Positions 1 through 64,000 of a DNA stretch of 64,000 bases are shown piece after piece. Below the pieces are notes generated by a model. That model ran no database searches, was not told where the DNA came from, and saw only the letters and a list, made by a program, of their open reading frames with translations. The translations under genes and the position numbers were made by a program. Source of the stretch: Sphingomonas astaxanthinifaciens DSM 22298. GTDB taxonomy: Bacteria; Pseudomonadota; Alphaproteobacteria; Sphingomonadales; Sphingomonadaceae. The stretch is from the NCBI RefSeq assembly GCF_000711715.1, contig NZ_JONN01000001.1:62001-126000 (forward strand), in the 5' to 3' direction. Positions within the stretch are counted from its first letter, which is position 1. The number at the start of each line of letters is the position of its first letter.

Positions 1-401
1 TGGGGATCGCCGAAGCGCAGCGCGTTCATGTTGGCGACCGGCCGCGCGCCCATGGTGAAGACGTCGCGGAGGATCCCGCCGACCCCGGTCGCCGCGCCCT
101 GGTAGGGCTCGATGTAGCTGGGGTGGTTGTGGCTCTCCATCTTGAAGATGGCGGCGTCGCCGTCGCCGATGTCGATGACACCCGCATTTTCGCCCGGGCC
201 GCAGATGACCCAGGGCGCGGTGGTCGGCAGCTTCTTGAGGTGGATGCGCGAGGATTTGTACGAGCAATGCTCGGACCACATGACCGAGAAGATGCCGAGC
301 TCGGTCAGGTTTGGCTCGCGGCCCAGCGCATGGAGGATGCGCTGATATTCGTCGGGGGAGAGGCCGTGCTCGGCGACCAGTTCGGGCGTGATGGCGGTCA
401 T
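1..401 (-). CDS. purL: Phosphoribosylformylglycinamidine synthase subunit PurL (5' part)
   Basis: This is the N-terminal ~133 codons of PurL, which in the cytoplasm converts FGAR to FGAM with ATP and glutamine-derived ammonia (purine pathway, step 4). The frame runs off the left edge of the window. The start ATG is the complement of 399-401. The translation opens [19 protein letters not shown] and contains the PurL/AIR-synthetase signatures [28 protein letters not shown] and [20 protein letters not shown], then [16 protein letters not shown]. This matches the short separate PurL subunit used by alphaproteobacteria with PurS and PurQ. No ribosome binding site is obvious. The gene reads away from the accessory island on its right. 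Confidence 0.95.
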
Positions 402-501
402 GGGGGGCGCCTTAGCGGGGCTGCGCGATTTGGCCAACGGGGCGCGGCGCTGAGGGGGCGACGTCCGCGAGCGTTCGAGGACGAGCGATGGCGCGTCCGC
501 G

Positions 502-519
502 AAGGTCACAAAGGTCACA
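502..519. repeat. Tandem 9-nt direct repeat AAGGTCACA x2
   Basis: AAGGTCACA occurs twice head to tail (502-510 and 511-519) in the 279-nt gap between purL and the first island gene. Nothing else is recognisable in this gap apart from hairpin repeat copy A at its right end. Function unknown; it may be debris of a dispersed repeat. Confidence 0.5.
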
Positions 520-630
520 GGGTCGCCGAGTAGTTTTTCGGTCCTGGCTGGCCACGATGTCAAAGAGCAAACAAACCGCTGAGGTTCATTTCAGCAGATG
601 AAATCCTACTTTTCAACGGGAAGAACGAAC

Positions 631-657
631 GTCCGCTTTCGACCCATTGCGGACATT
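631..657 (+). repeat. Hairpin repeat family A, copy A1
   Basis: GTCCGC (631-636), a 12-nt loop TTTCGACCCATT, GCGGAC (649-654), then ATT. The inverted arms can form a 6-bp stem. Read in frame the element encodes a V-(R/C)-F-R-P-I-A-D-I type peptide. It lies 23 nt upstream of the first small gene of the island. Eight further copies occur in the window. Confidence 0.85.
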
Positions 658-680
658 AGGACGCGGGCTATCCTCGCCTG

Positions 681-1124
681 ATGGTGAAATCAGCAGTGGC
701 CTATCGTGCCAACGGAAAAGTCGTCATCGCTCCGGTCATTCGGACGACGAGCGGTATTGGCCTTGAGGTCGACCCAAAAAGTTTGGGCGCTGCGCCCGAC
801 CAAGAAAGCATCGCTGGGACATTGGCCGAGGCTCTTGCTCGGTCTGATCGCGTCGTCCCGCAGCCCAGCCGCGACGAATGGAAGGGCCTATTCCAGCCCT
901 TTCTGACTGCGACGGGCGTGCGGAGCCACAAAGCATTTATGGACGGTGCGCAGCGCGTCAGCATCAGGGTGTTAGATCACCAGTTGAAGCTCACGCCGGG
1001 GCGCAATCTCGGCAGCAAAGAAGGTTTCGAACCGATACCGGACCAAGCGCAGTTGCACTCAGCGGATGACCTTCACAGTGCGGCGGCGGCCCTGCTTCGC
1101 ATGCTAAGCCCGTCAGCAGCATAG
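681..1124 (+). CDS. Hypothetical 147-aa protein, immunity-protein-like
   Basis: A soluble 147-aa protein with no signal peptide or membrane segment. The pattern is an N-terminal strand (VAYRANGKVVIAPV), a helix TLAEALARS, a central K-x-F segment, a strand pair VSIRVLDHQLKLTP and a C-terminal helix SAAAALLRMLS. This order resembles CdiI-type (DUF1436-like) contact-dependent-inhibition immunity proteins, which end in a short Leu/Ala-rich helix. I base this on remembered patterns only. ATG at 681 is the first in frame; no strong ribosome binding site precedes it. Hairpin repeats lie immediately upstream (631-657) and downstream (1136-1165). No toxin gene is adjacent, so if the assignment holds it would be an orphan immunity gene. 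Confidence 0.5.
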   Translation: MVKSAVAYRANGKVVIAPVIRTTSGIGLEVDPKSLGAAPDQESIAGTLAEALARSDRVVPQPSRDEWKGLFQPFLTATGVRSHKAFMDGAQRVSIRVLDHQLKLTPGRNLGSKEGFEPIPDQAQLHSADDLHSAAAALLRMLSPSAA

Positions 1125-1135
1125 GCTCGAAGGCT

Positions 1136-1165
1136 AATGTCTGCTTTCCACCCATAGCGGACATT
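1136..1165 (+). repeat. Hairpin repeat family A, copy A2
   Basis: AATGTCTGC, a 12-nt loop TTTCCACCCATA, then GCGGACATT: nearly perfect 9-bp arms with one T-G pair. It sits 12 nt after the stop of the preceding gene and 25 nt before the start of the next. Same orientation as A1. Confidence 0.88.
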
Positions 1166-1189
1166 GACGTAACACGTTACAAGTTGCTC

Positions 1190-1624
1190 ATGGCCTGGTC
1201 CGAGACACTTCTGCCCGACCATTTACTCGAACGCGCCACGCGTCGTGGCAATGAGCGCGCATGGCCTATCCACGATATACCGGAGGTGATTGAGGCGGCG
1301 AGGCAGGCCGACTTAGTGAGCGTCGGAGGTCAGTTACAGCTTCGTTTCCCCGAAGGCGGAACATGCGAGTGTTATTGGGTTGAGGTCGACACGTTCAAAT
1401 CAGTTTCTCCCAACCTGCCATGGCTCGAACGGGTGGAGCAAACGGCGGCAGCGGCGCGCTCGCAGTTCCAAAGGCTTCTCGACAAATATGACTTCACCGC
1501 AGAAGCGAGGTCGTCATTCGGAAAATACATGGATGAGTTCGTAGCGAAAGGCGGCGACATCAACGACGCCATCTACTTCGTCTGGTATTTGGCAGCTCAG
1601 CAGGACGCCTCTGAACGGGCGTAG
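1190..1624 (+). CDS. Hypothetical 144-aa protein, immunity-protein-like
   Basis: A cytoplasmic acidic protein with no signal peptide. The N-terminus MAWSETLLPDHLLERATRRG followed by NERAWPIHDIPEVIEAA, then VSVGGQLQLRFPEG, resembles small immunity proteins of polymorphic-toxin loci: an early W, a G-x-E-x-A-W stretch, a helix with E-V-I and a V-x-G-G strand. The resemblance is by pattern only. The C-terminal half is helical, with WLERVEQTAAAARSQFQRLL. I place the start at ATG 1190; a TTG two codons upstream (1184) is also possible. The gene is flanked on both sides by family A hairpin repeats, and its codon use is less GC-biased than that of the dcw genes. Confidence 0.5.
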   Translation: MAWSETLLPDHLLERATRRGNERAWPIHDIPEVIEAARQADLVSVGGQLQLRFPEGGTCECYWVEVDTFKSVSPNLPWLERVEQTAAAARSQFQRLLDKYDFTAEARSSFGKYMDEFVAKGGDINDAIYFVWYLAAQQDASERA

Positions 1625-1631
1625 TTTCAAT

Positions 1632-1658
1632 AGCGGCTTTCCACCCATAGCGGACACT
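1632..1658 (+). repeat. Hairpin repeat family A, copy A3 (degenerate left arm)
   Basis: AGCGGC, loop TTTCCACCCATA, then GCGGACACT. The right arm and loop match the family; the left arm has lost the GTC and no longer pairs well. It begins 7 nt after the stop codon of the 144-aa gene. Confidence 0.75.
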
Positions 1659-1766
1659 GGCGCCTACGAATTCGCCCTTAGGAGCCATGTGCTGTTGAGG
1701 CGGGCACGCTTCACCCGCTCCAAAGGTCAGAACCCAAGGGAATCGTCACAGCACGTCGATTTCCGG

Positions 1767-1794
1767 ATGTCTGCTTTCGACCCGTGCGGACATT
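1767..1794 (+). repeat. Hairpin repeat family A, copy A4
   Basis: ATGTCTGC, an 11-nt loop TTTCGACCCGT, then GCGGACATT. Same orientation as A1-A3. The roughly 110 nt between A3 and A4 hold no recognisable gene, so a cassette may have been lost there. A GTG-start membrane gene follows 34 nt later. Confidence 0.82.
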
Positions 1795-1828
1795 GCCCGA
1801 TCAATCCGCGGTGCTACGTTAGCTAGCT

Positions 1829-2116
1829 GTGGCATTGGTCTTTATCAGCCTATTCTTGGCGCCGATCGCTGCATTTGCGGTGGGGTGCTTATTGAGGCCG
1901 CCCCTTTGTAAACGTGCTCTCACGGCAATCCTTCTGGCCCCATTAATCGTTTATACTCTCTCGATGGCGAGCGCTGAACCGAGCGGTCCGGATTTTTGGA
2001 GCTGGTGGGCCGTGGGACTCCTCATGCTGGCGCTCCCCATGCTGGCCTCCTTCGCAATCACCGTGATTGGCTACCTGCTAGGTCGGACATTGACAGGTCC
2101 CGAGCGTCCGATGTGA
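1829..2116 (+). CDS. Small hypothetical membrane protein (95 aa)
   Basis: About three hydrophobic segments: residues ~3-22 (LVFISLFLAPIAAFAVGCLL), ~29-47 (ALTAILLAPLIVYTLSMAS) and ~60-87 (VGLLMLALPMLASFAITVIGYLLG), with a WSWW patch between the last two. This indicates a small inner-membrane protein. The start is a GTG at 1829; no ATG lies nearby and the ribosome binding site is weak. No family recognised. It belongs to the repeat-separated island, behind copy A4, and is followed 65 nt later by another small membrane gene on the same strand. Confidence 0.5.
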   Translation: MALVFISLFLAPIAAFAVGCLLRPPLCKRALTAILLAPLIVYTLSMASAEPSGPDFWSWWAVGLLMLALPMLASFAITVIGYLLGRTLTGPERPM

Positions 2117-2181
2117 GGGCCGAATTCGTCCCAAGGCAGACCTTCAGTTGCGCAAGGTGATGACGGCGCTAGTCTCTTCTC

Positions 2182-2439
2182 ATGAAAGAAGCTGGCGTGC
2201 GGCTGGCAGAAGCTGCCCTACTCTTCGCGGCGCTCTTGTTCACGCTGCCCTACGTTCCCTCGCATGAGATTGAGCGGCTGCCGCTACTACCGGCTGGCGC
2301 CATTGCAGTGGTGCTTTTCGCGGGAAGCCGAGTGCTTCGATGGCGAGAGCGCTACCTCCTCGCGGCCGCTGAGACGGTGGTGTTCGCGTTATTCGTGTGG
2401 GGATCGAACGCTATCGCGAACCTAGTCTACGCGTCCTGA
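2182..2439 (+). CDS. Small hypothetical membrane protein (85 aa)
   Basis: An 85-aa protein with three hydrophobic stretches: residues ~9-25 (AEAALLFAALLFTLPYV), ~36-50 (LLPAGAIAVVLFAGS) and ~60-82 (LLAAAETVVFALFVWGSNAIANL). A basic RVLRWRERY loop lies between the second and third. ATG at 2182. It is not related in sequence to the preceding membrane gene as far as I can see, and no family is recognised. Hairpin repeat A5 begins 17 nt after its stop. Calling it real rests on ATG, hydrophobicity pattern and its place in the array. Confidence 0.5.
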   Translation: MKEAGVRLAEAALLFAALLFTLPYVPSHEIERLPLLPAGAIAVVLFAGSRVLRWRERYLLAAAETVVFALFVWGSNAIANLVYAS

Positions 2440-2456
2440 TGCCTACAAGCGCGAGG

Positions 2457-2480
2457 GTCCGCTTTCCACCCATTCCGGAC
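2457..2480 (+). repeat. Hairpin repeat family A, copy A5
   Basis: GTCCGC, loop TTTCCACCCATT, CCGGAC. The arms pair with one mismatch. It is the last copy of the left island; the region to the right returns to ordinary GC-rich chromosomal genes. Confidence 0.82.
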
Positions 2481-2562
2481 AGTCGAGCTGGTGCCGGAAG
2501 GGTTGGACCGGACCGCCCCTCCACGTCCGGGTGATGACTCGCTCCGGCCACGCGAAAACAAA

Positions 2563-2588
2563 AACCCCGGCCGGTGAGGGCCGGGGTT
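2563..2588 (-). terminator. Rho-independent terminator of the 113-aa lipoprotein gene
   Basis: A perfect 10-bp stem AACCCCGGCC / GGCCGGGGTT with a 6-nt loop GGTGAG. On the minus strand it is followed by TTTTTGTTTT (top-strand A-run 2556-2565 with one C), so it ends transcription of the minus-strand lipoprotein gene whose stop lies 26 nt away. Confidence 0.85.
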
Positions 2589-2613
2589 CTGGTGATTGGT
2601 GCCGGGAGCGGGC

Positions 2614-2955
2614 TCAGCCCTTGCAGCTCTTGCCGTCGACCTTGACGGTGGCCGACTTGGCGTCGCCGATCGCCTTGGCGGCTTCGGCGTCGACCTCGGT
2701 GCCGGGGACTTCGTCCGCGCTCTTCTTCACGCGGGCGGCGCCGTTCGACAGCCAGTCGATGTAGACGACGCTGTTGTCGCCCGAGCAGCGATAGCTCTTG
2801 CTGGCGGTGATCGACGGCGGAAGCTCGACCGGCGCGGCATTGGCGAGTTCGTTCGCCATCGGGTCGGGCGGGCCGTTCTCGACGATGGTGTTTTCCTTGC
2901 AGGCCGAGAGGGCGAGGGTCGCGGCAAGCGCGAGCAGGGGGAGGCGAGTCGTCAT
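2614..2955 (-). CDS. Hypothetical lipoprotein (113 aa)
   Basis: The start at ATG 2953-2955 gives MTTRLPLLALAATLALSAC, a typical lipoprotein signal with lipobox L-S-A-C, so the mature protein should begin at Cys19 and be anchored in the envelope. The mature part holds SKSYRCSGDNSVVYIDWLSNGAARVKKS and ends DGKSCKG. The extra Cys pair suggests a disulphide-bonded domain, perhaps of the MliC lysozyme-inhibitor type (Y-x-C-..-N-x-x-V-x-Y-..-G motif). That is a tentative comparison. A longer frame upstream (to 3048) has no signal-like start and is rejected. A strong terminator follows. Confidence 0.75.
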   Translation of the reverse strand: MTTRLPLLALAATLALSACKENTIVENGPPDPMANELANAAPVELPPSITASKSYRCSGDNSVVYIDWLSNGAARVKKSADEVPGTEVDAEAAKAIGDAKSATVKVDGKSCKG

Positions 2956-3081
2956 CCGGGCCCTTTCGCGGGTGCAGCATGAACGGTCAATGGCCCGCTT
3001 TGAACTGTCCCGATCCCGAGCGGGCTTGCATTGGCCGAGGTTCGGCATAGTTTCACGGGGATGGGGGTGGGAGCAACCGCG

Positions 3082-3297
3082 ATGCAGCGCATCCGCTACG
3101 GGCTGACCGGGCTCGCCTTCGTTTTCCTGATGGTCCTCCTGGGGACGGCCATCATCCGCAGCGGCGACGAGCCGTCGGCCAATGCGGGCGTCAACGAGGC
3201 CGGAAGTCCGAGCGATCCGCTCGCCGAACTCGGCGTCGCGCCGGGGCAGGGGGCCGAGAATGTGGTCGCCAACAACGAGGCGATCCCCGCCCAGTGA
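3082..3297 (+). CDS. Small single-pass membrane protein (71 aa)
   Basis: ATG at 3082 gives MQRIRYGLTGLAFVFLMVLLGTAII, one N-terminal transmembrane helix with a positive n-region. A ~45-residue acidic, Ala/Pro/Asn-rich periplasmic tail follows (RSGDEPSANAGVNE...). A purine-rich GGGGGTGGGAG stretch about 12 nt upstream may serve as ribosome binding site; ATG 3061 is an alternative start. Its stop overlaps the GTG start of the next gene (GTGA), so the two are translationally coupled. No family name is certain; the pair looks like envelope accessory proteins. Confidence 0.6.
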   Translation: MQRIRYGLTGLAFVFLMVLLGTAIIRSGDEPSANAGVNEAGSPSDPLAELGVAPGQGAENVVANNEAIPAQ

Positions 3298-3980
3298 TCC
3301 GCGTGGCTGCCGTCCTCGCGTGGCTGGCGCTGGCCGGCTGCTCGCCGCACGCCCCGGCGGCGCAGGCGGGCAAGCCCGAGGTCGCGCTGCTGACCAGCCT
3401 GCCGATCGTCTTTAGTGAACAGTTCACGCTCGATGCCCCCGCCAATCCGCTCCGCCAGGCGCTCGAGCAAGAGGTCCGGCTGGTCCCGGTGGACGGGCCC
3501 GAACAGCTTGGGCCCGGGCAGCAATTGCTCGCGATCCAGCCGCAGGCGCTGACGGCCGAGCGGCTGGTCGCGCTCGACCGCTGGGTGCGCGACGGGGGGC
3601 GGCTGGTGCTGCTCGCCGATCCGCGGCTCGAATGGGAAAGCAGCCGGTCGCTCGGCGACAAGTTCCGCCCGCCGTTCGAATTCCCCGACACGGGCCTGCT
3701 CGCCCACTGGGGACTGACGCTGGCGGCCGGGGAGGAGGGGCCAGCCCCGGCCCGGATCGGCGGCACCGCGGTGACGGTCGTCTCGCCCGGTGTCTTCACG
3801 GCGAGGGGGCAAGACTGCCGGGTGGCCGACGGCGGACTGGTCGCGACCTGCCGCCTCGGCAAGGGACAGGCGATCGTCGTGGCCGATGCCGACTGGGTGC
3901 TGGCCGGCAACGGAGCGCTCGACCCGGGGGAAGCGGCGAAGGGCTACCCCGCGCTGATCGGATACCTGCGGCTGCGCTGA
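3294..3980 (+). CDS. Lipoprotein with DUF4350/GldG-like domain (228 aa)
   Basis: GTG start at 3294, coupled to the preceding gene. MIRVAAVLAWLALAGCSPH is a lipoprotein signal with lipobox L-A-G-C (Cys16). The mature part has LTSLPIVFSEQFT, then RLVALDRWVRDGGRLVLLADPRLEWESS, then GKGQAIVVADADWVLAGNGALDP. This is the Rossmann-like pattern of GldG/DUF4350 auxiliary domains found in proteins tied to ABC or envelope functions (W-V-x-x-G-G-R-L-V-L-L-x-D-P). No catalytic residues are evident. It is the last gene before the dcw promoter: the first MraZ-box array begins 8 nt after its stop. Confidence 0.65.
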   Translation: MIRVAAVLAWLALAGCSPHAPAAQAGKPEVALLTSLPIVFSEQFTLDAPANPLRQALEQEVRLVPVDGPEQLGPGQQLLAIQPQALTAERLVALDRWVRDGGRLVLLADPRLEWESSRSLGDKFRPPFEFPDTGLLAHWGLTLAAGEEGPAPARIGGTAVTVVSPGVFTARGQDCRVADGGLVATCRLGKGQAIVVADADWVLAGNGALDPGEAAKGYPALIGYLRLR

Positions 3981-3987
3981 CCGACTC

Positions 3988-4022
3988 GGGGAGGTCATGG
4001 GAAGTCGTGGGATTCGCTGGCT
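3988..4022 (+). promoter_or_regulatory. MraZ-box array 1 (plus-strand TGGGA repeats)
   Basis: TGGGA-type pentamers at exact 10-nt spacing: GGGGA (3988), TGGGA (3998), TGGGA (4008), TGGCT (4018). E. coli MraZ binds direct TGGGN repeats separated by 5 nt, so this fits its operator. Two boxes are perfect and the outer two degenerate. It lies ~280 nt upstream of the mraZ start and in the opposite orientation to array 2. Confidence 0.6.
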
Positions 4023-4039
4023 TTCCGCTTTTCACAGAC

Positions 4040-4048
4040 TTATCCACA
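4040..4048 (+). promoter_or_regulatory. DnaA box in the dcw promoter region
   Basis: TTATCCACA, an exact match to the high-affinity DnaA box TTATNCACA, sits between the two MraZ-box arrays. A single box suggests transcriptional control rather than an origin. A possible -35 TTGACC follows at 4052, but I see no convincing -10 partner. Confidence 0.45.
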
Positions 4049-4130
4049 AGGTTGACCTCAGGAACGAGGGGAGAACGGTCTCGGTAAGGTGGTGCAACAA
4101 AGTCGCAGAAAACGGCCATTTGCCAGTTTT

Positions 4131-4175
4131 ACCCACGTTTTCCCACGTAATCCCATTGAGTCCCACGGAAACCCG
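4131..4175 (-). promoter_or_regulatory. mraZ: MraZ-box array 2 (minus-strand TGGGA repeats), dcw operator
   Basis: On the top strand ACCCA (4131), TCCCA (4141), TCCCA (4151), TCCCA (4161) and ACCCG (4171) recur at exactly 10 nt. Read on the bottom strand these are TGGGT/TGGGA boxes with 5-nt spacers, the known MraZ recognition pattern: three perfect boxes and two with one change. A candidate promoter TTGAGT (4156) - 17 nt - TACACA (4179) overlaps the boxes, so MraZ binding would repress its own operon. Confidence 0.8.
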
Positions 4176-4298
4176 CGTTACACACAGGATGTAGTGCGGG
4201 GCTGATCCCATTTGTGTTGGGCCGGCCGCCGGTCGCGGCGACCCCGCGTTCCGGCGAACGGGAGGAATCTGTCCACCGCGCTTGGGGAGCGTGTCGCG

Positions 4299-4787
4299 GT
4301 GGCATTGGAGCATCTGTTCCAGGGCAGTGCATTGAACGGGGTGGACGCCAAGGGGCGTGTCTCCGTCCCCGCCTTCCTGCGCACCGTGATCGAGCGCCGC
4401 GGCGATGCCCGCACCATCGTCTTGGCGAAGCACGAGACCTTCCCCTGCCTGTCGGCCTATGACCCCGCCTACGCGGCCCTCAAGCACAGCAAGATCGAGC
4501 GCCTGCTCGAGAAGGAAGAGACGAGCGCCGACGCGCAGCTCGACTATCAGCGCCGCAACCTGCTCGCCTTCGCGGTTAGCGAGGAAGTGCCCTACGACAG
4601 CACGGGCCGGATCCTCCTGCCGACGATGATGCGCCGCAAGGGCGGCATCGCCGACCTCGCCTTGTTCCTGGGCGTCGGCGAAACCTTTCAGATCTGGAAT
4701 CCCCAGGCCCTCCTCGAGGATGAGCGCATCCCCGAGGACCTGAAGGATGTCTGCCGGTACCGGCTCGAGGAACGGGGGCTCGCATGA
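4299..4787 (+). CDS. mraZ: Transcriptional regulator MraZ
   Basis: MraZ is an AbrB-fold, ring-forming DNA-binding protein, first gene of the dcw cluster and autorepressor of it. From a GTG start at 4299 ([20 protein letters not shown]) the protein is 162 aa, near the family length. Both diagnostic DxxGR motifs are present, DAKGR at residues 16-20 and DSTGR at 100-104, each followed by the expected strand (VSVPAF, ILLPTM). The frame opens upstream to 4212, but that part is not MraZ-like, and GGAG lies 9-13 nt before the GTG. Its last 4 nt overlap rsmH (ATGA). Two arrays of MraZ boxes lie upstream. Confidence 0.93.
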
Positions 4788-5764
4788 GCGGGAATCCCCC
4801 CTCCGTTCCCGCGCATGACCCGCATGCCCTCGCGGGGCATCGCCCGGTGCTGGTCGATGAAGTCGTCGAAGGCCTCGCCATTGCCCCTGGCGAGACCCAT
4901 GTCGACGGCACGTTTGGAGCTGGCGGTTACACCCGCGCCATGCTCCGGGCGGGGGCGGGACGAGTGATTGCCTTTGATCGCGACCCCGATGCGATCGCCA
5001 ATGGGCCATCACTCGTCCCGGATCCGCGCTTGACCCTCATTCACGAGCGCTTCTCCCGGATGGGCGAGGTGCTCGCCGAGCGCGATCTCGCGCCGGTCGA
5101 CGGCATCACCCTCGACATCGGGGTGAGCTCGATGCAGCTCGACCAGCGCGAGCGCGGCTTTTCGTTCAAGGAAGACGGCCCGCTCGACATGCGGATGGGC
5201 CAGGACGGCCCGACCGCGGCCGACTTCCTCAACCACGCCGAAGAAGCGGAGATCGCCCGCGTGATCCGCGACTTCGGCGACGAACCCCGGGCGCGGAGCC
5301 TCGCCCGGGCAATCGTCGCCGCCCGTCCGCTGACCCGCACCTCCGAGCTGGCGGCGGTTTGCCGCAAGGTGCTTGGGCATCATGCGGGGATGAAGACCGA
5401 CCCGGCGACCCGCACGTTCCAGGCGATCCGGATCCACGTGAATGCCGAACTCGAGGAGCTCGAGGCCGGGCTGGAAGCGGCCGAGCGCAGCCTTCGCCCC
5501 GGCGGGCGGCTGGCGGTGGTCACCTTCCACAGCCTCGAGGACCGGATCGTGAAGCAGTTTCTCAAGGTGCGGAGTGGGGCCGCACCGGCCGGCTCGCGCC
5601 ACCGTCCCGCGGTGGCCGCTGGGCCGGCCCCCACCTTCCGCGCGGTCGCCAAGCCGATCGCGCCGAGCGCGGAAGAACTGGCGGCCAATCCGCGCGCCCG
5701 CTCGGCCCGGCTGCGCACCGCGGTGCGGACCGACGCCCCCGTCACCCCTCGAAAGGCAGCATGA
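4784..5764 (+). CDS. rsmH: 16S rRNA (cytosine(1402)-N(4))-methyltransferase RsmH
   Basis: RsmH (MraW) transfers a methyl group from SAM to N4 of C1402 in the 16S rRNA P-site region. The 326-aa product shows [14 protein letters not shown], the SAM motif [10 protein letters not shown] (residues 41-50), [24 protein letters not shown], and the C-terminal [13 protein letters not shown] motif. The last ~60 residues are Ala/Pro/Arg-rich, and PRARSARLR is the usual RsmH C-terminal end. The start codon overlaps the mraZ stop by 4 nt and the stop overlaps the ftsL start by 4 nt, so translation should be coupled along the operon. Confidence 0.97.
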
Positions 5765-6435
5765 TGGTCCGGGGTTTTCGCGAAGTCGGCTGGGTCGCGG
5801 CGGTCGCCGGGACGGCGCTCGGCTGTTACATGGTCAGCCTCAAGGTCGCAGCCGAGCGGGCCGCGCTCGACCAGGTCCAGAACCGCATCGTGCTGGCCCA
5901 GCGCGACATCCGCGTGCTGCAGACCGAGATCGGCACCCGCGGCCGGCTCGAGCAGCTCGAGAGCTGGAACGTCAAGGTGCTGGCGCTGTCGGCGCCCAAG
6001 GCGCAGCAGTTCCTCGAGGGCGAATTCCAGCTCGCGACGCTGACCGCGCCCAAGAAGACCGTCGATCCGGCGGCGCCGGTGGTCCTGGCCTCGGCCCCCG
6101 CGCCCGCGCCGACCCCTCGTGTCGCCGATCCCGACGCTTCGGGGTCCAGCGCGCGTGACCTGATGCAGGTGGCGAGCTTCCGCCGCGACCTGCCCGAACC
6201 GGGCGAAAAAACTGTGGATAAGCCGAAGGTTGCGCCGGCTCGGCCGGTGAAGCCCGCGGCCAAGGCTGCTACGGCGGCCGCCTCGACGGACAAGACACCG
6301 GCGGCAGCGACGACCGCCCGCAAGGAGAAGGTCGCGGCCAAGGCGCCGACCGACTCCGCCAAGAGCAAGGCGCCGCCCAAGCCGGCGACCCCGCCTGCGA
6401 ACGCCAAATCCAAGGACGCCAAAGCCCGGCAATGA
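5761..6435 (+). CDS. ftsL: Cell division protein FtsL, with long C-terminal tail
   Basis: FtsL is a bitopic divisome protein that pairs with FtsB and FtsQ. Position between rsmH and ftsI and the structure support the call: a short cytoplasmic N-terminus, a transmembrane helix at ~8-27 ([20 protein letters not shown]) and a heptad-like segment [40 protein letters not shown] typical of FtsL. At 224 aa it is about twice the usual length: the last ~130 residues are low-complexity Ala/Pro/Lys ([10 protein letters not shown]...). Sequence conservation of FtsL is low, so the name rests on synteny and topology. ATG 5761 overlaps rsmH; ATG 5764 is equally possible. Confidence 0.85.
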
Positions 6436-8144
6436 ACGCCCCGACCCCCGCACTCGTCGCCCGGCCCGAACGGCTTCGCCTGGTCGGCCAGCGGCGGCAA
6501 CTGCTGGCGGTCATCCACCAGCGCCTGATGGTGGGAATGCTGGTGTTCATGGCGGTGGCCGGCGCGATCATCCTGCGCCTGACCTGGCTCGGCCTGTTCG
6601 GGACCCATGCCGGGGCACAGAGCGGCCCCTCGGCGCTGATCCCGGCGCGCGGCGATATCGTCGATCGCAACGGCCAGCCGCTCGCCCGGACGATCGACAG
6701 CTGGACCGTCGCGCTCCAGCCGGCCAAGGTGATCGGCGAAAAGCGCGCGCTGGCCGTCTCGCTGGCCCGGCTGATGCCCGAAAAGGATGTCGCGGGCTGG
6801 CTCGCCGAGATCAACTCGAAGAAGAGCTTCATCTACCTGCGCCGGCGGGCAGCGCCCAATCTCGTCACCGCGCTGAACGCGCTAGGCGAGCCCGGGATCG
6901 CGCTCAGCCGTGAGCCCGACCGCCTTTACCCGCAGACCGACCTTGCCGCCCATGTGCTCGGCTACACCAACATCGACGGCCACGGCGCGGCCGGGATGGA
7001 GCGGGCGTTCGACAAATATCTGTCCGACCCCGCGACACGCGGCCAGCCGCTGACCCTCTCGATCAGCAGCCCCGTCCAGCAGGCGCTCGAGCATGAACTG
7101 CTCGAAGCCAAGGCGACCTTCAACGCGATCGGCGCCGCGGGCGTGCTGCTCGACATCCACACGGGCGAGGTGCTGGCGATGACCAGCCTGCCGCAGCTCA
7201 ATCCCAATGTCGCGGGCAACATGGACCCGGAGGCGCAGTTCAACCGCGCCACCCTCGGCGCCTTCGAATTGGGATCGACCTTCAAGCCCTTCACCGTCGC
7301 GATGGCGATGGAGGTGGGCACGGTGAAGTCGATGGGGCAGATCTATCCCTGCTACGACAAGCTCAGCCTGCCGGGCGGGCGGATCATCACCGACACCCAC
7401 CCCTTCGGTCGGCCCTGCTCGGTCGCCGAGATCATGATGGAAAGCTCGAACATCGGCACCGCGCAGATCGCGGCGCAGGTCGGCGGCGAGCGCCAGCGCG
7501 AATTCCTCAGGAAGATGACCTTCCTCGGCAAGCCCGAGATCGAACTTCCCGAGCGCGGCCGCGCCCTCACCATCCCGGCGGCGCGCTGGAACCCGGCGAC
7601 CACGATGACGGTCGGCTTCGGCCACTCGATCGCGGTCACCCCGCTGCACCTCGCGATCGGTTACGCCACGCTCTACAATGGCGGGATCTACCGCCCGGCG
7701 ACGCTGCTCAAGGTCGGGCCCGGCCATCCCGTCGCCAGGGGCACGCGGGTGTTCAGTGAGGAGACCAGCTACAAGTCGCGGGCGCTGCTCCGGCTGGTGG
7801 TGATGAAGGGCACGGGCAAGAAGGCCGATGCCATCGGCTATCGCGTCGGCGGCAAGACCGGCACCGCCGAGAAGGTCATCAACGGCCGATATTCCAAGAC
7901 GGTCAACATCACCTCGTTCGCGGGCGTTTTCCCGATGGACGAGCCTCGCTATGCGATGGTGGTGATGCTCGACGAACCCAAGGCCACCGCCGATACCTAC
8001 GGCTTCCGCACCGCCGGCTGGAATGCCGCGCCCACCTTCGGCAAGGTCGTGGCGCGGATCGCGCCGATGCTCGGCGTCCGCCCGGACCTGAAGCGCGACG
8101 CCAACATGAGCGAAGTGCTGCCCTTCGTCCGCGAAGAGAAATAG
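6432..8144 (+). CDS. ftsI: Septal peptidoglycan transpeptidase FtsI (PBP3)
   Basis: FtsI is the division-specific class B penicillin-binding protein that cross-links septal peptidoglycan; it works with FtsW. The 570-aa product has one N-terminal membrane helix (residues ~33-55), a non-catalytic dimerisation domain starting ARGDIVDRNGQPLA, and a transpeptidase domain. The domain's motifs are Ser282-T-F-Lys285 (active-site serine), S338-S-N340 and K475-T-G477. The start ATG overlaps the ftsL stop (ATGA). MurE follows after 5 nt. Confidence 0.97.
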   Translation: MNAPTPALVARPERLRLVGQRRQLLAVIHQRLMVGMLVFMAVAGAIILRLTWLGLFGTHAGAQSGPSALIPARGDIVDRNGQPLARTIDSWTVALQPAKVIGEKRALAVSLARLMPEKDVAGWLAEINSKKSFIYLRRRAAPNLVTALNALGEPGIALSREPDRLYPQTDLAAHVLGYTNIDGHGAAGMERAFDKYLSDPATRGQPLTLSISSPVQQALEHELLEAKATFNAIGAAGVLLDIHTGEVLAMTSLPQLNPNVAGNMDPEAQFNRATLGAFELGSTFKPFTVAMAMEVGTVKSMGQIYPCYDKLSLPGGRIITDTHPFGRPCSVAEIMMESSNIGTAQIAAQVGGERQREFLRKMTFLGKPEIELPERGRALTIPAARWNPATTMTVGFGHSIAVTPLHLAIGYATLYNGGIYRPATLLKVGPGHPVARGTRVFSEETSYKSRALLRLVVMKGTGKKADAIGYRVGGKTGTAEKVINGRYSKTVNITSFAGVFPMDEPRYAMVVMLDEPKATADTYGFRTAGWNAAPTFGKVVARIAPMLGVRPDLKRDANMSEVLPFVREEK

Positions 8145-8149
8145 CCGCC

Positions 8150-9574
8150 ATGCGCCTGTCGGACCTCGTCGACGCCCTGCCGGAGGGTGGTGACGCCGCC
8201 ATTACCGGTTTCGCCATCGACCATCGCAAGGTCGCGCCAGGCACCGTGTTCGGCGCCTTCCGCGGCTCGGCCCAAGACGGCGAGGATTATATCGCCCCCG
8301 CGATCGCCCGCGGCGCGATTGCCGTGGTCGCGCGGCCCGAGGCCCGGGTCGAGGGGGCGGTGCATATCGCCGATCCCGAGCCGCGCCGCCGGTTCGCCGC
8401 GCTCGCCGCGCGCTTCTTCGCGCCCTATCCGGAGGTGATGGTCGCGGTCACCGGGACCAACGGCAAGACCTCGACCGTGGAGATGACCCGCCAGCTGTGG
8501 CGGATGGCAGGACAGCGTTCTGCTTCGGTGGGCACGCTCGGCGTCACCACCGCCGACGACCAGGTGAAGACCGGCCTCACCACCCCCGACATCGTGACCT
8601 TCCTGTCGAACATGGCGGGCCTGAGGAAGATGGGCATCGGCCATGTCGCCTACGAGGCGTCGAGCCATGGCCTCGACCAGTATCGCAGCGAGGGGCCGAG
8701 GGTCGCCGCCGCCGCCTTCACCAATTTCTCGCGCGACCATCTCGACTATCACCAGACCATGGAGGCCTATTTCGAGGCCAAGATGCGATTGTTCGACGAG
8801 GTGGTCGCGGATGGCGGCGCGGCCGTGGTCTGGACCGCCGATCCGAAAAGCGCCGAGGTGATCGCGCGGGCGCGCCGCCGGGGCCTCGAGGTGCTGACGG
8901 TTGGTCCGGGCGGCGAGACCATCGACCTCAAGGGGCAGCAGCCGAGCGCGCTGGGCCAGACCCTGACCCTTGGTCATGCTGGCCGGGACTGGACGCTCAA
9001 GCTGCCGCTGATCGGTGCCTACCAGGCCGCCAACGTGCTGGTCGCCGCGGGTCTTGTGCTCGCGACCGGCGGCAGCTGGGAGCAGACGTTCGCGGGCCTC
9101 GGCCGGTTGAGCCCCGTGCGCGGGCGGCTCGAGCGGGCGGTGATCACGCCCGCGGGCGCGCCCGTCTACATCGACTATGCCCACACCCCCGACGCGCTCG
9201 AAGCGGCGATCGCGGCGCTCCGCCCGCATGTCGAGGGACGGCTCATCACCGTCTTCGGCGCCGGCGGCGACCGCGACGAGGGCAAGCGGCCCGAGATGGG
9301 CCGGGTGGCCGCGGCCGCCAGCGACCTCGTCATCGTCACCGACGATAATCCCCGCACCGAGGACCCCGCCGCGATCCGCCGCGCGGTGCTGGCCGGGGCG
9401 CCGGGTGCGCGCGAGATCGGCGACCGGCGTGCCGCCATCGCCGCCGCCATCGCCGAGGCGCGGGCCGGGGACATCGTCCTCCTCGCGGGCAAGGGCCACG
9501 AGACCGTCCAGGTGATCGGCGACACCGCGCTTCCGTTCGACGATGCCGCGGTCGCGCGGGAGTGCGCGGCGTGA
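8150..9574 (+). CDS. murE: UDP-MurNAc-tripeptide synthetase MurE (meso-DAP adding)
   Basis: MurE ligates meso-diaminopimelate to UDP-MurNAc-L-Ala-D-Glu using ATP. The 474-aa protein shows the Mur-ligase P-loop TGTNGKTST (residues 101-109), the YEASSHGLDQ segment with FSRDHLDYH, and TPAGAPVYIDYAHTPDAL. The TDDNPRTEDP segment contains the DNPR motif that selects DAP over lysine, which predicts DAP-type peptidoglycan. GAGGDRDEGKRPEMG is also present. ATG at 8150, 5 nt after ftsI. Downstream lies the only sizeable gap of the mraZ-ftsA run, filled by a palindromic element. Confidence 0.97.
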   Translation: MRLSDLVDALPEGGDAAITGFAIDHRKVAPGTVFGAFRGSAQDGEDYIAPAIARGAIAVVARPEARVEGAVHIADPEPRRRFAALAARFFAPYPEVMVAVTGTNGKTSTVEMTRQLWRMAGQRSASVGTLGVTTADDQVKTGLTTPDIVTFLSNMAGLRKMGIGHVAYEASSHGLDQYRSEGPRVAAAAFTNFSRDHLDYHQTMEAYFEAKMRLFDEVVADGGAAVVWTADPKSAEVIARARRRGLEVLTVGPGGETIDLKGQQPSALGQTLTLGHAGRDWTLKLPLIGAYQAANVLVAAGLVLATGGSWEQTFAGLGRLSPVRGRLERAVITPAGAPVYIDYAHTPDALEAAIAALRPHVEGRLITVFGAGGDRDEGKRPEMGRVAAAASDLVIVTDDNPRTEDPAAIRRAVLAGAPGAREIGDRRAAIAAAIAEARAGDIVLLAGKGHETVQVIGDTALPFDDAAVARECAA

Positions 9575-9600
9575 GGGTTCGGAGCTTGGTCCCAATGATC

Positions 9601-9664
9601 GTTCGTGCTGAGCGAAGTCGAAGCACGCCGGCGCTGGCGTCCTTCGACTTCGCTCAGGACGAAC
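9601..9664. repeat. Palindromic repeat family B, copy B1 (murE-murF gap)
   Basis: Arms 9601-9623 (GTTCGTGCTGAGCGAAG...) and 9642-9664 (...CTTCGCTCAGGACGAAC) pair over 23 bp with one mismatch around an 18-nt loop. There is no U-tract, so it does not look like a terminator. The same element type occurs inside murB and inside a lipoprotein gene in this window, and is familiar to me as a dispersed sphingomonad repeat. Confidence 0.88.
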
Positions 9665-9677
9665 GGGAGTTGGGCAA

Positions 9678-11066
9678 ATGACGGCTCTGTGGACCTCCGC
9701 CGAGATCGCCGAGGCGACCGGCGGCACCGTGTCCGCGCCGTTCGAGGTGACGGGGGTCACCTTCGACAGCCGCGAAGTCGAGCCCGGTTTCCTCTTCGTC
9801 GCCATGCCCGGCACCGTCGCCGACGGGCATGACTTCATCGGCAAGGCGCTTGGCTTGGGCGCCGCCGCGGCGCTGGTCAGCCGCCCGGTCGATTGTCCGC
9901 ATGTCCTCGTCCCCGACGTTCCCGCCGCGCTCGAGGCGCTCGCCCGCGCGGCCCGCGCGCGGATGACGGGAATTGTGCTCGGGCTTACCGGCTCGGTCGG
10001 CAAGACCAGCACCAAGGAGGCGCTCGCCGCCGCGCTCGAGCGGCGCCACCGGGGCAAGGTCCACCGCAGCGTCAAGAGCTACAACAACCACACCGGCGTG
10101 CCGCTGAGCCTCGCCCGAATGCCCCGCGACAGCGTCTATGGCGTGTTCGAGATGGGCATGAACCACGCGGGCGAGATCCGTGCGCTGACCGCCATGGTTC
10201 GTCCGCATGTCGCGCTGGTCACCGCCATCGCGCCCGCGCACATCGAGAATCTCGGCTCGATGGAAGCCATTGCCGATGCCAAGGGCGAGATCTTCGAAGG
10301 CCTCGAGCCCGGCGGCACCGCGATCATCCCCAATGACACGCCCTATCGCGACCGGTTGCTGAAAAAGGCCCGGCGGCATGCCGAGACCATCCTGACCTTC
10401 GGCTCGGGCGATGCGGAAATTCATGCGGTCCACGCCGTGCGCGCCGACAATGGCGGAAGCCTCGTCACCGCGCGGCTGCAGGGCTCCGATCTCACCTATA
10501 CGATCGCCCAGCCGGGCGAGCATTGGGTGTCCAACAGCCTCGCGGTATTGGCCGCGGTCGAGGCGGCCGGTGCCGACCTTGCCGCGGCGGGCCTCGCGCT
10601 CGGCGACATGGGCGGATTGAAGGGCCGGGGCGAACGCCACCATGTTCCCGTCCGCGGCGGCACCGCGCTGCTGATCGACGAAAGCTACAACGCCAACCCG
10701 GCAAGCATGGCCGCGACGCTGCGCAGCCTCGGTGAAGAGCCGGTCGAGGGTCGCCGGCTGGCGGTGCTCGGCACCATGCTCGAGCTTGGCGACCATAGCG
10801 ACGAGGCCCATGCCGGGCTCGCCCCTGCGATCCGCGAGGCCAAGGTCGCGGAGGTGATTTTGGTCGGCGAAGCGATGCGGCCGCTGCTCGAGGCGCTTGG
10901 GGCAGACGTGCCGGCCGTCCTCGTTCCCGACGCCGCGGCGGCAACCGACGCGCTGTGGCAACGGCTCGGCCCGGGTGATGCGGTGCTGGTCAAGGGATCG
11001 AACGGCATCGGGCTTGCGAAACTCGTGAGCCAAGTGGCAGGGGGCGCCGCGACATGCTCTACGTAA
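9678..11066 (+). CDS. murF: UDP-MurNAc-tripeptide:D-Ala-D-Ala ligase MurF
   Basis: MurF adds D-Ala-D-Ala to UDP-MurNAc-tripeptide, completing the pentapeptide precursor in the cytoplasm. The 462-aa product has the N-terminal MurE/F-type domain ([17 protein letters not shown]), the P-loop [12 protein letters not shown] (103-114), [14 protein letters not shown] and GMNHAGEI in the central domain, and [15 protein letters not shown] leading into the C-terminal domain. ATG at 9678 follows a weak GGGAG. Its 3' end overlaps mraY by 13 nt. The gene stands 103 nt after murE because of palindrome B1; transcription probably still reads through. Confidence 0.97.
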
Positions 11067-12124
11067 TTGCGGAATATCTCGGCTTTCCGGGAATCCTGAA
11101 CCTCATCCGATACATCAGCTTCCGGGCCGGCGCGGCGACCGCGACCGCGCTTGCGATCGGCCTCATCATCGGGCCGTGGTTCATCAACTATCTTCGCGTC
11201 CGGCAGGGCAAGGGCCAGCCGATCCGCGCCGACGGCCCGCAGACCCACCTCGCCAAGCGCGGCACCCCGACCATGGGCGGCCTCCTGATCCTCATCTCGG
11301 TCGGCATCTCGTGCCTCCTGTGGATGGACCTTGGCAGTCCCTACGTCTGGGCGTGCCTGCTGGTGACGATCGGCTTCGGCGCGATCGGGTTCATGGACGA
11401 CTATGACAAGGTCAAGAAGGCCCATCACGCCGGCATCCCCGGGCGGGTCCGGCTCCTGCTCGAGTTCCTGATCGCGGGCTTCGCCACCTGGCTGATGGTG
11501 CGCCATTCGGGCACCAACCTCTATCTGCCCTTCGTCCAGGGACCGATCCTCGACCTCAGCTGGCTCTACGTCGTCTTCGGCGCCTTCGTGATCGTCGCCT
11601 TCGGCAATGCGGTGAACCTGACCGACGGATTGGACGGGCTGGCGACCATGCCGGTGGTGATCGCCGCGCTGGCCTTCACGCTCATCGCCTATCTCGTCGG
11701 CAATGCGAAGTTCGCGGCCTATCTCGGCATCCCGCATGTGCTGGGCGCGGGTGACCTGACGGTGCTGCTGCTGGCGGTGGTCGGCGCGTGCCTCGCCTTC
11801 CTCTGGTTCAATGCACCCCCGGCGGCGGTGTTCATGGGCGACACCGGGAGCCTCGCTTTGGGCGGGGCGCTCGGCGCGGTCGCGGTCGCGGCGCATCACG
11901 AATTCGTGCTGGCGATCATCGGCGGGCTGTTCGTGGTCGAGGCCCTGTCGGTCATCATCCAGGTCGCGGTCTACAAGAGGACCGGGCGGCGGGTGTTCCT
12001 GATGGCCCCGATCCACCACCATTTCGAGCACAAGGGCTGGAGCGAGCCGACCGTCGTCATCCGCTTCTGGATCATCGCCTTCGTGCTGGCGCTGGCCGGT
12101 CTCTCGACGCTCAAGCTGCGGTGA
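11054..12124 (+). CDS. mraY: Phospho-MurNAc-pentapeptide transferase MraY
   Basis: MraY is an integral membrane enzyme that transfers phospho-MurNAc-pentapeptide to undecaprenyl phosphate, giving lipid I. The 356-aa protein has about ten hydrophobic segments. Signature motifs are [14 protein letters not shown] near the N-terminus, [10 protein letters not shown] (catalytic Asp pair), [27 protein letters not shown] and [14 protein letters not shown]. It begins inside murF (13-nt overlap) and its last 4 nt (GTGA) contain the GTG start of murD. Confidence 0.98.
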
Positions 12125-13482
12125 TCACGGCCGGGGCCTGGAAGAACAAGAAATACGCCGTCTACGGGCTTGCCCGCTCCGGCCTTGCCACCGTGCGCGC
12201 GCTGGTCGCGAGCGGGGCGGAGGTGACGGCGTGGGATGGAGATAAAGAAAAGAGGGAAGCCTTCTTCGAACAACTAGACGTCGACGCGATTGCGGATGTT
12301 ACTCGGCATAAAGGACTGTCCGCCAGCATCGCACTGGAGGATCTGGACGAGGCAGACCTCTCCAAGTTTGACTCTCTCGTCGTAACGCCGGGCTTGCCGC
12401 TTAATCGGCATCCCATCGCCGCTCGCGCCCGTGAGGCCGGCGTCGAGATCATCGGCGACATCGAGCTATTCGCCCGTGCCCGAGCCGAGCTTCCGGCGCA
12501 CAAAGTGGTCGGGATCACCGGCACCAACGGCAAGAGCACGACGACGGCGTTGATCCATCACATCCTCAAGACTGCGGACGTGCCGACGACCATGGGCGGC
12601 AACATCGGACTGCCGATCCTAGCGCAGGACCCGCTGCCGGAGGGCGGGGTTTATGTGCTGGAGCTGTCGAGTTACCAGATCGATTTGACGCAAAGCCTCG
12701 ACTGCGACGTGGCGGTGCTGCTCAATATCACGCCCGATCATCTGGACCGGTACGAGAGCTTTGAGGCCTATGCGGCGAGCAAGGCGCGGCTGTTCGAGAT
12801 GCAGTCTTGGCAGCATTACGGACTTTTCGGCGCGGACGACCCGGTATCCGGAGCACTGAGCGGCCTGAAACCCGTTGGGAGCATCGGCGAGCGAGCTGCC
12901 GTGAGTTATGTTGAGCGCTTCTACGCTGCGGATGTTGGTGAGGTGGAGCTTTCCGACGATCTGCAAGGCCCGCACAACGCGCAAAACGCCTCCGCAGCGC
13001 TGCTCACCGCTAAGCTACTGGAAATCGGGGAGGCTGCGGTTCGCGACGGCCTCCGCACCTATCCCGGCCTTCCGCACCGCATGGAGCGGGTGCGTGAGAT
13101 GGGCGGCGTTTTGTTCGTCAACGACAGCAAGGCAACCAATGCGGAGGCGGCCGCCCCCGCGCTCGCCGCTTACCCGCGCATTCGCTGGATCGTCGGCGGG
13201 CAGGCGAAGACCAAGGAGCTGGGTGACAGCGAGCGTCACCTCGACCACATCGTCCGCGCCTACACCATCGGTGAGGCGGGCCCGATGTTCGCCGAGCTGC
13301 TTGAAGCGCGGGGGATTGACGTCACCCGCGCGGAAACGCTGGAAAATGCGGTGAAATGTGCTCACGAGGATTCACAGCCGGGCGAGACGGTTCTACTCTC
13401 GCCGGCCTGCGCCTCGTTCGACCAGTTTCGTGACTTCGAGGCACGAGGGGACGCCTTCCGGCGCCTAGTGGGGGATCTATGA
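12121..13482 (+). CDS. murD: UDP-MurNAc-L-alanine:D-glutamate ligase MurD (compositionally atypical)
   Basis: MurD adds D-glutamate to UDP-MurNAc-L-Ala. From a GTG at 12121 (overlapping the mraY stop by 4 nt) the 453-aa protein has an N-terminal Rossmann segment [18 protein letters not shown], the P-loop [10 protein letters not shown] (131-140), [27 protein letters not shown] and the C-terminal [12 protein letters not shown]. The region from about 12230 is less GC-rich than its neighbours. For example 12241-12300 has 28 G+C of 60, and codons such as aaa, gaa, cta and ctt are frequent, whereas flanking dcw genes use almost only G/C-ending codons. Homologous replacement from another lineage is one explanation. 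It ends in an ATGA overlap with ftsW. Confidence 0.95.
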
Positions 13483-14690
13483 ACACGGTGCTGGCCAGGG
13501 CCTTCCCGATCGACACCTCGAACCGCTACGGCCGCGCCGACCGAAGCCAGGTCGGACGCTGGTTCTGGGAGATCGACCGCGTCCTCCTGATCCTCGTCGC
13601 GGTCCTGATCGCGATCGGGCTGGTCGCGGTCGCCGCCGCCTCGCCCGCCGCCGGGCAGCGCTATTCGGGCGGCAACGTCACCTTCGCCCCGCTCCATTAT
13701 TTCTACCGCCAGCTCATCTGGCTGGCGCTGTCGCTGCCGGTGATGATCGTCATCTCCATGATGTCGCGCGAGCGGCTGAAGCAATGGTGCCTGATCGGCA
13801 CCGGCGTCTGTCTCGTCGCGATGCTGCTGGTCCCGATCATCGGGCCCGAGGTCAATGGCGCGCGGCGCTGGATCGGCTTCGGGTTCGCCCAGGTCCAGCC
13901 GTCGGAGTTTTTGAAGCCCTTCTTCATCGTCTCCTCGGCCTGGCTGCTGAGCCTCAAGGAGAAGGACAAGGGCCTGCCGGTGATGGTGCTGTCGGGCGCC
14001 TTCACCGCCCTCGTCGCGGTGCTGCTGATGATCCAGCCCGACTTCGGCTCGACCATCATCTTCGGAACCGTGTGGATCGCGATGATCGCGCTTGCTGGGG
14101 CGAACATCCGCCTGCTCGCCGGAATCGGGGTCGCCGGACTGGTCGGGATCGTGCTCGCCTATTTCTTCTATGACGTGGCGACGGTCCGGATCGACGGCTT
14201 CCTGTTCGGCGAGGGCGACAATTTCCAGGTCGAGAATGCGATGCGCACCCTGACCGCGGGTGGGCTGCTCGGCATGGGTCCGGGCGGCGGCACCCGCAAG
14301 TTCGGCCTGCCCGAGCCGCACACCGATTACATCTTCTCGGTCATCGGCGAGGAGTTCGGGCTGATCGCCTGCATGGCGATCGCCGCCATCTATTGCGCGA
14401 TCGTCGTGCGGGTGCTGGTCAAGCTCCTCGACGAGGACGAGCCTTTCGCGCTCCTCGCCGCCGCCGGCCTGACCTGCCAGTTCGGGCTGCAGGCACTGAT
14501 CAACATGGCGGTCAACGTGCAACTGGCCCCGTCCAAGGGCATGACCCTGCCGTTCATCTCCTATGGCGGGAGCTCGATGCTGGCCTTGTCGATCGGCATG
14601 GGACTGCTGCTCGCCTTCACCCGCCGAAACCCCTATCTGAAGCGCTCGCCCTATGTCGTGAAATGGAGCGGGGAGCGTAGCCCTCAATGA
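13479..14690 (+). CDS. ftsW: Septal peptidoglycan glycosyltransferase FtsW
   Basis: FtsW is the SEDS-family polymerase of septal glycan strands, acting with FtsI. The 403-aa polytopic protein carries SEDS hallmarks: NGARRWIGFGFAQVQPSEFLK, then QPDFGSTIIF and FLFGEGDNFQVENAMRTLTAGGLLGMGPGGG. EPHTDYIFSVIGEEFG and PFISYGGSSMLALSIGMGLLLAF follow. The N-terminus (residues 1-30, including RYGRADRSQVGRWFWEIDR) is cytoplasmic. The start overlaps murD and the stop overlaps murG, both by 4 nt. Confidence 0.97.
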   Translation: MNTVLARAFPIDTSNRYGRADRSQVGRWFWEIDRVLLILVAVLIAIGLVAVAAASPAAGQRYSGGNVTFAPLHYFYRQLIWLALSLPVMIVISMMSRERLKQWCLIGTGVCLVAMLLVPIIGPEVNGARRWIGFGFAQVQPSEFLKPFFIVSSAWLLSLKEKDKGLPVMVLSGAFTALVAVLLMIQPDFGSTIIFGTVWIAMIALAGANIRLLAGIGVAGLVGIVLAYFFYDVATVRIDGFLFGEGDNFQVENAMRTLTAGGLLGMGPGGGTRKFGLPEPHTDYIFSVIGEEFGLIACMAIAAIYCAIVVRVLVKLLDEDEPFALLAAAGLTCQFGLQALINMAVNVQLAPSKGMTLPFISYGGSSMLALSIGMGLLLAFTRRNPYLKRSPYVVKWSGERSPQ

Positions 14691-15850
14691 ATTTCGTTCT
14701 CGCCGCCGGAGGCACCGGTGGCCACATGATCCCGGCCCATGCGCTCGCCGCCGAACTCAAGTCGCGCGGCCACGGGGTCATGCTGCTGACCGACGCGCGC
14801 GGCGCCAAGATCCCCGGCCTGTTCGAGGACGTGCCGGTCCATGTCTTGCCCGCCGGGCGGCTGAGCAAGACGCCCTGGGGGCTTTTGAAGGCCATGCGCT
14901 CGGTCATGGCCGGGCGGCGCGAGGCCAAGGCGCTCTATCGCCAGCACCAGCCGCATGCAGTGGTCGGCTTCGGCGGCTATCCGGCCTTTCCGGCACTGCT
15001 CGCGGCCTCGGCCCTAAATATCCCGACCGTGCTTCATGAACAGAATGCGGTGCTGGGGCGGGTCAACCGCCTGCTCGCGGGCGGGGCGCAGGCGATTGCG
15101 ACGGCTTATGAGCAGGTCGACCGGCTGAAGCCCGGGCAGAAGAACAAGGTCGTGCTGGTCGGCAATCCCGTCCGCGCCAGCATCGTCCGGCTGGGCGAAC
15201 TGCCCTTCCCGGCGTTCGACGACGTCGCACCGCTGAAGCTCCTCGTCACCGGCGGAAGCCAGGGCGCGACGGTGCTCGGCGATGTCGTCCCCGCCGGGCT
15301 CGGCGAGCTCGGCGAGCGACTCCGCCACCGGCTGCAGGTCGTCCAGCAATGCCGCCCCGACGACATCGAACGCGTGCGCGACACCTACCGCAGTCTCGGC
15401 ATTCCCGCCGAGCTGTCGACCTACCTCCAGGACATGGATGCCAAGCTTGGCGAGTGCCACCTCATGATCGGCCGGGCCGGGGCCTCGACCATTGCCGAGC
15501 TGACCGCGGCGGGCCGTCCCGCCATCCTCATCCCGCTGCCGATCGCGACCGACGACCACCAGACCGCCAATGCGCGCGAACTGGCGCGGGCCGGGGGCGC
15601 GCGGATGATCCCGCAGCCGCAGTTCACGCCCGCTGCGCTCGCCCGCCAGATCGAGGCGCTGGCCGACGATCCCGAGGCGCTGGCCAACGCTGCCGCCCGT
15701 TCGCTGTCGGTCGGCCGTCCGCGCGCGGCCAGCGATCTCGCCGACCTCGTCGAGCTGGTCGGCCAGGGCGAGACCCCGGCGATGGTCGGCAAGGCCCCGC
15801 GCACGGCCGACGCGCCGATCGGCCTCGCTCCGGCGGGAGCCGCGGCATGA
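14687..15850 (+). CDS. murG: UDP-GlcNAc:lipid I N-acetylglucosaminyltransferase MurG
   Basis: MurG adds GlcNAc to lipid I on the inner face of the membrane, forming lipid II. The 387-aa product is a GT-B glycosyltransferase. The N-terminal domain opens [19 protein letters not shown] (glycine-rich loop); [16 protein letters not shown] and [13 protein letters not shown] follow. The C-terminal domain has [15 protein letters not shown], then [24 protein letters not shown] and [21 protein letters not shown]. The last ~25 residues are a non-conserved Ala/Pro tail. Overlaps of 4 nt join it to ftsW and murC. Confidence 0.97.
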
Positions 15851-17262
15851 AGGCGCTCGGACGCGACATCGGCACCATCCACTTCGTCGGAATCGGCGGG
15901 ATCGGCATGTCGGGCATCGCCGAGGTGATGCATCATCTCGGCTACAAGGTGCAGGGCTCCGACCAGGCCGAGAGCTATGTCACCGAGGGGCTGCGCAAGG
16001 CCGGCATCCCGGTGATGATCGGGCAGAGCGCCGACAATCTCGGCGACGCCGCGGTGCTGGTCTGCTCGACCGCGATCCGGGCCGACAATCCCGAAGTCCA
16101 GGCCGCCGCCGAGCGCCGCCTGCCGCGGGTCCGCCGGGCCGAGATGCTCGCCGAGCTTATGCGGATGCAGAACACGGTCGCGGTCGCCGGCACTCACGGC
16201 AAGACGACCACCACCTCGATGATCGCCGCGCTGCTCGACGCGGGCCACCTCGACCCGACCGTCATCAATGGCGGGATCATCAACGCCTACGGCTCCAACG
16301 CCCGGCTCGGCAAGGGCGACTGGATGGTGGTCGAGGCCGACGAAAGCGACGGCAGCTTCCTCCGCCTCGACGGGACGATCGCGGTCGTCACCAACATCGA
16401 TCCCGAGCATCTCGACCATTACGGCAGCTTCGACGCGGCCAAGGACGCCTTCGTCGAGTTCATCGAGAATGTGCCCTTCTATGGGCTGGCGGTGATGTGC
16501 ATCGACCATCCTGAGGTCGCCAACCTCCTTAGCCGGATCAAGGACCGGCGGGTGGTGACCTATGGTTTTTCCGCCGCGGCCGACCTTCGTGCTGACAATG
16601 TCACGACCTCGGGCGGGGTGACGACCTTCGACGCCTTGGTGCTCGAGCGGTCGGGCGAGCGGCGGCGGATTGCGGGCGTGACCCTGCCGATGCCCGGCCG
16701 CCACAATGTCCAGAATGCGCTCGCCGCCATCGCGGTCGGGCTCGAGCTCGGGCTTGCCGACGAGGTGATCGCCCGCGGGTTCGAGCGCTTCGGCGGGGTC
16801 AAGCGCCGCTTCACCCGCGTCGGCGAGGTCGATGGCGCGGTGATCATCGACGATTATGCCCATCATCCGGTGGAGATCCGCGCGGTCCTCTCCGCCGCAC
16901 GCGACAGCACGAGCGGCCGGGTCATCGCGGTGGTCCAGCCGCATCGCTTCACCCGCCTGCGCGATCTCATGGAGGATTTCGCCAACGCCTTCGTCGAGGC
17001 CGATGCGGTGCTTGTCGCGCCGGTTTATGCGGCCGGCGAAAGCCCGATCGAGGGCGTCGACCATGTCGCGCTCGCCGACGCGATCCGCAGCCACGGCCAC
17101 CGCATGGTCCAGCCGGTGAACGGCCCGCAGGACGTCGCCCACGTGCTTCGCGATCTTGCCGCCGACGGCGATCTCGTCGTCTGCATGGGGGCAGGGGACA
17201 TCACCAAATGGGCGGCGGGCCTCGCCGAGGCGATCCGGACCGAGCGGGCGAACAAGGGATGA
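15847..17262 (+). CDS. murC: UDP-N-acetylmuramate:L-alanine ligase MurC
   Basis: MurC ligates L-Ala to UDP-MurNAc, the first amino-acid addition of the pentapeptide. The 471-aa protein starts [27 protein letters not shown] (UDP-binding GxGxxG), followed by VQGSDQAES, the P-loop [10 protein letters not shown] (113-122), [33 protein letters not shown] and [12 protein letters not shown]. All are typical of MurC. The reading frame stays open far upstream through murG in another frame, but the MurC-like start is the ATG at 15847, which overlaps the murG stop. Its stop overlaps the murB start. Confidence 0.98.
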
Positions 17263-18227
17263 GCGACCCGGGCCAAATTTCCGCTGGTGCCGAGCGTCGT
17301 CGAGGCACCATTGCGCTGGGCCCCTCGACGTCGCTCGGGGCGAACGGGGAGGTGCGTGGCAAACTCACCGCCGCCGCACCGCTCGCGCCTCTGGTCTGGT
17401 TCAAGTCGGGCGGGGCGGCCGAGACCTTGTTCGAGCCCGCCGACACCGCCGACCTTCAGGCGTTTCTGCGCGCGCTCGACCCGGCGGTGCCGGTGATGGC
17501 GCTCGGTCTCGGTTCCAACCTGATCGTCCGTGACGGCGGCGTTCCCGGCGTCGTCGTTCGCCTCGGCAAACCCTTCGCCCGCGTGACGCGGCTCGACGAG
17601 GTGACGCTCCAATGCGGCGGTGGGGCGTCGGGCATCCTCGTTTCCTCCAATGCGCGCGACGCTGGCATCGGCGGGATCGAGTTTCTCCGCTCCATCCCCG
17701 GCACCGTCGGCGGCTTCGTCCGCATGAACGGCGGCGCTTATGGCCGCGAGGTGAAGGACATTCTCGTCGAGGCCGAGGTCGTGCTCCGCTCGGGCGAACT
17801 GGTGACGCTGTCCAACGCCGACATCGGCTACACCTATCGCCATTCGGAGCTTGCCGCCGGGGCGGTGGTCGTCAGCGCGACCTTCCGCGGCCACCCCGCC
17901 GAGCCCGAGGCGGTCCAGGCCGAGATGGACCGGATCGCCGCCGCGCGCGAGGCGAGCCAGCCGCTGCGCAGCAAGACCGGCGGTTCGACCTTCAAGAATC
18001 CGCTCCCGAAGAAGGCCTGGGAGGTGATCGACACCGCCGGCTGCCGCGGGCTGACGATCGGTGACGCGCAGGTGAGCGAGAAGCATTGCAACTTCCTGCT
18101 GAATCTCGGAAGCGCGACCAGCGCGGACATCGAAGCCCTTGGCGAAGAAGTCCGGCGCCGGGTTCGCGCGCACAGCGGCACCGAGCTCGAGTGGGAAATC
18201 CAGCGCGTGGGAGTTGAGCGTGAATAA
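17259..18227 (+). CDS. murB: UDP-N-acetylenolpyruvoylglucosamine reductase MurB, with palindrome-derived N-terminal insert
   Basis: MurB is the FAD/NADPH enzyme that reduces UDP-GlcNAc-enolpyruvate to UDP-MurNAc. The 322-aa protein has FAD-domain motifs [13 protein letters not shown] (residues 82-94), [28 protein letters not shown] and the C-terminal [11 protein letters not shown] and [20 protein letters not shown]. Residues ~10-31 ([20 protein letters not shown]) are not MurB sequence: they are the in-frame translation of palindromic repeat B2. The core proper begins at about [19 protein letters not shown]. The ATG at 17259 overlaps the murC stop; no start just after the insert is evident. 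Confidence 0.95.
17283..17346. repeat. Palindromic repeat family B, copy B2, inside murB
   Basis: The left arm contains GCCGAGCGTCGTCGAGG and the right arm CCTCGACGTCGCTCGGGG followed by CGAAC. Core pairing is CCGAGCG..CGTCGAGG with its complement; the outer arms have diverged. The element is wholly within the murB reading frame and keeps it open, adding about 21 codons. Confidence 0.75.
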
Positions 18228-19146
18228 GGACCTGCATGTCGTCGTCTTGATGGGCGGCTGGTCCTCCGAGCGCGAGGTCAGCCTGATGAGCGGCAAGGGC
18301 GTCGCCGCGGCCCTGCGCGAACGCGGCTGGTCCAACGTCACCGAGCTCGACATGGACCGCGACGTGGCCAAGCGCCTCGGTGAGCTTCGCCCCGATATCG
18401 TCTTCAACGCGCTGCACGGCCATCCGGGCGAAGACGGCACGGTCCAGGGTATGCTGGACCTGATGGGCATCCGCTACACCCACTCGGGCCTCAGCACCTC
18501 GGCGATCGCGATCGACAAGGAGCTGACCAAGCTCCTGCTCGTGCCCGCCGGTGTGCGCATGCCCAAGGGTACGATGGTCCGCTCCGAGACCCTGTTCTCG
18601 GCCGATCCGATTCCCCGGCCCTATGTGCTGAAGCCCGTCAATGAGGGCAGCAGCGTCGGCGTCGCCATCGTCACCGACGAGAGCAATTACGGCAATCCGA
18701 TCGGGCGCGACACCAAGGGCCCGTGGAACGATTTCGACGAATTGCTCGCCGAGCCCTTCATCGCCGGGCACGAGCTGACCGTCGCGGTGCTGGGCGACGA
18801 AGCGCTGTGCGTCACCGAATTGAAGCCCAAGGTCGGCTTCTACGACTTCGACAGCAAGTATACCGACGGCCTGACCGAGCATGTCTGCCCGGCCGAGGTG
18901 CCCGCCGACATCGCCCAGTCGATGCTCGACATGGCGCTGAAGGCCCACCGCGTGCTCGGCTGCAAGGGCGCCAGCCGCTCGGACTTCCGCTGGGACGATC
19001 GCCAAGGCGAGGCGGGTCTTTATCTCCTCGAGGTCAACACCCAGCCCGGCATGACTCCGCTGAGCCTCGTCCCCGAGCAGGCCCGCCAGCGCGGCATTTC
19101 TTATGGCGAGCTGGTCGAGCGGCTGATCGAGGAAGCGCTGGGGTGA
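18220..19146 (+). CDS. ddl: D-alanine--D-alanine ligase
   Basis: Ddl makes D-Ala-D-Ala for MurF using ATP. From GTG 18220 ([21 protein letters not shown]) the 308-aa product shows the ATP-grasp features NALHGHPGEDGTVQGMLDLMGI, YTHSGLSTSAIAIDKELTK, PYVLKPVNEGSSVGV and the C-terminal YLLEVNTQPGMTPLSLVPEQA. The start overlaps the end of murB by 8 nt; an in-frame TTG at 18214 is an alternative. The stop overlaps the GTG start of ftsQ by 4 nt. Confidence 0.96.
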   Translation: MNKDLHVVVLMGGWSSEREVSLMSGKGVAAALRERGWSNVTELDMDRDVAKRLGELRPDIVFNALHGHPGEDGTVQGMLDLMGIRYTHSGLSTSAIAIDKELTKLLLVPAGVRMPKGTMVRSETLFSADPIPRPYVLKPVNEGSSVGVAIVTDESNYGNPIGRDTKGPWNDFDELLAEPFIAGHELTVAVLGDEALCVTELKPKVGFYDFDSKYTDGLTEHVCPAEVPADIAQSMLDMALKAHRVLGCKGASRSDFRWDDRQGEAGLYLLEVNTQPGMTPLSLVPEQARQRGISYGELVERLIEEALG

Positions 19147-20054
19147 ACGCCCAGACCATCCGGCGCCCGGCCGCGGCCAAGGGACGGGGCAAGGGCCAGG
19201 CCCGCAAGGCGCCCAAGCGCGCCGCCTCGGCCTGGCCAGAGGGAAGCGGCCGCCTCGCGCGCTGGGCTTTCCTCGCTTTGGTGCTCGTGATGGCGGTGAT
19301 CGCGGTGATCGCGCTCGACCTGCCGGCGAAGGCGCTGCGCGCAACCGGCGCGGCGACCGGCGAGGCCGGCTTCAAGGTCGACAGCTACCAGATCGTCGGA
19401 TTGAAGAACATGGACCGGCGCAAGGTCGACGCGGTCGTCACCGACGAGCTTCGCCGTGCCGCCGAGGAGGCGCCGATCGGCTCGGACGAGCCCGCGCAGG
19501 CCCTGGTCGATCTCGACCGGATCCGCGAAAACCTGCTCCAGTTCGGCTGGGTCAAGGACGCCCGCGTCTCGCGCCGGCTGCCCGACAGCCTGGTCGTCGA
19601 CTTGGTCGAGCGCACCCCCGCCGCGGTCTGGCAGCAGCAGGGCCGGCTGAGCCTGATCGACGGGGAGGGCGTGGTGCTCGACGCCGTGCCGGTCGACAAG
19701 ATGCCCGACCTGCCGCTGCTGATCGGGCCCGGCGCCAATCGCCAGGCCGTGTCGCTGGCGCGGATCGTCGATGGCAATCCGACCCTGAAGCCGCAGCTCG
19801 CGTCCGCGACATGGATCGGCGGCCGGCGCTGGGATCTTTCCTTCACTACCGGCGAGACCGTCTCGCTGCCCGAGGGCGAAGCCGCCGCCGCCCGCGCCCT
19901 CAAGCGCTTCGCCAAGATGGACCGCTCGGTCGGCCTGCTTGGCCGCGACATGCTCCGCTTCGACCTTCGCGTGCCGGGCAAGATGATCGTCCGCGTTCCC
20001 CCCGGCGCGGCCCCGCCCGAGGCCACCACCATGACCACCGAGACCGCAAACTGA
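19143..20054 (+). CDS. ftsQ: Cell division protein FtsQ
   Basis: FtsQ is the bitopic divisome scaffold that binds FtsL/FtsB. The 303-aa product starts at GTG 19143. It has a long basic cytoplasmic N-terminus (residues 1-40, rich in K/R/A), one membrane helix at ~42-58 (WAFLALVLVMAVIAVIAL) and a periplasmic POTRA domain beginning FKVDSYQIVGLKNMDRRKV. The beta domain has WVKDARVSRRLPDSLVVDLVERTPAAVWQ, the usual FtsQ segment, then GRLSLIDGEGVVL. Overlaps join it to ddl (GTGA) and ftsA (TGATG). Confidence 0.93.
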   Translation: MNAQTIRRPAAAKGRGKGQARKAPKRAASAWPEGSGRLARWAFLALVLVMAVIAVIALDLPAKALRATGAATGEAGFKVDSYQIVGLKNMDRRKVDAVVTDELRRAAEEAPIGSDEPAQALVDLDRIRENLLQFGWVKDARVSRRLPDSLVVDLVERTPAAVWQQQGRLSLIDGEGVVLDAVPVDKMPDLPLLIGPGANRQAVSLARIVDGNPTLKPQLASATWIGGRRWDLSFTTGETVSLPEGEAAAARALKRFAKMDRSVGLLGRDMLRFDLRVPGKMIVRVPPGAAPPEATTMTTETAN

Positions 20055-21313
20055 TGGCCAATCGCGACGAGCCGCTTCTCATCGGCGCCCTCGACATCGG
20101 TTCGTCCAAGGTCTCGGCCCTGGTCTGCACCCTCGACGAGGAAGGCCGCCCGCGCGTGCTCGGCACCGGCCAGCGCCAGAGCCGCGGGGTCAAGCGCGGC
20201 TTCGTCACCGACATGGAGGCGACCGAGGTCGCGGTCCGCGAAGCGGTCGAGCAGGCCGAGCGGATGAGCAGCCAGACGATCGAGGACGTCTGGGCCAGCT
20301 ATGGCGCGGGCGGACTGAGCTCCGACCTCGCCACGGTCGAGGTCGAGATCGGTGGCCACCAGGTCGAGCCGTCGGACGTCGAGGAACTGCTCCAGTCGGG
20401 CCGCGAGGCGGTCGACCGGCCCGGCCAGGTCGTGCTTCATGCCAATCCCGCGCTCTACACCATCGACGAGGTCCAGGGCGTCCGCTCGCCGGTCGGCATG
20501 CATGCCAGCCGGCTGGGCGTCGACATCCACGTCATCGCCGCCGACGAGGCGCCCCTGCGCAATGTCGACCTGACCATCCGCCAGGCGCATCTCGGGGTCC
20601 GCGCGATCGTCGCCTCGCCCGTCGCCGCGGCGCTCGCCTGCCTGAGCGCCGAGGAGCGCGACCTTGGCGTGGCGCTGGTCGAGCTCGGCGCCGAGGTCAC
20701 CAATGTCTCGCTGCATATCGGGGGGATGCTGGTCGGGCTGCGCTCGGTCCCGCTCGGCGCGAAGGACATCACCGACGACATCGCCGCCGCCTTCGGCGTG
20801 CGCCGCCGCGATGCCGAGCGGATCAAATGCTTCCACGGCTCGGCGATGACCTCCCCGCGCGACAATCACGAGGTGGTCGAGGCGCTTCCCATCGGGGCCG
20901 AGGACGGGGCCGAACCGCTCCGCATCAGCCGGGCGCAGCTGATGACCGTGATCCGGCAGCGGGTCGAACGGATCACCGCCGAGGTCGAGGACGCGCTCAA
21001 GGACATGGGCTTCGTCAAGCCGGTCGGGCGGCAGGTGGTGCTGACCGGCGGCGGCGCGGAACTGAAGAACATCGCCGACTATATGCAGGGCGTGCTCGGC
21101 CGCGCGGTCCGGGTCGGCCGGCCCCGCGCGCTGACCGGGCTTCCCGACGCGCATAGCGGTCCCGCCTTCACCAGCCTCGTCGGCCTCGCGATGCTGGCGA
21201 GCCAGGGCAGCACCGGCGACATCCGCGACCTCGCGCTGCCGACCGCCCGGCCGGGACCGCAGGCTGGCGGGATGATCGCCCGGCTGGTCTCGGCGATCCG
21301 CGGGCGGTCCTGA
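20054..21313 (+). CDS. ftsA: Cell division protein FtsA
   Basis: FtsA is the actin-like protein that tethers FtsZ to the membrane and recruits later divisome proteins. The 419-aa product shows PLLIGALDIGSSKVSALV (phosphate 1), SRGVKRGFVTDMEAT, the SHS2/1C region with VHVIAADEAPLRNVD-like strands, GVALVELGAEVTNVSL (phosphate 2), GAKDITDDIAAAFGV, and VVLTGGGAELKNIADYM. The C-terminus ends PGPQAGGMIARLVSAIRGRS, fitting the amphipathic membrane-targeting helix. The start overlaps the ftsQ stop by 1 nt. A 151-nt regulatory gap separates it from ftsZ. Confidence 0.96.
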   Translation: MANRDEPLLIGALDIGSSKVSALVCTLDEEGRPRVLGTGQRQSRGVKRGFVTDMEATEVAVREAVEQAERMSSQTIEDVWASYGAGGLSSDLATVEVEIGGHQVEPSDVEELLQSGREAVDRPGQVVLHANPALYTIDEVQGVRSPVGMHASRLGVDIHVIAADEAPLRNVDLTIRQAHLGVRAIVASPVAAALACLSAEERDLGVALVELGAEVTNVSLHIGGMLVGLRSVPLGAKDITDDIAAAFGVRRRDAERIKCFHGSAMTSPRDNHEVVEALPIGAEDGAEPLRISRAQLMTVIRQRVERITAEVEDALKDMGFVKPVGRQVVLTGGGAELKNIADYMQGVLGRAVRVGRPRALTGLPDAHSGPAFTSLVGLAMLASQGSTGDIRDLALPTARPGPQAGGMIARLVSAIRGRS

Positions 21314-21334
21314 CCGTCCCCTTTCGGGACGCGT

Positions 21335-21423
21335 GAGTCCCGTTCGCCACGTCTCGTCCGAAAAGATGCACTTCTATTAACTTTTCCGCTTGTGCCGCCG
21401 ACTCCGGTGAATCATAGATTCAC
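21335..21423. promoter_or_regulatory. ftsZ promoter region with GANTC cluster and palindrome
   Basis: GANTC (CcrM methylation) sites lie at 21335-21339 (GAGTC), 21400-21404 (GACTC), 21409-21413 (GAATC) and 21417-21421 (GATTC). The last two lie inside a perfect inverted repeat, GTGAATC-ATA-GATTCAC (21407-21423). In Caulobacter, ftsZ expression depends on CcrM methylation, read by GcrA, so a comparable switch is likely. An AT-rich stretch TCTATTAACTTTT (21373-21385) may hold the promoter. Confidence 0.55.
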
Positions 21424-21464
21424 GCTTACAAGTTCAACGCGTTGATTTGCGGGGGTCCATCCAC

Positions 21465-22832
21465 ATGAGCATCGATTTCGTCCGGCCGGCGGTTGACGAG
21501 CTGAAGCCGAGGATCACCGTCATCGGCGTCGGTGGCGCGGGCGGCAACGCCATCGCCAACATGATCCAGGCGGACGTGCAGGGGGTCGACTTCCTGGTCG
21601 CCAATACCGATGCCCAGGCGCTCAACGCTTCGCTCGCCGACCGCCGGATCCAGCTCGGCCACAAGATCACGCAGGGCCTCGGCGCCGGCGCCCGTCCCGA
21701 GATCGGCCGCGCCGCCGCCGAAGAGGCGATGGAGGAGATCGAGGCTGCGCTCGAAGGCGCGCACATGTGCTTCATCGCCGCCGGCATGGGCGGCGGCACC
21801 GGCACCGGCGCCGCGCCGGTGATGGCCAAGGCCGCCCGCGACAAGGGTATCCTGACCGTCGGCGTGGTGACCAAGCCGTTCGCCTTCGAAGGCAGCCGCC
21901 GCACTCGCGCCGCCGAGGCCGGCATCGCCGAGCTCCAGCAGCACGTCGACACGCTGATCGTCATCCCGAACCAGAACCTGTTCCGGCTCGCCAATTCGGA
22001 CACGACCTTCAAGGAAGCCTTCCAGATGGCGGACGAGGTCCTCCAGCAGGGCGTCCGCGGGATCACCGACCTCATGGTCATGCCCGGCCTCATCAACCTC
22101 GACTTCGCCGACGTCCGCTCGGTCATGGGCGAGATGGGCAAGGCGATGATGGGCACCGGCGAAGCCTCGGGCGACAATCGCGCGATCGAGGCGGCCGAAA
22201 AGGCGATCTCGAACCCGCTGCTCGACGGCGTCTCGATGAAGGGCGCCAAGGGCGTCATCATCTCGATCACCGGCGGCGAGGACATGCGCCTGATGGAGGT
22301 CGACGAGGCCGCCAGCCACATCAAGGAGCTGGTCGACCCCGACGCCAACATCATCTGGGGCTCGGCCTTCAACAACGATCTCGACGGCAAGATCCGTGTC
22401 TCGGTCGTCGCCACCGGCATCGAGGCCGAAGAGGCGACCAAGCCGGCGCCGAGCACCAGCGGATCGACCCAGAGCAAGGTCTTTACCTTCCCGGGCCGCA
22501 CCACGGCTGCCGCCACCCCGGCGCCGGCCGCCCCGATCGCGCCCGTCGCCAAGGCGCCCGAGCCGCTCGACCTTTCGGACAATGACGAGACCGACGAGTT
22601 GCTGCTCGACAGCGACGACATCCTGACCTCGCCGGTCGGTACCCCGCCGATCGCTCCGCCGGTTGACGAGGAGGCCCCGCTTGCCCGTCCGACCGCGGCC
22701 ACGGGCACGCTGTTTGAGCGGATGAGCTCGATGGCGCGCGCCGGCGGCAAGGTCGAGGACGAGGGTACGCCGAGCCTCCGCCGCGAGCCGCTCGACATCC
22801 CGCGCTTCCTCAATCGCCAGAACAACCAGTAA
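21465..22832 (+). CDS. ftsZ: Cell division GTPase FtsZ
   Basis: FtsZ is the tubulin-like GTPase forming the Z-ring. The start ATG 21465 ([21 protein letters not shown]) has GGGGG 11-16 nt upstream. The 455-aa product shows [14 protein letters not shown] (21-34), the tubulin signature [10 protein letters not shown] (109-118), the NTD loop [11 protein letters not shown] and the T7-loop region. A ~110-residue Ala/Pro-rich linker leads to the C-terminal conserved peptide [10 protein letters not shown], which binds FtsA and other partners. An extra TTG 18 nt upstream is in frame but less likely. A strong terminator follows, closing the dcw cluster. Confidence 0.98.
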
Positions 22833-22850
22833 CTTTTGTTGCTCATCGTG

Positions 22851-22880
22851 AAGGGCCCCTGCCGCCGGCGGGGGCCCTTT
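22851..22880 (+). terminator. Terminator after ftsZ
   Basis: AAGGGCCCC (22851-22859) pairs with GGGGCCCTT (22871-22879) around GCCGCCGGCG-containing sequence, followed by TTTG. It is a strong GC stem with a short U-tract, placed 18 nt after the ftsZ stop. Confidence 0.85.
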
Positions 22881-22971
22881 GCCGTTCCGGCTCGGTTCGT
22901 CCTTCCAGGCCAACGTTTCGCCGTTCGCCGCCCTTCCCGTCAGCCGCCGCTCAGCTAGACCGGACCACGGG

Positions 22972-24537
22972 ATGGGGATGATCAGATTTTCGTTGCTGCT
23001 GCTGGGCGGCGCCGCGTTGATTCCGGGCGCCGCGACGGCGCAATATATCGGCGGTCACGCCCCCGCGCCCCCGCCCGCCCCGGTGGCGGGCTCGTTCGAA
23101 AGCCCCGAGGCCTCGCTGGCCCGCAACGTGCGGCTGCTGGCGATCAATCCCAAGGACTATAATGCGCTGCTAGGCGCCGGCCGGGCCGCGCTGAGGCTTG
23201 GCGATTCCGAGGCCGCGATCGGCTTCTTCGGCCGGGCCGAGGAGATCAACGCCGCGCACTGGGCACCCAAGGCCGGGCAGGGGTCGGCGCTGACCCAGAT
23301 GGGGGAGGGGATCGCCGCGCTCGGCCTGTTCGAACAGGCGCAGCGGCTCGGCGCGACCCAGTCAATGATCGCGCTCGACCGCGGCCTCGCCTTCGACATC
23401 ATCGGCCGCCAGGCCGAGGCACAGAGCGATTATCGCGCGGTGCTGACCGGGCCCGATGCCGACGAGGCACGGCGACGGCTGGCGCTGAGCGTCGCCATTT
23501 CCGGTCGCAAGGCCGAGGCGCTGGCGCTGCTCGATCCGCTGCTCGCCCGCCGCGACGCGGGTGCCCGCCGGGCCCGCGCGATGATCCTCGCCTTGGGCGG
23601 CGACGTCGAGGGCGCGCGGCAGGCGATCGCGCTGATGATGCCGGGCTCCAGCACCGGTTTCGATCCCTTCCTCCGCCGGTTGCCGACGCTCGGACCCGGC
23701 CAGAAGGCGGCGGCGGTCAATCTCGGGATCATGCCCGCGGAAGGCGCCGCGCTGGCCGCGGCCGATCCGGTCGAGGCGAGCCCGCCCCCGGCGCCGGTCC
23801 GGGTCGCCTCGGTCGCGCCGCGCCCGGTGCCGAAGCGCGCGCCCGATCCCGGACCCAAGGCGGACCGGCTGGCCGATATCGAGACCGCCCTCGTCAAGCT
23901 GCCCCCTTTCGCGACCGGGACGGCCAAGCCCCCACCGGCGCCCAAGCCGATCGTCGAGAAGTTAAAGGCCAAGCCCAAGCCCGCGGCTGAGGAGCCAACG
24001 GACCTCAAGGGCAAGCTCCGGCTGGCCGCGCTCGAAGGCAAGAACAAGCCGGCCGAAGCGAAGCCGGCGGCCAATTGCGCCAAGCTCAAGGGGTCCGCCA
24101 AGACCAAGTGCGAGACTGCGGCGCTCGCCGCCCGCGACGAGGACGACGCGGCCGTCGCCAAGGCCTGCGCCAAGCTCAAGGGCGCGGCGCGAACGAGCTG
24201 TGTCGCCAAGACGGCGGTGGCGGCGAAGGGCGATGACGACGCCAAGCCCGCCAAGGCCTCGGTTGGCTCGCGCATCTATGTCCAGCTTGCCGGTGGCTCG
24301 AACGCCGACCAGATGGAAAAGGAGTTCGCCAGGATCCGCGCGCGTAAGGCCGCCCTGTTCAAGGGCCGCCAGCCTGTCGTGTCGGCGATGAAGGGCTGGT
24401 CGCGCTTGCTGGTCGGGCCCTTCAAGGACGCCGACGCCGCGCAGGAATTCGTCAACGACCTCCATGCCGCCAGGCTCGAGGGCTTTGTCTGGACCGCGCC
24501 GGGCGGGATCAAGTTCGAGAAGCTTGCCGCCAAGTGA
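22972..24537 (+). CDS. TPR- and SPOR-domain secreted protein
   Basis: A 521-aa exported protein. It begins MGMIRFSLLLLGGAALIPGAATAQ, a cleavable signal peptide (A-T-A-Q). Residues ~40-230 form TPR-like helical repeats (LLAINPKDYNALLGAGRAALRLGDSEAAIGFFGRAEEIN...). A Pro/Lys/Ala-rich linker follows, with a duplicated Cys-containing motif (CAKLKG..A..T.C twice, first Cys codons at 24076 and 24166). The C-terminal ~75 residues (SRIYVQLAGGSNADQMEKEF...LLVGPFKDADAAQEFV) are a SPOR domain, which binds denuded septal glycan. A role at the division site is likely. ATG 22972 or 22978 could be the start. It is coupled to dgt by a GTGA overlap. Confidence 0.85.
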   Translation: MGMIRFSLLLLGGAALIPGAATAQYIGGHAPAPPPAPVAGSFESPEASLARNVRLLAINPKDYNALLGAGRAALRLGDSEAAIGFFGRAEEINAAHWAPKAGQGSALTQMGEGIAALGLFEQAQRLGATQSMIALDRGLAFDIIGRQAEAQSDYRAVLTGPDADEARRRLALSVAISGRKAEALALLDPLLARRDAGARRARAMILALGGDVEGARQAIALMMPGSSTGFDPFLRRLPTLGPGQKAAAVNLGIMPAEGAALAAADPVEASPPPAPVRVASVAPRPVPKRAPDPGPKADRLADIETALVKLPPFATGTAKPPPAPKPIVEKLKAKPKPAAEEPTDLKGKLRLAALEGKNKPAEAKPAANCAKLKGSAKTKCETAALAARDEDDAAVAKACAKLKGAARTSCVAKTAVAAKGDDDAKPAKASVGSRIYVQLAGGSNADQMEKEFARIRARKAALFKGRQPVVSAMKGWSRLLVGPFKDADAAQEFVNDLHAARLEGFVWTAPGGIKFEKLAAK

Positions 24538-25694
24538 CGCTGCCCCCCGGCATTGCGGCGCGCCCGTCCGAGAGCCGCGGGCGGGTGCATGCCGAGCCCG
24601 ACCAGGGACCGCGGGGACCGCGTGACGCCTTCCAGCGCGACCGCGACCGGATCGTCCACTCGGTCGCGTTCCGCCGCCTGCGCCACAAGACGCAGGTGTT
24701 CGTTGCCCCCGACGGCGACCATTATCGCGTCCGGCTGACCCACAGCGTCGAGGTCGCGCAGATCGGCCGCACCATCGCCCGCGTGCTGGGCCTCAACGAG
24801 GATTTGACCGAGGCACTGTGCCTCGCCCACGACCTTGGCCATCCGCCCTTCGGCCATGCCGGCGAGGATGCGCTCGACGCCGCGATCGCGCCCCACGGCG
24901 GGTTCGACCACAATGGCCATACCCTGCGGCTGGTGACGCGGCTCGAGACGACCTACCCGGACTTCGACGGTCTCAACCTCAACTGGGAGACGCTGGAGGG
25001 CCTTGCCAAGCACAATGGCCCCGTCACCGCGCCCCAATGGGCGCTGGCCGGGGTCGATGCCGAGGTCGGGCTCGAGCTTCAGACCTTCGCCAGCCTCGAG
25101 GCGCAGGTGGCGGCGCTCGCCGACGACATCGCCTATGACAATCACGACATCGACGACGGGCTGCGCGCAGGCGTGCTGCCGCTCGACGCGCTGCTCGAGC
25201 TTCCGTTCGTCGCACGCCACTGGGATGCGATCGGGCGCCGCTGGCCCGACCTGCCGATGGAGCGGCGGGTGAAGGCGCTGGTCCGCGACCAGATCGGGAC
25301 CATGGTCGGCGACCTCCTCGCCGAAACCCGCCGCCGGGTCGCGGGCAACGGAGCGGAGACCATCGCCGACGTCCGCGCCGCCGGCATGGCGCTCGCCGGC
25401 TTCTCGGCCGAGCTCGTTGCCGAGGAACGGGCGCTCAAGCGCTGCCTCTACGCCAATCTCTACAATGCGCCCGCGCTTCAGCCGGTACGGGTCGAGGCCC
25501 AGCGCGTCGTCGCCAATCTCGCCGCGGCCTATCTCGACGATCCGCGGCTGCTGCCCGACGCGTGGCACCGGGGCGACTGCCCCGAGACGACCGCGCGCAA
25601 CGTCGCTGATTATATCGCCGGTATGACCGATCCCTTCGCCATCAAGCGCCATGAGGAGCTGGTCGGACCGGTGGAACTACCGGAGAAATTCTGA
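24534..25694 (+). CDS. dgt: Deoxyguanosinetriphosphate triphosphohydrolase-like protein
   Basis: A 386-aa HD-superfamily dNTP triphosphohydrolase (Dgt type), expected to release triphosphate from dGTP or other dNTPs in the cytoplasm. Signatures: DAFQRDRDRIVHSVAFRRLRHKTQVF, DHYRVRLTHSVEVAQIGRTIAR (metal His), LCLAHDLGHPPFGHAGEDAL (HD pair and conserved H-P-P-F-G-H), GFDHNGHTLRLVTRLE, and a later ADDIAYDNHDIDDGLRAG Asp. The GTG start at 24534 overlaps the preceding stop by 4 nt. The next gene starts on its last base. Confidence 0.93.
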   Translation: MTLPPGIAARPSESRGRVHAEPDQGPRGPRDAFQRDRDRIVHSVAFRRLRHKTQVFVAPDGDHYRVRLTHSVEVAQIGRTIARVLGLNEDLTEALCLAHDLGHPPFGHAGEDALDAAIAPHGGFDHNGHTLRLVTRLETTYPDFDGLNLNWETLEGLAKHNGPVTAPQWALAGVDAEVGLELQTFASLEAQVAALADDIAYDNHDIDDGLRAGVLPLDALLELPFVARHWDAIGRRWPDLPMERRVKALVRDQIGTMVGDLLAETRRRVAGNGAETIADVRAAGMALAGFSAELVAEERALKRCLYANLYNAPALQPVRVEAQRVVANLAAAYLDDPRLLPDAWHRGDCPETTARNVADYIAGMTDPFAIKRHEELVGPVELPEKF

Positions 25695-26329
25695 TGCGCA
25701 TCGCGATGATCGGGGCGACCGGGCTGGTCGGGCGAAACCTCTGGCCGCTCCTCGAAGAGCGGCATGAGCTGCTCGTGATCGGCCGGCGCTCGAGCGGGGC
25801 GACTCGGGAGAAGATCGGGGCGATGGAGACGTGGCCGGGCCTGCTTCAGGGCGAAAAGGTCGACGTCGCGATCTCGACCCTCGGTTCGACCCGCAAGGCC
25901 GCCGGCAGCTGGGCGGCGTTCGAGGCGGTCGACCGGCACGCGGTGCTGGCCTTCGCCCGGGCCGCGCGAAACGCCGGGGCGCGGCATTTCCTGCTGGTCT
26001 CGTCGAGCGGGGCGAACGCGGGCAGCCGAAACGCCTATCTCCGGCTCAAGGGTGAGGTCGAGCAGGCGGTCGAAGCGCTTGGCTTTGTCCGGGTCGACGT
26101 GGTCCAGCCAGGGCTGTTGCTCGGGGAGCGGGACGAGAAAAGGGTGGGTGAGGGGATCGCGCAGACGCTGTCGCCCGTGCTGAACCTGCTCCTGCAGGGG
26201 CCGCTGGACCGCTATGCCGGGATCCCGGCGGAGGACGTCGCCCGGGCGCTTGCCGCGCTCGTCGAGAAGCAGGCGCCGGGGATATTCCTCCACCAGAACC
26301 GTGCGCTCCGCGCGCTGGTGCGACGCTGA
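25694..26329 (+). CDS. NAD(P)H-binding Rossmann protein (atypical SDR, TIP30-like)
   Basis: A 211-aa single-domain protein with the nucleotide-binding motif MRIAMIGATGLVGRNL (G-A-T-G-x-x-G at 7-13). It is followed by VDVAISTLGSTRKAAGSWAAFEAVD, HFLLVSSSGANAGSRNAYLRLKGEVEQAV (the Ser..Tyr-x-x-x-Lys-like region, here Y-L-R-L-K) and VVQPGLLLG. These fit extended/atypical short-chain dehydrogenases of the HTATIP2/TIP30 group. Substrate unknown. Its first base is the last base of the dgt stop codon, so the two are co-transcribed. A bidirectional terminator separates it from rne. Confidence 0.8.
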   Translation: MRIAMIGATGLVGRNLWPLLEERHELLVIGRRSSGATREKIGAMETWPGLLQGEKVDVAISTLGSTRKAAGSWAAFEAVDRHAVLAFARAARNAGARHFLLVSSSGANAGSRNAYLRLKGEVEQAVEALGFVRVDVVQPGLLLGERDEKRVGEGIAQTLSPVLNLLLQGPLDRYAGIPAEDVARALAALVEKQAPGIFLHQNRALRALVRR

Positions 26330-26336
26330 AACGGGA

Positions 26337-26367
26337 AGCGGGATCCCGGATTACCCGGGGTCCCGCT
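26337..26367. terminator. Bidirectional hairpin between convergent genes
   Basis: AGCGGGATCCCGG (26337-26349) and CCGGGGTCCCGCT (26355-26367) pair over 13 bp with a single T-G pair around ATTAC. It lies between the convergent NAD(P)-binding gene and rne. It has no long U-tract on either strand, so it may work with Rho or as a 3' stabilising stem. Confidence 0.65.
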
Positions 26368-26380
26368 CCTGTCACTCCGA

Positions 26381-28942
26381 TCAGCCGAAGGTCCGCGACC
26401 ACCAGCCCTTGCGGCTGCCGGTCGGCGCGGCGTCGCTCGGGGCCTCGACGGCCGCGACGGGCTCGGCCTCGGGCTGCGGCTCGGCCGCCGGCTCGGCCGC
26501 AATGGCGGCTTCCTCGGCGACCGGTTCGGCGACCGGCTCGACCTTCTTGGCGCGCGAGCGGCGCTTGGGCTTGGGCTTCTCCTCGGCGGCCAGAGCCTCC
26601 TCGGCGGGCGCTTCGGGCGCGGCTTCCTCGATCACAGGCGCGGGCGCGGCGGCCTCGGCGGCGGTATCGGCCTTGCGGGCGCGCGGGCGACGACGGGCCT
26701 TGGGCTTCTCCTCGGCCTCGACCTCGGCTTCGGGCTCCGCCTCGGTAGCAACCGGTGCGGGATCCTCGCTCGGGACCGGCTCGACCATCGGGGCCTCGCC
26801 GGCCTCGGGGGCGAGTTCGCCACCCTCGGCCTCGGTCTCGCCGTCACGATCGCGGCCACGACCCCGGCGGCGGCCACCGCGACGGCCGCGACGCTTGCGC
26901 TGCTCGTCGCTGTCGGCCTGGACCTCGCCGTCATTCTCGGGCTGCTCGTCGGCACCGTCCTCGTCGGTGTCGGAAGCCGATCCCTCCGGCTCGGCCTGGC
27001 CGTCCTCGGCGCCTTCACCATCGCGACGACGGTTGCGGCCACCGCGACGACGGCGACGGCGGCGGCGGCCGTTGCGGTCCTCGCCCTCGCCACGCTCACC
27101 GCGCTCCTCGCCTTCGTCCTCGTCCTCGGCGACCCCTTCCTCGAACTCCTCCTCGTCGATCTCGGGCTCATCCTCTTCGATTGGGCGGGGAGCGGGGGCG
27201 GCACGGACCGGCGCGACCGGGCGCGGCCCTGAGCTTTCGACCGCCATGCGGGCGCCTTCGAGGCTCGGATCGACCAGCACCTCGATGGTCACGCCGTAAC
27301 GCGCCTCGATGTCGGCCAGCTCGGCGCGCTTCTTGTTGAGGACATAGACGGCCGCCTCGGCGCCGGCGCGCAGGCACACCTTTTCGCCGCGGCCGCGGGC
27401 CGCTTCATCCTCGATCATGCGGAGCGCGCTGAGGCCCGCCGAGGCGGCGGTGCGCATCAGGCCGGTGCCGTCGCAGTGCGGGCAGGTCTTGGTCGAGGCC
27501 TCGAGCACGCCGGTGCGCAGGCGCTGGCGGCTCATCTCCATCAGGCCGAAGCTCGAGATGCGGCCGACCTGGATGCGCGCACGGTCGTTCTTGAGCGCCT
27601 CCTTCATCGCCTTCTCGACCTTCCGGACATGGCTGTTCTGCTCCATGTCGATGAAGTCGATGACGACGAGGCCGGCCATGTCACGCAGCCGCAGCTGGCG
27701 CGCGATCTCCTGCGCCGCCTCGAGGTTGGTCGCGTAGGCGGTCTGCTCGATATTGTGCTCGCGGGTCGAGCGGCCCGAGTTGATGTCGATCGAGACCAGG
27801 GCCTCGGTCGGATTGATGACGATGTAGCCGCCGCTCTTCAGCTGGACGAGCGGGTGGTACATGGCCGCCAGCTGGTCCTCGACGCCGTAGCGCTGGAACA
27901 GGGGAGTCGCCTCATTGTGCGACTGCACCTTCTTCACATGGCTCGGCATCAGCAGCTTCATGAAGCCGCGGGCGGCCTTGTAGCCGTCCTCGCCCTCGAC
28001 CAGCACCTCGTCGATGTCCTTGTGGTAGAGGTCGCGGATCGCGCGCTTCACGAGGTCGCTGTCGCGATAGATGAGCGCGGGGGCAGAGCTGGCGAGCGTC
28101 CTCTCTCGCACCTCGTCCCACAGCCGGGCGAGATAGTCGAAGTCGCGCTTGATCTCGACCTTGGTCCGCTCGAGGCCCGCGGTGCGGACGATGAGGCCCA
28201 TGGTCGAGGGGAGCTTCAGGTCGGAGATGATCGACTTCAGCCGCTTGCGGTCCGAGCCGTTCGAGATCTTCCGGCTGATGCCGCCGCCGTGCGACGTGTT
28301 GGGCATCAGCACGCAATAGCGGCCGGCGAGGCTGAGATAGGTGGTCAGCGCCGCGCCCTTGTTGCCGCGCTCTTCCTTGACGACCTGGACCAGCAGCACC
28401 TGGCGGCGCTGGATCACGTCCTGGATCTTGTAGCGACGGCGCAGATTGAGGCGCTTGCGGCGGACCTCGTCGGCGGCCTCGTCCTTGCGGTTGCGGCGGC
28501 CGCCACGGGGCGCGCGCTCGCCATCCTCAGGGTCACCCTGGCTGTCGGATTCGTCCTCGGGCTCCTCGGGACGGTCGTCGGTGCCGTCGTCCTCGTGGTG
28601 CGGGTCGAGCGGCTCGTCCTCGGCCTCGGCGCGCAGCCGTTCTTCCTCGGCGGCGTGCTCGGCCTCCTCGCGCAGCAGGGCTTCGCGATCGGCCTTCGGG
28701 ATCTGGTAATAATCGGGGTGGATTTCGCTGAAGGCGAGGAAGCCGTGGCGATTGCCGCCGTAATCGACGAACGCCGCCTGGAGCGACGGTTCGACGCGGG
28801 TCACCTTGGCGAGATAGATATTACCCTTGAGCTGCTTGTGCTCGGCGGACTCGAAGTCAAACTCCTCGATCCGGTTCCCCTGGACGACGGCGACCCGGGT
28901 CTCTTCCGGGTGGCGCGCGTCGATCAGCATGCGCGTGGTCAT
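26381..28942 (-). CDS. rne: Ribonuclease E
   Basis: RNase E is the endonuclease that starts mRNA decay and processes rRNA/tRNA; its C-terminal part scaffolds the degradosome. The 853-aa product begins MTTRMLIDARHPEETRVAVV, followed by an S1 domain from ~residue 38 (KGNIYLAKVTRVEPSLQAAFVDYG), interrupted by a ~90-residue acidic/arginine-rich insertion (~90-180) typical of alphaproteobacterial RNase E. The catalytic core has DINSGRSTREHNIEQTAYATNLEAA, VVIDFIDME (metal Asp) and the Zn-link CPHCDGTG. After ~residue 560 it is a disordered Glu/Arg/Ala region with RRRRRR patches, ending SRKGWWSRTFG, a probable PNPase-type anchor. Start ATG 28940-28942. Confidence 0.96.
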   Translation of the reverse strand: MTTRMLIDARHPEETRVAVVQGNRIEEFDFESAEHKQLKGNIYLAKVTRVEPSLQAAFVDYGGNRHGFLAFSEIHPDYYQIPKADREALLREEAEHAAEEERLRAEAEDEPLDPHHEDDGTDDRPEEPEDESDSQGDPEDGERAPRGGRRNRKDEAADEVRRKRLNLRRRYKIQDVIQRRQVLLVQVVKEERGNKGAALTTYLSLAGRYCVLMPNTSHGGGISRKISNGSDRKRLKSIISDLKLPSTMGLIVRTAGLERTKVEIKRDFDYLARLWDEVRERTLASSAPALIYRDSDLVKRAIRDLYHKDIDEVLVEGEDGYKAARGFMKLLMPSHVKKVQSHNEATPLFQRYGVEDQLAAMYHPLVQLKSGGYIVINPTEALVSIDINSGRSTREHNIEQTAYATNLEAAQEIARQLRLRDMAGLVVIDFIDMEQNSHVRKVEKAMKEALKNDRARIQVGRISSFGLMEMSRQRLRTGVLEASTKTCPHCDGTGLMRTAASAGLSALRMIEDEAARGRGEKVCLRAGAEAAVYVLNKKRAELADIEARYGVTIEVLVDPSLEGARMAVESSGPRPVAPVRAAPAPRPIEEDEPEIDEEEFEEGVAEDEDEGEERGERGEGEDRNGRRRRRRRRGGRNRRRDGEGAEDGQAEPEGSASDTDEDGADEQPENDGEVQADSDEQRKRRGRRGGRRRGRGRDRDGETEAEGGELAPEAGEAPMVEPVPSEDPAPVATEAEPEAEVEAEEKPKARRRPRARKADTAAEAAAPAPVIEEAAPEAPAEEALAAEEKPKPKRRSRAKKVEPVAEPVAEEAAIAAEPAAEPQPEAEPVAAVEAPSDAAPTGSRKGWWSRTFG

Positions 28943-29293
28943 TGAATAGTCTCCGGGCGCGCGCCCTGAACAGGGTCAGGCGGCGCGCGCGATTTACGGC
29001 CATGGCGGGCGCTTTCGGGCCCGCCGGAATGGCAATGAGATGGGGTGCGTCTGCTGCCTCGGGTTCCCCGGCGGCGATCGCCGGCAAACGCGCGTCGCTG
29101 CTCAGTTCAGCAGGCTCAACGTGCGCGTTCTTGAACTTCATGGATCAGCATCAACCTGTACGACGCCAAGGGTTCGGCCCTGTCACCAAGCCCCCGGCCT
29201 TGTCCCGCCATTGGCTCGAGCAAGCGAGCTGGCGGACAGTGCGTTCGTAGCAGCCTCCTTGCCGCCAAGCAACGGCACGCTAGGGTCGCGCCC
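28943..29293. other. Divergent regulatory region between rne and the amidase gene
   Basis: A 351-nt gap with no convincing gene. On the rne side it contains a stable stem GGCGGGC-GCTTTCG-GGCCCGCC (29003-29024) in what should be the rne 5' leader; in E. coli the rne leader has hairpins that let RNase E autoregulate. An imperfect repeat of GGCGCGCGC and GCGCGCGCC flanks 28955-28990. Promoters for both genes must lie here, but I see no clear -35/-10 pair. Confidence 0.4.
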
Positions 29294-30172
29294 ATGGCCC
29301 CCCGAACCCGTGCACGACTGGCGATCATCGCCACTGCGATCCTGCTGCTGGCGGGGGCCGGCTGGCTGGTCCTCGGCCGCGCCCAAGGCGGCGCGACGCT
29401 GGGCCGGGCGGTGGCCGGCGAAGCGCGCGAGGGTGGGCTCAGCCTCGCCCTCAGCCCGGCGGTCGCCAATGTCCGCGTCATCGAGGCGCGGGTCCCCGGC
29501 CGCCCGCTGGTGGTGATCGATCCCGGCCATGGCGGACGCGATCCTGGCGCCCCGGGCGCGAGCGGCCGCGCGATCGAGAAGGATGTGACCCTCGTTCTCG
29601 CCCGCGACCTGCGCGACGAGCTGGCGCGGGGTGGGCGGGTCAGGATCGCGCTGACCCGCGACGGCGACGCGACGCTGACGCTCGAGGACCGGGCGGCGAT
29701 CGCCCGCCGGCTCGGCGCCGATTTGTTTCTCGCCATCCACGCCGACAGCGCGCCCAATGCCAATGCGCGCGGCGCGACCTTCTATTCGCTTTCCGAAGTG
29801 GCGAGCGACGGCGACGCCGCCTTGCTTGCCGCGCGCCAGAACGGCGAGGAAGCGGTCGCGACCGAAGCCGACGGGAGTGTCCGAGCACTGCTCGCCGACC
29901 TCGCCACGCGCGACGAGATGGCGGCCTCGGCCGATTTCGCGGTCCGGCTGCTGCGCGAAGCCAAGGGGGTCGTGCCGCTCCGTCCCGAGCCGCACCGCTT
30001 CGCTGCCTTCAGGGTGCTTCGCCGGTCCGACGCGCCGGCCGTGCTGTTCGAGGCGGGCTATATGAGCAATTCGGAGGACGAGGCGATGCTTCTCGATCCC
30101 GCCCAGCGCCAGCGGATCGTCAAGGCGCTGGCCCGCGCCATCGAGGCGCAGGCGGCGGTTTCGGTCCGTTGA
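29294..30172 (+). CDS. N-acetylmuramoyl-L-alanine amidase (Amidase_3, AmiC-like)
   Basis: A 292-aa zinc amidase that cleaves the MurNAc-L-Ala bond in the periplasm, typically for daughter-cell separation. The N-terminus has a signal anchor (IIATAILLLAGAGWLVLG). The catalytic domain starts RPLVVIDPGHGGRDPGAPG (Zn His), AIEKDVTLVLARDLRD (Zn Glu), LFLAIHADSAPNANARGATFY (Zn His) and ends VLFEAGYMSNSEDEAML (catalytic Glu). No AMIN domain is seen. The gene is followed 58 nt later by the PBP1A gene, so a peptidoglycan-remodelling pair is likely. Confidence 0.93.
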   Translation: MAPRTRARLAIIATAILLLAGAGWLVLGRAQGGATLGRAVAGEAREGGLSLALSPAVANVRVIEARVPGRPLVVIDPGHGGRDPGAPGASGRAIEKDVTLVLARDLRDELARGGRVRIALTRDGDATLTLEDRAAIARRLGADLFLAIHADSAPNANARGATFYSLSEVASDGDAALLAARQNGEEAVATEADGSVRALLADLATRDEMAASADFAVRLLREAKGVVPLRPEPHRFAAFRVLRRSDAPAVLFEAGYMSNSEDEAMLLDPAQRQRIVKALARAIEAQAAVSVR

Positions 30173-30230
30173 TCGCAGCCGTGCATTCAGCGCCTTTCCC
30201 CCGCTAGCCCAAGCGAGTAGAGCCGCGAGC

Positions 30231-32813
30231 ATGGACGCCGTTGCGACCCCGTCTTCTCCCGCCTGGCTGGACCGTCACCACCGCGCCGCGGACCGCCTCC
30301 GCACGGCTTGGGCCGAGCGCAAGTGGCTGCGCATCGCCGGCTGGGGGGTGCTCGGTCTCTACGGGCTGTTCATCCTCGTCTGGCTGTTCTTCGCCGCCGG
30401 CCTGCCCTCGAGCGAGAAGCTGCTGGCCTACCAGCCGCCGCTGCCGACCAGCATCCGCGGCTATGACGGCCAGCCGGTCGGCACCTTCGCCCGCGAGCGC
30501 CGGGTCGAGCTCGCCTATGACGAATATCCGCCGATGGTGGTGGAGGCCTTCATCTCGGCCGAGGACAAGACCTTCTTCACCCACGGCGGGATCGACTATC
30601 CGGGTCTCGTCGGCGCGGTCGGCGACTTCGCGCTCAAGAAGGCGACCGGCGGCGCCCGCGCGCGCGGCGGCTCGACCATCACCCAGCAGGTGGCGAAGGC
30701 GCTGCTTCAGGATTCGAGCTACAACGTCACCCGCAAGATCCGCGAGGCGATCCTCGCCTTCCGGCTCGAGAACGTCCTGACCAAGCAGCAGATCCTCGAA
30801 CTCTACCTCAACCAGATCTTCCTCGGCCGGAACGCTTATGGCGTGCAGGCCGCGGCGCGCGCCTATTTCGACAAGGACGTCGCCGATCTGACGCTGCCCG
30901 AGGCCGCCTATCTCGCGGTGCTGCCCAAGGCGCCGTCCAACTACGACCCCGTACGCGCGACCGAGAAGGCGCTGGCCCGCCGCAACTACGTGCTGCGCGA
31001 GATGGCCAATAACGGCTACATCACCCCGGCGCAGCGCGACGCCGCGGCGGCGACCCCGCTCGGGACCATCCGCTATGGCTCCAATGCCAAATTCCGCGAG
31101 GTCGGCGGCTATTTCACCGAGGAGGTCCGGCGCGAGCTCCTCAAGAAATATGGCGAGGACGCCAAGGCCGGCCCGAACAGCGTCTATGCCGGGGGCCTGT
31201 GGGTCCGGACCTCGATGAACCCGGTGATGCAGGACGCCGCCGCCGAGGCGCTGCGCGAGGGCCTCGCCCGGTTCGACGGGGGCCGCGGCTGGCGCGACAC
31301 CGGGCTCAGCGTCGACATCGCCGGCGACTGGCGCGCGGCGCTCGACCGGGCGCCGCTCGGCACCGGTTTCCCCGACTGGCGCAAGGCCGTCGTTCTCGAC
31401 AAGGGCGCCTTCTCGGCGCGGATCGGGTTCACCGACGGCTCGAGCGGCGACCTGCCCGCCGGCAATGCCGTCATGCCCAAGCGCGGCGGCGGCGGCAGCG
31501 CCTGGTCGAACCTGCGCGAGGGCATGGTCATCATCGTCAAGAACGTCGGCGGCTCGACCTATGCGATCCGCTCGATCCCCGAGATTGGCGGCGGGTTCAT
31601 CGCCGAGGAGGTCCGCACCGGCCGCGTCCTCGCGATGCAGGGCGGGTTCGACAATATCGGCGCGAGCTACAATCGCGCGACCCAGGCGCTCCGCCAGCCC
31701 GGTTCGACCTTCAAGCCGATCGTCTATTACACCGCCTTCGCCAACGGCATGACGCCGGCGAGCATCATCGACGACGCGCCCTTCTGCGTCTGGCAGGGCG
31801 CGGGCCTTGGCAACAAGTGCTTCAAGAATTTCGACGCGGGCTATGCGGGTCCCAAGACCCTGCGCTGGGGCGTCGAGCAGTCGCGCAACCTCATGACGCT
31901 GCGCGCCGCTTCCCAGACCGGCATGGCCAAGGTCACCGACACCGCGCGCCGCCTCGGCGTCGGCGACTATCCCAATTATCTGTCGATCTCGCTCGGCGCG
32001 GGCGAGACCACGGTGATGAAGCTCACCAATGCCTACGCGATCCTCGCCAATCACGGCCGCGCGCTGACCCCGACGCTGATCGACTATGTCCAGGACCGCG
32101 ACGGCAAGGTCATCTTCCGCACCGACAATCGCTGCGCGGTGATGGAAGGGCGCTGCAACGCGCCCGACTGGGACGGCGGGGCGATGCCGCGGCCGCCGAG
32201 CCGGAGCCGCCAGATCCTCGATCCGCAGGCGGCCTTCCAGATGGTCCACGTGATGACCGGCGTGATCGAGCGCGGCACCGCGACCGTGCTCCGTGACCTC
32301 AACCGGCCGCTGTTCGGCAAGACCGGCACCACCAATGGTCCGACCAACGTCTGGTTCATCGGCGGCACCCCCGATGTCGTCGCCGGCACCTATCTCGGCT
32401 ACGACCAGCCGCGCTCGATGGGCGGCGCGGCGCAAGGCGGCCGGATCGCCGCGCCGATCTTCAAGCAATGGGCGCAGACCGCGTTCAAGGACGTGCCGCC
32501 GACACCCTTCGTCGCCCCCGACGGAATCCGCATGGTCCGGATCGACCGGGTCACCGGGCGGCGCGTGTTCGGCACCTTCCCGGTCCGCGAGGATCCCAAG
32601 TCGGCGGTCATCTGGGAAGCCTTCAAGCCCGAGACCGAGCCCCGGCGCACCTATCGCCCGGGCGGCGGGGCCGACACCCAGCTTGCCGCCGATACGCCGC
32701 AGCAGCGCGCCCGCGCCGCGGCACCCAAGGCCCGCGCCACCGCTGCGCCCAAGCCGCAGGCGCCCAAGCCGCAGCCCGACGACTTCTTGGCAAAGCAGGG
32801 CGGCATCTATTAG
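30231..32813 (+). CDS. mrcA: Penicillin-binding protein 1A (bifunctional)
   Basis: A class A PBP: glycosyltransferase plus transpeptidase, building peptidoglycan in the periplasm. The 860-aa product has a cytoplasmic N-terminus and one membrane helix (~37-57). The GT51 domain has EDKTFF (111-116), GGSTITQQ (146-153), RKIREAILAFRLE and ILELYLNQIFLG. An OB-like insert follows (~315-430). The transpeptidase motifs are GSTFKPIVYYTAFANG, SRN in EQSRNLMTLR and KTGTTNG. The C-terminal ~60 residues are a disordered Ala/Pro/Lys tail. ATG 30231; a GAGC purine stretch precedes it. Confidence 0.96.
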   Translation: MDAVATPSSPAWLDRHHRAADRLRTAWAERKWLRIAGWGVLGLYGLFILVWLFFAAGLPSSEKLLAYQPPLPTSIRGYDGQPVGTFARERRVELAYDEYPPMVVEAFISAEDKTFFTHGGIDYPGLVGAVGDFALKKATGGARARGGSTITQQVAKALLQDSSYNVTRKIREAILAFRLENVLTKQQILELYLNQIFLGRNAYGVQAAARAYFDKDVADLTLPEAAYLAVLPKAPSNYDPVRATEKALARRNYVLREMANNGYITPAQRDAAAATPLGTIRYGSNAKFREVGGYFTEEVRRELLKKYGEDAKAGPNSVYAGGLWVRTSMNPVMQDAAAEALREGLARFDGGRGWRDTGLSVDIAGDWRAALDRAPLGTGFPDWRKAVVLDKGAFSARIGFTDGSSGDLPAGNAVMPKRGGGGSAWSNLREGMVIIVKNVGGSTYAIRSIPEIGGGFIAEEVRTGRVLAMQGGFDNIGASYNRATQALRQPGSTFKPIVYYTAFANGMTPASIIDDAPFCVWQGAGLGNKCFKNFDAGYAGPKTLRWGVEQSRNLMTLRAASQTGMAKVTDTARRLGVGDYPNYLSISLGAGETTVMKLTNAYAILANHGRALTPTLIDYVQDRDGKVIFRTDNRCAVMEGRCNAPDWDGGAMPRPPSRSRQILDPQAAFQMVHVMTGVIERGTATVLRDLNRPLFGKTGTTNGPTNVWFIGGTPDVVAGTYLGYDQPRSMGGAAQGGRIAAPIFKQWAQTAFKDVPPTPFVAPDGIRMVRIDRVTGRRVFGTFPVREDPKSAVIWEAFKPETEPRRTYRPGGGADTQLAADTPQQRARAAAPKARATAAPKPQAPKPQPDDFLAKQGGIY

Positions 32814-32865
32814 GAGCCGCGGGCCCGCTCGGCTCGAACGGTTCTGATCATCAAGGAAATGCACG

Positions 32866-33993
32866 ATGCGCGCCGAAGCGCAGGCCCATATCGACCAGGT
32901 CAATGCCGCCACCGCGCTTCTCCGCCGGTTCCTCGACTGGGACCGCGCGCTCAAGCGGCTCGAGGAACTGAACGGCAAGGTCGAGGACCCGACCCTGTGG
33001 GACGACCCCAAGGCCGCGCAGGAAGTGATGCGTGAGCGCCGCCGGCTCGAAGAGGCGATCGCGGCCACCCGCAAGCTCGAGACCGAACTCGCCGACACGG
33101 TCGAGCTGATCGAGATGGCCGAGGCGGAGGGGGACGAGACCCTCGTCGACGACGGGGTCACTGCGCTCGCCGACCTCGCGACCCGCGCCGAACGCGACAA
33201 GGTCGCCGCGCTGCTGGCGGGCGAGGCCGACGCCAACAACAGCTATGTCGAGGTCAACAGCGGCGCCGGCGGGACCGAAAGCCAGGACTGGGCCGGCATG
33301 CTCCAGCGCATGTACAGCCGCTGGGCCGAGCGCCACGGCATGAAGGTCGAGCTAGTCGACTTCCACGCCGGCGAACAGGCCGGGATCAAGTCGGCGACCC
33401 TGCTGATCAAGGGCGAGAATGCCTATGGCAATCTGAAGGTCGAAAGCGGGGTTCACCGCCTCGTCCGGATCAGCCCCTACGACAGCAGCGCGCGCCGCCA
33501 CACCAGCTTCGCTAGCGTCTGGGTCTATCCCGAAGTCGACGACGACATCGACATCGAGATCAACGAGAGCGAGCTTCGCATCGACACCTATCGTGCGAGC
33601 GGCGCGGGCGGACAGCACGTCAACACCACCGACAGCGCAGTCCGGATCACCCACATCCCGACCAACATCGTCGTCCAGTGCCAGAACCAGCGGTCGCAGC
33701 ACAAGAACAAGGCCGAGGCGATGAAGCAGCTCAAGGCGCGCCTCTACGAGGTCGAGCTTCAGAAGCGCGAGGCCGAGGCCAATGCCAGCGCCGCCGCAAA
33801 GACCGACATCGGCTGGGGCCACCAGATCCGTTCCTACGTCCTCCAGCCTTACCAGCTGGTCAAGGACCTGCGCACCGGAGTCACCTCGACCGCGCCGGGC
33901 GACGTCCTCGACGGCGACCTCGACCGCTTCATGGCCGCGGCGCTCAGCCAGCGCGTGACCGGCGAGAAGGTCGACGTGGAGGACGTGGACTGA
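32866..33993 (+). CDS. prfB: Peptide chain release factor 2 (no programmed frameshift)
   Basis: RF2 reads UGA and UAA stop codons in the ribosomal A site. The 375-aa product aligns along its whole length with E. coli RF2 ([71 protein letters not shown]). The catalytic GGQ is at 248-250. The stop-reading tripeptide is S203-P-Y205 rather than E. coli SPF, as I recall is usual in alphaproteobacteria. The E. coli in-frame UGA with +1 frameshift would fall at RFL-DWD, where the reading frame is continuous (cgg ttc ctc gac tgg), so that autoregulation is absent. ATG 32866; AAGGAAATG upstream supplies the ribosome binding site. Confidence 0.97.
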
Positions 33994-33995
33994 TC

Positions 33996-34751
33996 ATGTC
34001 CCTGTGCACCGTTCGTCCTGAGCGGAGTGCGAAGCACGCAGTCGAAGGACGCCCTTCGACTGCGCTCAGGGCGAGCGTGCTTGGTGGCCTGCTGGCCCTC
34101 ACCGCCTGCCATTCCCAGCAACAGGCCGCCACCTTCCCCGCCGCCGGCCGTGACGTCGCGCCGATCGTCTCCGACGCCTTCTCGACCGAGGACGCCCGCG
34201 ACCGGGTCGGCGAGTTCGAGGCGGTGGTCGCCGCCGCCGAGGTCAAGCGCGGCATGTCGGTCGCCGACATCGGGGCGGGGGAGGGTTATTATACCGTCCG
34301 CCTGTCGCCGCTGGTCGGGCCGCAGGGCCGGGTGCTTGCGCAGGATATCGTCCCCGAGGTCCGCGACCGGCTGGCCGAGCGCGTCCAGCGCGAGCGGCTC
34401 GACAATGTCGCGGTGCGGCTTGGCGAGCCCGCCGATCCCCGGCTGCCCCCGGCGAGCTTCGACCGCATCTTCCTCGTCCACATGTACCACGAGGTCACCG
34501 ACCCTTACGCCTTCCTCTGGCACCTGTCGGGCGGGCTCAAGCCCGGCGGCGAGGTGATCGTGGTCGACGCCGACCGCGAGGTGAAGCGCCACGGGATCCC
34601 GCCCGCCCAGCTCGAATGCGAGTTCGGGAGCATCGGCCTCAAGCTCGAACGGTTCGAGCGCCTGCCCGGCGGCGACAGCTTCCTTGCCGCCTTCAAGGCC
34701 GCCGGCCCGCGTCCCGCGCCGGCCGCGCTCAAGCCCTGCACCAAGCCATGA
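33996..34751 (+). CDS. SAM-dependent methyltransferase lipoprotein with palindrome in its signal region
   Basis: A 251-aa protein whose body is a class I methyltransferase: VKRGMSVADIGAGEGYYTVRLS (motif I), RVLAQDIVPEVRDRLAERV, FDRIFLVHMYHEVTDPYAFLW and LKPGGEVIVVDADRE. The N-terminus contains VLGGLLALTACHSQQQA, a lipobox L-T-A-C. Before it stands VRPERSAKHAVEGRPSTALR, the translation of palindromic repeat B3, so the signal peptide is MSLCT + repeat + hydrophobic core. An in-frame GTG at 34077 could restart just after the repeat but would leave no basic n-region. Similar exported methyltransferases of unknown substrate occur in proteobacteria. It ends in an ATGA overlap with csaA. Confidence 0.8.
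   Translation: MSLCTVRPERSAKHAVEGRPSTALRASVLGGLLALTACHSQQQAATFPAAGRDVAPIVSDAFSTEDARDRVGEFEAVVAAAEVKRGMSVADIGAGEGYYTVRLSPLVGPQGRVLAQDIVPEVRDRLAERVQRERLDNVAVRLGEPADPRLPPASFDRIFLVHMYHEVTDPYAFLWHLSGGLKPGGEVIVVDADREVKRHGIPPAQLECEFGSIGLKLERFERLPGGDSFLAAFKAAGPRPAPAALKPCTKP
34011..34076. repeat. Palindromic repeat family B, copy B3, inside a lipoprotein gene
   Basis: The left arm is GTTCGTCCTGAGCG, a 15-nt interruption (GAGTGCGAAGCACGC), then AGTCGAAGGAC; the right arm is GCCCTTCGACTGCGCTCAGG followed by GCGAGC. Without the interruption the arms would pair over about 24 bp. Length is 66 nt, a multiple of three, so the reading frame is kept. Confidence 0.85.
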
Positions 34752-35083
34752 CCATCGCCTTCGACGACTTCCTCGCGGTCGAGATCCACGCCGGCACCGT
34801 CATCGCCGCCGAGCCCTTTCCCGAGGCCCGCAAGCCCGCCTTCAAGCTGACCATCGACTTCGGGCCGGCCATCGGCATCCGCCGCAGCTCGGCCCAGATC
34901 ACCGCGCTCTACACGCCCGAAGCGCTCGTCGGCCGGCAGGTGATTGCCGTCACCAACTTCCCGCCGCGTCAGATCGGGCCGTTCATGAGCGAAGTGCTGG
35001 TGCTGGGTCTGAGCGACGCCGAAGGCCGCATCTCGCTCCTCGCCCCCGACCACCCGGTCCCCGACGGGGCGCGGATGCATTGA
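34748..35083 (+). CDS. csaA: CsaA-like tRNA-binding/export chaperone domain protein
   Basis: A 111-aa single OB-fold protein of the CsaA/EMAP-II/Arc1p type. Motifs: FDDFLAVEIHAGTVIAAEPFPEARKPAFKLTIDFG, then RRSSAQIT, LVGRQVIAVTNFPPRQIGPFMSEVLVLG and a C-terminal DHPVPDGARMH. In Bacillus, CsaA is a chaperone linked to protein export; the same domain binds tRNA in other proteins. ATG 34748 overlaps the preceding stop by 4 nt. An 80-nt gap to sppA holds no other gene. Confidence 0.9.
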   Translation: MTIAFDDFLAVEIHAGTVIAAEPFPEARKPAFKLTIDFGPAIGIRRSSAQITALYTPEALVGRQVIAVTNFPPRQIGPFMSEVLVLGLSDAEGRISLLAPDHPVPDGARMH

Positions 35084-35165
35084 GCCCGCTGGTCGAACAG
35101 CCGCTTCCCCTCGTCCCCGCGCTCCCCTATCTCGCGGAGGCAATTCACGAGGACGATGGACGACC

Positions 35166-37031
35166 ATGCGCGTACTGAAAGCGATCTGGGGACTGCTGGT
35201 CGGCATCAAGGACGCGCTCGTTCTCGTCTTCCTGCTGATCTTCTTCGCCGGGCTCTACGCCCTGCTGTCGGCCCGGCCGGCGCCGTCGGTGTCCGACGGC
35301 GTGCTGGTCCTGAAGCTCAACAACGGCGTGGTCGAGCAGCCGGCCGAGCAGGATGCCTTCGCGCTCGCCGGCGGTGGCAGCGGCCCCGGGCCGCTCGCGC
35401 TGCGCGACGTTCGCGCCGCGATCCTCAAGGCCAAGAACGACGACCGGGTGAAGGCGGTCGCGCTCGACCTCGACGGCTTCTCGGCCGGACAGACCGTCGT
35501 CGCCGACCTTGGCGAAGCGCTCGACGAGGTCCGCCGCGCCAACAAGCCCGTCCTCGCTTATGCCACCGGTTATGCGGACCGCGGCTACCAGCTCGCCGCC
35601 CATGCCAGCGAGATCTGGGTCGACCCGATGGGCGGCGTCCAGCTGCGCGGGCCGGGCGGCAACAACCTCTACTTCGCCGGCCTGCTTGAAAAGCTCGGGG
35701 TGACCGCGAACGTCTACAAGGTCGGCAAGTTCAAGAGCGCGGTCGAGCCCTTCACCCGTTCGGACATGAGCCCCGAGGCGCGCGAGAATGCGCAGGCGCT
35801 TGCCGGGGCGTTGTTCGAGACCTGGCGCGACGACATCCGCAAGGCCCGGCCGAAGGCCAATCTCGACCAGGCGCTGGGCCAGCCGGTGCAGCTGGTCCAG
35901 GCGGCCGGTGGCGACTTCGCGGTCGCGTCGCAGAAGGCGGGGCTGGTCGACAAGCTCGGCGACAAGCGCGCCTTCGCCGCGCGCCTCGCCGCGATCGGCG
36001 GGAGCGACGACAAGGTGCCCGGCGGGTTCAAGGCGATCCGCCTCGACCGCTACATTGCCTCCGAGGTCCGCTCCGAGAACGCCAGCGGGCCGATCGGGGT
36101 GGTCACCGTCGCCGGCAACATCGTCGACGGCAAGGCGCCGCTCGGCACCGCCGGGGGCGACAGCATCGCCGAGGCGATCGAGAAGGGGCTGCGCAACGAC
36201 AAGATCAAGGCGCTGGTGGTGCGGATCGACTCGCCCGGCGGCTCGGCCCTCGCCTCCGAGCGGATCCGCCAGGCCCTGCTCGCCGCGCGCGAGAAGAAGA
36301 TCCCGGTCGTCGCCTCGATGGGCAATGTCGCGGCCTCGGGTGGCTATTGGGTGTCGACCGCGGCCCAATATGTGTTCGCCGAGCCCTCGACCATCACCGG
36401 GTCGATCGGTGTGTTCGGGATTCTGCCGAGCTTCCAGGGGTCGCTCGCCAAGCTCGGGATCAGCGCCGATGGCGTCACTACCACCCCGCTGTCGGGCCAG
36501 CCTGACCTGTTTAAGGGCATCTCGCCCGAGGCCGGCCAGTTGATCCAGCTCGGGGTCGAGAGCACCTACGGCAAGTTCCTGACCATCGTCGGCGAGGCCC
36601 GCCGCAAGACCCCGCAGCAGGTCGATGCGATCGGCCAGGGCCGGGTCTGGTCGGGCGGGCAGGCGCGCCAGCTCGGCCTCGTCGACCAGTTCGGCGGGCT
36701 GGACGAGGCGATTCTCAAGGCGGGCGACCTCGCCGGGCTCGCCAAGGACGACCGAGCAGTGACCTGGCTCGACCGCAAGAAGGGCTGGCGCTCCGAGCTC
36801 GCCGGCCTCCTTCGCGACGACGACAGCACCGAGGAGAACGACCCCTTCGCCAGCCTCCGCACCAGCCCCGAGACGCTGGTCGCGACGGCGGTGCACGAGG
36901 CCGAGCTGCTCGTCTCGGGTCCGACCATCCAGGCCCGCTGCCTCGAATGCGGGCCGGCCGACCCCGTCCCGGCGGTCGCGGCGGGCAAGCGGACGGGCTG
37001 GCTCGCGACCCTGCTCGCCTTGCTCTCCTGA
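35166..37031 (+). CDS. sppA: Signal peptide peptidase SppA (67-kDa type)
   Basis: SppA is a membrane-anchored Ser/Lys protease that degrades cleaved signal peptides in the periplasm. The 621-aa product has an N-terminal membrane helix (~8-34) and two peptidase-S49 domains. The N-terminal domain supplies the general-base lysine (YKVGKFKSAVEPFTR, Lys190) and the C-terminal domain the nucleophile (MGNVAASGGYWVST, Ser391), as in the E. coli tandem form. Other conserved parts are RIDSPGGSALASERI and TITGSIGVFG. The tail (~570-621) has a CLEC pair and ends GWLATLLALLS. A GGGCGG-AAA-CCGCCC hairpin (37065-37079) follows. Confidence 0.95.
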   Translation: MRVLKAIWGLLVGIKDALVLVFLLIFFAGLYALLSARPAPSVSDGVLVLKLNNGVVEQPAEQDAFALAGGGSGPGPLALRDVRAAILKAKNDDRVKAVALDLDGFSAGQTVVADLGEALDEVRRANKPVLAYATGYADRGYQLAAHASEIWVDPMGGVQLRGPGGNNLYFAGLLEKLGVTANVYKVGKFKSAVEPFTRSDMSPEARENAQALAGALFETWRDDIRKARPKANLDQALGQPVQLVQAAGGDFAVASQKAGLVDKLGDKRAFAARLAAIGGSDDKVPGGFKAIRLDRYIASEVRSENASGPIGVVTVAGNIVDGKAPLGTAGGDSIAEAIEKGLRNDKIKALVVRIDSPGGSALASERIRQALLAAREKKIPVVASMGNVAASGGYWVSTAAQYVFAEPSTITGSIGVFGILPSFQGSLAKLGISADGVTTTPLSGQPDLFKGISPEAGQLIQLGVESTYGKFLTIVGEARRKTPQQVDAIGQGRVWSGGQARQLGLVDQFGGLDEAILKAGDLAGLAKDDRAVTWLDRKKGWRSELAGLLRDDDSTEENDPFASLRTSPETLVATAVHEAELLVSGPTIQARCLECGPADPVPAVAAGKRTGWLATLLALLS

Positions 37032-37226
37032 GCATCTTGCGCTAGGGGCGCGCTCGTCGTTCAGGGCGGAAACCGCCCGGACGTGCGCCGCTCAGCAGCT
37101 GTTGTCGTCCTTCACGGCCCCAAGCTCGGTCCGGCCCGCGTCCGGCCTTTCGTCCCGGCGATGCGGGTCGCGGCATGGGGTCGCGGCGCGCTCTGACCCA
37201 ACGCTTGCCAGGTCCGCCTGATGGAA

Positions 37227-37249
37227 AGCCGGCCCTTTTCGGTCCGGCT
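37227..37249 (+). promoter_or_regulatory. Leader hairpin before rpsA
   Basis: AGCCGG (37227-37232) and CCGGCT (37244-37249) form a stem around an 11-nt loop with a CTTTT run, ~40 nt upstream of the rpsA start. Together with a second stem at 37065-37079 it makes up much of the 260-nt leader. E. coli rpsA is autoregulated through structured leader hairpins, so a similar role is possible. The rest of the gap shows nothing recognisable. Confidence 0.3.
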
Positions 37250-37291
37250 GGCGGCATACCGACCGAGCACGAAAAGGACGTACCCATCATC

Positions 37292-39001
37292 ATGGCCACT
37301 GTCGCCAATCCCACTCGTGACGATTTCGCCGCGCTCCTCAACGAGAGCCTCGGCGGCGAGAACGAGGCCTTCGAAGGCCGCGTCGTCATCGGCACCGTCA
37401 CCGGCATCGAGAACGACCTCGCGGTCATCGACGTCGGCCTCAAGAGCGAGGGCCGCGTGCCCCTGCGCGAGTTCGCCGCCCCCGGCCAGAAGGCCGAACT
37501 GAAGGTCGGCGACCAGGTCGAAGTCTATGTCGACCGCGTCGAGAATTCGCAGGGCGAAGCCATGCTCAGCCGCGACCGCGCCCGCCGCGAAGCCGCCTGG
37601 GACAAGCTCGAGGGCGAGTTCGCCGAAGAGAAGCGCGTCGAGGGTGTCATCTTCGGCCGCGTCAAGGGCGGCTTCACCGTCGACCTCGGCGGCGCCGTCG
37701 CCTTCCTTCCGGGCAGCCAGGTCGACATTCGCCCGGTCCGCGACGTCCAGCCGCTGATGGACATCCCGCAGCCGTTCCAGATCCTCAAGATGGACCGCCG
37801 CCGTGGCAACATCGTCGTGTCGCGCCGCGCCATCCTCGAAGAGACCCGCGCCGAGCAGCGCTCGGGCCTGATCCAGAGCCTGGCCGAGGGCCAGATCATC
37901 GAGGGCGTGGTCAAGAACATCACCGACTACGGCGCCTTCGTCGACCTCGGCGGCATCGACGGCCTGCTGCATGTCACCGACATCAGCTACAAGCGCGTCA
38001 ATCACCCGAGCGAAGTGCTCAACATCGGTGACACGGTGAAGGTGCAGATCATCCGCATCAACCGCGACACCCAGCGCATCAGCCTCGGCATGAAGCAGCT
38101 CGAGAGCGATCCGTGGGAAGGCGCCACCGCCAAGTATCCGGTCGGCGGCGTGTTCCAGGGCCGCGTCACGAACATCACCGAATATGGTGCGTTCGTCGAG
38201 CTCGAGCCGGGCATCGAGGGCCTCGTCCACGTCTCGGAAATGAGCTGGACCAAGAAGAACGTCCACCCTGGCAAGATCGTCAGCACCAGCCAGGAAGTCG
38301 ACGTCAAGGTCCTCGAGGTCGACGGCGAGAAGCGCCGCATCAGCCTCGGCCTCAAGCAGGCCCAGACCAACCCGTGGAACGACTTCGCCGAGAAGCACCC
38401 GGTCGGCAGCCAGGTCGAGGGCGAAGTCAAGAACGCCACCGAGTTCGGCCTGTTCATCGGTCTCGACGGCGACGTCGACGGCATGGTCCACATGTCGGAC
38501 ATCGCCTGGGGCGTGTCGGGAGAGGAAGCGCTGCAGCTTCACCGCAAGGGTGAGACCGTCCAGGCGGTCGTGCTCGACGTCGACGTCGAGAAGGAGCGCA
38601 TCAGCCTCGGCATGAAGCAGCTGGAGCGCGGCGGTGTCGCGGCCGGCGGTGCCACGGGCGGCGACGGCGCGCGCAAGGGCGAGGTCAAGACCGTGACAGT
38701 GCTCGAAGTCATGGACGGTGGCCTCACCGTGCAGGTCGGCGAGGATGGCCCGACCGGCTTCATCAAGCGCTCGGATCTCGGCCGCGACCGCGACGAGCAG
38801 CGTCCGGAGCGCTTCCAGGTCGGCCAGAAGTTCGACGCCATGGTGACCGGCACCGACCGCTCCAAGAAGCCGACCTTCTCGATCAAGGCGATGCAGATCG
38901 CCGAAGAGAAGCAGGCGGTGGCGCAGTACGGCTCGTCCGACAGCGGCGCGTCGCTCGGCGACATCCTCGGCGCGGCACTCGAGCGCGCCAACAAGAAGTA
39001 A
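37292..39001 (+). CDS. rpsA: 30S ribosomal protein S1
   Basis: S1 helps the 30S subunit bind mRNA. From ATG 37292 (MATVANPTRDDFAALLNESLG, with AAAAGGA ~20 nt upstream) the protein is 569 aa and holds six S1 domains. Each is recognisable by G-x-V..V.DVG or G-A-F-V-x-L strands: NDLAVIDVGLKSEGRVPL, GGFTVDLGGAVAFLPGSQ, NITDYGAFVDLGGIDGLLHVTDIS, NITEYGAFVELEPGIEGLVHVSEMSW, NATEFGLFIGLDGDVDGMVHMSDIAW and DGGLTVQVGEDGPTGFIKRSDLG. Domains 3-5 are the conserved RNA-binding ones. It has its own terminator and is followed by ihfB, a common neighbour. Confidence 0.98.
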   Translation: MATVANPTRDDFAALLNESLGGENEAFEGRVVIGTVTGIENDLAVIDVGLKSEGRVPLREFAAPGQKAELKVGDQVEVYVDRVENSQGEAMLSRDRARREAAWDKLEGEFAEEKRVEGVIFGRVKGGFTVDLGGAVAFLPGSQVDIRPVRDVQPLMDIPQPFQILKMDRRRGNIVVSRRAILEETRAEQRSGLIQSLAEGQIIEGVVKNITDYGAFVDLGGIDGLLHVTDISYKRVNHPSEVLNIGDTVKVQIIRINRDTQRISLGMKQLESDPWEGATAKYPVGGVFQGRVTNITEYGAFVELEPGIEGLVHVSEMSWTKKNVHPGKIVSTSQEVDVKVLEVDGEKRRISLGLKQAQTNPWNDFAEKHPVGSQVEGEVKNATEFGLFIGLDGDVDGMVHMSDIAWGVSGEEALQLHRKGETVQAVVLDVDVEKERISLGMKQLERGGVAAGGATGGDGARKGEVKTVTVLEVMDGGLTVQVGEDGPTGFIKRSDLGRDRDEQRPERFQVGQKFDAMVTGTDRSKKPTFSIKAMQIAEEKQAVAQYGSSDSGASLGDILGAALERANKK

Positions 39002-39008
39002 GCCTCAA

Positions 39009-39050
39009 GCGGGGCCCCTCCTGACAACCGGAGCGGGCCCCGCCGGTTTT
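39009..39050 (+). terminator. Terminator after rpsA
   Basis: GCGGGGCCC (39009-39017) pairs with GGGCCCCGC (39035-39043), followed by CGGTTTTCC. A 9-bp GC stem with a short U-run, 8 nt after the stop codon. Confidence 0.85.
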
Positions 39051-39205
39051 CCGGCCCTCGCGCCCCGTCGACGGCGAGCGGTCCGATTGCTTCGGCAAAC
39101 GGCGTTTCTCCAGTCCTCGCGGGCACTTGCGGTCGGGTTCAACATCTGACAGCTTGGCCGTGCGGTTGGGGAGCCGTTTCGGGGAAGCACAAGCGGGGAC
39201 GAAGA

Positions 39206-39502
39206 ATGATCCGGTCGGAACTGGTGCAGAAGCTCTGCGACGACTTTCCCGATCTCACCCAGCGTGACATCGAGCTGATGGTCACGGGTCTGTTCAACGA
39301 GATCACCGCCCAGCTCGCCCGCGGCGGCCGCGTCGAACTGCGCGGCTTTGGCGCCTTCAGTACCCGCCAGCGCGATGCGCGCACCGGCCGCAACCCGCGC
39401 ACCGGGGAGCAGGTCGCCGTCGACGCCAAGAAGGTGCCCTATTTCAAGCCCGGCAAGGAAATGCGCGAGCGGCTGAACCTCGGTGAAGTCACCGCCGAAT
39501 AG
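39206..39502 (+). CDS. ihfB: Integration host factor subunit beta
   Basis: IHF is a heterodimeric DNA-bending nucleoid protein. The 98-aa product fits the family length and pattern: [58 protein letters not shown] (beta-arm with the intercalating proline in RNPRTG) and [23 protein letters not shown] at the N-terminus and RNPRTGE point to the beta rather than alpha subunit. ATG 39206 follows GGGGAC. It is monocistronic between the rpsA terminator and the kinase gene. Confidence 0.95.
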
Positions 39503-39594
39503 TCGGCCCGCCGACGCTGGCGGTCAGATTTTTCGCTGATTACGGGTCTTCGTGCCGCTTGATCGCGGACGTGTGATTCTGCAACGTGGCCGCG

Positions 39595-41454
39595 ATGACC
39601 AACGCGGACAGCCTTGCCCGCCGAATCGCGGAGCTGGAATCGGAAGTCGCCGAGCTGCGCGCAGAGCGTGCCGCCGCGGCCGACGACGGGGCGATGCTCA
39701 AGACCCTGATCGAGGAACTCGGCCGGCGCCGTGCGGTGGAAGAGCAACTCCGCCAGGCCGAGGAGTGGCTGACCCTCGCGCAGGAGGCCGGGCGGGTCGC
39801 CGCCTACACCTTCGACTTCCGCACCGGGAGGCTCGACTGGTCGCCCTCGACCATGGCCCTCTACGGTTTCCCGCAGGGCGAGCAGCCGACGCTCGAGCGC
39901 TGGCTCGGTGCGATCCATCCTGACGATCGCCCCGCGGTCCAGGCGGTGGCCGAATCGGCGCTCCAGCATTTCGGCGATGTCGACCAGCGCTTCCGCCTGC
40001 TTCGCGCCGACGGCAGCATCCACTGGATCCAGGACCGCGGCCGGATCCATTTCGACGACGAAGGCAGGCCGGTCCGGTTGGTCGGGATCAACATCGACGT
40101 GACCGAACTGGTCGAGCTCGAACGGCGCGCGACCGAGCAGGGCGAGCGCCTGCGCCTCGCGCTTGCCGCCGGCCGCAACGCCTGCTGGGACTGGGACGTC
40201 GCGACCGGCCAGGTCACCTGGGACACCCAGCTCAACGCGCTCACCGGGGTCGCCGACTTCGGCGGGTCGTTCGAAAGCTTCTGGGCGCTCGTCCATGACG
40301 ACGACAAGCCGCGGGTGCAGGCCGCGCTCGATCGCGCGCTTGGCACCGCCGAGGATTATTCCGTCGAGTTTAGGATGAAGCGGCCCGACGGCAGCGTCCG
40401 CTGGACCTTCACCCAGGCCAAGGTCGTCTGCGACGAGCAGGGCCGCCCGGTTCGGCTGGTCGGGGTCGACAGCGACATCACCGAATCGAAGATCGCGCAG
40501 AATGCCCTGCTCGAGAGCCGGCTGTTCCTGATGTCGGTGCTGGGCGCCTCGCCCGACTGCATCAAGGTCATCGAGGCCGACGGAACGCTCAGCTACATGA
40601 ACGCCAACGGCCAGGCGGTGATGGAGATCGGCGACTTCTCCGCGGTCGCCGGTCGGCCGTGGGTCGAATTGTGGCCCCAGGAATCCGCGCCCCTCGTCCG
40701 CGACGCGCTGGCAACGGCGCTCGGCGGTAGGCGGTCGCGCTTCGAGGGACCCTGCCCGACGGCCGCAGGCACTTCGAAATATTGGGACGTCTCGGTGTCG
40801 CCCATTTTCGGCGAGGACGGCAGCATCGATCGGATCGTGTCGATTTCCCGCGATGTCACCGACCGGCGCCATGCCGAGGAGCAGTTGCGCCTGCTCAATG
40901 CCGAACTCCATCACCGGATCATGAACCTGCTCGCGACGGTCCAGGCGCTGTCGCGCGCGACCCTGCGCGCCAGCAGCGATCCGCACGCCTTCGACCGGGC
41001 GTTCTCGGGCCGGCTCGAAGCCTTGGGCCAGACCTACACGCTGCTGCGCGCCCAGAGCGACGAGGCGAGCCTTGGCGACCTTGTCGAGGCCGAGCTCCGG
41101 CCGTTCGGCGACTTTTCCGACCAGCTGCGCTTTTGCGGGACCGAGATCCTGTTGTCGTCGAGCACGGCGGTGTCGATCGGAATGATCCTTCACGAGCTCG
41201 CCACCAACGCATCCAAATATGGCGCGCTTGCCCATGACGGGGGCACGCTCGGCGTCGAATGGCGTCGGGATGGCGACATGGTGGTGCTGCGCTGGGAAGA
41301 GCGCATGGCGCCGGCGGTGAAGGACGCCAGCAAGCCGGGTGGCGGCTTCGGGTCGACCCTGATCGACCGGCTGGTGCGGCAGCTGCGGGGGACCATCGCG
41401 CGCGACTGGATCGACCGGGGCCTGACCGTCGAGCTGCGCTTCCCGAATTGCTGA
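39595..41454 (+). CDS. PAS-containing HWE-family sensor histidine kinase
   Basis: A 619-aa cytoplasmic kinase without membrane segments. An N-terminal coiled coil (residues ~4-55, ARRIAELESEVAELRAERAA) leads into three PAS domains (~58-170, ~185-300, ~310-430), each with PAC-like R-x-x-x-G-x-x-x-W-I/T segments. The kinase core is of the HWE type: LNAELHHRIMNLLATVQALSRAT with the phospho-acceptor His, GMILHELATNASKYGAL (N-box), the RWEE tryptophan-x-Glu motif, and GGGFGSTLIDRLVRQLRG (G-box). In alphaproteobacteria such kinases often feed PhyR/NepR general-stress signalling or light responses. No response regulator is adjacent, so it is an orphan. GTG 39586 is an alternative start. Confidence 0.9.
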   Translation: MTNADSLARRIAELESEVAELRAERAAAADDGAMLKTLIEELGRRRAVEEQLRQAEEWLTLAQEAGRVAAYTFDFRTGRLDWSPSTMALYGFPQGEQPTLERWLGAIHPDDRPAVQAVAESALQHFGDVDQRFRLLRADGSIHWIQDRGRIHFDDEGRPVRLVGINIDVTELVELERRATEQGERLRLALAAGRNACWDWDVATGQVTWDTQLNALTGVADFGGSFESFWALVHDDDKPRVQAALDRALGTAEDYSVEFRMKRPDGSVRWTFTQAKVVCDEQGRPVRLVGVDSDITESKIAQNALLESRLFLMSVLGASPDCIKVIEADGTLSYMNANGQAVMEIGDFSAVAGRPWVELWPQESAPLVRDALATALGGRRSRFEGPCPTAAGTSKYWDVSVSPIFGEDGSIDRIVSISRDVTDRRHAEEQLRLLNAELHHRIMNLLATVQALSRATLRASSDPHAFDRAFSGRLEALGQTYTLLRAQSDEASLGDLVEAELRPFGDFSDQLRFCGTEILLSSSTAVSIGMILHELATNASKYGALAHDGGTLGVEWRRDGDMVVLRWEERMAPAVKDASKPGGGFGSTLIDRLVRQLRGTIARDWIDRGLTVELRFPNC

Positions 41455-41472
41455 GCGGGGGCTGGGGGTTCC

Positions 41473-42267
41473 TCAGACCGCGACGGGCGCCGCGATATGC
41501 GGGTGGGGATCGTAGCCGACCACCTCGAAATCCTCGAGCTCGTAGCCGAACAGGTCCTGGCCCCGGTCCTTGATCCGCAGCTGGGGGAGAGGGCGGGGGT
41601 CGCGGCCGAGCTGCAGCCGCGCCTGCTCGAGGTGATTGGAATAAAGGTGCACGTCGCCCCCGGTCCACACGAAGGTCCCCGGCTCCAGCCCGCATTCGCG
41701 CGCGAGCATGTGGGTCAGCAGCGCATAGGACGCGATGTTGAAGGGCACGCCGAGGAAGAAGTCGGCGCTGCGCTGATAGAGCTGGAGGTTGAGCCGCCCG
41801 GCCGCGACCTGCGTCTGGAACAGGCAGTGGCAGGGGGCGAGCGCCATGCGCCCGATCTCCCCGGGGTTCCAGGCGGTGACGATCTGGCGCCGGCTGGCCG
41901 GATCCTTGCGGATCAGCGCGACCAGCTCCCGGATCTGGTCGATGTGGCGCCCGTCGGCCGTTTCCCAGTCGCGCCACTGCTTGCCGTAGACGGGACCGAG
42001 ATCGCCATGCTCGTCGGCCCATTCGTCCCAGATGCTGACCTTGCGCTCCTGCAGCCAGCGGACATTGGTGTCGCCGTTCAGGAACCACAGAAGTTCGACG
42101 ATGATCGAGCGCAGGTGGAGCTTCTTGGTGGTCACCAGCGGGAAGCCCTGGCCAAGGTCGAAGCGCATCTGCGCGCCGAACAAAGAGAGGGTGCCGGTGC
42201 CGGTGCGGTCGTCCTGCGCGACCCCCTCGTGGAGGATCTTCGCCATGAGTTCGTGATAGACCTGCAT
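41473..42267 (-). CDS. thyA: Thymidylate synthase
   Basis: ThyA methylates dUMP to dTMP with methylene-THF, giving DHF. The 264-aa product has the E. coli-like length and all signatures: [57 protein letters not shown] with catalytic Cys146, [20 protein letters not shown], and [13 protein letters not shown]. The start ATG is 42265-42267. It converges on the kinase gene with an 18-nt gap that has no clear terminator. This is the folate-dependent classic enzyme, not the flavin-dependent ThyX. Confidence 0.97.
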
Positions 42268-42429
42268 CAGCCGACGCTAGCCTGAGAACGGGCGCGGCGC
42301 GAGACCCTCGGTGCGGCGAAAGCCGGGGTGTCGGCTTCGCTCCGCCGCGGAGCAGATGAGGGCAAGGCCACTCCGAAACGGACCCGACTTCGCTGGCGCA
42401 GGCCGCGCGGGACCCCTCATAGTCGCGTC

Positions 42430-42828
42430 ATGCTTCAGCGTGCCGAATCTCCCTCTACCCTGGCCGGCGTTGAAGCGAGCCGGTCATTCTTCGCCCCCTG
42501 TTTCGCCGCCGCGCCCCGGCAGGAGCGCCTGTGGGTCGCCCATGTCGACGGCGAGGCGCAGTGCATCCACCTCGCCAGCTACGACGGCAATCCCGAGGCG
42601 AACGACCCCCCGGTGCGCGCCATCATCGGCGATGCCATCCGCCTCGACAGCGCGGGCATCGTCCTCGCGCACAATCATGTCGACGGGGTCAGCCGGCCGA
42701 GCCCGTCCGACCAGGCCGCGACCCGGGCGCTCGCCCTCGCCGCCGACGCCATCGACCTCACCCTTCTCGACCACCTCGTCTTCGCCGGAAGCGAGTGCGC
42801 GAGCTTTCGAAGGCTGGGACTGCTGTAA
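42430..42828 (+). CDS. RadC-like JAB/MPN domain protein, N-terminally truncated
   Basis: A 132-aa protein that is little more than the RadC JAB metalloprotease fold. It has LWVAHVDGEAQCIHLASYDGN and VRAIIGDAIRLDSAGIVLAHNHVDGVSRPSPSDQAATRALALAADAIDLTLLDHLVFAG, holding the metal motif H-N-H-x-n-S-x-x-D of RadC (usual form HNHPSG..PS..D). Full-length RadC is ~220 aa and carries an N-terminal helix-hairpin-helix part, which is missing here. ATG 42430 gives the start; the open frame extends upstream to 42328 but that part is Arg-rich and not RadC-like. RadC-like proteins are common in mobile and anti-restriction loci. It marks the left edge of the right repeat island. Confidence 0.75.
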   Translation: MLQRAESPSTLAGVEASRSFFAPCFAAAPRQERLWVAHVDGEAQCIHLASYDGNPEANDPPVRAIIGDAIRLDSAGIVLAHNHVDGVSRPSPSDQAATRALALAADAIDLTLLDHLVFAGSECASFRRLGLL

Positions 42829-42912
42829 GGTTCGCGTCGCGACCGCTTCAGCGAGTCGCCGTCTCTTCCCAGTTTGGTAATGGCGAGATCCGAAGATTGA
42901 GGCGGGCCCTCG

Positions 42913-43113
42913 TCAATCAGGTCCAAACATCTCCGTATCTGCGGGCACTGACGGGCCTAACTGGCCGAAAAGCTTCGCAGCCGCGCAATGCGAGTGAGCG
43001 AACAGGGCCTGGGTCCCGTCACTCTCTTTCCACAAGCTTGAAAGGCTGAAGTGGACAGCGGCCCGGTCGGATCGCTCGATATTCTGTTCACAATAGCAGC
43101 ATTGATAAGCCAT
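42913..43113 (-). CDS. Small CxxC protein (66 aa)
   Basis: From ATG 43111-43113 the frame encodes MAYQCCYCEQNIERSD, then AVHFSLSSLWKESDGTQALFAHSHCAAAKLF. C-C-x-C near the N-terminus and H-S-H-C about 40 residues later look like a zinc-binding knuckle. Short proteins with this layout (C-x-Y-C-G/E..I....., then H..C) are found as hypotheticals in immunity or accessory clusters; I recall the pattern but cannot name the family. The repeat A6 lies 23 nt upstream of its start. Codon use is less GC-rich than the chromosome background. The 84 nt between the RadC-like gene and its stop hold nothing I recognise. Confidence 0.55.
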   Translation of the reverse strand: MAYQCCYCEQNIERSDRAAVHFSLSSLWKESDGTQALFAHSHCAAAKLFGQLGPSVPADTEMFGPD

Positions 43114-43136
43114 TGCCGACCATCGCAGCGGCCCCA

Positions 43137-43161
43137 AATGTCCGCAAGAAAAGCGGACATT
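43137..43161 (-). repeat. Hairpin repeat family A, copy A6 (perfect stem)
   Basis: AATGTCCGC, 7-nt loop AAGAAAA, GCGGACATT: a perfect 9-bp stem. Compared with the other copies the loop has lost ~5 nt. Orientation is opposite to copies A1-A5. Confidence 0.85.
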
Positions 43162-43213
43162 GACTCACGCCTTGGCGACGGGTGGAATGCGAAGTCACGC
43201 AAGGGGAGCATGG

Positions 43214-43387
43214 ATGCGACAGTGGGTTGCGGCGGGTATCGGCGCCTTGGGCATCGCGACGTTGATGTGGGACAATGGCTTCACTGCCGCAGACTGGAAC
43301 GTGTTCTCGAAGGGCTTCCTCGTCGGCGGTGTTGCGGTCGCCATCATCCTCGGCCTCTCGCGACGACACAGCGCCGCTACTTCCTAA
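43214..43387 (+). CDS. Small hypothetical membrane protein (57 aa)
   Basis: ATG 43214 with a good ribosome binding site (AAGGGGAG, 5 nt spacing) gives a 57-aa protein. It has two hydrophobic segments, residues ~3-19 (QWVAAGIGALGIATLMW) and ~31-46 (GFLVGGVAVAIILGLS), joined by a short loop DNGFTAADWNVFSK, and ends RRHSAATS. The ribosome binding site and topology make it a credible inner-membrane mini-protein of unknown function. Repeat A6 lies upstream, and A7 begins on its stop codon. Confidence 0.6.
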   Translation: MRQWVAAGIGALGIATLMWDNGFTAADWNVFSKGFLVGGVAVAIILGLSRRHSAATS

Positions 43388-43413
43388 CTTCCGCAAAGGA
43401 GTCGAAAGCGGAC
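43386..43413 (-). repeat. Hairpin repeat family A, copy A7
   Basis: AACTTCCGC ... GAGTCGAAAGCGGAC. It fills the space between two convergent genes exactly: it begins inside the stop codon of the 57-aa gene and ends 1 nt before the stop codon of the minus-strand lipoprotein gene. Confidence 0.75.
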
Positions 43414-43414
43414 G

Positions 43415-43888
43415 TCAAGCGCCACCGTTACATTCAGCTAGTTCGACACGCTGAGTGGACGGATTGAATATGACCGTAACCATCATGCATCCGCCATCGT
43501 TGATGGTGGGTAGTGCTTCTACATCATCGAACCAGCGCCGCTCTCCGGCGGAAACATCGCCCTTCCCTTGTCCTTCGAGAGGGCAAGGCACGTCCTTCAG
43601 AGTTTCCTGGCCATTCGGTTGGACGACCACCTCAGAGCATCCAATGCCCGGGCCTGTTGGCCGAGGCGGTTCCGGCAGTAGATAGACCCCGATGATTCTG
43701 CCCCTGCCAGCCCCCATGCGACCGTTGGCGTCCACCGCGTAGTGCCGGGCGTAGTCCTGAAGCGGCGATGCTCCGCTCGGGAGCTGCACCTGCTCTTCGA
43801 TCGCATCCACGATACGGTCGGCGCCGCTTCCCTTTGAGGTTGAGCAGGCGCTGGCAAAGATCAGTAACGAGCAGGCGAAGCTTCTCAT
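43415..43888 (-). CDS. Hypothetical lipoprotein (157 aa)
   Basis: ATG 43886-43888 gives MRSFACSLLIFASACSTSKG, a lipoprotein signal with lipobox A-S-A-C (Cys15). The mature part includes DRIVDAIEEQVQLPSGASPLQDYARHYAVD, GRIIGVYLLPEPPRPTGPGIGCSEV, DVPCPLEGQGKGD and GGCMMVTVIFNPSTQRVELAECNG. The even spread of Cys residues (GCSE, PCPL, GGCM, ECNG) suggests two disulphides, fitting a periplasmic protein. No family recognised. It is flanked by repeats A7 (at its stop) and A8 (33 nt upstream of its start). Confidence 0.65.
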   Translation of the reverse strand: MRSFACSLLIFASACSTSKGSGADRIVDAIEEQVQLPSGASPLQDYARHYAVDANGRMGAGRGRIIGVYLLPEPPRPTGPGIGCSEVVVQPNGQETLKDVPCPLEGQGKGDVSAGERRWFDDVEALPTINDGGCMMVTVIFNPSTQRVELAECNGGA

Positions 43889-43920
43889 GGTTGCGAAGAA
43901 TGGCTCGCTACTCGCATGCC

Positions 43921-43944
43921 TGCAATGTGTGGAAAGCGGACGTT
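43921..43944 (-). repeat. Hairpin repeat family A, copy A8 (partial)
   Basis: TGCAATG, then TGTGGAAAGCGGACGTT. The GGAAAGCGGAC half matches the family exactly; the left arm is mostly lost, so no hairpin of the usual kind forms. It lies between two minus-strand genes. Confidence 0.65.
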
Positions 43945-43962
43945 GCGACCTCACTTATCCCT

Positions 43963-44355
43963 TTAAACGAAAGTGACGGTCCGACAGGTGGCAAGGAGGT
44001 CGGCTCCATGAGCCGGCACAACTTGGAGCAACATGAGATTGCCGGAGCGAAGAGCCTCCTGTTTGCTGGACAAGTGGGCTCGCCAGTCGTTGTGGTAGCT
44101 CTCCGCAGCGGATGGATGTGGCGAGGGGTAAAGTCGCTCCCAATCAACGCCGTGCTGAGGGACTTCCTTCGAGCTTACTCCCGTGAAGACCACGATATTG
44201 CCTTCCCGGAAGTCACTAAGGTGTAGCGCATCAACGCCGGAGAGCCTGACTTCCCGCCTTGCCCCTTTCACAGTCGTGAAGTGGAGCTTGGCGTTTTTGT
44301 CCTTGAGCAAGATGCCATCGAACGTCGCATCGTGCAGGGGCAACTCGTCTAGCAT
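43963..44355 (-). CDS. Hypothetical protein (130 aa)
   Basis: ATG 44353-44355, MLDELPLHDATFDGILLKDKNAKLHFTTVKGARREVRLSGVDALHLSDFREGNIVVF. The first ~70 residues read as an antiparallel beta-rich domain (alternating pattern with HDATFDGI and KLHFTTVKG, typical of small proteins that begin 'LHDA.L.....D...':), followed by a helix SYHNDWRAHLSSKQEALRSG and a strand LMLLQVVPAHGADLLATCR. No signal peptide. The N-terminal 'LPLHDATF..I' resembles small immunity-like or DUF proteins whose role is unknown. It is flanked by repeats A8 and A9. Confidence 0.55.
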   Translation of the reverse strand: MLDELPLHDATFDGILLKDKNAKLHFTTVKGARREVRLSGVDALHLSDFREGNIVVFTGVSSKEVPQHGVDWERLYPSPHPSAAESYHNDWRAHLSSKQEALRSGNLMLLQVVPAHGADLLATCRTVTFV

Positions 44356-44378
44356 CGATCGACTCTACCGCACGGTCC

Positions 44379-44405
44379 AATGTCCGCAATGGGTCGAAAG
44401 CAGAC
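44379..44405 (-). repeat. Hairpin repeat family A, copy A9
   Basis: AATGTCCGC-AATGGGTCGAAA-GCAGAC. Read on the minus strand it translates exactly as VCFRPIADI. It lies 23 nt upstream of the start of the 130-aa gene and is the right boundary of the island; the MATE gene starts 68 nt further on. Confidence 0.85.
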
Positions 44406-44472
44406 CTGAGCTCGGCTCCACCCGCCCCAGCCACGGTGGTCACGTCCCCCCGCTCGCGCTAGAGCGCGCGGC

Positions 44473-45897
44473 ATGCCCGCGCTTCCGACTGCTCCCAGGA
44501 CCACCCGCGAGGAAGTGGGTGCGACGCTTCGGCTGGCGGGGCCGCTGGTGCTGTCCAACCTTGCCGCGACCGCCATCACCACCACCGACGTGCTGATGCT
44601 CGGCCGGCTGGGGCCCGAACCGCTCGCCGCATCGGCGCTGGCGGTGAACCTCTACAATCTCCTGCTCTTCACCGGGGTCGGCTTCTCAGTTGCCATCTCA
44701 CCCATGATCGCCTCGGCGCTCGGGCGGCGGAAGGGGGCGGCTCGCGACAGCCGGCGGAGCTTCCGCATGGGGCTGTGGCTGGTCACCTTCTACGCCATCG
44801 CCGCGACCATCCTGCTGTCCTTCGCGGAAGGCATCTTCCGCGCCTTCGGGCAGGATCCGGCATTGAGCGTCATGGCTGGCCAGTTCATGGACATCGTCCG
44901 CTGGGCACTGTGGCCGACCCTGCTCGCCTTCGTCATGCGCAACCTGCTGACCGCCTTCGACCGGGCCTGGATCCCCTTGGGAATCGCGCTCGGCGGGGTC
45001 GTCCTCAACATCTTCCTCAATTACGCGCTGATCTTCGGTCATTTCGGCCTGCCCGCTCTGGGCCTCGAGGGCTCGGCCTTCGCGACGCTGATCACCAACA
45101 TCTTTATGCTGGCCGCCCAGGCGCTCGCGGTGGCCTTCCTGCCGCGGCTGCGGATGATGCATCTCTTTGGCCACTGGTGGCGGTCCGACTGGGCACGGTT
45201 CAAGGAGCTCGCCCGGCTCGGGATCCCGATCGGGCTGACCTGGTCGTTCGAGGTCGGGGTCTTTTCCGCCGCGGTCTATCTGATGGGCCTGATCGACACG
45301 ATCAGCGTCGCCGCCCACGTCATCGCCCTCCAGATCGCCGCGCTCATGTTCATGGTGCCGCTGGGCCTCAGCCAGGCCGCCACGGTCCGCGTCGGCTATG
45401 GCCATGGCGCCGCCGACCCGCGCTGGATCGCGCGCGCCGGCAAGGCGGCGATCGGGCTTGCGGCTGCCTTCGCTGCCGCCTCGGCGCTGGTGATGTGGAT
45501 CTTCCCGCGCGAGCTTGCGCTCCAGTTCCTCGATTCCACCAAGCCCGAAAGCGCGGCCGTGCTCGCGACCGCGGTCCAGTTCCTGATGATCGCCGCCGTC
45601 TTCCAGCTGGCCGACGGGATGCAGGTGATCGGGGTCGCGATCCTGCGCGGGCTCCACGACACCCGCGTGCCGATGCTGTTCGCGGCGCTCGGCTATTGGG
45701 GGATCGGGATCGGGACCGGCGCCTGGCTCGCCTTCAAGACGCCGCTCGCTGGGCGCGGCATCTGGATCGGCCTCGCGGTCGGGCTCGCCGCGGTCGCGGT
45801 CCTCATGCTGTGGCGCTGGTCACGCCGCGAGGCGCTCGGCCTCGTTCCGCCTCAGTCCTCGACCCAGACCGGGGTGCCGACCGCGGTCACCGCGTAG
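44473..45897 (+). CDS. MATE-family multidrug efflux transporter
   Basis: A 474-aa inner-membrane protein with about twelve hydrophobic segments in two pseudo-symmetric halves. It opens EVGATLRLAGPLVLSNLAATAITTTDVLMLGRLGPEPLAASALAVNLYNLLLF, the NorM-like MATE signature, and the second half starts ELARLGIPIGLTWSFEVGVFSAAVYLMGLIDTISVAAHVIALQIAALMFMVPLGLSQAATVRVGYGHG. MATE proteins export cationic drugs using Na+ or H+. The gene's 3' end overlaps the end of the convergent L,D-transpeptidase gene by 46 nt. Confidence 0.93.
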   Translation: MPALPTAPRTTREEVGATLRLAGPLVLSNLAATAITTTDVLMLGRLGPEPLAASALAVNLYNLLLFTGVGFSVAISPMIASALGRRKGAARDSRRSFRMGLWLVTFYAIAATILLSFAEGIFRAFGQDPALSVMAGQFMDIVRWALWPTLLAFVMRNLLTAFDRAWIPLGIALGGVVLNIFLNYALIFGHFGLPALGLEGSAFATLITNIFMLAAQALAVAFLPRLRMMHLFGHWWRSDWARFKELARLGIPIGLTWSFEVGVFSAAVYLMGLIDTISVAAHVIALQIAALMFMVPLGLSQAATVRVGYGHGAADPRWIARAGKAAIGLAAAFAAASALVMWIFPRELALQFLDSTKPESAAVLATAVQFLMIAAVFQLADGMQVIGVAILRGLHDTRVPMLFAALGYWGIGIGTGAWLAFKTPLAGRGIWIGLAVGLAAVAVLMLWRWSRREALGLVPPQSSTQTGVPTAVTA

Positions 45898-46400
45898 AGC
45901 TTTTCGGCGAAAGCCATGGGCAGTCGGATGCAGCCGTGGCTGGCGGGGTAGGGCGGGATTGCCCCGCCGTGGAGCGCGACCCCCCACTGGTTCAACCGCT
46001 GCATGAACGGCATCGGCGCCGCCGAATAGCGGTTGGAGCGGTGGAAGCGCTGTTTCTCCATGATCGGGAAGCGCCCGACCGGGCTCTCGTGACCCGGGCT
46101 TCCGCTGGAGATGGTGGTCACCGCCGCCAGCTCGCCGCCGCGATAGAGCCACGCCCGCTGGCGGCCGAGGCTGACGACCAGCTCCGACGCTCCTGCCTTG
46201 GGCGCCGCGGCATTCCATTTCCATTCGCCGGCCTTGAGCGGGAGGGTTCCGCCGAAGACCCGCGCCTCGGCCTGCGCCGCCCGGTCGCTATGGCCCCAGC
46301 CGAACTTGGCGGGGGCGGCGGGGAGAGGCTTCGGGCCTTCGGTCGCGCAAGCAGCAAGCGCACTCGCCAAGGCCAGGGAAATCAGAAGTTTTTTCGCCAT
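45852..46400 (-). CDS. L,D-transpeptidase (YkuD/ErfK family) lipoprotein
   Basis: A 182-aa protein starting at ATG 46398-46400: MAKKLLISLALASALAACATEG has lipobox L-A-A-C (Cys18). The YkuD domain follows: LVVSLGRQRAWLYRGGELAAVTTISSGSPGHESPVGRFPIMEKQRF, then WGVALHGG and the catalytic SHGCIRLP (His155, Cys157, Arg159). Such enzymes make 3-3 cross-links or attach proteins to peptidoglycan in the periplasm. A TTG two codons upstream is in frame. The last 46 nt overlap the matE coding end on the other strand. Confidence 0.92.
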   Translation of the reverse strand: MAKKLLISLALASALAACATEGPKPLPAAPAKFGWGHSDRAAQAEARVFGGTLPLKAGEWKWNAAAPKAGASELVVSLGRQRAWLYRGGELAAVTTISSGSPGHESPVGRFPIMEKQRFHRSNRYSAAPMPFMQRLNQWGVALHGGAIPPYPASHGCIRLPMAFAEKLYAVTAVGTPVWVED

Positions 46401-46476
46401 CCTCAAGGCCTTGCCTCCCGATGAATGAACCGACCATTGACGTCGGCAGACCCCCGAACCATATGCCCGGCGTCGC

Positions 46477-46503
46477 TTGGCACTCTCCTTAGTGGAGTGC
46501 CAG
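46477..46503. promoter_or_regulatory. CIRCE operator of groES-groEL
   Basis: TTGGCACTC-N9-GAGTGCCAG, the HrcA operator with one change per arm from the consensus TTAGCACTC-N9-GAGTGCTAA; the changes are compensatory so the palindrome is perfect. It lies 41 nt upstream of the groES start, so HrcA repression of the chaperonin operon is predicted. hrcA itself is not in the window. Confidence 0.95.
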
Positions 46504-46543
46504 CGGAAGCATTTTCAACCGAGCAACTGTTAGGGGCTAGCAT

Positions 46544-46831
46544 ATGGCTTTCAGGCCGCTTCACGATCGAGTCCTCGTCCGCCGCGTCGAAGCCGAAGCG
46601 AAGACCGCGGGTGGGATCATCATTCCCGATACCGCCAAGGAAAAGCCGCAGGAAGGCGAAGTCGTCGCCATCGGCACCGGCGCCCGCAACGACCAGGGGA
46701 CCATCACCCCGCTCGAGGTCAAGGCCGGCGACCGCATCCTGTTCGGCAAGTGGTCGGGCACCGAGGTCAAGGTCGACGGTGAAGACCTCATCATCATGAA
46801 GGAAAGCGACATCCTCGGGATCGTCGGCTGA
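46544..46831 (+). CDS. groS: Co-chaperonin GroES
   Basis: GroES is the heptameric lid of GroEL. The 95-aa product shows the family pattern [46 protein letters not shown] (mobile loop around [11 protein letters not shown]) and [45 protein letters not shown] stretch before ATG 46544 gives the ribosome binding site. Expression is controlled by the CIRCE element just upstream. groEL follows after 71 nt. Confidence 0.98.
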
Positions 46832-46890
46832 CCCGATCACCTGCTGCTCCGGCAGCGCCATCCGTGATCAACACCAACTTCAAAAACTGA

Positions 46891-48546
<1,656 letters not shown>

Positions 48547-48571
48547 GTCCGTTTCGTCCGACCGACACGCG

Positions 48572-48604
48572 AAGGGCCGGGGGAGCAATCCTCCGGCCCT
48601 TTTC
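48572..48604 (+). terminator. Terminator after groEL
   Basis: AAGGGCCGGGGG and CCTCCGGCCCTT (ending at 48602) pair around AGCAAT with one mismatch, followed by TTTCG. It lies 25 nt after the groEL stop. Confidence 0.88.
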
Positions 48605-48615
48605 GTTGGGGCGCG

Positions 48616-49170
48616 ATGATCAGGATCGCTGCCGCCTTCTCAGCCTTCGCGCTCGCCGCCTGCGCGGCCAGCCCGGGCGCCGAGTCCACGCCAACATCGG
48701 AGCGGGTCTGCGACCCTGCCGCCGCGCGTGCGCAGTTGGGCGCAATCAGCCCCGAGAGCGCTCGGCTCGAGCCCTTCATCTATCCGTTGATCGAGAAGGT
48801 CGTGCGCTTGCCCGGCTACAGCGACCACTGGGTCGAGCACGTGCCGCGCTACACCTTCGTGGTCGCCTTCACCCGGCCGCCGTCCCTCGCCGAGATCCAG
48901 CGCCTCGCTCCACCGGAAATCCGCGATCGGATCGCGGTCCGCACCGCCAAGCGAAGCCAGGAGGAGATCGGCCGGGCGCGCGACCTCATCACGGAGCGGC
49001 TCCGTGCCGCCCGGATCGGGAGTTGGAGCAGCGGTTATAATCCGGTCAGCCAGTGCTTCGAAATCGGGGTCGAAAGCGCCGCGCGGATTGAGCAAGTGCG
49101 GGCGCTGCTGCCCGCCGATGTGCTCGTCGACGCCGACTTCCGGGTCCAGGGGCCGCTGCGGACCTTCTGA
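48616..49170 (+). CDS. Hypothetical lipoprotein (184 aa)
   Basis: ATG 48616 gives MIRIAAAFSAFALAACAASPG, a signal with lipobox L-A-A-C (Cys16). The mature part contains LEPFIYPLIEKVVRLPGYSDHWVEHVPRYTFVVAFTRPPSLAEIQRLAPPEIRDRIAVRTAKRSQEEIGRARDLITERL, SGYNPVSQCFEIGVESAARIEQVRALLPADVLVDADF. The two-lobed pattern of a strand FVVAFTRP and later FEIGVES..I..V..LLP suggests two related alpha-beta units. No family identified. It starts 12 nt after the groEL terminator, so it needs its own promoter or receives read-through. Confidence 0.7.
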   Translation: MIRIAAAFSAFALAACAASPGAESTPTSERVCDPAAARAQLGAISPESARLEPFIYPLIEKVVRLPGYSDHWVEHVPRYTFVVAFTRPPSLAEIQRLAPPEIRDRIAVRTAKRSQEEIGRARDLITERLRAARIGSWSSGYNPVSQCFEIGVESAARIEQVRALLPADVLVDADFRVQGPLRTF

Positions 49171-49218
49171 GTGGCGCACACCATTCGTTAGCGGCTTGCA
49201 TTTAACGTGCCGCCCGCG

Positions 49219-50109
49219 ATGATCGAGGGCGTCATGGGGCTGTTGTTCGGCATCTTCTGGATCTGGGTGGTGATCGCCGGCTTCAAGTCGGTCGGCCGCC
49301 GCATCTTCGGCTTCGTCCGCCAGCCGACCATCTGGAACCGCCCGATCGAAGCGAGGGGCATCATCTGGACTACCGACGGCACCCCGCTGATCGATAGCGG
49401 ACGGGTCGTGCCCACCACCGTCAGCAACCAGCCGCGCGAACTGGTTCGGGCGCCCTCCGACATCTGGACGCCGGAAGAGCGCCGCACCTTCGGGCGCAAG
49501 CTGGCGAGCACGCCGGTGGCCAGCGCCGACGCGGTCGTGGCCGAGATGCAGCGCGAGCTTTCCAAGCTCGTCCGCAACGCCGCCGACGTCGAGAAGAACC
49601 TCGCCAAGTGGCGGGGCGAGCTGTTCCGGATCGAGGCCGCGCAGGGCGACTGGCAGCAGCGCGCCGAGCTGGCGGTGGACAAGGGCCGCGACGCGCTTGC
49701 CCGGGCCGCGCTCGAACAGAAGGTCAAGCTCGAGCCGCGTGCACAGGGCCTGCGGGCCGACATCGGCCGGATGGAGGAACTGGCCTCGGGCTATGTCCGC
49801 GACATCAACGCGCTCGAGGCCAAGCTCAGCGAAAGCGTCCGCCGGCAGGTGCTGGCCGAGTCGCGGCTCGAATGCGCCGAGGACAGCGTGCGCGCGCGCG
49901 AACTGGTGTTCGGCGAGCGGACCAAGTCGGCCCTTTCGGACCTCGAGCAGGTCGAGCGCGCCGCCGATCTTGCTGAAGGGCAGGCCGAGGCGCTGACCAT
50001 CGGCGGCGATCCGGGGCTCGCGGGCGAATTCGCCGCGCTCGAGAAGCAGGACGCGCTCGACAAGGAACTGGCGGCGCTTAAGGCCAAAAGGCCGCGTCCC
50101 GCCGCATAG
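49219..50109 (+). CDS. Membrane-anchored coiled-coil protein, PspA-like
   Basis: A 296-aa protein from ATG 49219 (GTG 49207 is an alternative). It has one N-terminal membrane helix (MIEGVMGLLFGIFWIWVVIAGFKSV) and a linker with IWTTDGTPLIDSGRVVPTTV. From ~residue 95 it is a long coiled coil: VVAEMQRELSKLVRNAADVEKNLAKWRGELFRIEAAQGDWQQRAELAVDKGRDALARAALEQKVK, which matches the PspA/IM30 helical hairpin (ALEQK...R....L). PspA proteins guard membrane integrity, but canonical PspA lacks a transmembrane helix, so this is a variant or fusion. The C-terminus is charged, ending KAKRPRPAA. The gene ends at a shared terminator. Confidence 0.65.
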   Translation: MIEGVMGLLFGIFWIWVVIAGFKSVGRRIFGFVRQPTIWNRPIEARGIIWTTDGTPLIDSGRVVPTTVSNQPRELVRAPSDIWTPEERRTFGRKLASTPVASADAVVAEMQRELSKLVRNAADVEKNLAKWRGELFRIEAAQGDWQQRAELAVDKGRDALARAALEQKVKLEPRAQGLRADIGRMEELASGYVRDINALEAKLSESVRRQVLAESRLECAEDSVRARELVFGERTKSALSDLEQVERAADLAEGQAEALTIGGDPGLAGEFAALEKQDALDKELAALKAKRPRPAA

Positions 50110-50111
50110 AA

Positions 50112-50143
50112 AAGGGCCGCCCGGTCGCCCGGACGGCCCTTCC
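50112..50143. terminator. Bidirectional terminator
   Basis: AAGGGCCGCCCGG and CCGGACGGCCCTT pair over 13 bp with one C-A mismatch around TCGC. The minus strand then runs into CCCTTTTCT, a good U-tract for the small lipoprotein gene; on the plus strand it ends in CCCTTCCC, weaker, after the coiled-coil gene. Confidence 0.8.
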
Positions 50144-50167
50144 CGAAAACGTCAGAAACGTTGCGGC

Positions 50168-50443
50168 TTACTGGCCGGCAACGTTGTCCTGGCCGTTGGC
50201 AACGTCGTTGGCAGTGGCCGAAACGGCGTTGGCGCCGTTCGAGACCGCATTGCCGGCCGCGTCGAGCGCGTTGTCGGCAGCCGCGCCGAGGTTGTCGGCA
50301 GCGTTCAGGGCCGAGTTGGTGTCGGCGGCAGCTTCGGTCTCGATGGTGTTCTCGGTCGAGATGTTGTTGTCGGGGGCGTTGTCCTGGCAAGCGGCCAGAC
50401 CCAGACCCAGAACCGCGACGGCGGCGAGAGCGATCTTCTTCAT
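50168..50443 (-). CDS. Small Asn/Ala-rich lipoprotein (91 aa)
   Basis: ATG 50441-50443 gives MKKIALAAVAVLGLGLAACQDN, a lipoprotein signal with lipobox L-A-A-C (Cys19). The mature ~70 residues are low complexity in A, N, D and T with repeats of the type ADNLGAAADNALDAAGNAVSNGANAVSATANDVANGQDN, likely an amphipathic helical rod of the entericidin/Lpp-like sort. Function unknown; such small abundant lipoproteins often respond to envelope stress. It diverges from the methionine operon, and the 203-nt space between holds the palindromic operator. Confidence 0.75.
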   Translation of the reverse strand: MKKIALAAVAVLGLGLAACQDNAPDNNISTENTIETEAAADTNSALNAADNLGAAADNALDAAGNAVSNGANAVSATANDVANGQDNVAGQ

Positions 50444-50615
50444 AATGGTTTCCATCCCTTTGTTTTCGCGGCGCGCGCCTCCCCTTGAGTCGAGACGCGA
50501 ACCCCAAGCGACCTCCCCATTTTTGGGTCAGGCCAGCGCGCGGATGTAAGTGAGACACAATGGCGACGCAATTCTCTTTTGCGACGAGTCGATTTCCTCG
50601 CACCAAGCGCTTGTA

Positions 50616-50637
50616 GATATAAAGATATCTTTATATC
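50616..50637. promoter_or_regulatory. 22-bp perfect palindromic operator of the met operon
   Basis: GATATAAAGAT (50616-50626) and its exact complement ATCTTTATATC (50627-50637): a 22-bp perfect palindrome in an otherwise GC-rich region. It ends 8 nt before the GTG of the ArsR-methyltransferase gene, so it should cover the promoter or transcription start. AT-rich palindromes of this size are typical ArsR-family operators; autorepression and control of metF-metH are expected. Confidence 0.8.
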
Positions 50638-50645
50638 CTTATGTG

Positions 50646-51614
50646 GTGAGTGTTCCTCTCCCCCTTGCCGACCTGTTCCAGGCGGTGGCCGACTCGAGTC
50701 GGTTGCGGCTGCTGTCGCTGCTGCGGGTCATGGAGCTGACCGTGGGCGAGCTTGCCCAGGTGTTGGGGCAAAGCCAGCCGCGGGTCAGCCGTCACCTCAA
50801 GATCCTCGCCGACGCCGGGCTGGTCGAGCGGCGCAAGGAAGGCAGCTGGGTGTTCCTCCAGCTCGGGCCCGACGCGCTGGTCGGCCCGCTCTTCGCCCTC
50901 ATTGAAGCCTCGGGTGACGCCGCCGCCGAGCGCCAGTTCGAGGCCGATCGTGCGCGGCTGACCGCGGTCCGGGCCGACCGGGCCCAGGCCGCCGCCCGCT
51001 ATTTCGCCGCCCATGCCGCCGAATGGGACCAGATCCGCTCGCTCCACGTCGCCGACAGCGAGGTCGAGGCCGCGATCCGCGAGGCGCTCGGGGACGGCGC
51101 CATTGGCCAGCTGGTCGATGTCGGGACGGGCACGGGCCGGATGATCGAACTGTTCGGCAACCATGCCGAGCGGAGCATCGGGATCGACCGCTCGACCGAA
51201 ATGCTGCGGCTGGCGCGGGTCAAGCTCGAGGACAGCGGGGTCCAGGCCGTGTCGCTCCGCCAGGGCGACATGTATGCGCTGCCGCTGCCCGACGGCGAGG
51301 CCGACGTCGTCCTTCTCCACCAGGTGCTGCATTACGCCCAGTCGCCCGCCGCCGCGATCGCCGAAGGGGCCCGGCTGCTCCGGCCGGGCGGTCGCCTGTT
51401 GATCATCGATTTCGCGCCGCACGACCGCGAGGAATTGCGCGAGACCGCCCAGCATGCCCGGCTCGGCTTCACCGACGAATCGGTGCTCGACTGGCTGCGC
51501 GACGTCGGGCTCGACGCGCGGGTGGTGCGCCATCTCGAGGGCGGCGAACTGACCGTCACGCTCTGGGCCGGTGTCAGGGCCGGGCGTCCCGAACAGGAAA
51601 GGAAGGCCGCATGA
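50646..51614 (+). CDS. ArsR-family regulator fused to SAM-dependent methyltransferase (SahR-like)
   Basis: A 322-aa fusion. Residues ~1-95 are an ArsR winged helix: LADLFQAVADSSRLRLLSLLRVMELTVGELAQVLGQSQPRVSRHLKILADAGLVERRKEGSWVFLQL, without the metal-binding Cys motif of ArsR/SmtB. Residues ~140-310 are a class I methyltransferase: QLVDVGTGTGRMIELFG (motif I), GDMYALPLPDGEADVVLLHQVLHYAQSPAAAIAEGARLLRPGGRLLIIDFAPHDREELRE. Its place at the head of metF-metH suggests sensing of SAM or S-adenosylhomocysteine, as described for SahR regulators. The start is GTG 50646 (50643 also possible). It overlaps metF by 4 nt. Confidence 0.85.
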   Translation: MSVPLPLADLFQAVADSSRLRLLSLLRVMELTVGELAQVLGQSQPRVSRHLKILADAGLVERRKEGSWVFLQLGPDALVGPLFALIEASGDAAAERQFEADRARLTAVRADRAQAAARYFAAHAAEWDQIRSLHVADSEVEAAIREALGDGAIGQLVDVGTGTGRMIELFGNHAERSIGIDRSTEMLRLARVKLEDSGVQAVSLRQGDMYALPLPDGEADVVLLHQVLHYAQSPAAAIAEGARLLRPGGRLLIIDFAPHDREELRETAQHARLGFTDESVLDWLRDVGLDARVVRHLEGGELTVTLWAGVRAGRPEQERKAA

Positions 51615-52555
51615 CCGCCGCTGCCGCCGCCGCCGTCGTGCCGTTTCCCGCGACCGAGCCCGCGCCGCTGTTTGCCCATGCCCGCGGCGACATTGCGGTC
51701 AGCTTCGAATTCTTCCCGCCCAAGTCGGATGCGATGAACGAGACGCTGTGGCGCTCGATCCAGATGCTCGCGCCGCTCAACCCGCGCTTCGTGTCGGTGA
51801 CCTATGGCGCGGGCGGCTCGACCCGCGAGCGGACCCACCAGACCGTCGCCCGGATCGTCGCCGAGACCGGACTTGCCGCCGCCGCGCACCTGACCTGCGT
51901 CGATGCCAGCCGCGGCGAGATCGACGACATCGCGCGCAACTATTGGGACGCGGGCGTCCGGCACATCGTCGCGCTGCGCGGCGATCCGCCCGAGGAGGGC
52001 CGCGACTATCGACCTCACCCCGACGGCTATGCCGACGCCGCCGCGCTGGTCGCGGGCCTCAAGAAGGTCGCGCCGTTCGAGATTTCGGTCGCCTGCTATC
52101 CCGAGGTCCACCCCCAGGCGGATTGTCCCGAAAGCGACCTCGACAATTTGAAGCGCAAGGTCGATGCCGGCGCCGACCGGGCGATCAGCCAGTTCTTCTT
52201 CTCGGCCGACAATTTCTTCCGCTTTCGCGACCGCGCGGCGGCGGCGGGGATCGAGGCCGAGATCGTGCCCGGCATCCTGCCCGTCAGCAATGTCGCCCAG
52301 ACCCGCCGCTTCGCCGGCCAGTGCGGCGCCGCCATTCCCGGCTGGATGGACGCGATGTTCGAGGGCCTCGACGCGCTTCCCGCCGCGCGCCAGCTGATCG
52401 CCGCCACGGTCGCCGCCGAACTGTGCGGCCAGCTTTATGCCGGCGGCGTCCGCCACTTCCACTTCTACACCTTGAACAGGGCCGAACTCGCTTATGCCAT
52501 CTGCCACCTGCTCGGCGTGCGCGCGCCCTGCGAAGCCGCCGAGGCGCTGAAGTGA
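51611..52555 (+). CDS. metF: 5,10-methylenetetrahydrofolate reductase
   Basis: MetF is the FAD/NADH enzyme that reduces methylene-THF to 5-methyl-THF, the methyl donor for MetH. The 314-aa product contains VSFEFFPPKSDAMNETLW, FVSVTYGAGGSTRERTH, AAAHLTCVDASRGEIDDIARNYWDAGVRHIVALRGDPP, SVACYPEVHPQA, RAISQFFFSADNFFRFRDR and VPGILPVSN, all typical. ATG 51611 overlaps the regulator's stop and the metF stop overlaps the metH part 1 start, so the operon is translationally coupled. Confidence 0.97.
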   Translation: MTAAAAAAVVPFPATEPAPLFAHARGDIAVSFEFFPPKSDAMNETLWRSIQMLAPLNPRFVSVTYGAGGSTRERTHQTVARIVAETGLAAAAHLTCVDASRGEIDDIARNYWDAGVRHIVALRGDPPEEGRDYRPHPDGYADAAALVAGLKKVAPFEISVACYPEVHPQADCPESDLDNLKRKVDAGADRAISQFFFSADNFFRFRDRAAAAGIEAEIVPGILPVSNVAQTRRFAGQCGAAIPGWMDAMFEGLDALPAARQLIAATVAAELCGQLYAGGVRHFHFYTLNRAELAYAICHLLGVRAPCEAAEALK

Positions 52556-53576
52556 GCGCTGCCGCCGACGCCTTCCGCGCCGCCGCCGCGAGCCGCATCC
52601 TGGTCAAGGACGGGGCCTTCGGGACCGCGATCCAGAATGCCTGCCTCAAGGAGGAATGTTATCGCGGCGCGCTCAGCCTCAACCGCGACCAGAAGGGCAA
52701 TAACGACCTCCTGAACCTGACCCGGCCGGGCCTGATCCGCGAGATCGCCACCGGCTATGTCGAGGCCGGGGCCGAGGTGCTCGGCACCAACAGCTTCAAT
52801 GCCAACCGGATCAGCCAGGGCGATTATGGCGCCGAGCATCTGGTCCGCGACATGAACGTCGCCGCCGCCCGGATCGTCCGCGAGGTCGCCGAGGAAGCCG
52901 AGGCGAGGGACGGCCGCAAGCGCTTCGTCGCCGGCGCGCTCGGGCCGACCAACAAGACGCTGTCGCTGTCGCCCGACGTCAACGACCCCGCCTATCGCGA
53001 GGTGGATTTCGACACCGTCCGCGACGTCTATCGCGAACAGTGCGAGGCGCTGCTCGAGGGCGGGGCCGACTTCATCCTGATCGAGACGGTGTTCGACACG
53101 CTGAACGCCAAGGCGGCCATCCATGCCGCGCTCGGCCTCGCGCCGATCATGATCTCGATGACCCTGACCGACCTCAGCGGGCGCAACCTCTCGGGGCACA
53201 CCGTCGAGGCCTTCTGGGCGAGCGTCCGCCATGCCCGGCCGCTGACCATCGGGCTCAACTGCAGCTTCGGTGCGGCGCAGCTTCGTCCGCACCTCGCCGC
53301 GCTGGCCGCGACCGCCGACACGCTGATCATGGCCTATCCCAATGCGGGCCTTCCGAACGAGCTCGGCTGCTACGACGAGGCTGCCGAGGAGACTGCGGCG
53401 CAGGTCGCGGAATGGGTGAAGGACGGGCTGGTCAATGTCGTCGGTGGCTGCTGCGGCACCACCCCGGCGCACATCGCGGCTATCGCGAAAGCCGTTTCCG
53501 GTGCCCCGCCGCGCGCGCTTCCGCAGACAAACGGGCGGACCATGCTCGCCGGGCTCGAACCGATGGTGCTGGCCGC

Positions 53577-53580
<4 letters not shown>
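52552..53580 (+). CDS. metH: Methionine synthase, homocysteine-binding subunit (MetH part 1)
   Basis: A separate 342-aa protein equal to the N-terminal homocysteine S-methyltransferase domain of MetH. It has [74 protein letters not shown], and the zinc cysteines GLNCSFGA and [12 protein letters not shown]. The zinc activates homocysteine thiolate. In E. coli MetH this domain is fused to the rest; here the GTG start of part 2 overlaps the stop of part 1 (GTGA), so the two halves should be made in equal amounts. This split form is known in alphaproteobacteria. Confidence 0.95.
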
Positions 53581-56177
<2,597 letters not shown>

Positions 56178-56241
56178 GGAGGCCGCTACGGGCTTGAGGC
56201 TCGTTTCGCCTTCGCGCGCTTATGCCGTAGGAGCGGCGGCG

Positions 56242-58248
56242 ATGCTTCGCCTGCTTGCCCTGTTGCTGTTGTTCCTCGCGTCACCGGCCGCCGCCCAGCT
56301 CGGCACCGGCACGGCGCACATGCGTCCCGAACTGGTCGCCGAGGGGCCCGCCGTGCCGGGCCGCGAGGTCGAGCTCGCGATCCTCATGACCCCGGAACCC
56401 GGCTGGCACGGCTATTGGGAAAATCCGGGCGACGCGGGCAAGGCGATGACGGTCGCATGGGACCTCCCGCCGGGCGCGAGCGCGGGGCCGCTGCGCTACC
56501 CCGTCCCGACCCGGCTCACCATCGCGGGCCTGATGAACTATGTGTTCAAGGGCCCTTATGCGGTCCTTGTCCGGCTCAAGGTGCCGGCCGATGCGAGGGG
56601 CACGCTGCCGATCCGGGCGACCCTCGACTATCTCGTGTGTACCGATGAGGTCTGCGTCCCCGAGCGCGGCTCGGTCGCGCTCAATCTGTCGGTCGGCGAG
56701 GGGGCGCGCGACGCGCGATTCGACGAATGGCGCGCCAAGGTCCCGCGGCCCATCGGGGCGGGCGCGCATTACGCGGTGTCGGGCCAGTCGCTCGCGATCG
56801 CGATCCCGCTTCCGTCGGCGGTCGGAGTCGGCCAGCCCTATTTCTTCCCGATCAGCGACAATGTCGTGCGCTATGCCGACGCGCAGCGCTTCCGCCGGTC
56901 GGGCGACACTCTGGTCGCCGAGCTGCCGCTGAGCGGCGCGCCGACCGGCGCAGTGGCGGGCGTGATCGACCTCGGCAACGGCCGCGCCTTGCAGGTCGAA
57001 GCTACGCCGGGGCCGGTGCCCGAGGGTGGGCGCGAGATCGGGGCGAGCGAGCCCTGGCGGGTGCTGCTGATCGCGTTCGTCGGCGCGCTGGCGGGCGGTC
57101 TCATCCTCAATCTCATGCCCTGCGTCTTCCCGATTCTCGCCCTGAAGGCGCTGGCGCTGGCCCGCGCGGGCGGCGAGGAGCGTCACGCCCGGATGGATGC
57201 GCTCGGTTACACCGCGGGAGCGGTGGTCGGGACCGGCGCGCTCGGCGCGGTGCTGCTGGCGATCCGCGCGGGCGGAAGCGCGGCCGGATGGGCCTTCCAG
57301 CTCCAGGACCCGCGCACCGTGCTGGTGCTGGCGCTGCTGGCGACCGCGATCACGCTCAATCTCCTCGGCCTCTTCAAGCTGCCGGTGCTCGGCGGCGACA
57401 GCAACCCGCGCGGTGGCTTCGCGACCGGCGCGCTCGCCGCCTTCGTCGCCACGCCCTGCGCCGGGCCGTTCATGGGCGCGGCGCTGGGGACGGCGCTGCT
57501 GCTTCCGGCCGCGGGCGCGCTGCTGGTCTTCGCGGGGCTGGGCCTCGGGCTGGCGCTGCCGTTCCTGCTGCTCGCCTACATTCCCGCGTTGCGGCGGCGT
57601 CTACCGAGGCCGGGTCCGTGGATGATCCGACTCCAGCGCCTGCTCGCCGTGCCGATGGCCCTGTCGGCGGCGGCGGCTTTCTGGCTCCTGTGGCGGCAGG
57701 GCGGAGGGACCCTGCTGCTGATCGGACTCGCCATCGCGGCGGTCCTCATCCTGCCTCTCGTCGCGGTCGGTCGGCTCCAGCACCGCGGCAGGCGCGCCTG
57801 GCCGGTCGGGCTCGCCGCTGCGGTCGCCTCGCTGGCGGCGACCGTGATCGTGCCTGCGGCCGCGCCGGTCGCGGCGCGCAGCGTCGGTGGTGCCGACGCG
57901 TGGAGCGAGGCGAAGGTCGCTTCCGCGCGGGCCCAGGGCCGGCCGGTGTTCGTCTATTTTACCGCCGACTGGTGCCTGAGCTGCAAGGTCAACGAGGCGA
58001 GTACGATCGAGCGCGACAGCGTGCGCGACGCGCTGAAGGCGGCTAATGCCGAGGTCCTCCGCGCCGACTGGACCGACGCCGACCCGGTCATCACCCGCTT
58101 CCTCGACAGTCGCGGGCGCGCCGCGATCCCGCTCTACCTCTGGTATGCGCCGGGTGCGGCCGAGCCCGAGGAATTGCCGCAGGTGCTGACGCCCGCGATG
58201 CTGATCGAGCGGGCGGGCAGGGCCGCTACTTCGCGCCCGAAGGGCTGA
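56242..58248 (+). CDS. dsbD: DsbD-like thiol:disulphide interchange protein
   Basis: A 668-aa inner-membrane protein that passes electrons from cytoplasmic thioredoxin to periplasmic thiols. ATG 56242 with TAGGAG upstream gives a signal peptide (MLRLLALLLLFLASPAAAQ). A periplasmic domain (~20-300) with ATLDYLVCTDEVCVPE (Cys pair C-x4-C) follows. The central CcdA-like membrane domain begins LLIAFVGALAGGLILNLMPCVFPILALKALAL and has FVATPCAGPFMG, holding the paired Cys. The C-terminal thioredoxin-like domain is FVYFTADWCLSCKVNEAS (CLSC). It starts 64 nt after metH. The 3' end overlaps the convergent amidohydrolase by 23 nt. Confidence 0.92.
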   Translation: MLRLLALLLLFLASPAAAQLGTGTAHMRPELVAEGPAVPGREVELAILMTPEPGWHGYWENPGDAGKAMTVAWDLPPGASAGPLRYPVPTRLTIAGLMNYVFKGPYAVLVRLKVPADARGTLPIRATLDYLVCTDEVCVPERGSVALNLSVGEGARDARFDEWRAKVPRPIGAGAHYAVSGQSLAIAIPLPSAVGVGQPYFFPISDNVVRYADAQRFRRSGDTLVAELPLSGAPTGAVAGVIDLGNGRALQVEATPGPVPEGGREIGASEPWRVLLIAFVGALAGGLILNLMPCVFPILALKALALARAGGEERHARMDALGYTAGAVVGTGALGAVLLAIRAGGSAAGWAFQLQDPRTVLVLALLATAITLNLLGLFKLPVLGGDSNPRGGFATGALAAFVATPCAGPFMGAALGTALLLPAAGALLVFAGLGLGLALPFLLLAYIPALRRRLPRPGPWMIRLQRLLAVPMALSAAAAFWLLWRQGGGTLLLIGLAIAAVLILPLVAVGRLQHRGRRAWPVGLAAAVASLAATVIVPAAAPVAARSVGGADAWSEAKVASARAQGRPVFVYFTADWCLSCKVNEASTIERDSVRDALKAANAEVLRADWTDADPVITRFLDSRGRAAIPLYLWYAPGAAEPEELPQVLTPAMLIERAGRAATSRPKG

Positions 58249-59866
58249 CCGACCAGACCATCTTGCCGGCGATCCAGGTCTGCTGGACCTTGGTCCGCGC
58301 AAGGTCGTGCGGCCTGGCCGCGACCGGATCCCGGTCGACGAGGATGAAGTCGGCCCATTGTCCGGGCTCGAGCGCGCCGAACTTGCTTTCCGCGAAGCCT
58401 GCCCAGGCGGCATCGCGGGTGAAGCCGGCGAGCGCCTGGCCGAGAGTCAGTTTCTCCCACGGCCGCCAGCCGCCCGCGGGCTGATCGTCCAGGCCCTGCC
58501 GACTGACCGCCGCGGCAAGGCCGGGGAAGGGGGCGGGATCCTCGACCGGGAAGTCCGAGCCGAGCGCAAGCCTCGCGCCGCTCTTCTCGATGGTCTGCCA
58601 CGCATAAGCGCCGCCCAGCCGCGTCGGCCCCAGCCGCGCTTCGGCCATCAGCCGGTCGCTGGTCTGGTGGGTGGGCTGCATCGAGGCGATCACCCGGTCG
58701 CGGGCGAAGCGGCCGAGGTCGGCGACGTCGAGGATCTGCGCATGCTCGACCCGCCAGCGCTTGTCGCCGACGCGCGCGCCGTTCGCTTCATAGGCCGACA
58801 GCACCATGGCGTTGGCGGCGTCGCCGATGGCATGGACGGCGACCTGGAACGGACCGGCCGCCTTGATCTCGGCGCGAAGCTGGGCGGGGGTGAGGAGGGG
58901 GAGCCCGCGCACCCCCGGGGCGTCGGCATAAGGCGCCTTGAGCCACGCGCCGCGCGAACCCAGCGCGCCATCGGCGTAAAGCTTGACCCCGAGCAGGCCG
59001 AGGCGGTCGTTCGCCTGCCAGCCCCTGGCCTCGGTCCTGCGCAGCGCGGACAGCGCCTGGCCGCCTGCCGCATAGCTCATGATCCGGATGCTGAGTTCGC
59101 CGCGCGCGACCCCGCCTTTCATCACGGCCCATTCCTCGGGCGAGGTTCCCATGTCGGCGACGGCGGTGAGGCCGCGCGAGAGGAGCGCGGTCTGGGCCCG
59201 CAACAGCGCCTCGCGCCGCATTTCCGGGGTCGGCGCCGGGATGGCCCGCGCGACGAGGTCGGTGGCGGCATCGGTGAAGAGACCCTGCTCGATCCGGCCG
59301 CCATTGGGCGCGGGGGTGGCGTCGGTGACGCCGGCTGCGGTCATCGCCGCCGAATTGGCGACGCTGGCGTGGCCGTCGACGCGCTCGAGCCAGACCGGGC
59401 GACCCTTCACGATCCCGTCGAGGTCGGCGTTGGTGGGAAAGCGCTTGTCGGCCCACAATTCCTGGTTCCAGCCGCGGCCGATGATCCAGGGCAGGGTGGG
59501 ATTGGCCGCGGCATAATCGCGCAGCCGCTGCTGCAGTTCGGCGAGGCTGCGGGTGCCCGTGAGGTCGAGCTGTCCCAGCGCCATGCCATAGCCCATGACG
59601 TGGCCGTGCGCGTCGATCAGCCCGGGGAGCAAGGTGCGTCCGCCGCCGTTCAGGACTCGCGTTCCGGCCGGCAGGCGGAAGGTTTCGCCGTTAAGGACCC
59701 GCTTTACCTTGCCGTCGTCGCCAACCAGCAGGCCGGTGAAACGCTCGATCTTCCGGTCGGGGGTTGCGCGGACACCCTTCACGTTGGTGACGAGGAGATC
59801 GGCGGTCGCGGGGCTCGCGGCACCGAGCAGGAGGGCAGCGGCAAGCGGGGCAAGGTTTGTTCGCAT
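58226..59866 (-). CDS. Exported metal-dependent amidohydrolase (YtcJ-like)
   Basis: A 546-aa amidohydrolase-superfamily protein starting ATG 59864-59866 with a signal peptide (MRTNLAPLAAALLLGAASPATA). Motifs: LLPGLIDAHGHVMGYGMALGQLDL (metal H-x-H), WIIGRGWNQELW, RPVWLERVDGHASVANSAAM, VKLYADGALGSRGAWL, VAVHAIGDAANAMVLSAYE, WRVEHAQILDVADLGRFARDRVIASMQPTHQTSD, and LALGSDFPVEDPAPFPGLAAAVSR (metal Asp). This is the YtcJ/LAF3 group; substrates are generally unknown. It overlaps the convergent dsbD end by 23 nt and diverges from ilvA with a 53-nt gap. Confidence 0.9.
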   Translation of the reverse strand: MRTNLAPLAAALLLGAASPATADLLVTNVKGVRATPDRKIERFTGLLVGDDGKVKRVLNGETFRLPAGTRVLNGGGRTLLPGLIDAHGHVMGYGMALGQLDLTGTRSLAELQQRLRDYAAANPTLPWIIGRGWNQELWADKRFPTNADLDGIVKGRPVWLERVDGHASVANSAAMTAAGVTDATPAPNGGRIEQGLFTDAATDLVARAIPAPTPEMRREALLRAQTALLSRGLTAVADMGTSPEEWAVMKGGVARGELSIRIMSYAAGGQALSALRRTEARGWQANDRLGLLGVKLYADGALGSRGAWLKAPYADAPGVRGLPLLTPAQLRAEIKAAGPFQVAVHAIGDAANAMVLSAYEANGARVGDKRWRVEHAQILDVADLGRFARDRVIASMQPTHQTSDRLMAEARLGPTRLGGAYAWQTIEKSGARLALGSDFPVEDPAPFPGLAAAVSRQGLDDQPAGGWRPWEKLTLGQALAGFTRDAAWAGFAESKFGALEPGQWADFILVDRDPVAARPHDLARTKVQQTWIAGKMVWSVSPSGAK

Positions 59867-59919
59867 GGCGCAAGGCTAGCATTGTGATGGGGGAGGGGAA
59901 GGGGTAGCGGCGGCGTGAC

Positions 59920-61134
59920 ATGACACCGCCGACCATCGCCGACATCCGCGCCGCCGCTGACCGCATCGAGGGTGCGGTCCTCAAGACCCCGTTCCTGCTG
60001 GGCCGAACCTTGTCCGAGATCATCGGTGCCGAGGTCTGGCTGAAGTTCGAGAACCTGCAGTTCACCGCCGCCTACAAGGAGCGGGGCGCGCTCAACAAGT
60101 TGCTTCAGCTGAGCGAGGACGAGCGTCGCCGCGGCGTGATCGCCGCAAGCGCGGGCAATCACGCGCAGGCGGTCGCCTATCACGGAAGGCGGCTCGGGAT
60201 TCCGGTGACGATCGTGATGCCGGTCCACACCCCGCTGATGAAGGTCGCGCAGACGCAGGAGCATGGCGCCCGCGTGGTGCTGATCGGCGAGCGGTTCGAC
60301 GACGCTTACGCCCACGCCCGCGAGATGGAGGCGGCCGAGGGGCTGGTGTTCGTCCATCCGTTCGACGACCCTGCCATCGTCGCGGGAACGGGCTCGATCG
60401 CGCTCGAGATGCTGGCCGAGGTGCCCGACCTCGATACGCTGGTGGTTCCCATCGGCGGCGGGGGCCTCATCAGCGGCATGGCGATCGCCGCCCGCTCGGT
60501 GAACCCGGACATCGAGATCGTCGGGGTCGAGGCCGAACTTTACCCGTCGATGAAGAATGTGGTCGAGGGGGGTTCGGGCGCGATCGGCGGCGACACGCTT
60601 GCCGAGGGCATTGCGGTCAAGGAGCCGGGCCGACTTACCCGCGCGATCATCAAGGAGCATGTCGACCGGATCGAGCTGGTCGAGGAAAAGGATCTCGAGC
60701 ATGCGGTGGCGCTGCTGGTCGGGATCGAGAAGACCGTGGTCGAGGGCGCGGGCGCGGCGGGGCTCGCGCTGCTGCTGGCCAAGCCCGATCAATTCAAGGG
60801 CAAGCGCGTCGGCACCGTCCTGTGCGGCGGCAATATCGACACCCACCTCCTCGCCAACGTGCTGATCCGCGAGCTCGTCCGCTGCGGCCGGATCGCGCGG
60901 CTGCGGGTCGGCGCGCAGGACCGCCCGGGTGCGCTGGCGGCGATCACCGCCTGCTTCCACGCGGCCGAGGTCAACATCATCGAGGTCAAGCACCAGCGCA
61001 TCTTCTCGAAGCTCCCGGCCAAGGACACGATCATCGAGGTTGAATGCGAGGCGCGCGATGCGCAGGCCATTGACGCACTGGTCGAGCGCCTGGAGGCGAA
61101 GGGCTTCGTGGTCGAGCGGGCGGCGCTCGACTAG
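59920..61134 (+). CDS. ilvA: Threonine ammonia-lyase (biosynthetic type with ACT domain)
   Basis: A PLP enzyme that deaminates threonine to 2-oxobutyrate, first step of isoleucine synthesis. The 404-aa protein has the PLP lysine in FTAAYKERGALNKL (Lys53), VIAASAGNHAQAVAYHG, VVPIGGGGLISGMAIAA (phosphate-binding Gly loop) and VEGAGAAGLALLL. A C-terminal ACT-like domain (~325-404, LRVGAQDRPGALAAITACFHAAEVNIIEVKHQRI) suggests allosteric control. This one-ACT architecture (about 400 aa) is the IlvA/TdcB-like form common in alphaproteobacteria. Its stop overlaps the stop of the convergent HdeD-like gene by 4 nt. Confidence 0.93.
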   Translation: MTPPTIADIRAAADRIEGAVLKTPFLLGRTLSEIIGAEVWLKFENLQFTAAYKERGALNKLLQLSEDERRRGVIAASAGNHAQAVAYHGRRLGIPVTIVMPVHTPLMKVAQTQEHGARVVLIGERFDDAYAHAREMEAAEGLVFVHPFDDPAIVAGTGSIALEMLAEVPDLDTLVVPIGGGGLISGMAIAARSVNPDIEIVGVEAELYPSMKNVVEGGSGAIGGDTLAEGIAVKEPGRLTRAIIKEHVDRIELVEEKDLEHAVALLVGIEKTVVEGAGAAGLALLLAKPDQFKGKRVGTVLCGGNIDTHLLANVLIRELVRCGRIARLRVGAQDRPGALAAITACFHAAEVNIIEVKHQRIFSKLPAKDTIIEVECEARDAQAIDALVERLEAKGFVVERAALD

Positions 61135-61697
61135 GCGGCGCCCTCGCGCTCGCAGCTGGCGATCTGGAGCAGCATCGCGCCGGTCGCGAGGAAGCTGATC
61201 GCAAGCACCCAGGAGAAACTCGCGACAAGGTCGCTGGTCGTCCCGAACAGGGCCACGATGATGCTCGCCAGCGGCAGGCCGAGGATGAGGATGATCGACA
61301 GGGTGAGGTCGGTCGCGGCGGCGATTGCCGTCCAGCGGCGGACCGCCGAATGGCGCCCCTCGAAGGTCGCGAGGCCGAGCGCGATCACGCGCAGGACCAG
61401 CCAGAAGGTCATCACCGTGATGTTGGGCAGGAAGCGCGTTTCCTCCCGGGCGAGGAAGAAACCGCCCGCCGCGATGGTGGCAAGTCCGGCGAGGCTGGCG
61501 GGCAGGCGCGCGGCATGGCGCCCGGTGGCCGCCACCAGCTCGAGCAGTCCGGCGAGGAGCAGCAGTTCGCCCACCACCAGCGCGCCGCTCGACGCCGCAA
61601 CTTCCGGAAGCAGCAGCGCGCTCGCGCCGATCAGCAGGATGAGCCAGCCGCAGAAGGCCGTCATGCGCGCTCGACGCTGGTCGGGGGTCGCCGTCAT
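61131..61697 (-). CDS. HdeD-family membrane protein (DUF308)
   Basis: A 188-aa protein with about six hydrophobic segments: MTAFCGWLILLIGASALLLPEVAAS, GALVVGELLLLAGLLELVAA, LPASLAGLATIAAGGFFLA, NITVMTFWLVLRVIALGLATF, WTAIAAATDLTLSIILILGLP, and a final ASFSWVLAISFLATGAMLLQIAS. The repeating G-x-x-x-L-x-x-G and 'ARLP..LAGLA.I.AG' pattern fits HdeD/DUF308. In E. coli HdeD is linked to acid resistance. Start ATG 61695-61697 with GGGGTG upstream; the frame stays open far upstream into katG antisense, but only this part is credible. It is convergent with ilvA (4-nt overlap) and divergent from katG. Confidence 0.8.
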   Translation of the reverse strand: MTATPDQRRARMTAFCGWLILLIGASALLLPEVAASSGALVVGELLLLAGLLELVAATGRHAARLPASLAGLATIAAGGFFLAREETRFLPNITVMTFWLVLRVIALGLATFEGRHSAVRRWTAIAAATDLTLSIILILGLPLASIIVALFGTTSDLVASFSWVLAISFLATGAMLLQIASCEREGAA

Positions 61698-61865
61698 TGC
61701 ACCCCAGTAACAAGAACGGACCGAAGGCGGTTCCCCTTTTTCACTTTTCGATCCGCACTCCGGCAATCGCTTTTTCCTTTCGTCACGGCGAAGATTGTTT
61801 GTTTGGGTCGATGAACGGGTGGAGCTAGGGGGAGATCGAAATTCCACTCGAGGAGGCTTGATTCC

Positions 61866-64000
<2,135 letters not shown>

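Follow-up and report, generated by a model that had tools for sequence, protein, structure and literature searches.

We consider it quite probable that the short repeats separating the small genes of an island beside purL in Sphingomonas astaxanthinifaciens DSM 22298 are core recombination sites of a short tyrosine recombinase, and that the island is an array of such sites in a genome without the enzyme. In relatives, a recombinase gene of one clade lies between two arrays of the same sites converging on it, and the homologies between units of different arrays end inside the sites. The wider proposal, to which we give somewhat better than even prospects, is that these arrays belong to a third natural cassette system, in which a one-domain tyrosine recombinase would serve lox- or dif-like A and B sites in two converging arrays, and which would have seeded many enzyme-less sphingomonad arrays and have kin in Massilia and other Proteobacteria. 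We found no description of this cassette system in the published open-licence papers searched.

The island beside purL and the anatomy of its sites

The window, that is, the whole stretch of 64,000 nucleotides that was analysed, carries inserted DNA between purL and a small gene that follows it, and a second island of one unit on the opposite strand. The five repeats of common plus orientation and the four short plus-strand ORFs described in the first-pass annotation are present in the sequence; its strict repeat formula, GTCCGC-12-GCGGAC-ATT, fits the first copy, whereas the others deviate from it, the third being damaged and the fourth one base short. The features, in window coordinates, are as follows:

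438..2550, plus strand: entire insertion separating purL from the following small gene, borders estimated from empty sites
498..630, plus strand: leader ahead of the first site, without an assigned ORF
631..654, plus strand: site of type B, the island's first, perfect
681..1124, plus strand: ORF 1, 147 aa, without known family
1139..1162, plus strand: site of type A
1184/1190..1624, plus strand: ORF 2, 144-146 aa (ATG at 1190), without known family
1632..1655, plus strand: site of type A, left arm damaged
1769..1791, plus strand: site of type B, 23 bp and hence one base short, read by eye
1829..2116, plus strand: ORF 3, 95 aa, hydrophobic by eye, with weak Pfam matches below the cut-off only
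2118..2141, plus strand: decayed B-like site in the gap between ORF 3 and ORF 4 (the sixth site), visible only by alignment to L094 of G020
2182..2439, plus strand: ORF 4, 85 aa, hydrophobic by eye
2457..2480, plus strand: site of type A, the island's last
44405-43918, minus strand: second, one-unit island in the same window
44382..44405, minus strand: site of type B, start of the second island
43963..44355, minus strand: ORF of the second island, 130 aa, without NCBIfam match
43918..43941, minus strand: site of type A, end of the second island

The sites of the purL island are partly decayed. At up to 3 mismatches, the window yields 5 repeat matches, namely three of the five island copies and the two at 44 kb, and 100 shuffles yield none. 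Homology on the purL side stops at 377-437 in relatives, 437 being the furthest point except in G031, where it reaches 657; it picks up again at 2544-2556 in the closer relatives. The leader at 498..630 is found again ahead of B in a few more islands, L093, L100 (G031) and L101 (source genome G000, C1:893.7k).

The repeat is a 24-bp core within a 36-bp inverted repeat, for which a scoring matrix trained on 157 copies from the first 41 stretches gives the consensus GCTAAT-GNCCGC-TTTC[C/G]ACCCATT-GCGGNC-ATTAGC. A single central base tells two subtypes apart, A with C and B with G. The matrix finds 309 sites above 6 bits in the first 41 stretches, with none in the reversed control, and 568 above 4 bits in 71 stretches (1.16 Mb), with 1 in the reversed control. 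The first-pass annotation had described the repeat as a hairpin: the inverted arms are indeed present, but a hairpin is doubtful as the working form. Covariation between the arms is scarce and their pairing lies near expectation from base composition, the clearest excess being at positions 2/23 (0.68 against 0.56 expected); because the arms hardly covary, recognition of the duplex by a protein seems a better reading than selection for a hairpin. An RNA or folded-strand element was set aside as the less likely candidate, covariation being weak and the window, L059 and L061 having no Rfam match that reaches the gathering score.

Sites also occur as doublets, and where 8-14 bp separate the cores, 49 of 58 are of the form A-then-B. 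Their centre spacing is mostly 35-37 bp in G007, G014, G017 and G073, mostly 25-26 bp, about one helical turn off, in G053 and G010, and mixed in G022; doublets are few elsewhere. Pairing across A-B doublets was discarded, the means (out of 6) being 4.84 and 3.84 within doublets and 4.87 and 3.52 between them, with no clear excess. A common leader or tail as the true end of the element was likewise set aside, there being, among the flanks listed, little in common beyond the repeat except for one leader family and known same-place pairs.

The source genome (2.53 Mb in 3 contigs) holds 21 copies of the repeat, against 0 in the reversed control. Since 17 of these lie within 1.5 kb of another copy (random mean 0.47, maximum 8 in 20,000 simulations), the repeats are not evenly distributed across ordinary intergenic DNA, in which equal density had been named as grounds against a cassette reading. 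Neighbouring sites less than 3 kb apart share their orientation in 435 cases and oppose each other in 36. With some runs cut by the ends of the fetched stretches, B comes first in 64 of 94 runs of sites and A last in 74, and 29 of the 94 open with A. In a sample of one genome per species, repeats are present in 50 of the 61 genomes of the genus; in the family sample, a match with up to 2 mismatches occurs in 26 of 199 genomes, 13 of which have three or more. The reversed control of the family sample gave 4 single matches in 4 genomes, so chance may account for some of the family genomes that show one or two matches.

Contents, gain and loss of the units

Among 153 units of 150-900 bp, the longest ORF clearly follows the orientation of the site in 72, clearly opposes it in 32 and is ambiguous in 48, with 1 unit having none; in the clear same-orientation units the start codon lies a median of 27 bp past one site and the stop 6 bp ahead of the next. 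A scan of 119 unit ORFs matched 43 Pfam families at E ≤ 0.001, and among 25 of these families listed, all but one are seen in a single member, including Imm8, Imm27, a bacteriocin-protection family, VIT1, GFA, GST, ankyrins and others. The four ORFs of the purL island have no Pfam match above the cut-off and no NCBIfam match, so the immunity role that had been ascribed to two of them is unsupported, although the immunity families Imm8 and Imm27 do occur among units of other arrays.

To judge from sequence comparison, units are gained and lost, and they end inside the sites. Several relatives lack the island beside purL, and G031 has other contents behind the same left border. Of 16 purL-side intervals from relatives, 13 have no site; the remaining 3 carry repeat islands, of which L093 keeps the orientation and L095 and L098 are inverted. 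The alignments to the island-less flanks end 2 and 4 bp apart in G021 (L099) and G047 (L104), and 66 bp apart in G004 (L103). On the purL side of G031, the same leader and B site are followed by different contents, homology stopping directly after the site. A further case is the island of the source genome at C1:2.077 Mb, for which G031 has the same last A and flank and other contents; G011 has a near-clean empty site there, whose borders fall about 36 bp ahead of B and 8-16 bp past A, and G021, G059 and G017 have other inserts at this position, without sites.

Single genes of the purL island recur elsewhere bounded by sites. Outside the source genome, ORF 1 has one relative among 71 genomes of the genus (E ≤ 1e-5), in G004 at 52% and another locus, between B and A. 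ORF 4 likewise has one (71 genomes, E ≤ 1e-4), in G020 at 92%, which forms a lone B-gene-A island at a different locus; the DNA of this unit is 92.5% identical in G020, against 78-89% for the purL region of the same genome. Homology between units spans the gene plus a site and not the site alone. With empty sites, identical borders around different contents, ORFs 1 and 4 bounded by repeats elsewhere and unit homologies ending in repeats, the cassette behaviour proposed in the first-pass annotation appears to have been largely right.

Exchange points were placed in core coordinates for units common to different arrays, as the last difference before the common part and the first difference after it. 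These differences fall at 9 and 12 for L077/L080 (98% identity), at 11 and 21 for L076/L077 (97%), at 5 and 21, read by eye from the site strings, for two units of L283 in A (97%), at 2 and 8 for two units of L090 (97%), and at 9 and 6 for two units of L281 in B (89%). The L077/L080, L076/L077 and L283 pairs are all compatible with one exchange point immediately past position 11; the L090 pair requires exchange before position 8, and in the L281 pair it has to lie no earlier than 9 on the left side and ahead of 6 on the right one, later mutation being possible at 89% identity. No single exchange point thus serves all pairs, and the unit ends lie mostly near the core centre. All five pairs would be accommodated if exchange could resolve anywhere over positions 6-11, as the overlap of a tyrosine recombinase would. 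These constraints are loose because the sites have a common consensus, and rare bases travelling with a unit back the exchange points in two pairs (position 24 in L077/L080, position 9 in L076/L077). The ORF 4 pair misfits on the left, where the decayed site of the window differs up to position 21. L077 also contains a 754-bp tandem duplication, which is uninformative for the exchange point.

A short tyrosine recombinase between converging arrays

A family search with PF00589 finds tyrosine recombinases inside the arrays of G022, and recombinases of this family occur in all 61 genomes of the genus. One group of them, clade 1 (the query itself or proteins at 69-77% identity), is found by protein search in 16 of the 61; a second group, at 52-58% identity, also occurs in repeat-less genomes. 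The earlier remark that no integrase lies nearby held for the source genome, which has three PF00589 matches and in which the clade-1 family was not found at E ≤ 1e-30; it did not hold for the system as a whole, the recombinase lying in the arrays of relatives.

Sites lie within 1.5 kb of the gene at all 16 clade-1 loci (L120-L135). For the 52-58% group, a site match occurs at 3 of 11 loci (L136-L146), about 50 bp from the gene at L137, weak and about 240 bp away at L136, and more than 1 kb away at L143. A partial relative in G007 (L149) has a site about 320 bp away, and the second recombinase gene of G017 has one at 172 bp. With G255 and G073 (another genus) included, clade 1 comprises 20 genes in 18 genomes. 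Within 3 kb of these genes, every one of the 63 left-hand sites reads plus and every one of the 63 right-hand sites reads minus, all 126 pointing toward the gene. Arrays stand on both sides in 18 of the 20, the exceptions being G008, where the contig ends, and G011, which is without a right array. The site nearest the gene is of type A in 18 of 19 cases on the left and 16 of 19 on the right. Homology of an int module of about 1 kb, present in two copies in G010 and in G060, stops at the flanking sites.

Recombinase distance tracks the site profile at the 17 of 20 loci with at least 4 sites (Mantel rho 0.37, reached in 1 of 5000 permutations, ancestry uncorrected). Without correction for ancestry, presence of the enzyme relates to presence of repeats at p=0.052, and copy number is higher with the enzyme, a median of 40 against 11 (p=0.001), or against 19 (p=0.018) when genomes without repeats are excluded. 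It speaks against a role of the enzyme that, of the 50 repeat-bearing genomes of the genus, 34 have no clade-1 member; some of these 34 are incomplete, and they include G014 with 64 copies, G049 with 73 and G032 with 74.

The residues R54, K82, H151, R154 and Y186, which we take to be catalytic in the clade-1 recombinase, are invariant among 17 sequences; H177 is replaced in 1 of the 17 (L134). The fold, as modelled for L120, matches XerA, XerH, Cre and IntI. No core-binding domain is recognised ahead of the catalytic domain in the full ORF of L120 from its ATG, in its model or in the matched part of L121. The stop-to-stop frames of clade 1 span 182-316 codons, and longer starts are possible in some members. 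Simple tyrosine recombinases have both domains, core-binding and catalytic, according to PMC8138268.

Candidate kin of the system are seen further afield. In other genera, three genes at 54-55% identity (G249, with an in-frame stop, G201 and G185) have a site within about 105 bp; L235-L240 and L242 are without a site and L241 has one distant, weak one. A general tie of such sites to the recombinase superfamily was set aside: among the best 80 of 589 recombinase relatives, strict sites number 13 within 600 bp of the gene and 44 elsewhere (0.094 against 0.036 per kb), with no strict site near the gene at 69 of these loci. Several related sites in one locus are found in two Massilia (L160, L168), a proteobacterial MAG (L196) and a sphingomonad (L208).

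The mechanism that we propose would work as follows. Each site has a short asymmetric centre flanked by inverted arms, in a layout resembling dif or lox, and a unit would be a gene together with one site or an A-B site pair. By recombining directly repeated core sites, the short enzyme would build, move and trim the arrays: units would leave as circles through recombination between two sites of the same orientation and enter at another site, building up arrays that are read one way; in relatives, two such arrays converge on the recombinase gene. The source genome would have lost the enzyme or never had it, its array persisting; in such enzyme-less genomes XerC/XerD, or an incoming enzyme borne on a plasmid, could act. 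That the clade-1 enzyme acts on these sites, that there are circular intermediates and that units move in this direction is what we infer from the sequences.

Integrons, dif modules and other explanations

The array logic is that of integrons, and the sites could be divergent attC folded as single strands, with the islands as CALINs of a variant integron. Genes here are small and mostly of unknown kind, each with one recombination site, in tandem arrays of one site orientation (435:36) and mixed ORF orientation; there are integrase-less islands, and the recombinase shows some match to general models of the Xer/integron type, at scores far below the cut-offs. attC sites are marked by the boxes RYYYAAC and GTTRRRY. 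Here these flank 7 and 11 of 535 sites and never both the same one, with 13 and 5 of 1420 for random stretches, and attC identity was rejected on these counts. The arms scarcely covary, with little sign of a selected folded strand; the matches of the two clade-1 proteins tested include neither of the named integron-integrase models, TIGR02249 and NF011946 (the clade-2 protein of L137 matches TIGR02249 at 25.7 bits, the cut-off being 265); the recombinase is short and lacks a recognised core-binding domain; arrays lie on both sides of it in 18 of 20 cases; and a genome has several dispersed islands. A variant integron therefore seems rather improbable to us. For integrons, enzyme-less arrays are termed CALINs (PMC8618304), and arrays such as that of the source genome would be their counterpart here. 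Movement of the units by host XerC/XerD, as for the dif modules of Acinetobacter plasmids, would make the short recombinase incidental. The dif-like layout of the sites, with a short centre between inverted arms, the short core sites at the borders of the genes, the PF00589 recombinases in 61 of 61 genomes and the many arrays in genomes without the short enzyme would suit such a view. Yet the dif modules alternate inversely oriented sites according to PMC13141974, in contrast to the direct neighbours here (435:36), and the site sequence is unlike that of its pdif table; the arrays here are chromosomal, and a recombinase gene is tied to them in relatives (18 genomes), with 126 of 126 sites near the short gene pointing toward it. 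We regard host XerC/XerD as an unlikely driver.

Short palindromes in many copies per genome and in two subtypes also recall a REP or miniature-transposon family lying beside genes, moved for instance by a Y1 transposase. This model was dropped and is highly improbable: PF01797 occurs in only 3 of 61 genomes and the repeats in 50 of 61, the copies form one-directional arrays, and the homology between units is of gene plus site rather than site alone. Reshuffling by chance homologous recombination between the repeats, with no dedicated enzyme, could draw on direct, near-identical repeats, on the 754-bp tandem duplication and on exchange points that vary among pairs; against it, the repeats are short, the tightest pairs put the exchange in the core and a recombinase gene is linked to converging arrays, and we think it quite unlikely. 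Because the system departs from IntI, from the attC boxes, from one-sided arrays and from inverse sites, we read it, in preference to these explanations, as integron-like but distinct, with a fair chance of being a separate third system.

Gene capture by site-specific recombination is known above all from integrons, its textbook example, and a cassette system built separately would mean that this principle has more than one origin. It would also help to account for the origin of sphingomonad orphan genes and would offer a very small recombinase, with sites whose form suggests that they may act as double-stranded DNA. Arrays converging from two sides would make the control of direction and the choice between A and B directly testable.

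The enzyme, at about 200 aa, also resembles short tyrosine recombinases that are FimB/FimE-like or borne on plasmids, and plasmids carry relatives with up to 62% identity; the difference is that most of the relatives at 50-62% examined have no such site nearby. Phages are a conceivable carrier, in that 9 viral contigs have an exact site and 19 have a relative of the recombinase at 46-59%.

Further islands and the leader segment

In addition to the island beside purL, the window contains a second island of the same kind, which consists of a single unit with the layout B-gene-A; no NCBIfam family matched its 130-aa ORF.

43918-44405, minus strand: one-unit island, B-gene-A

The leader preceding the first B site of the purL-side island forms together with that site a 160-bp segment (window 498-657), which is seen again at several islands (loci L093, L100 and L101) and is perhaps a unit without an ORF. 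The two ends of contig C2 from the window's genome overlap by 95 bp (L056, L057), and 652 bp are common at 99% to a C2 end and the island at C1:893.7k (L056, L057, L101). The overlap and this likeness could reflect a circular contig, a duplicated island or an effect of assembly.

The place of the island at 2.077 Mb

At the place of the 2.077-Mb island, three relatives (G021, G059 and G017; L253, L255 and L256) carry inserts of ~350-600 bp in which recognised sites are absent. This place seems to be a hot spot.

Recombinase copies, relatives and possible carriers

The genus-mate G022 has a 2.36-kb segment with the recombinase at two loci (L075, 3467-5822; L080, 7558-9911), with 91% identity between the copies and ends that coincide with sites. 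The more distant short tyrosine recombinases (52-62% identity; L136-L146 and plasmid matches) are both plasmid-borne and chromosomal, and in most cases an array is absent. Related inverted-repeat families occur at loci of recombinase relatives in Massilia (L160, L168) and other Proteobacteria (L196, L208). Four places on a Sphingomonas daechungensis plasmid fit the site consensus, and this plasmid is a possible vehicle.
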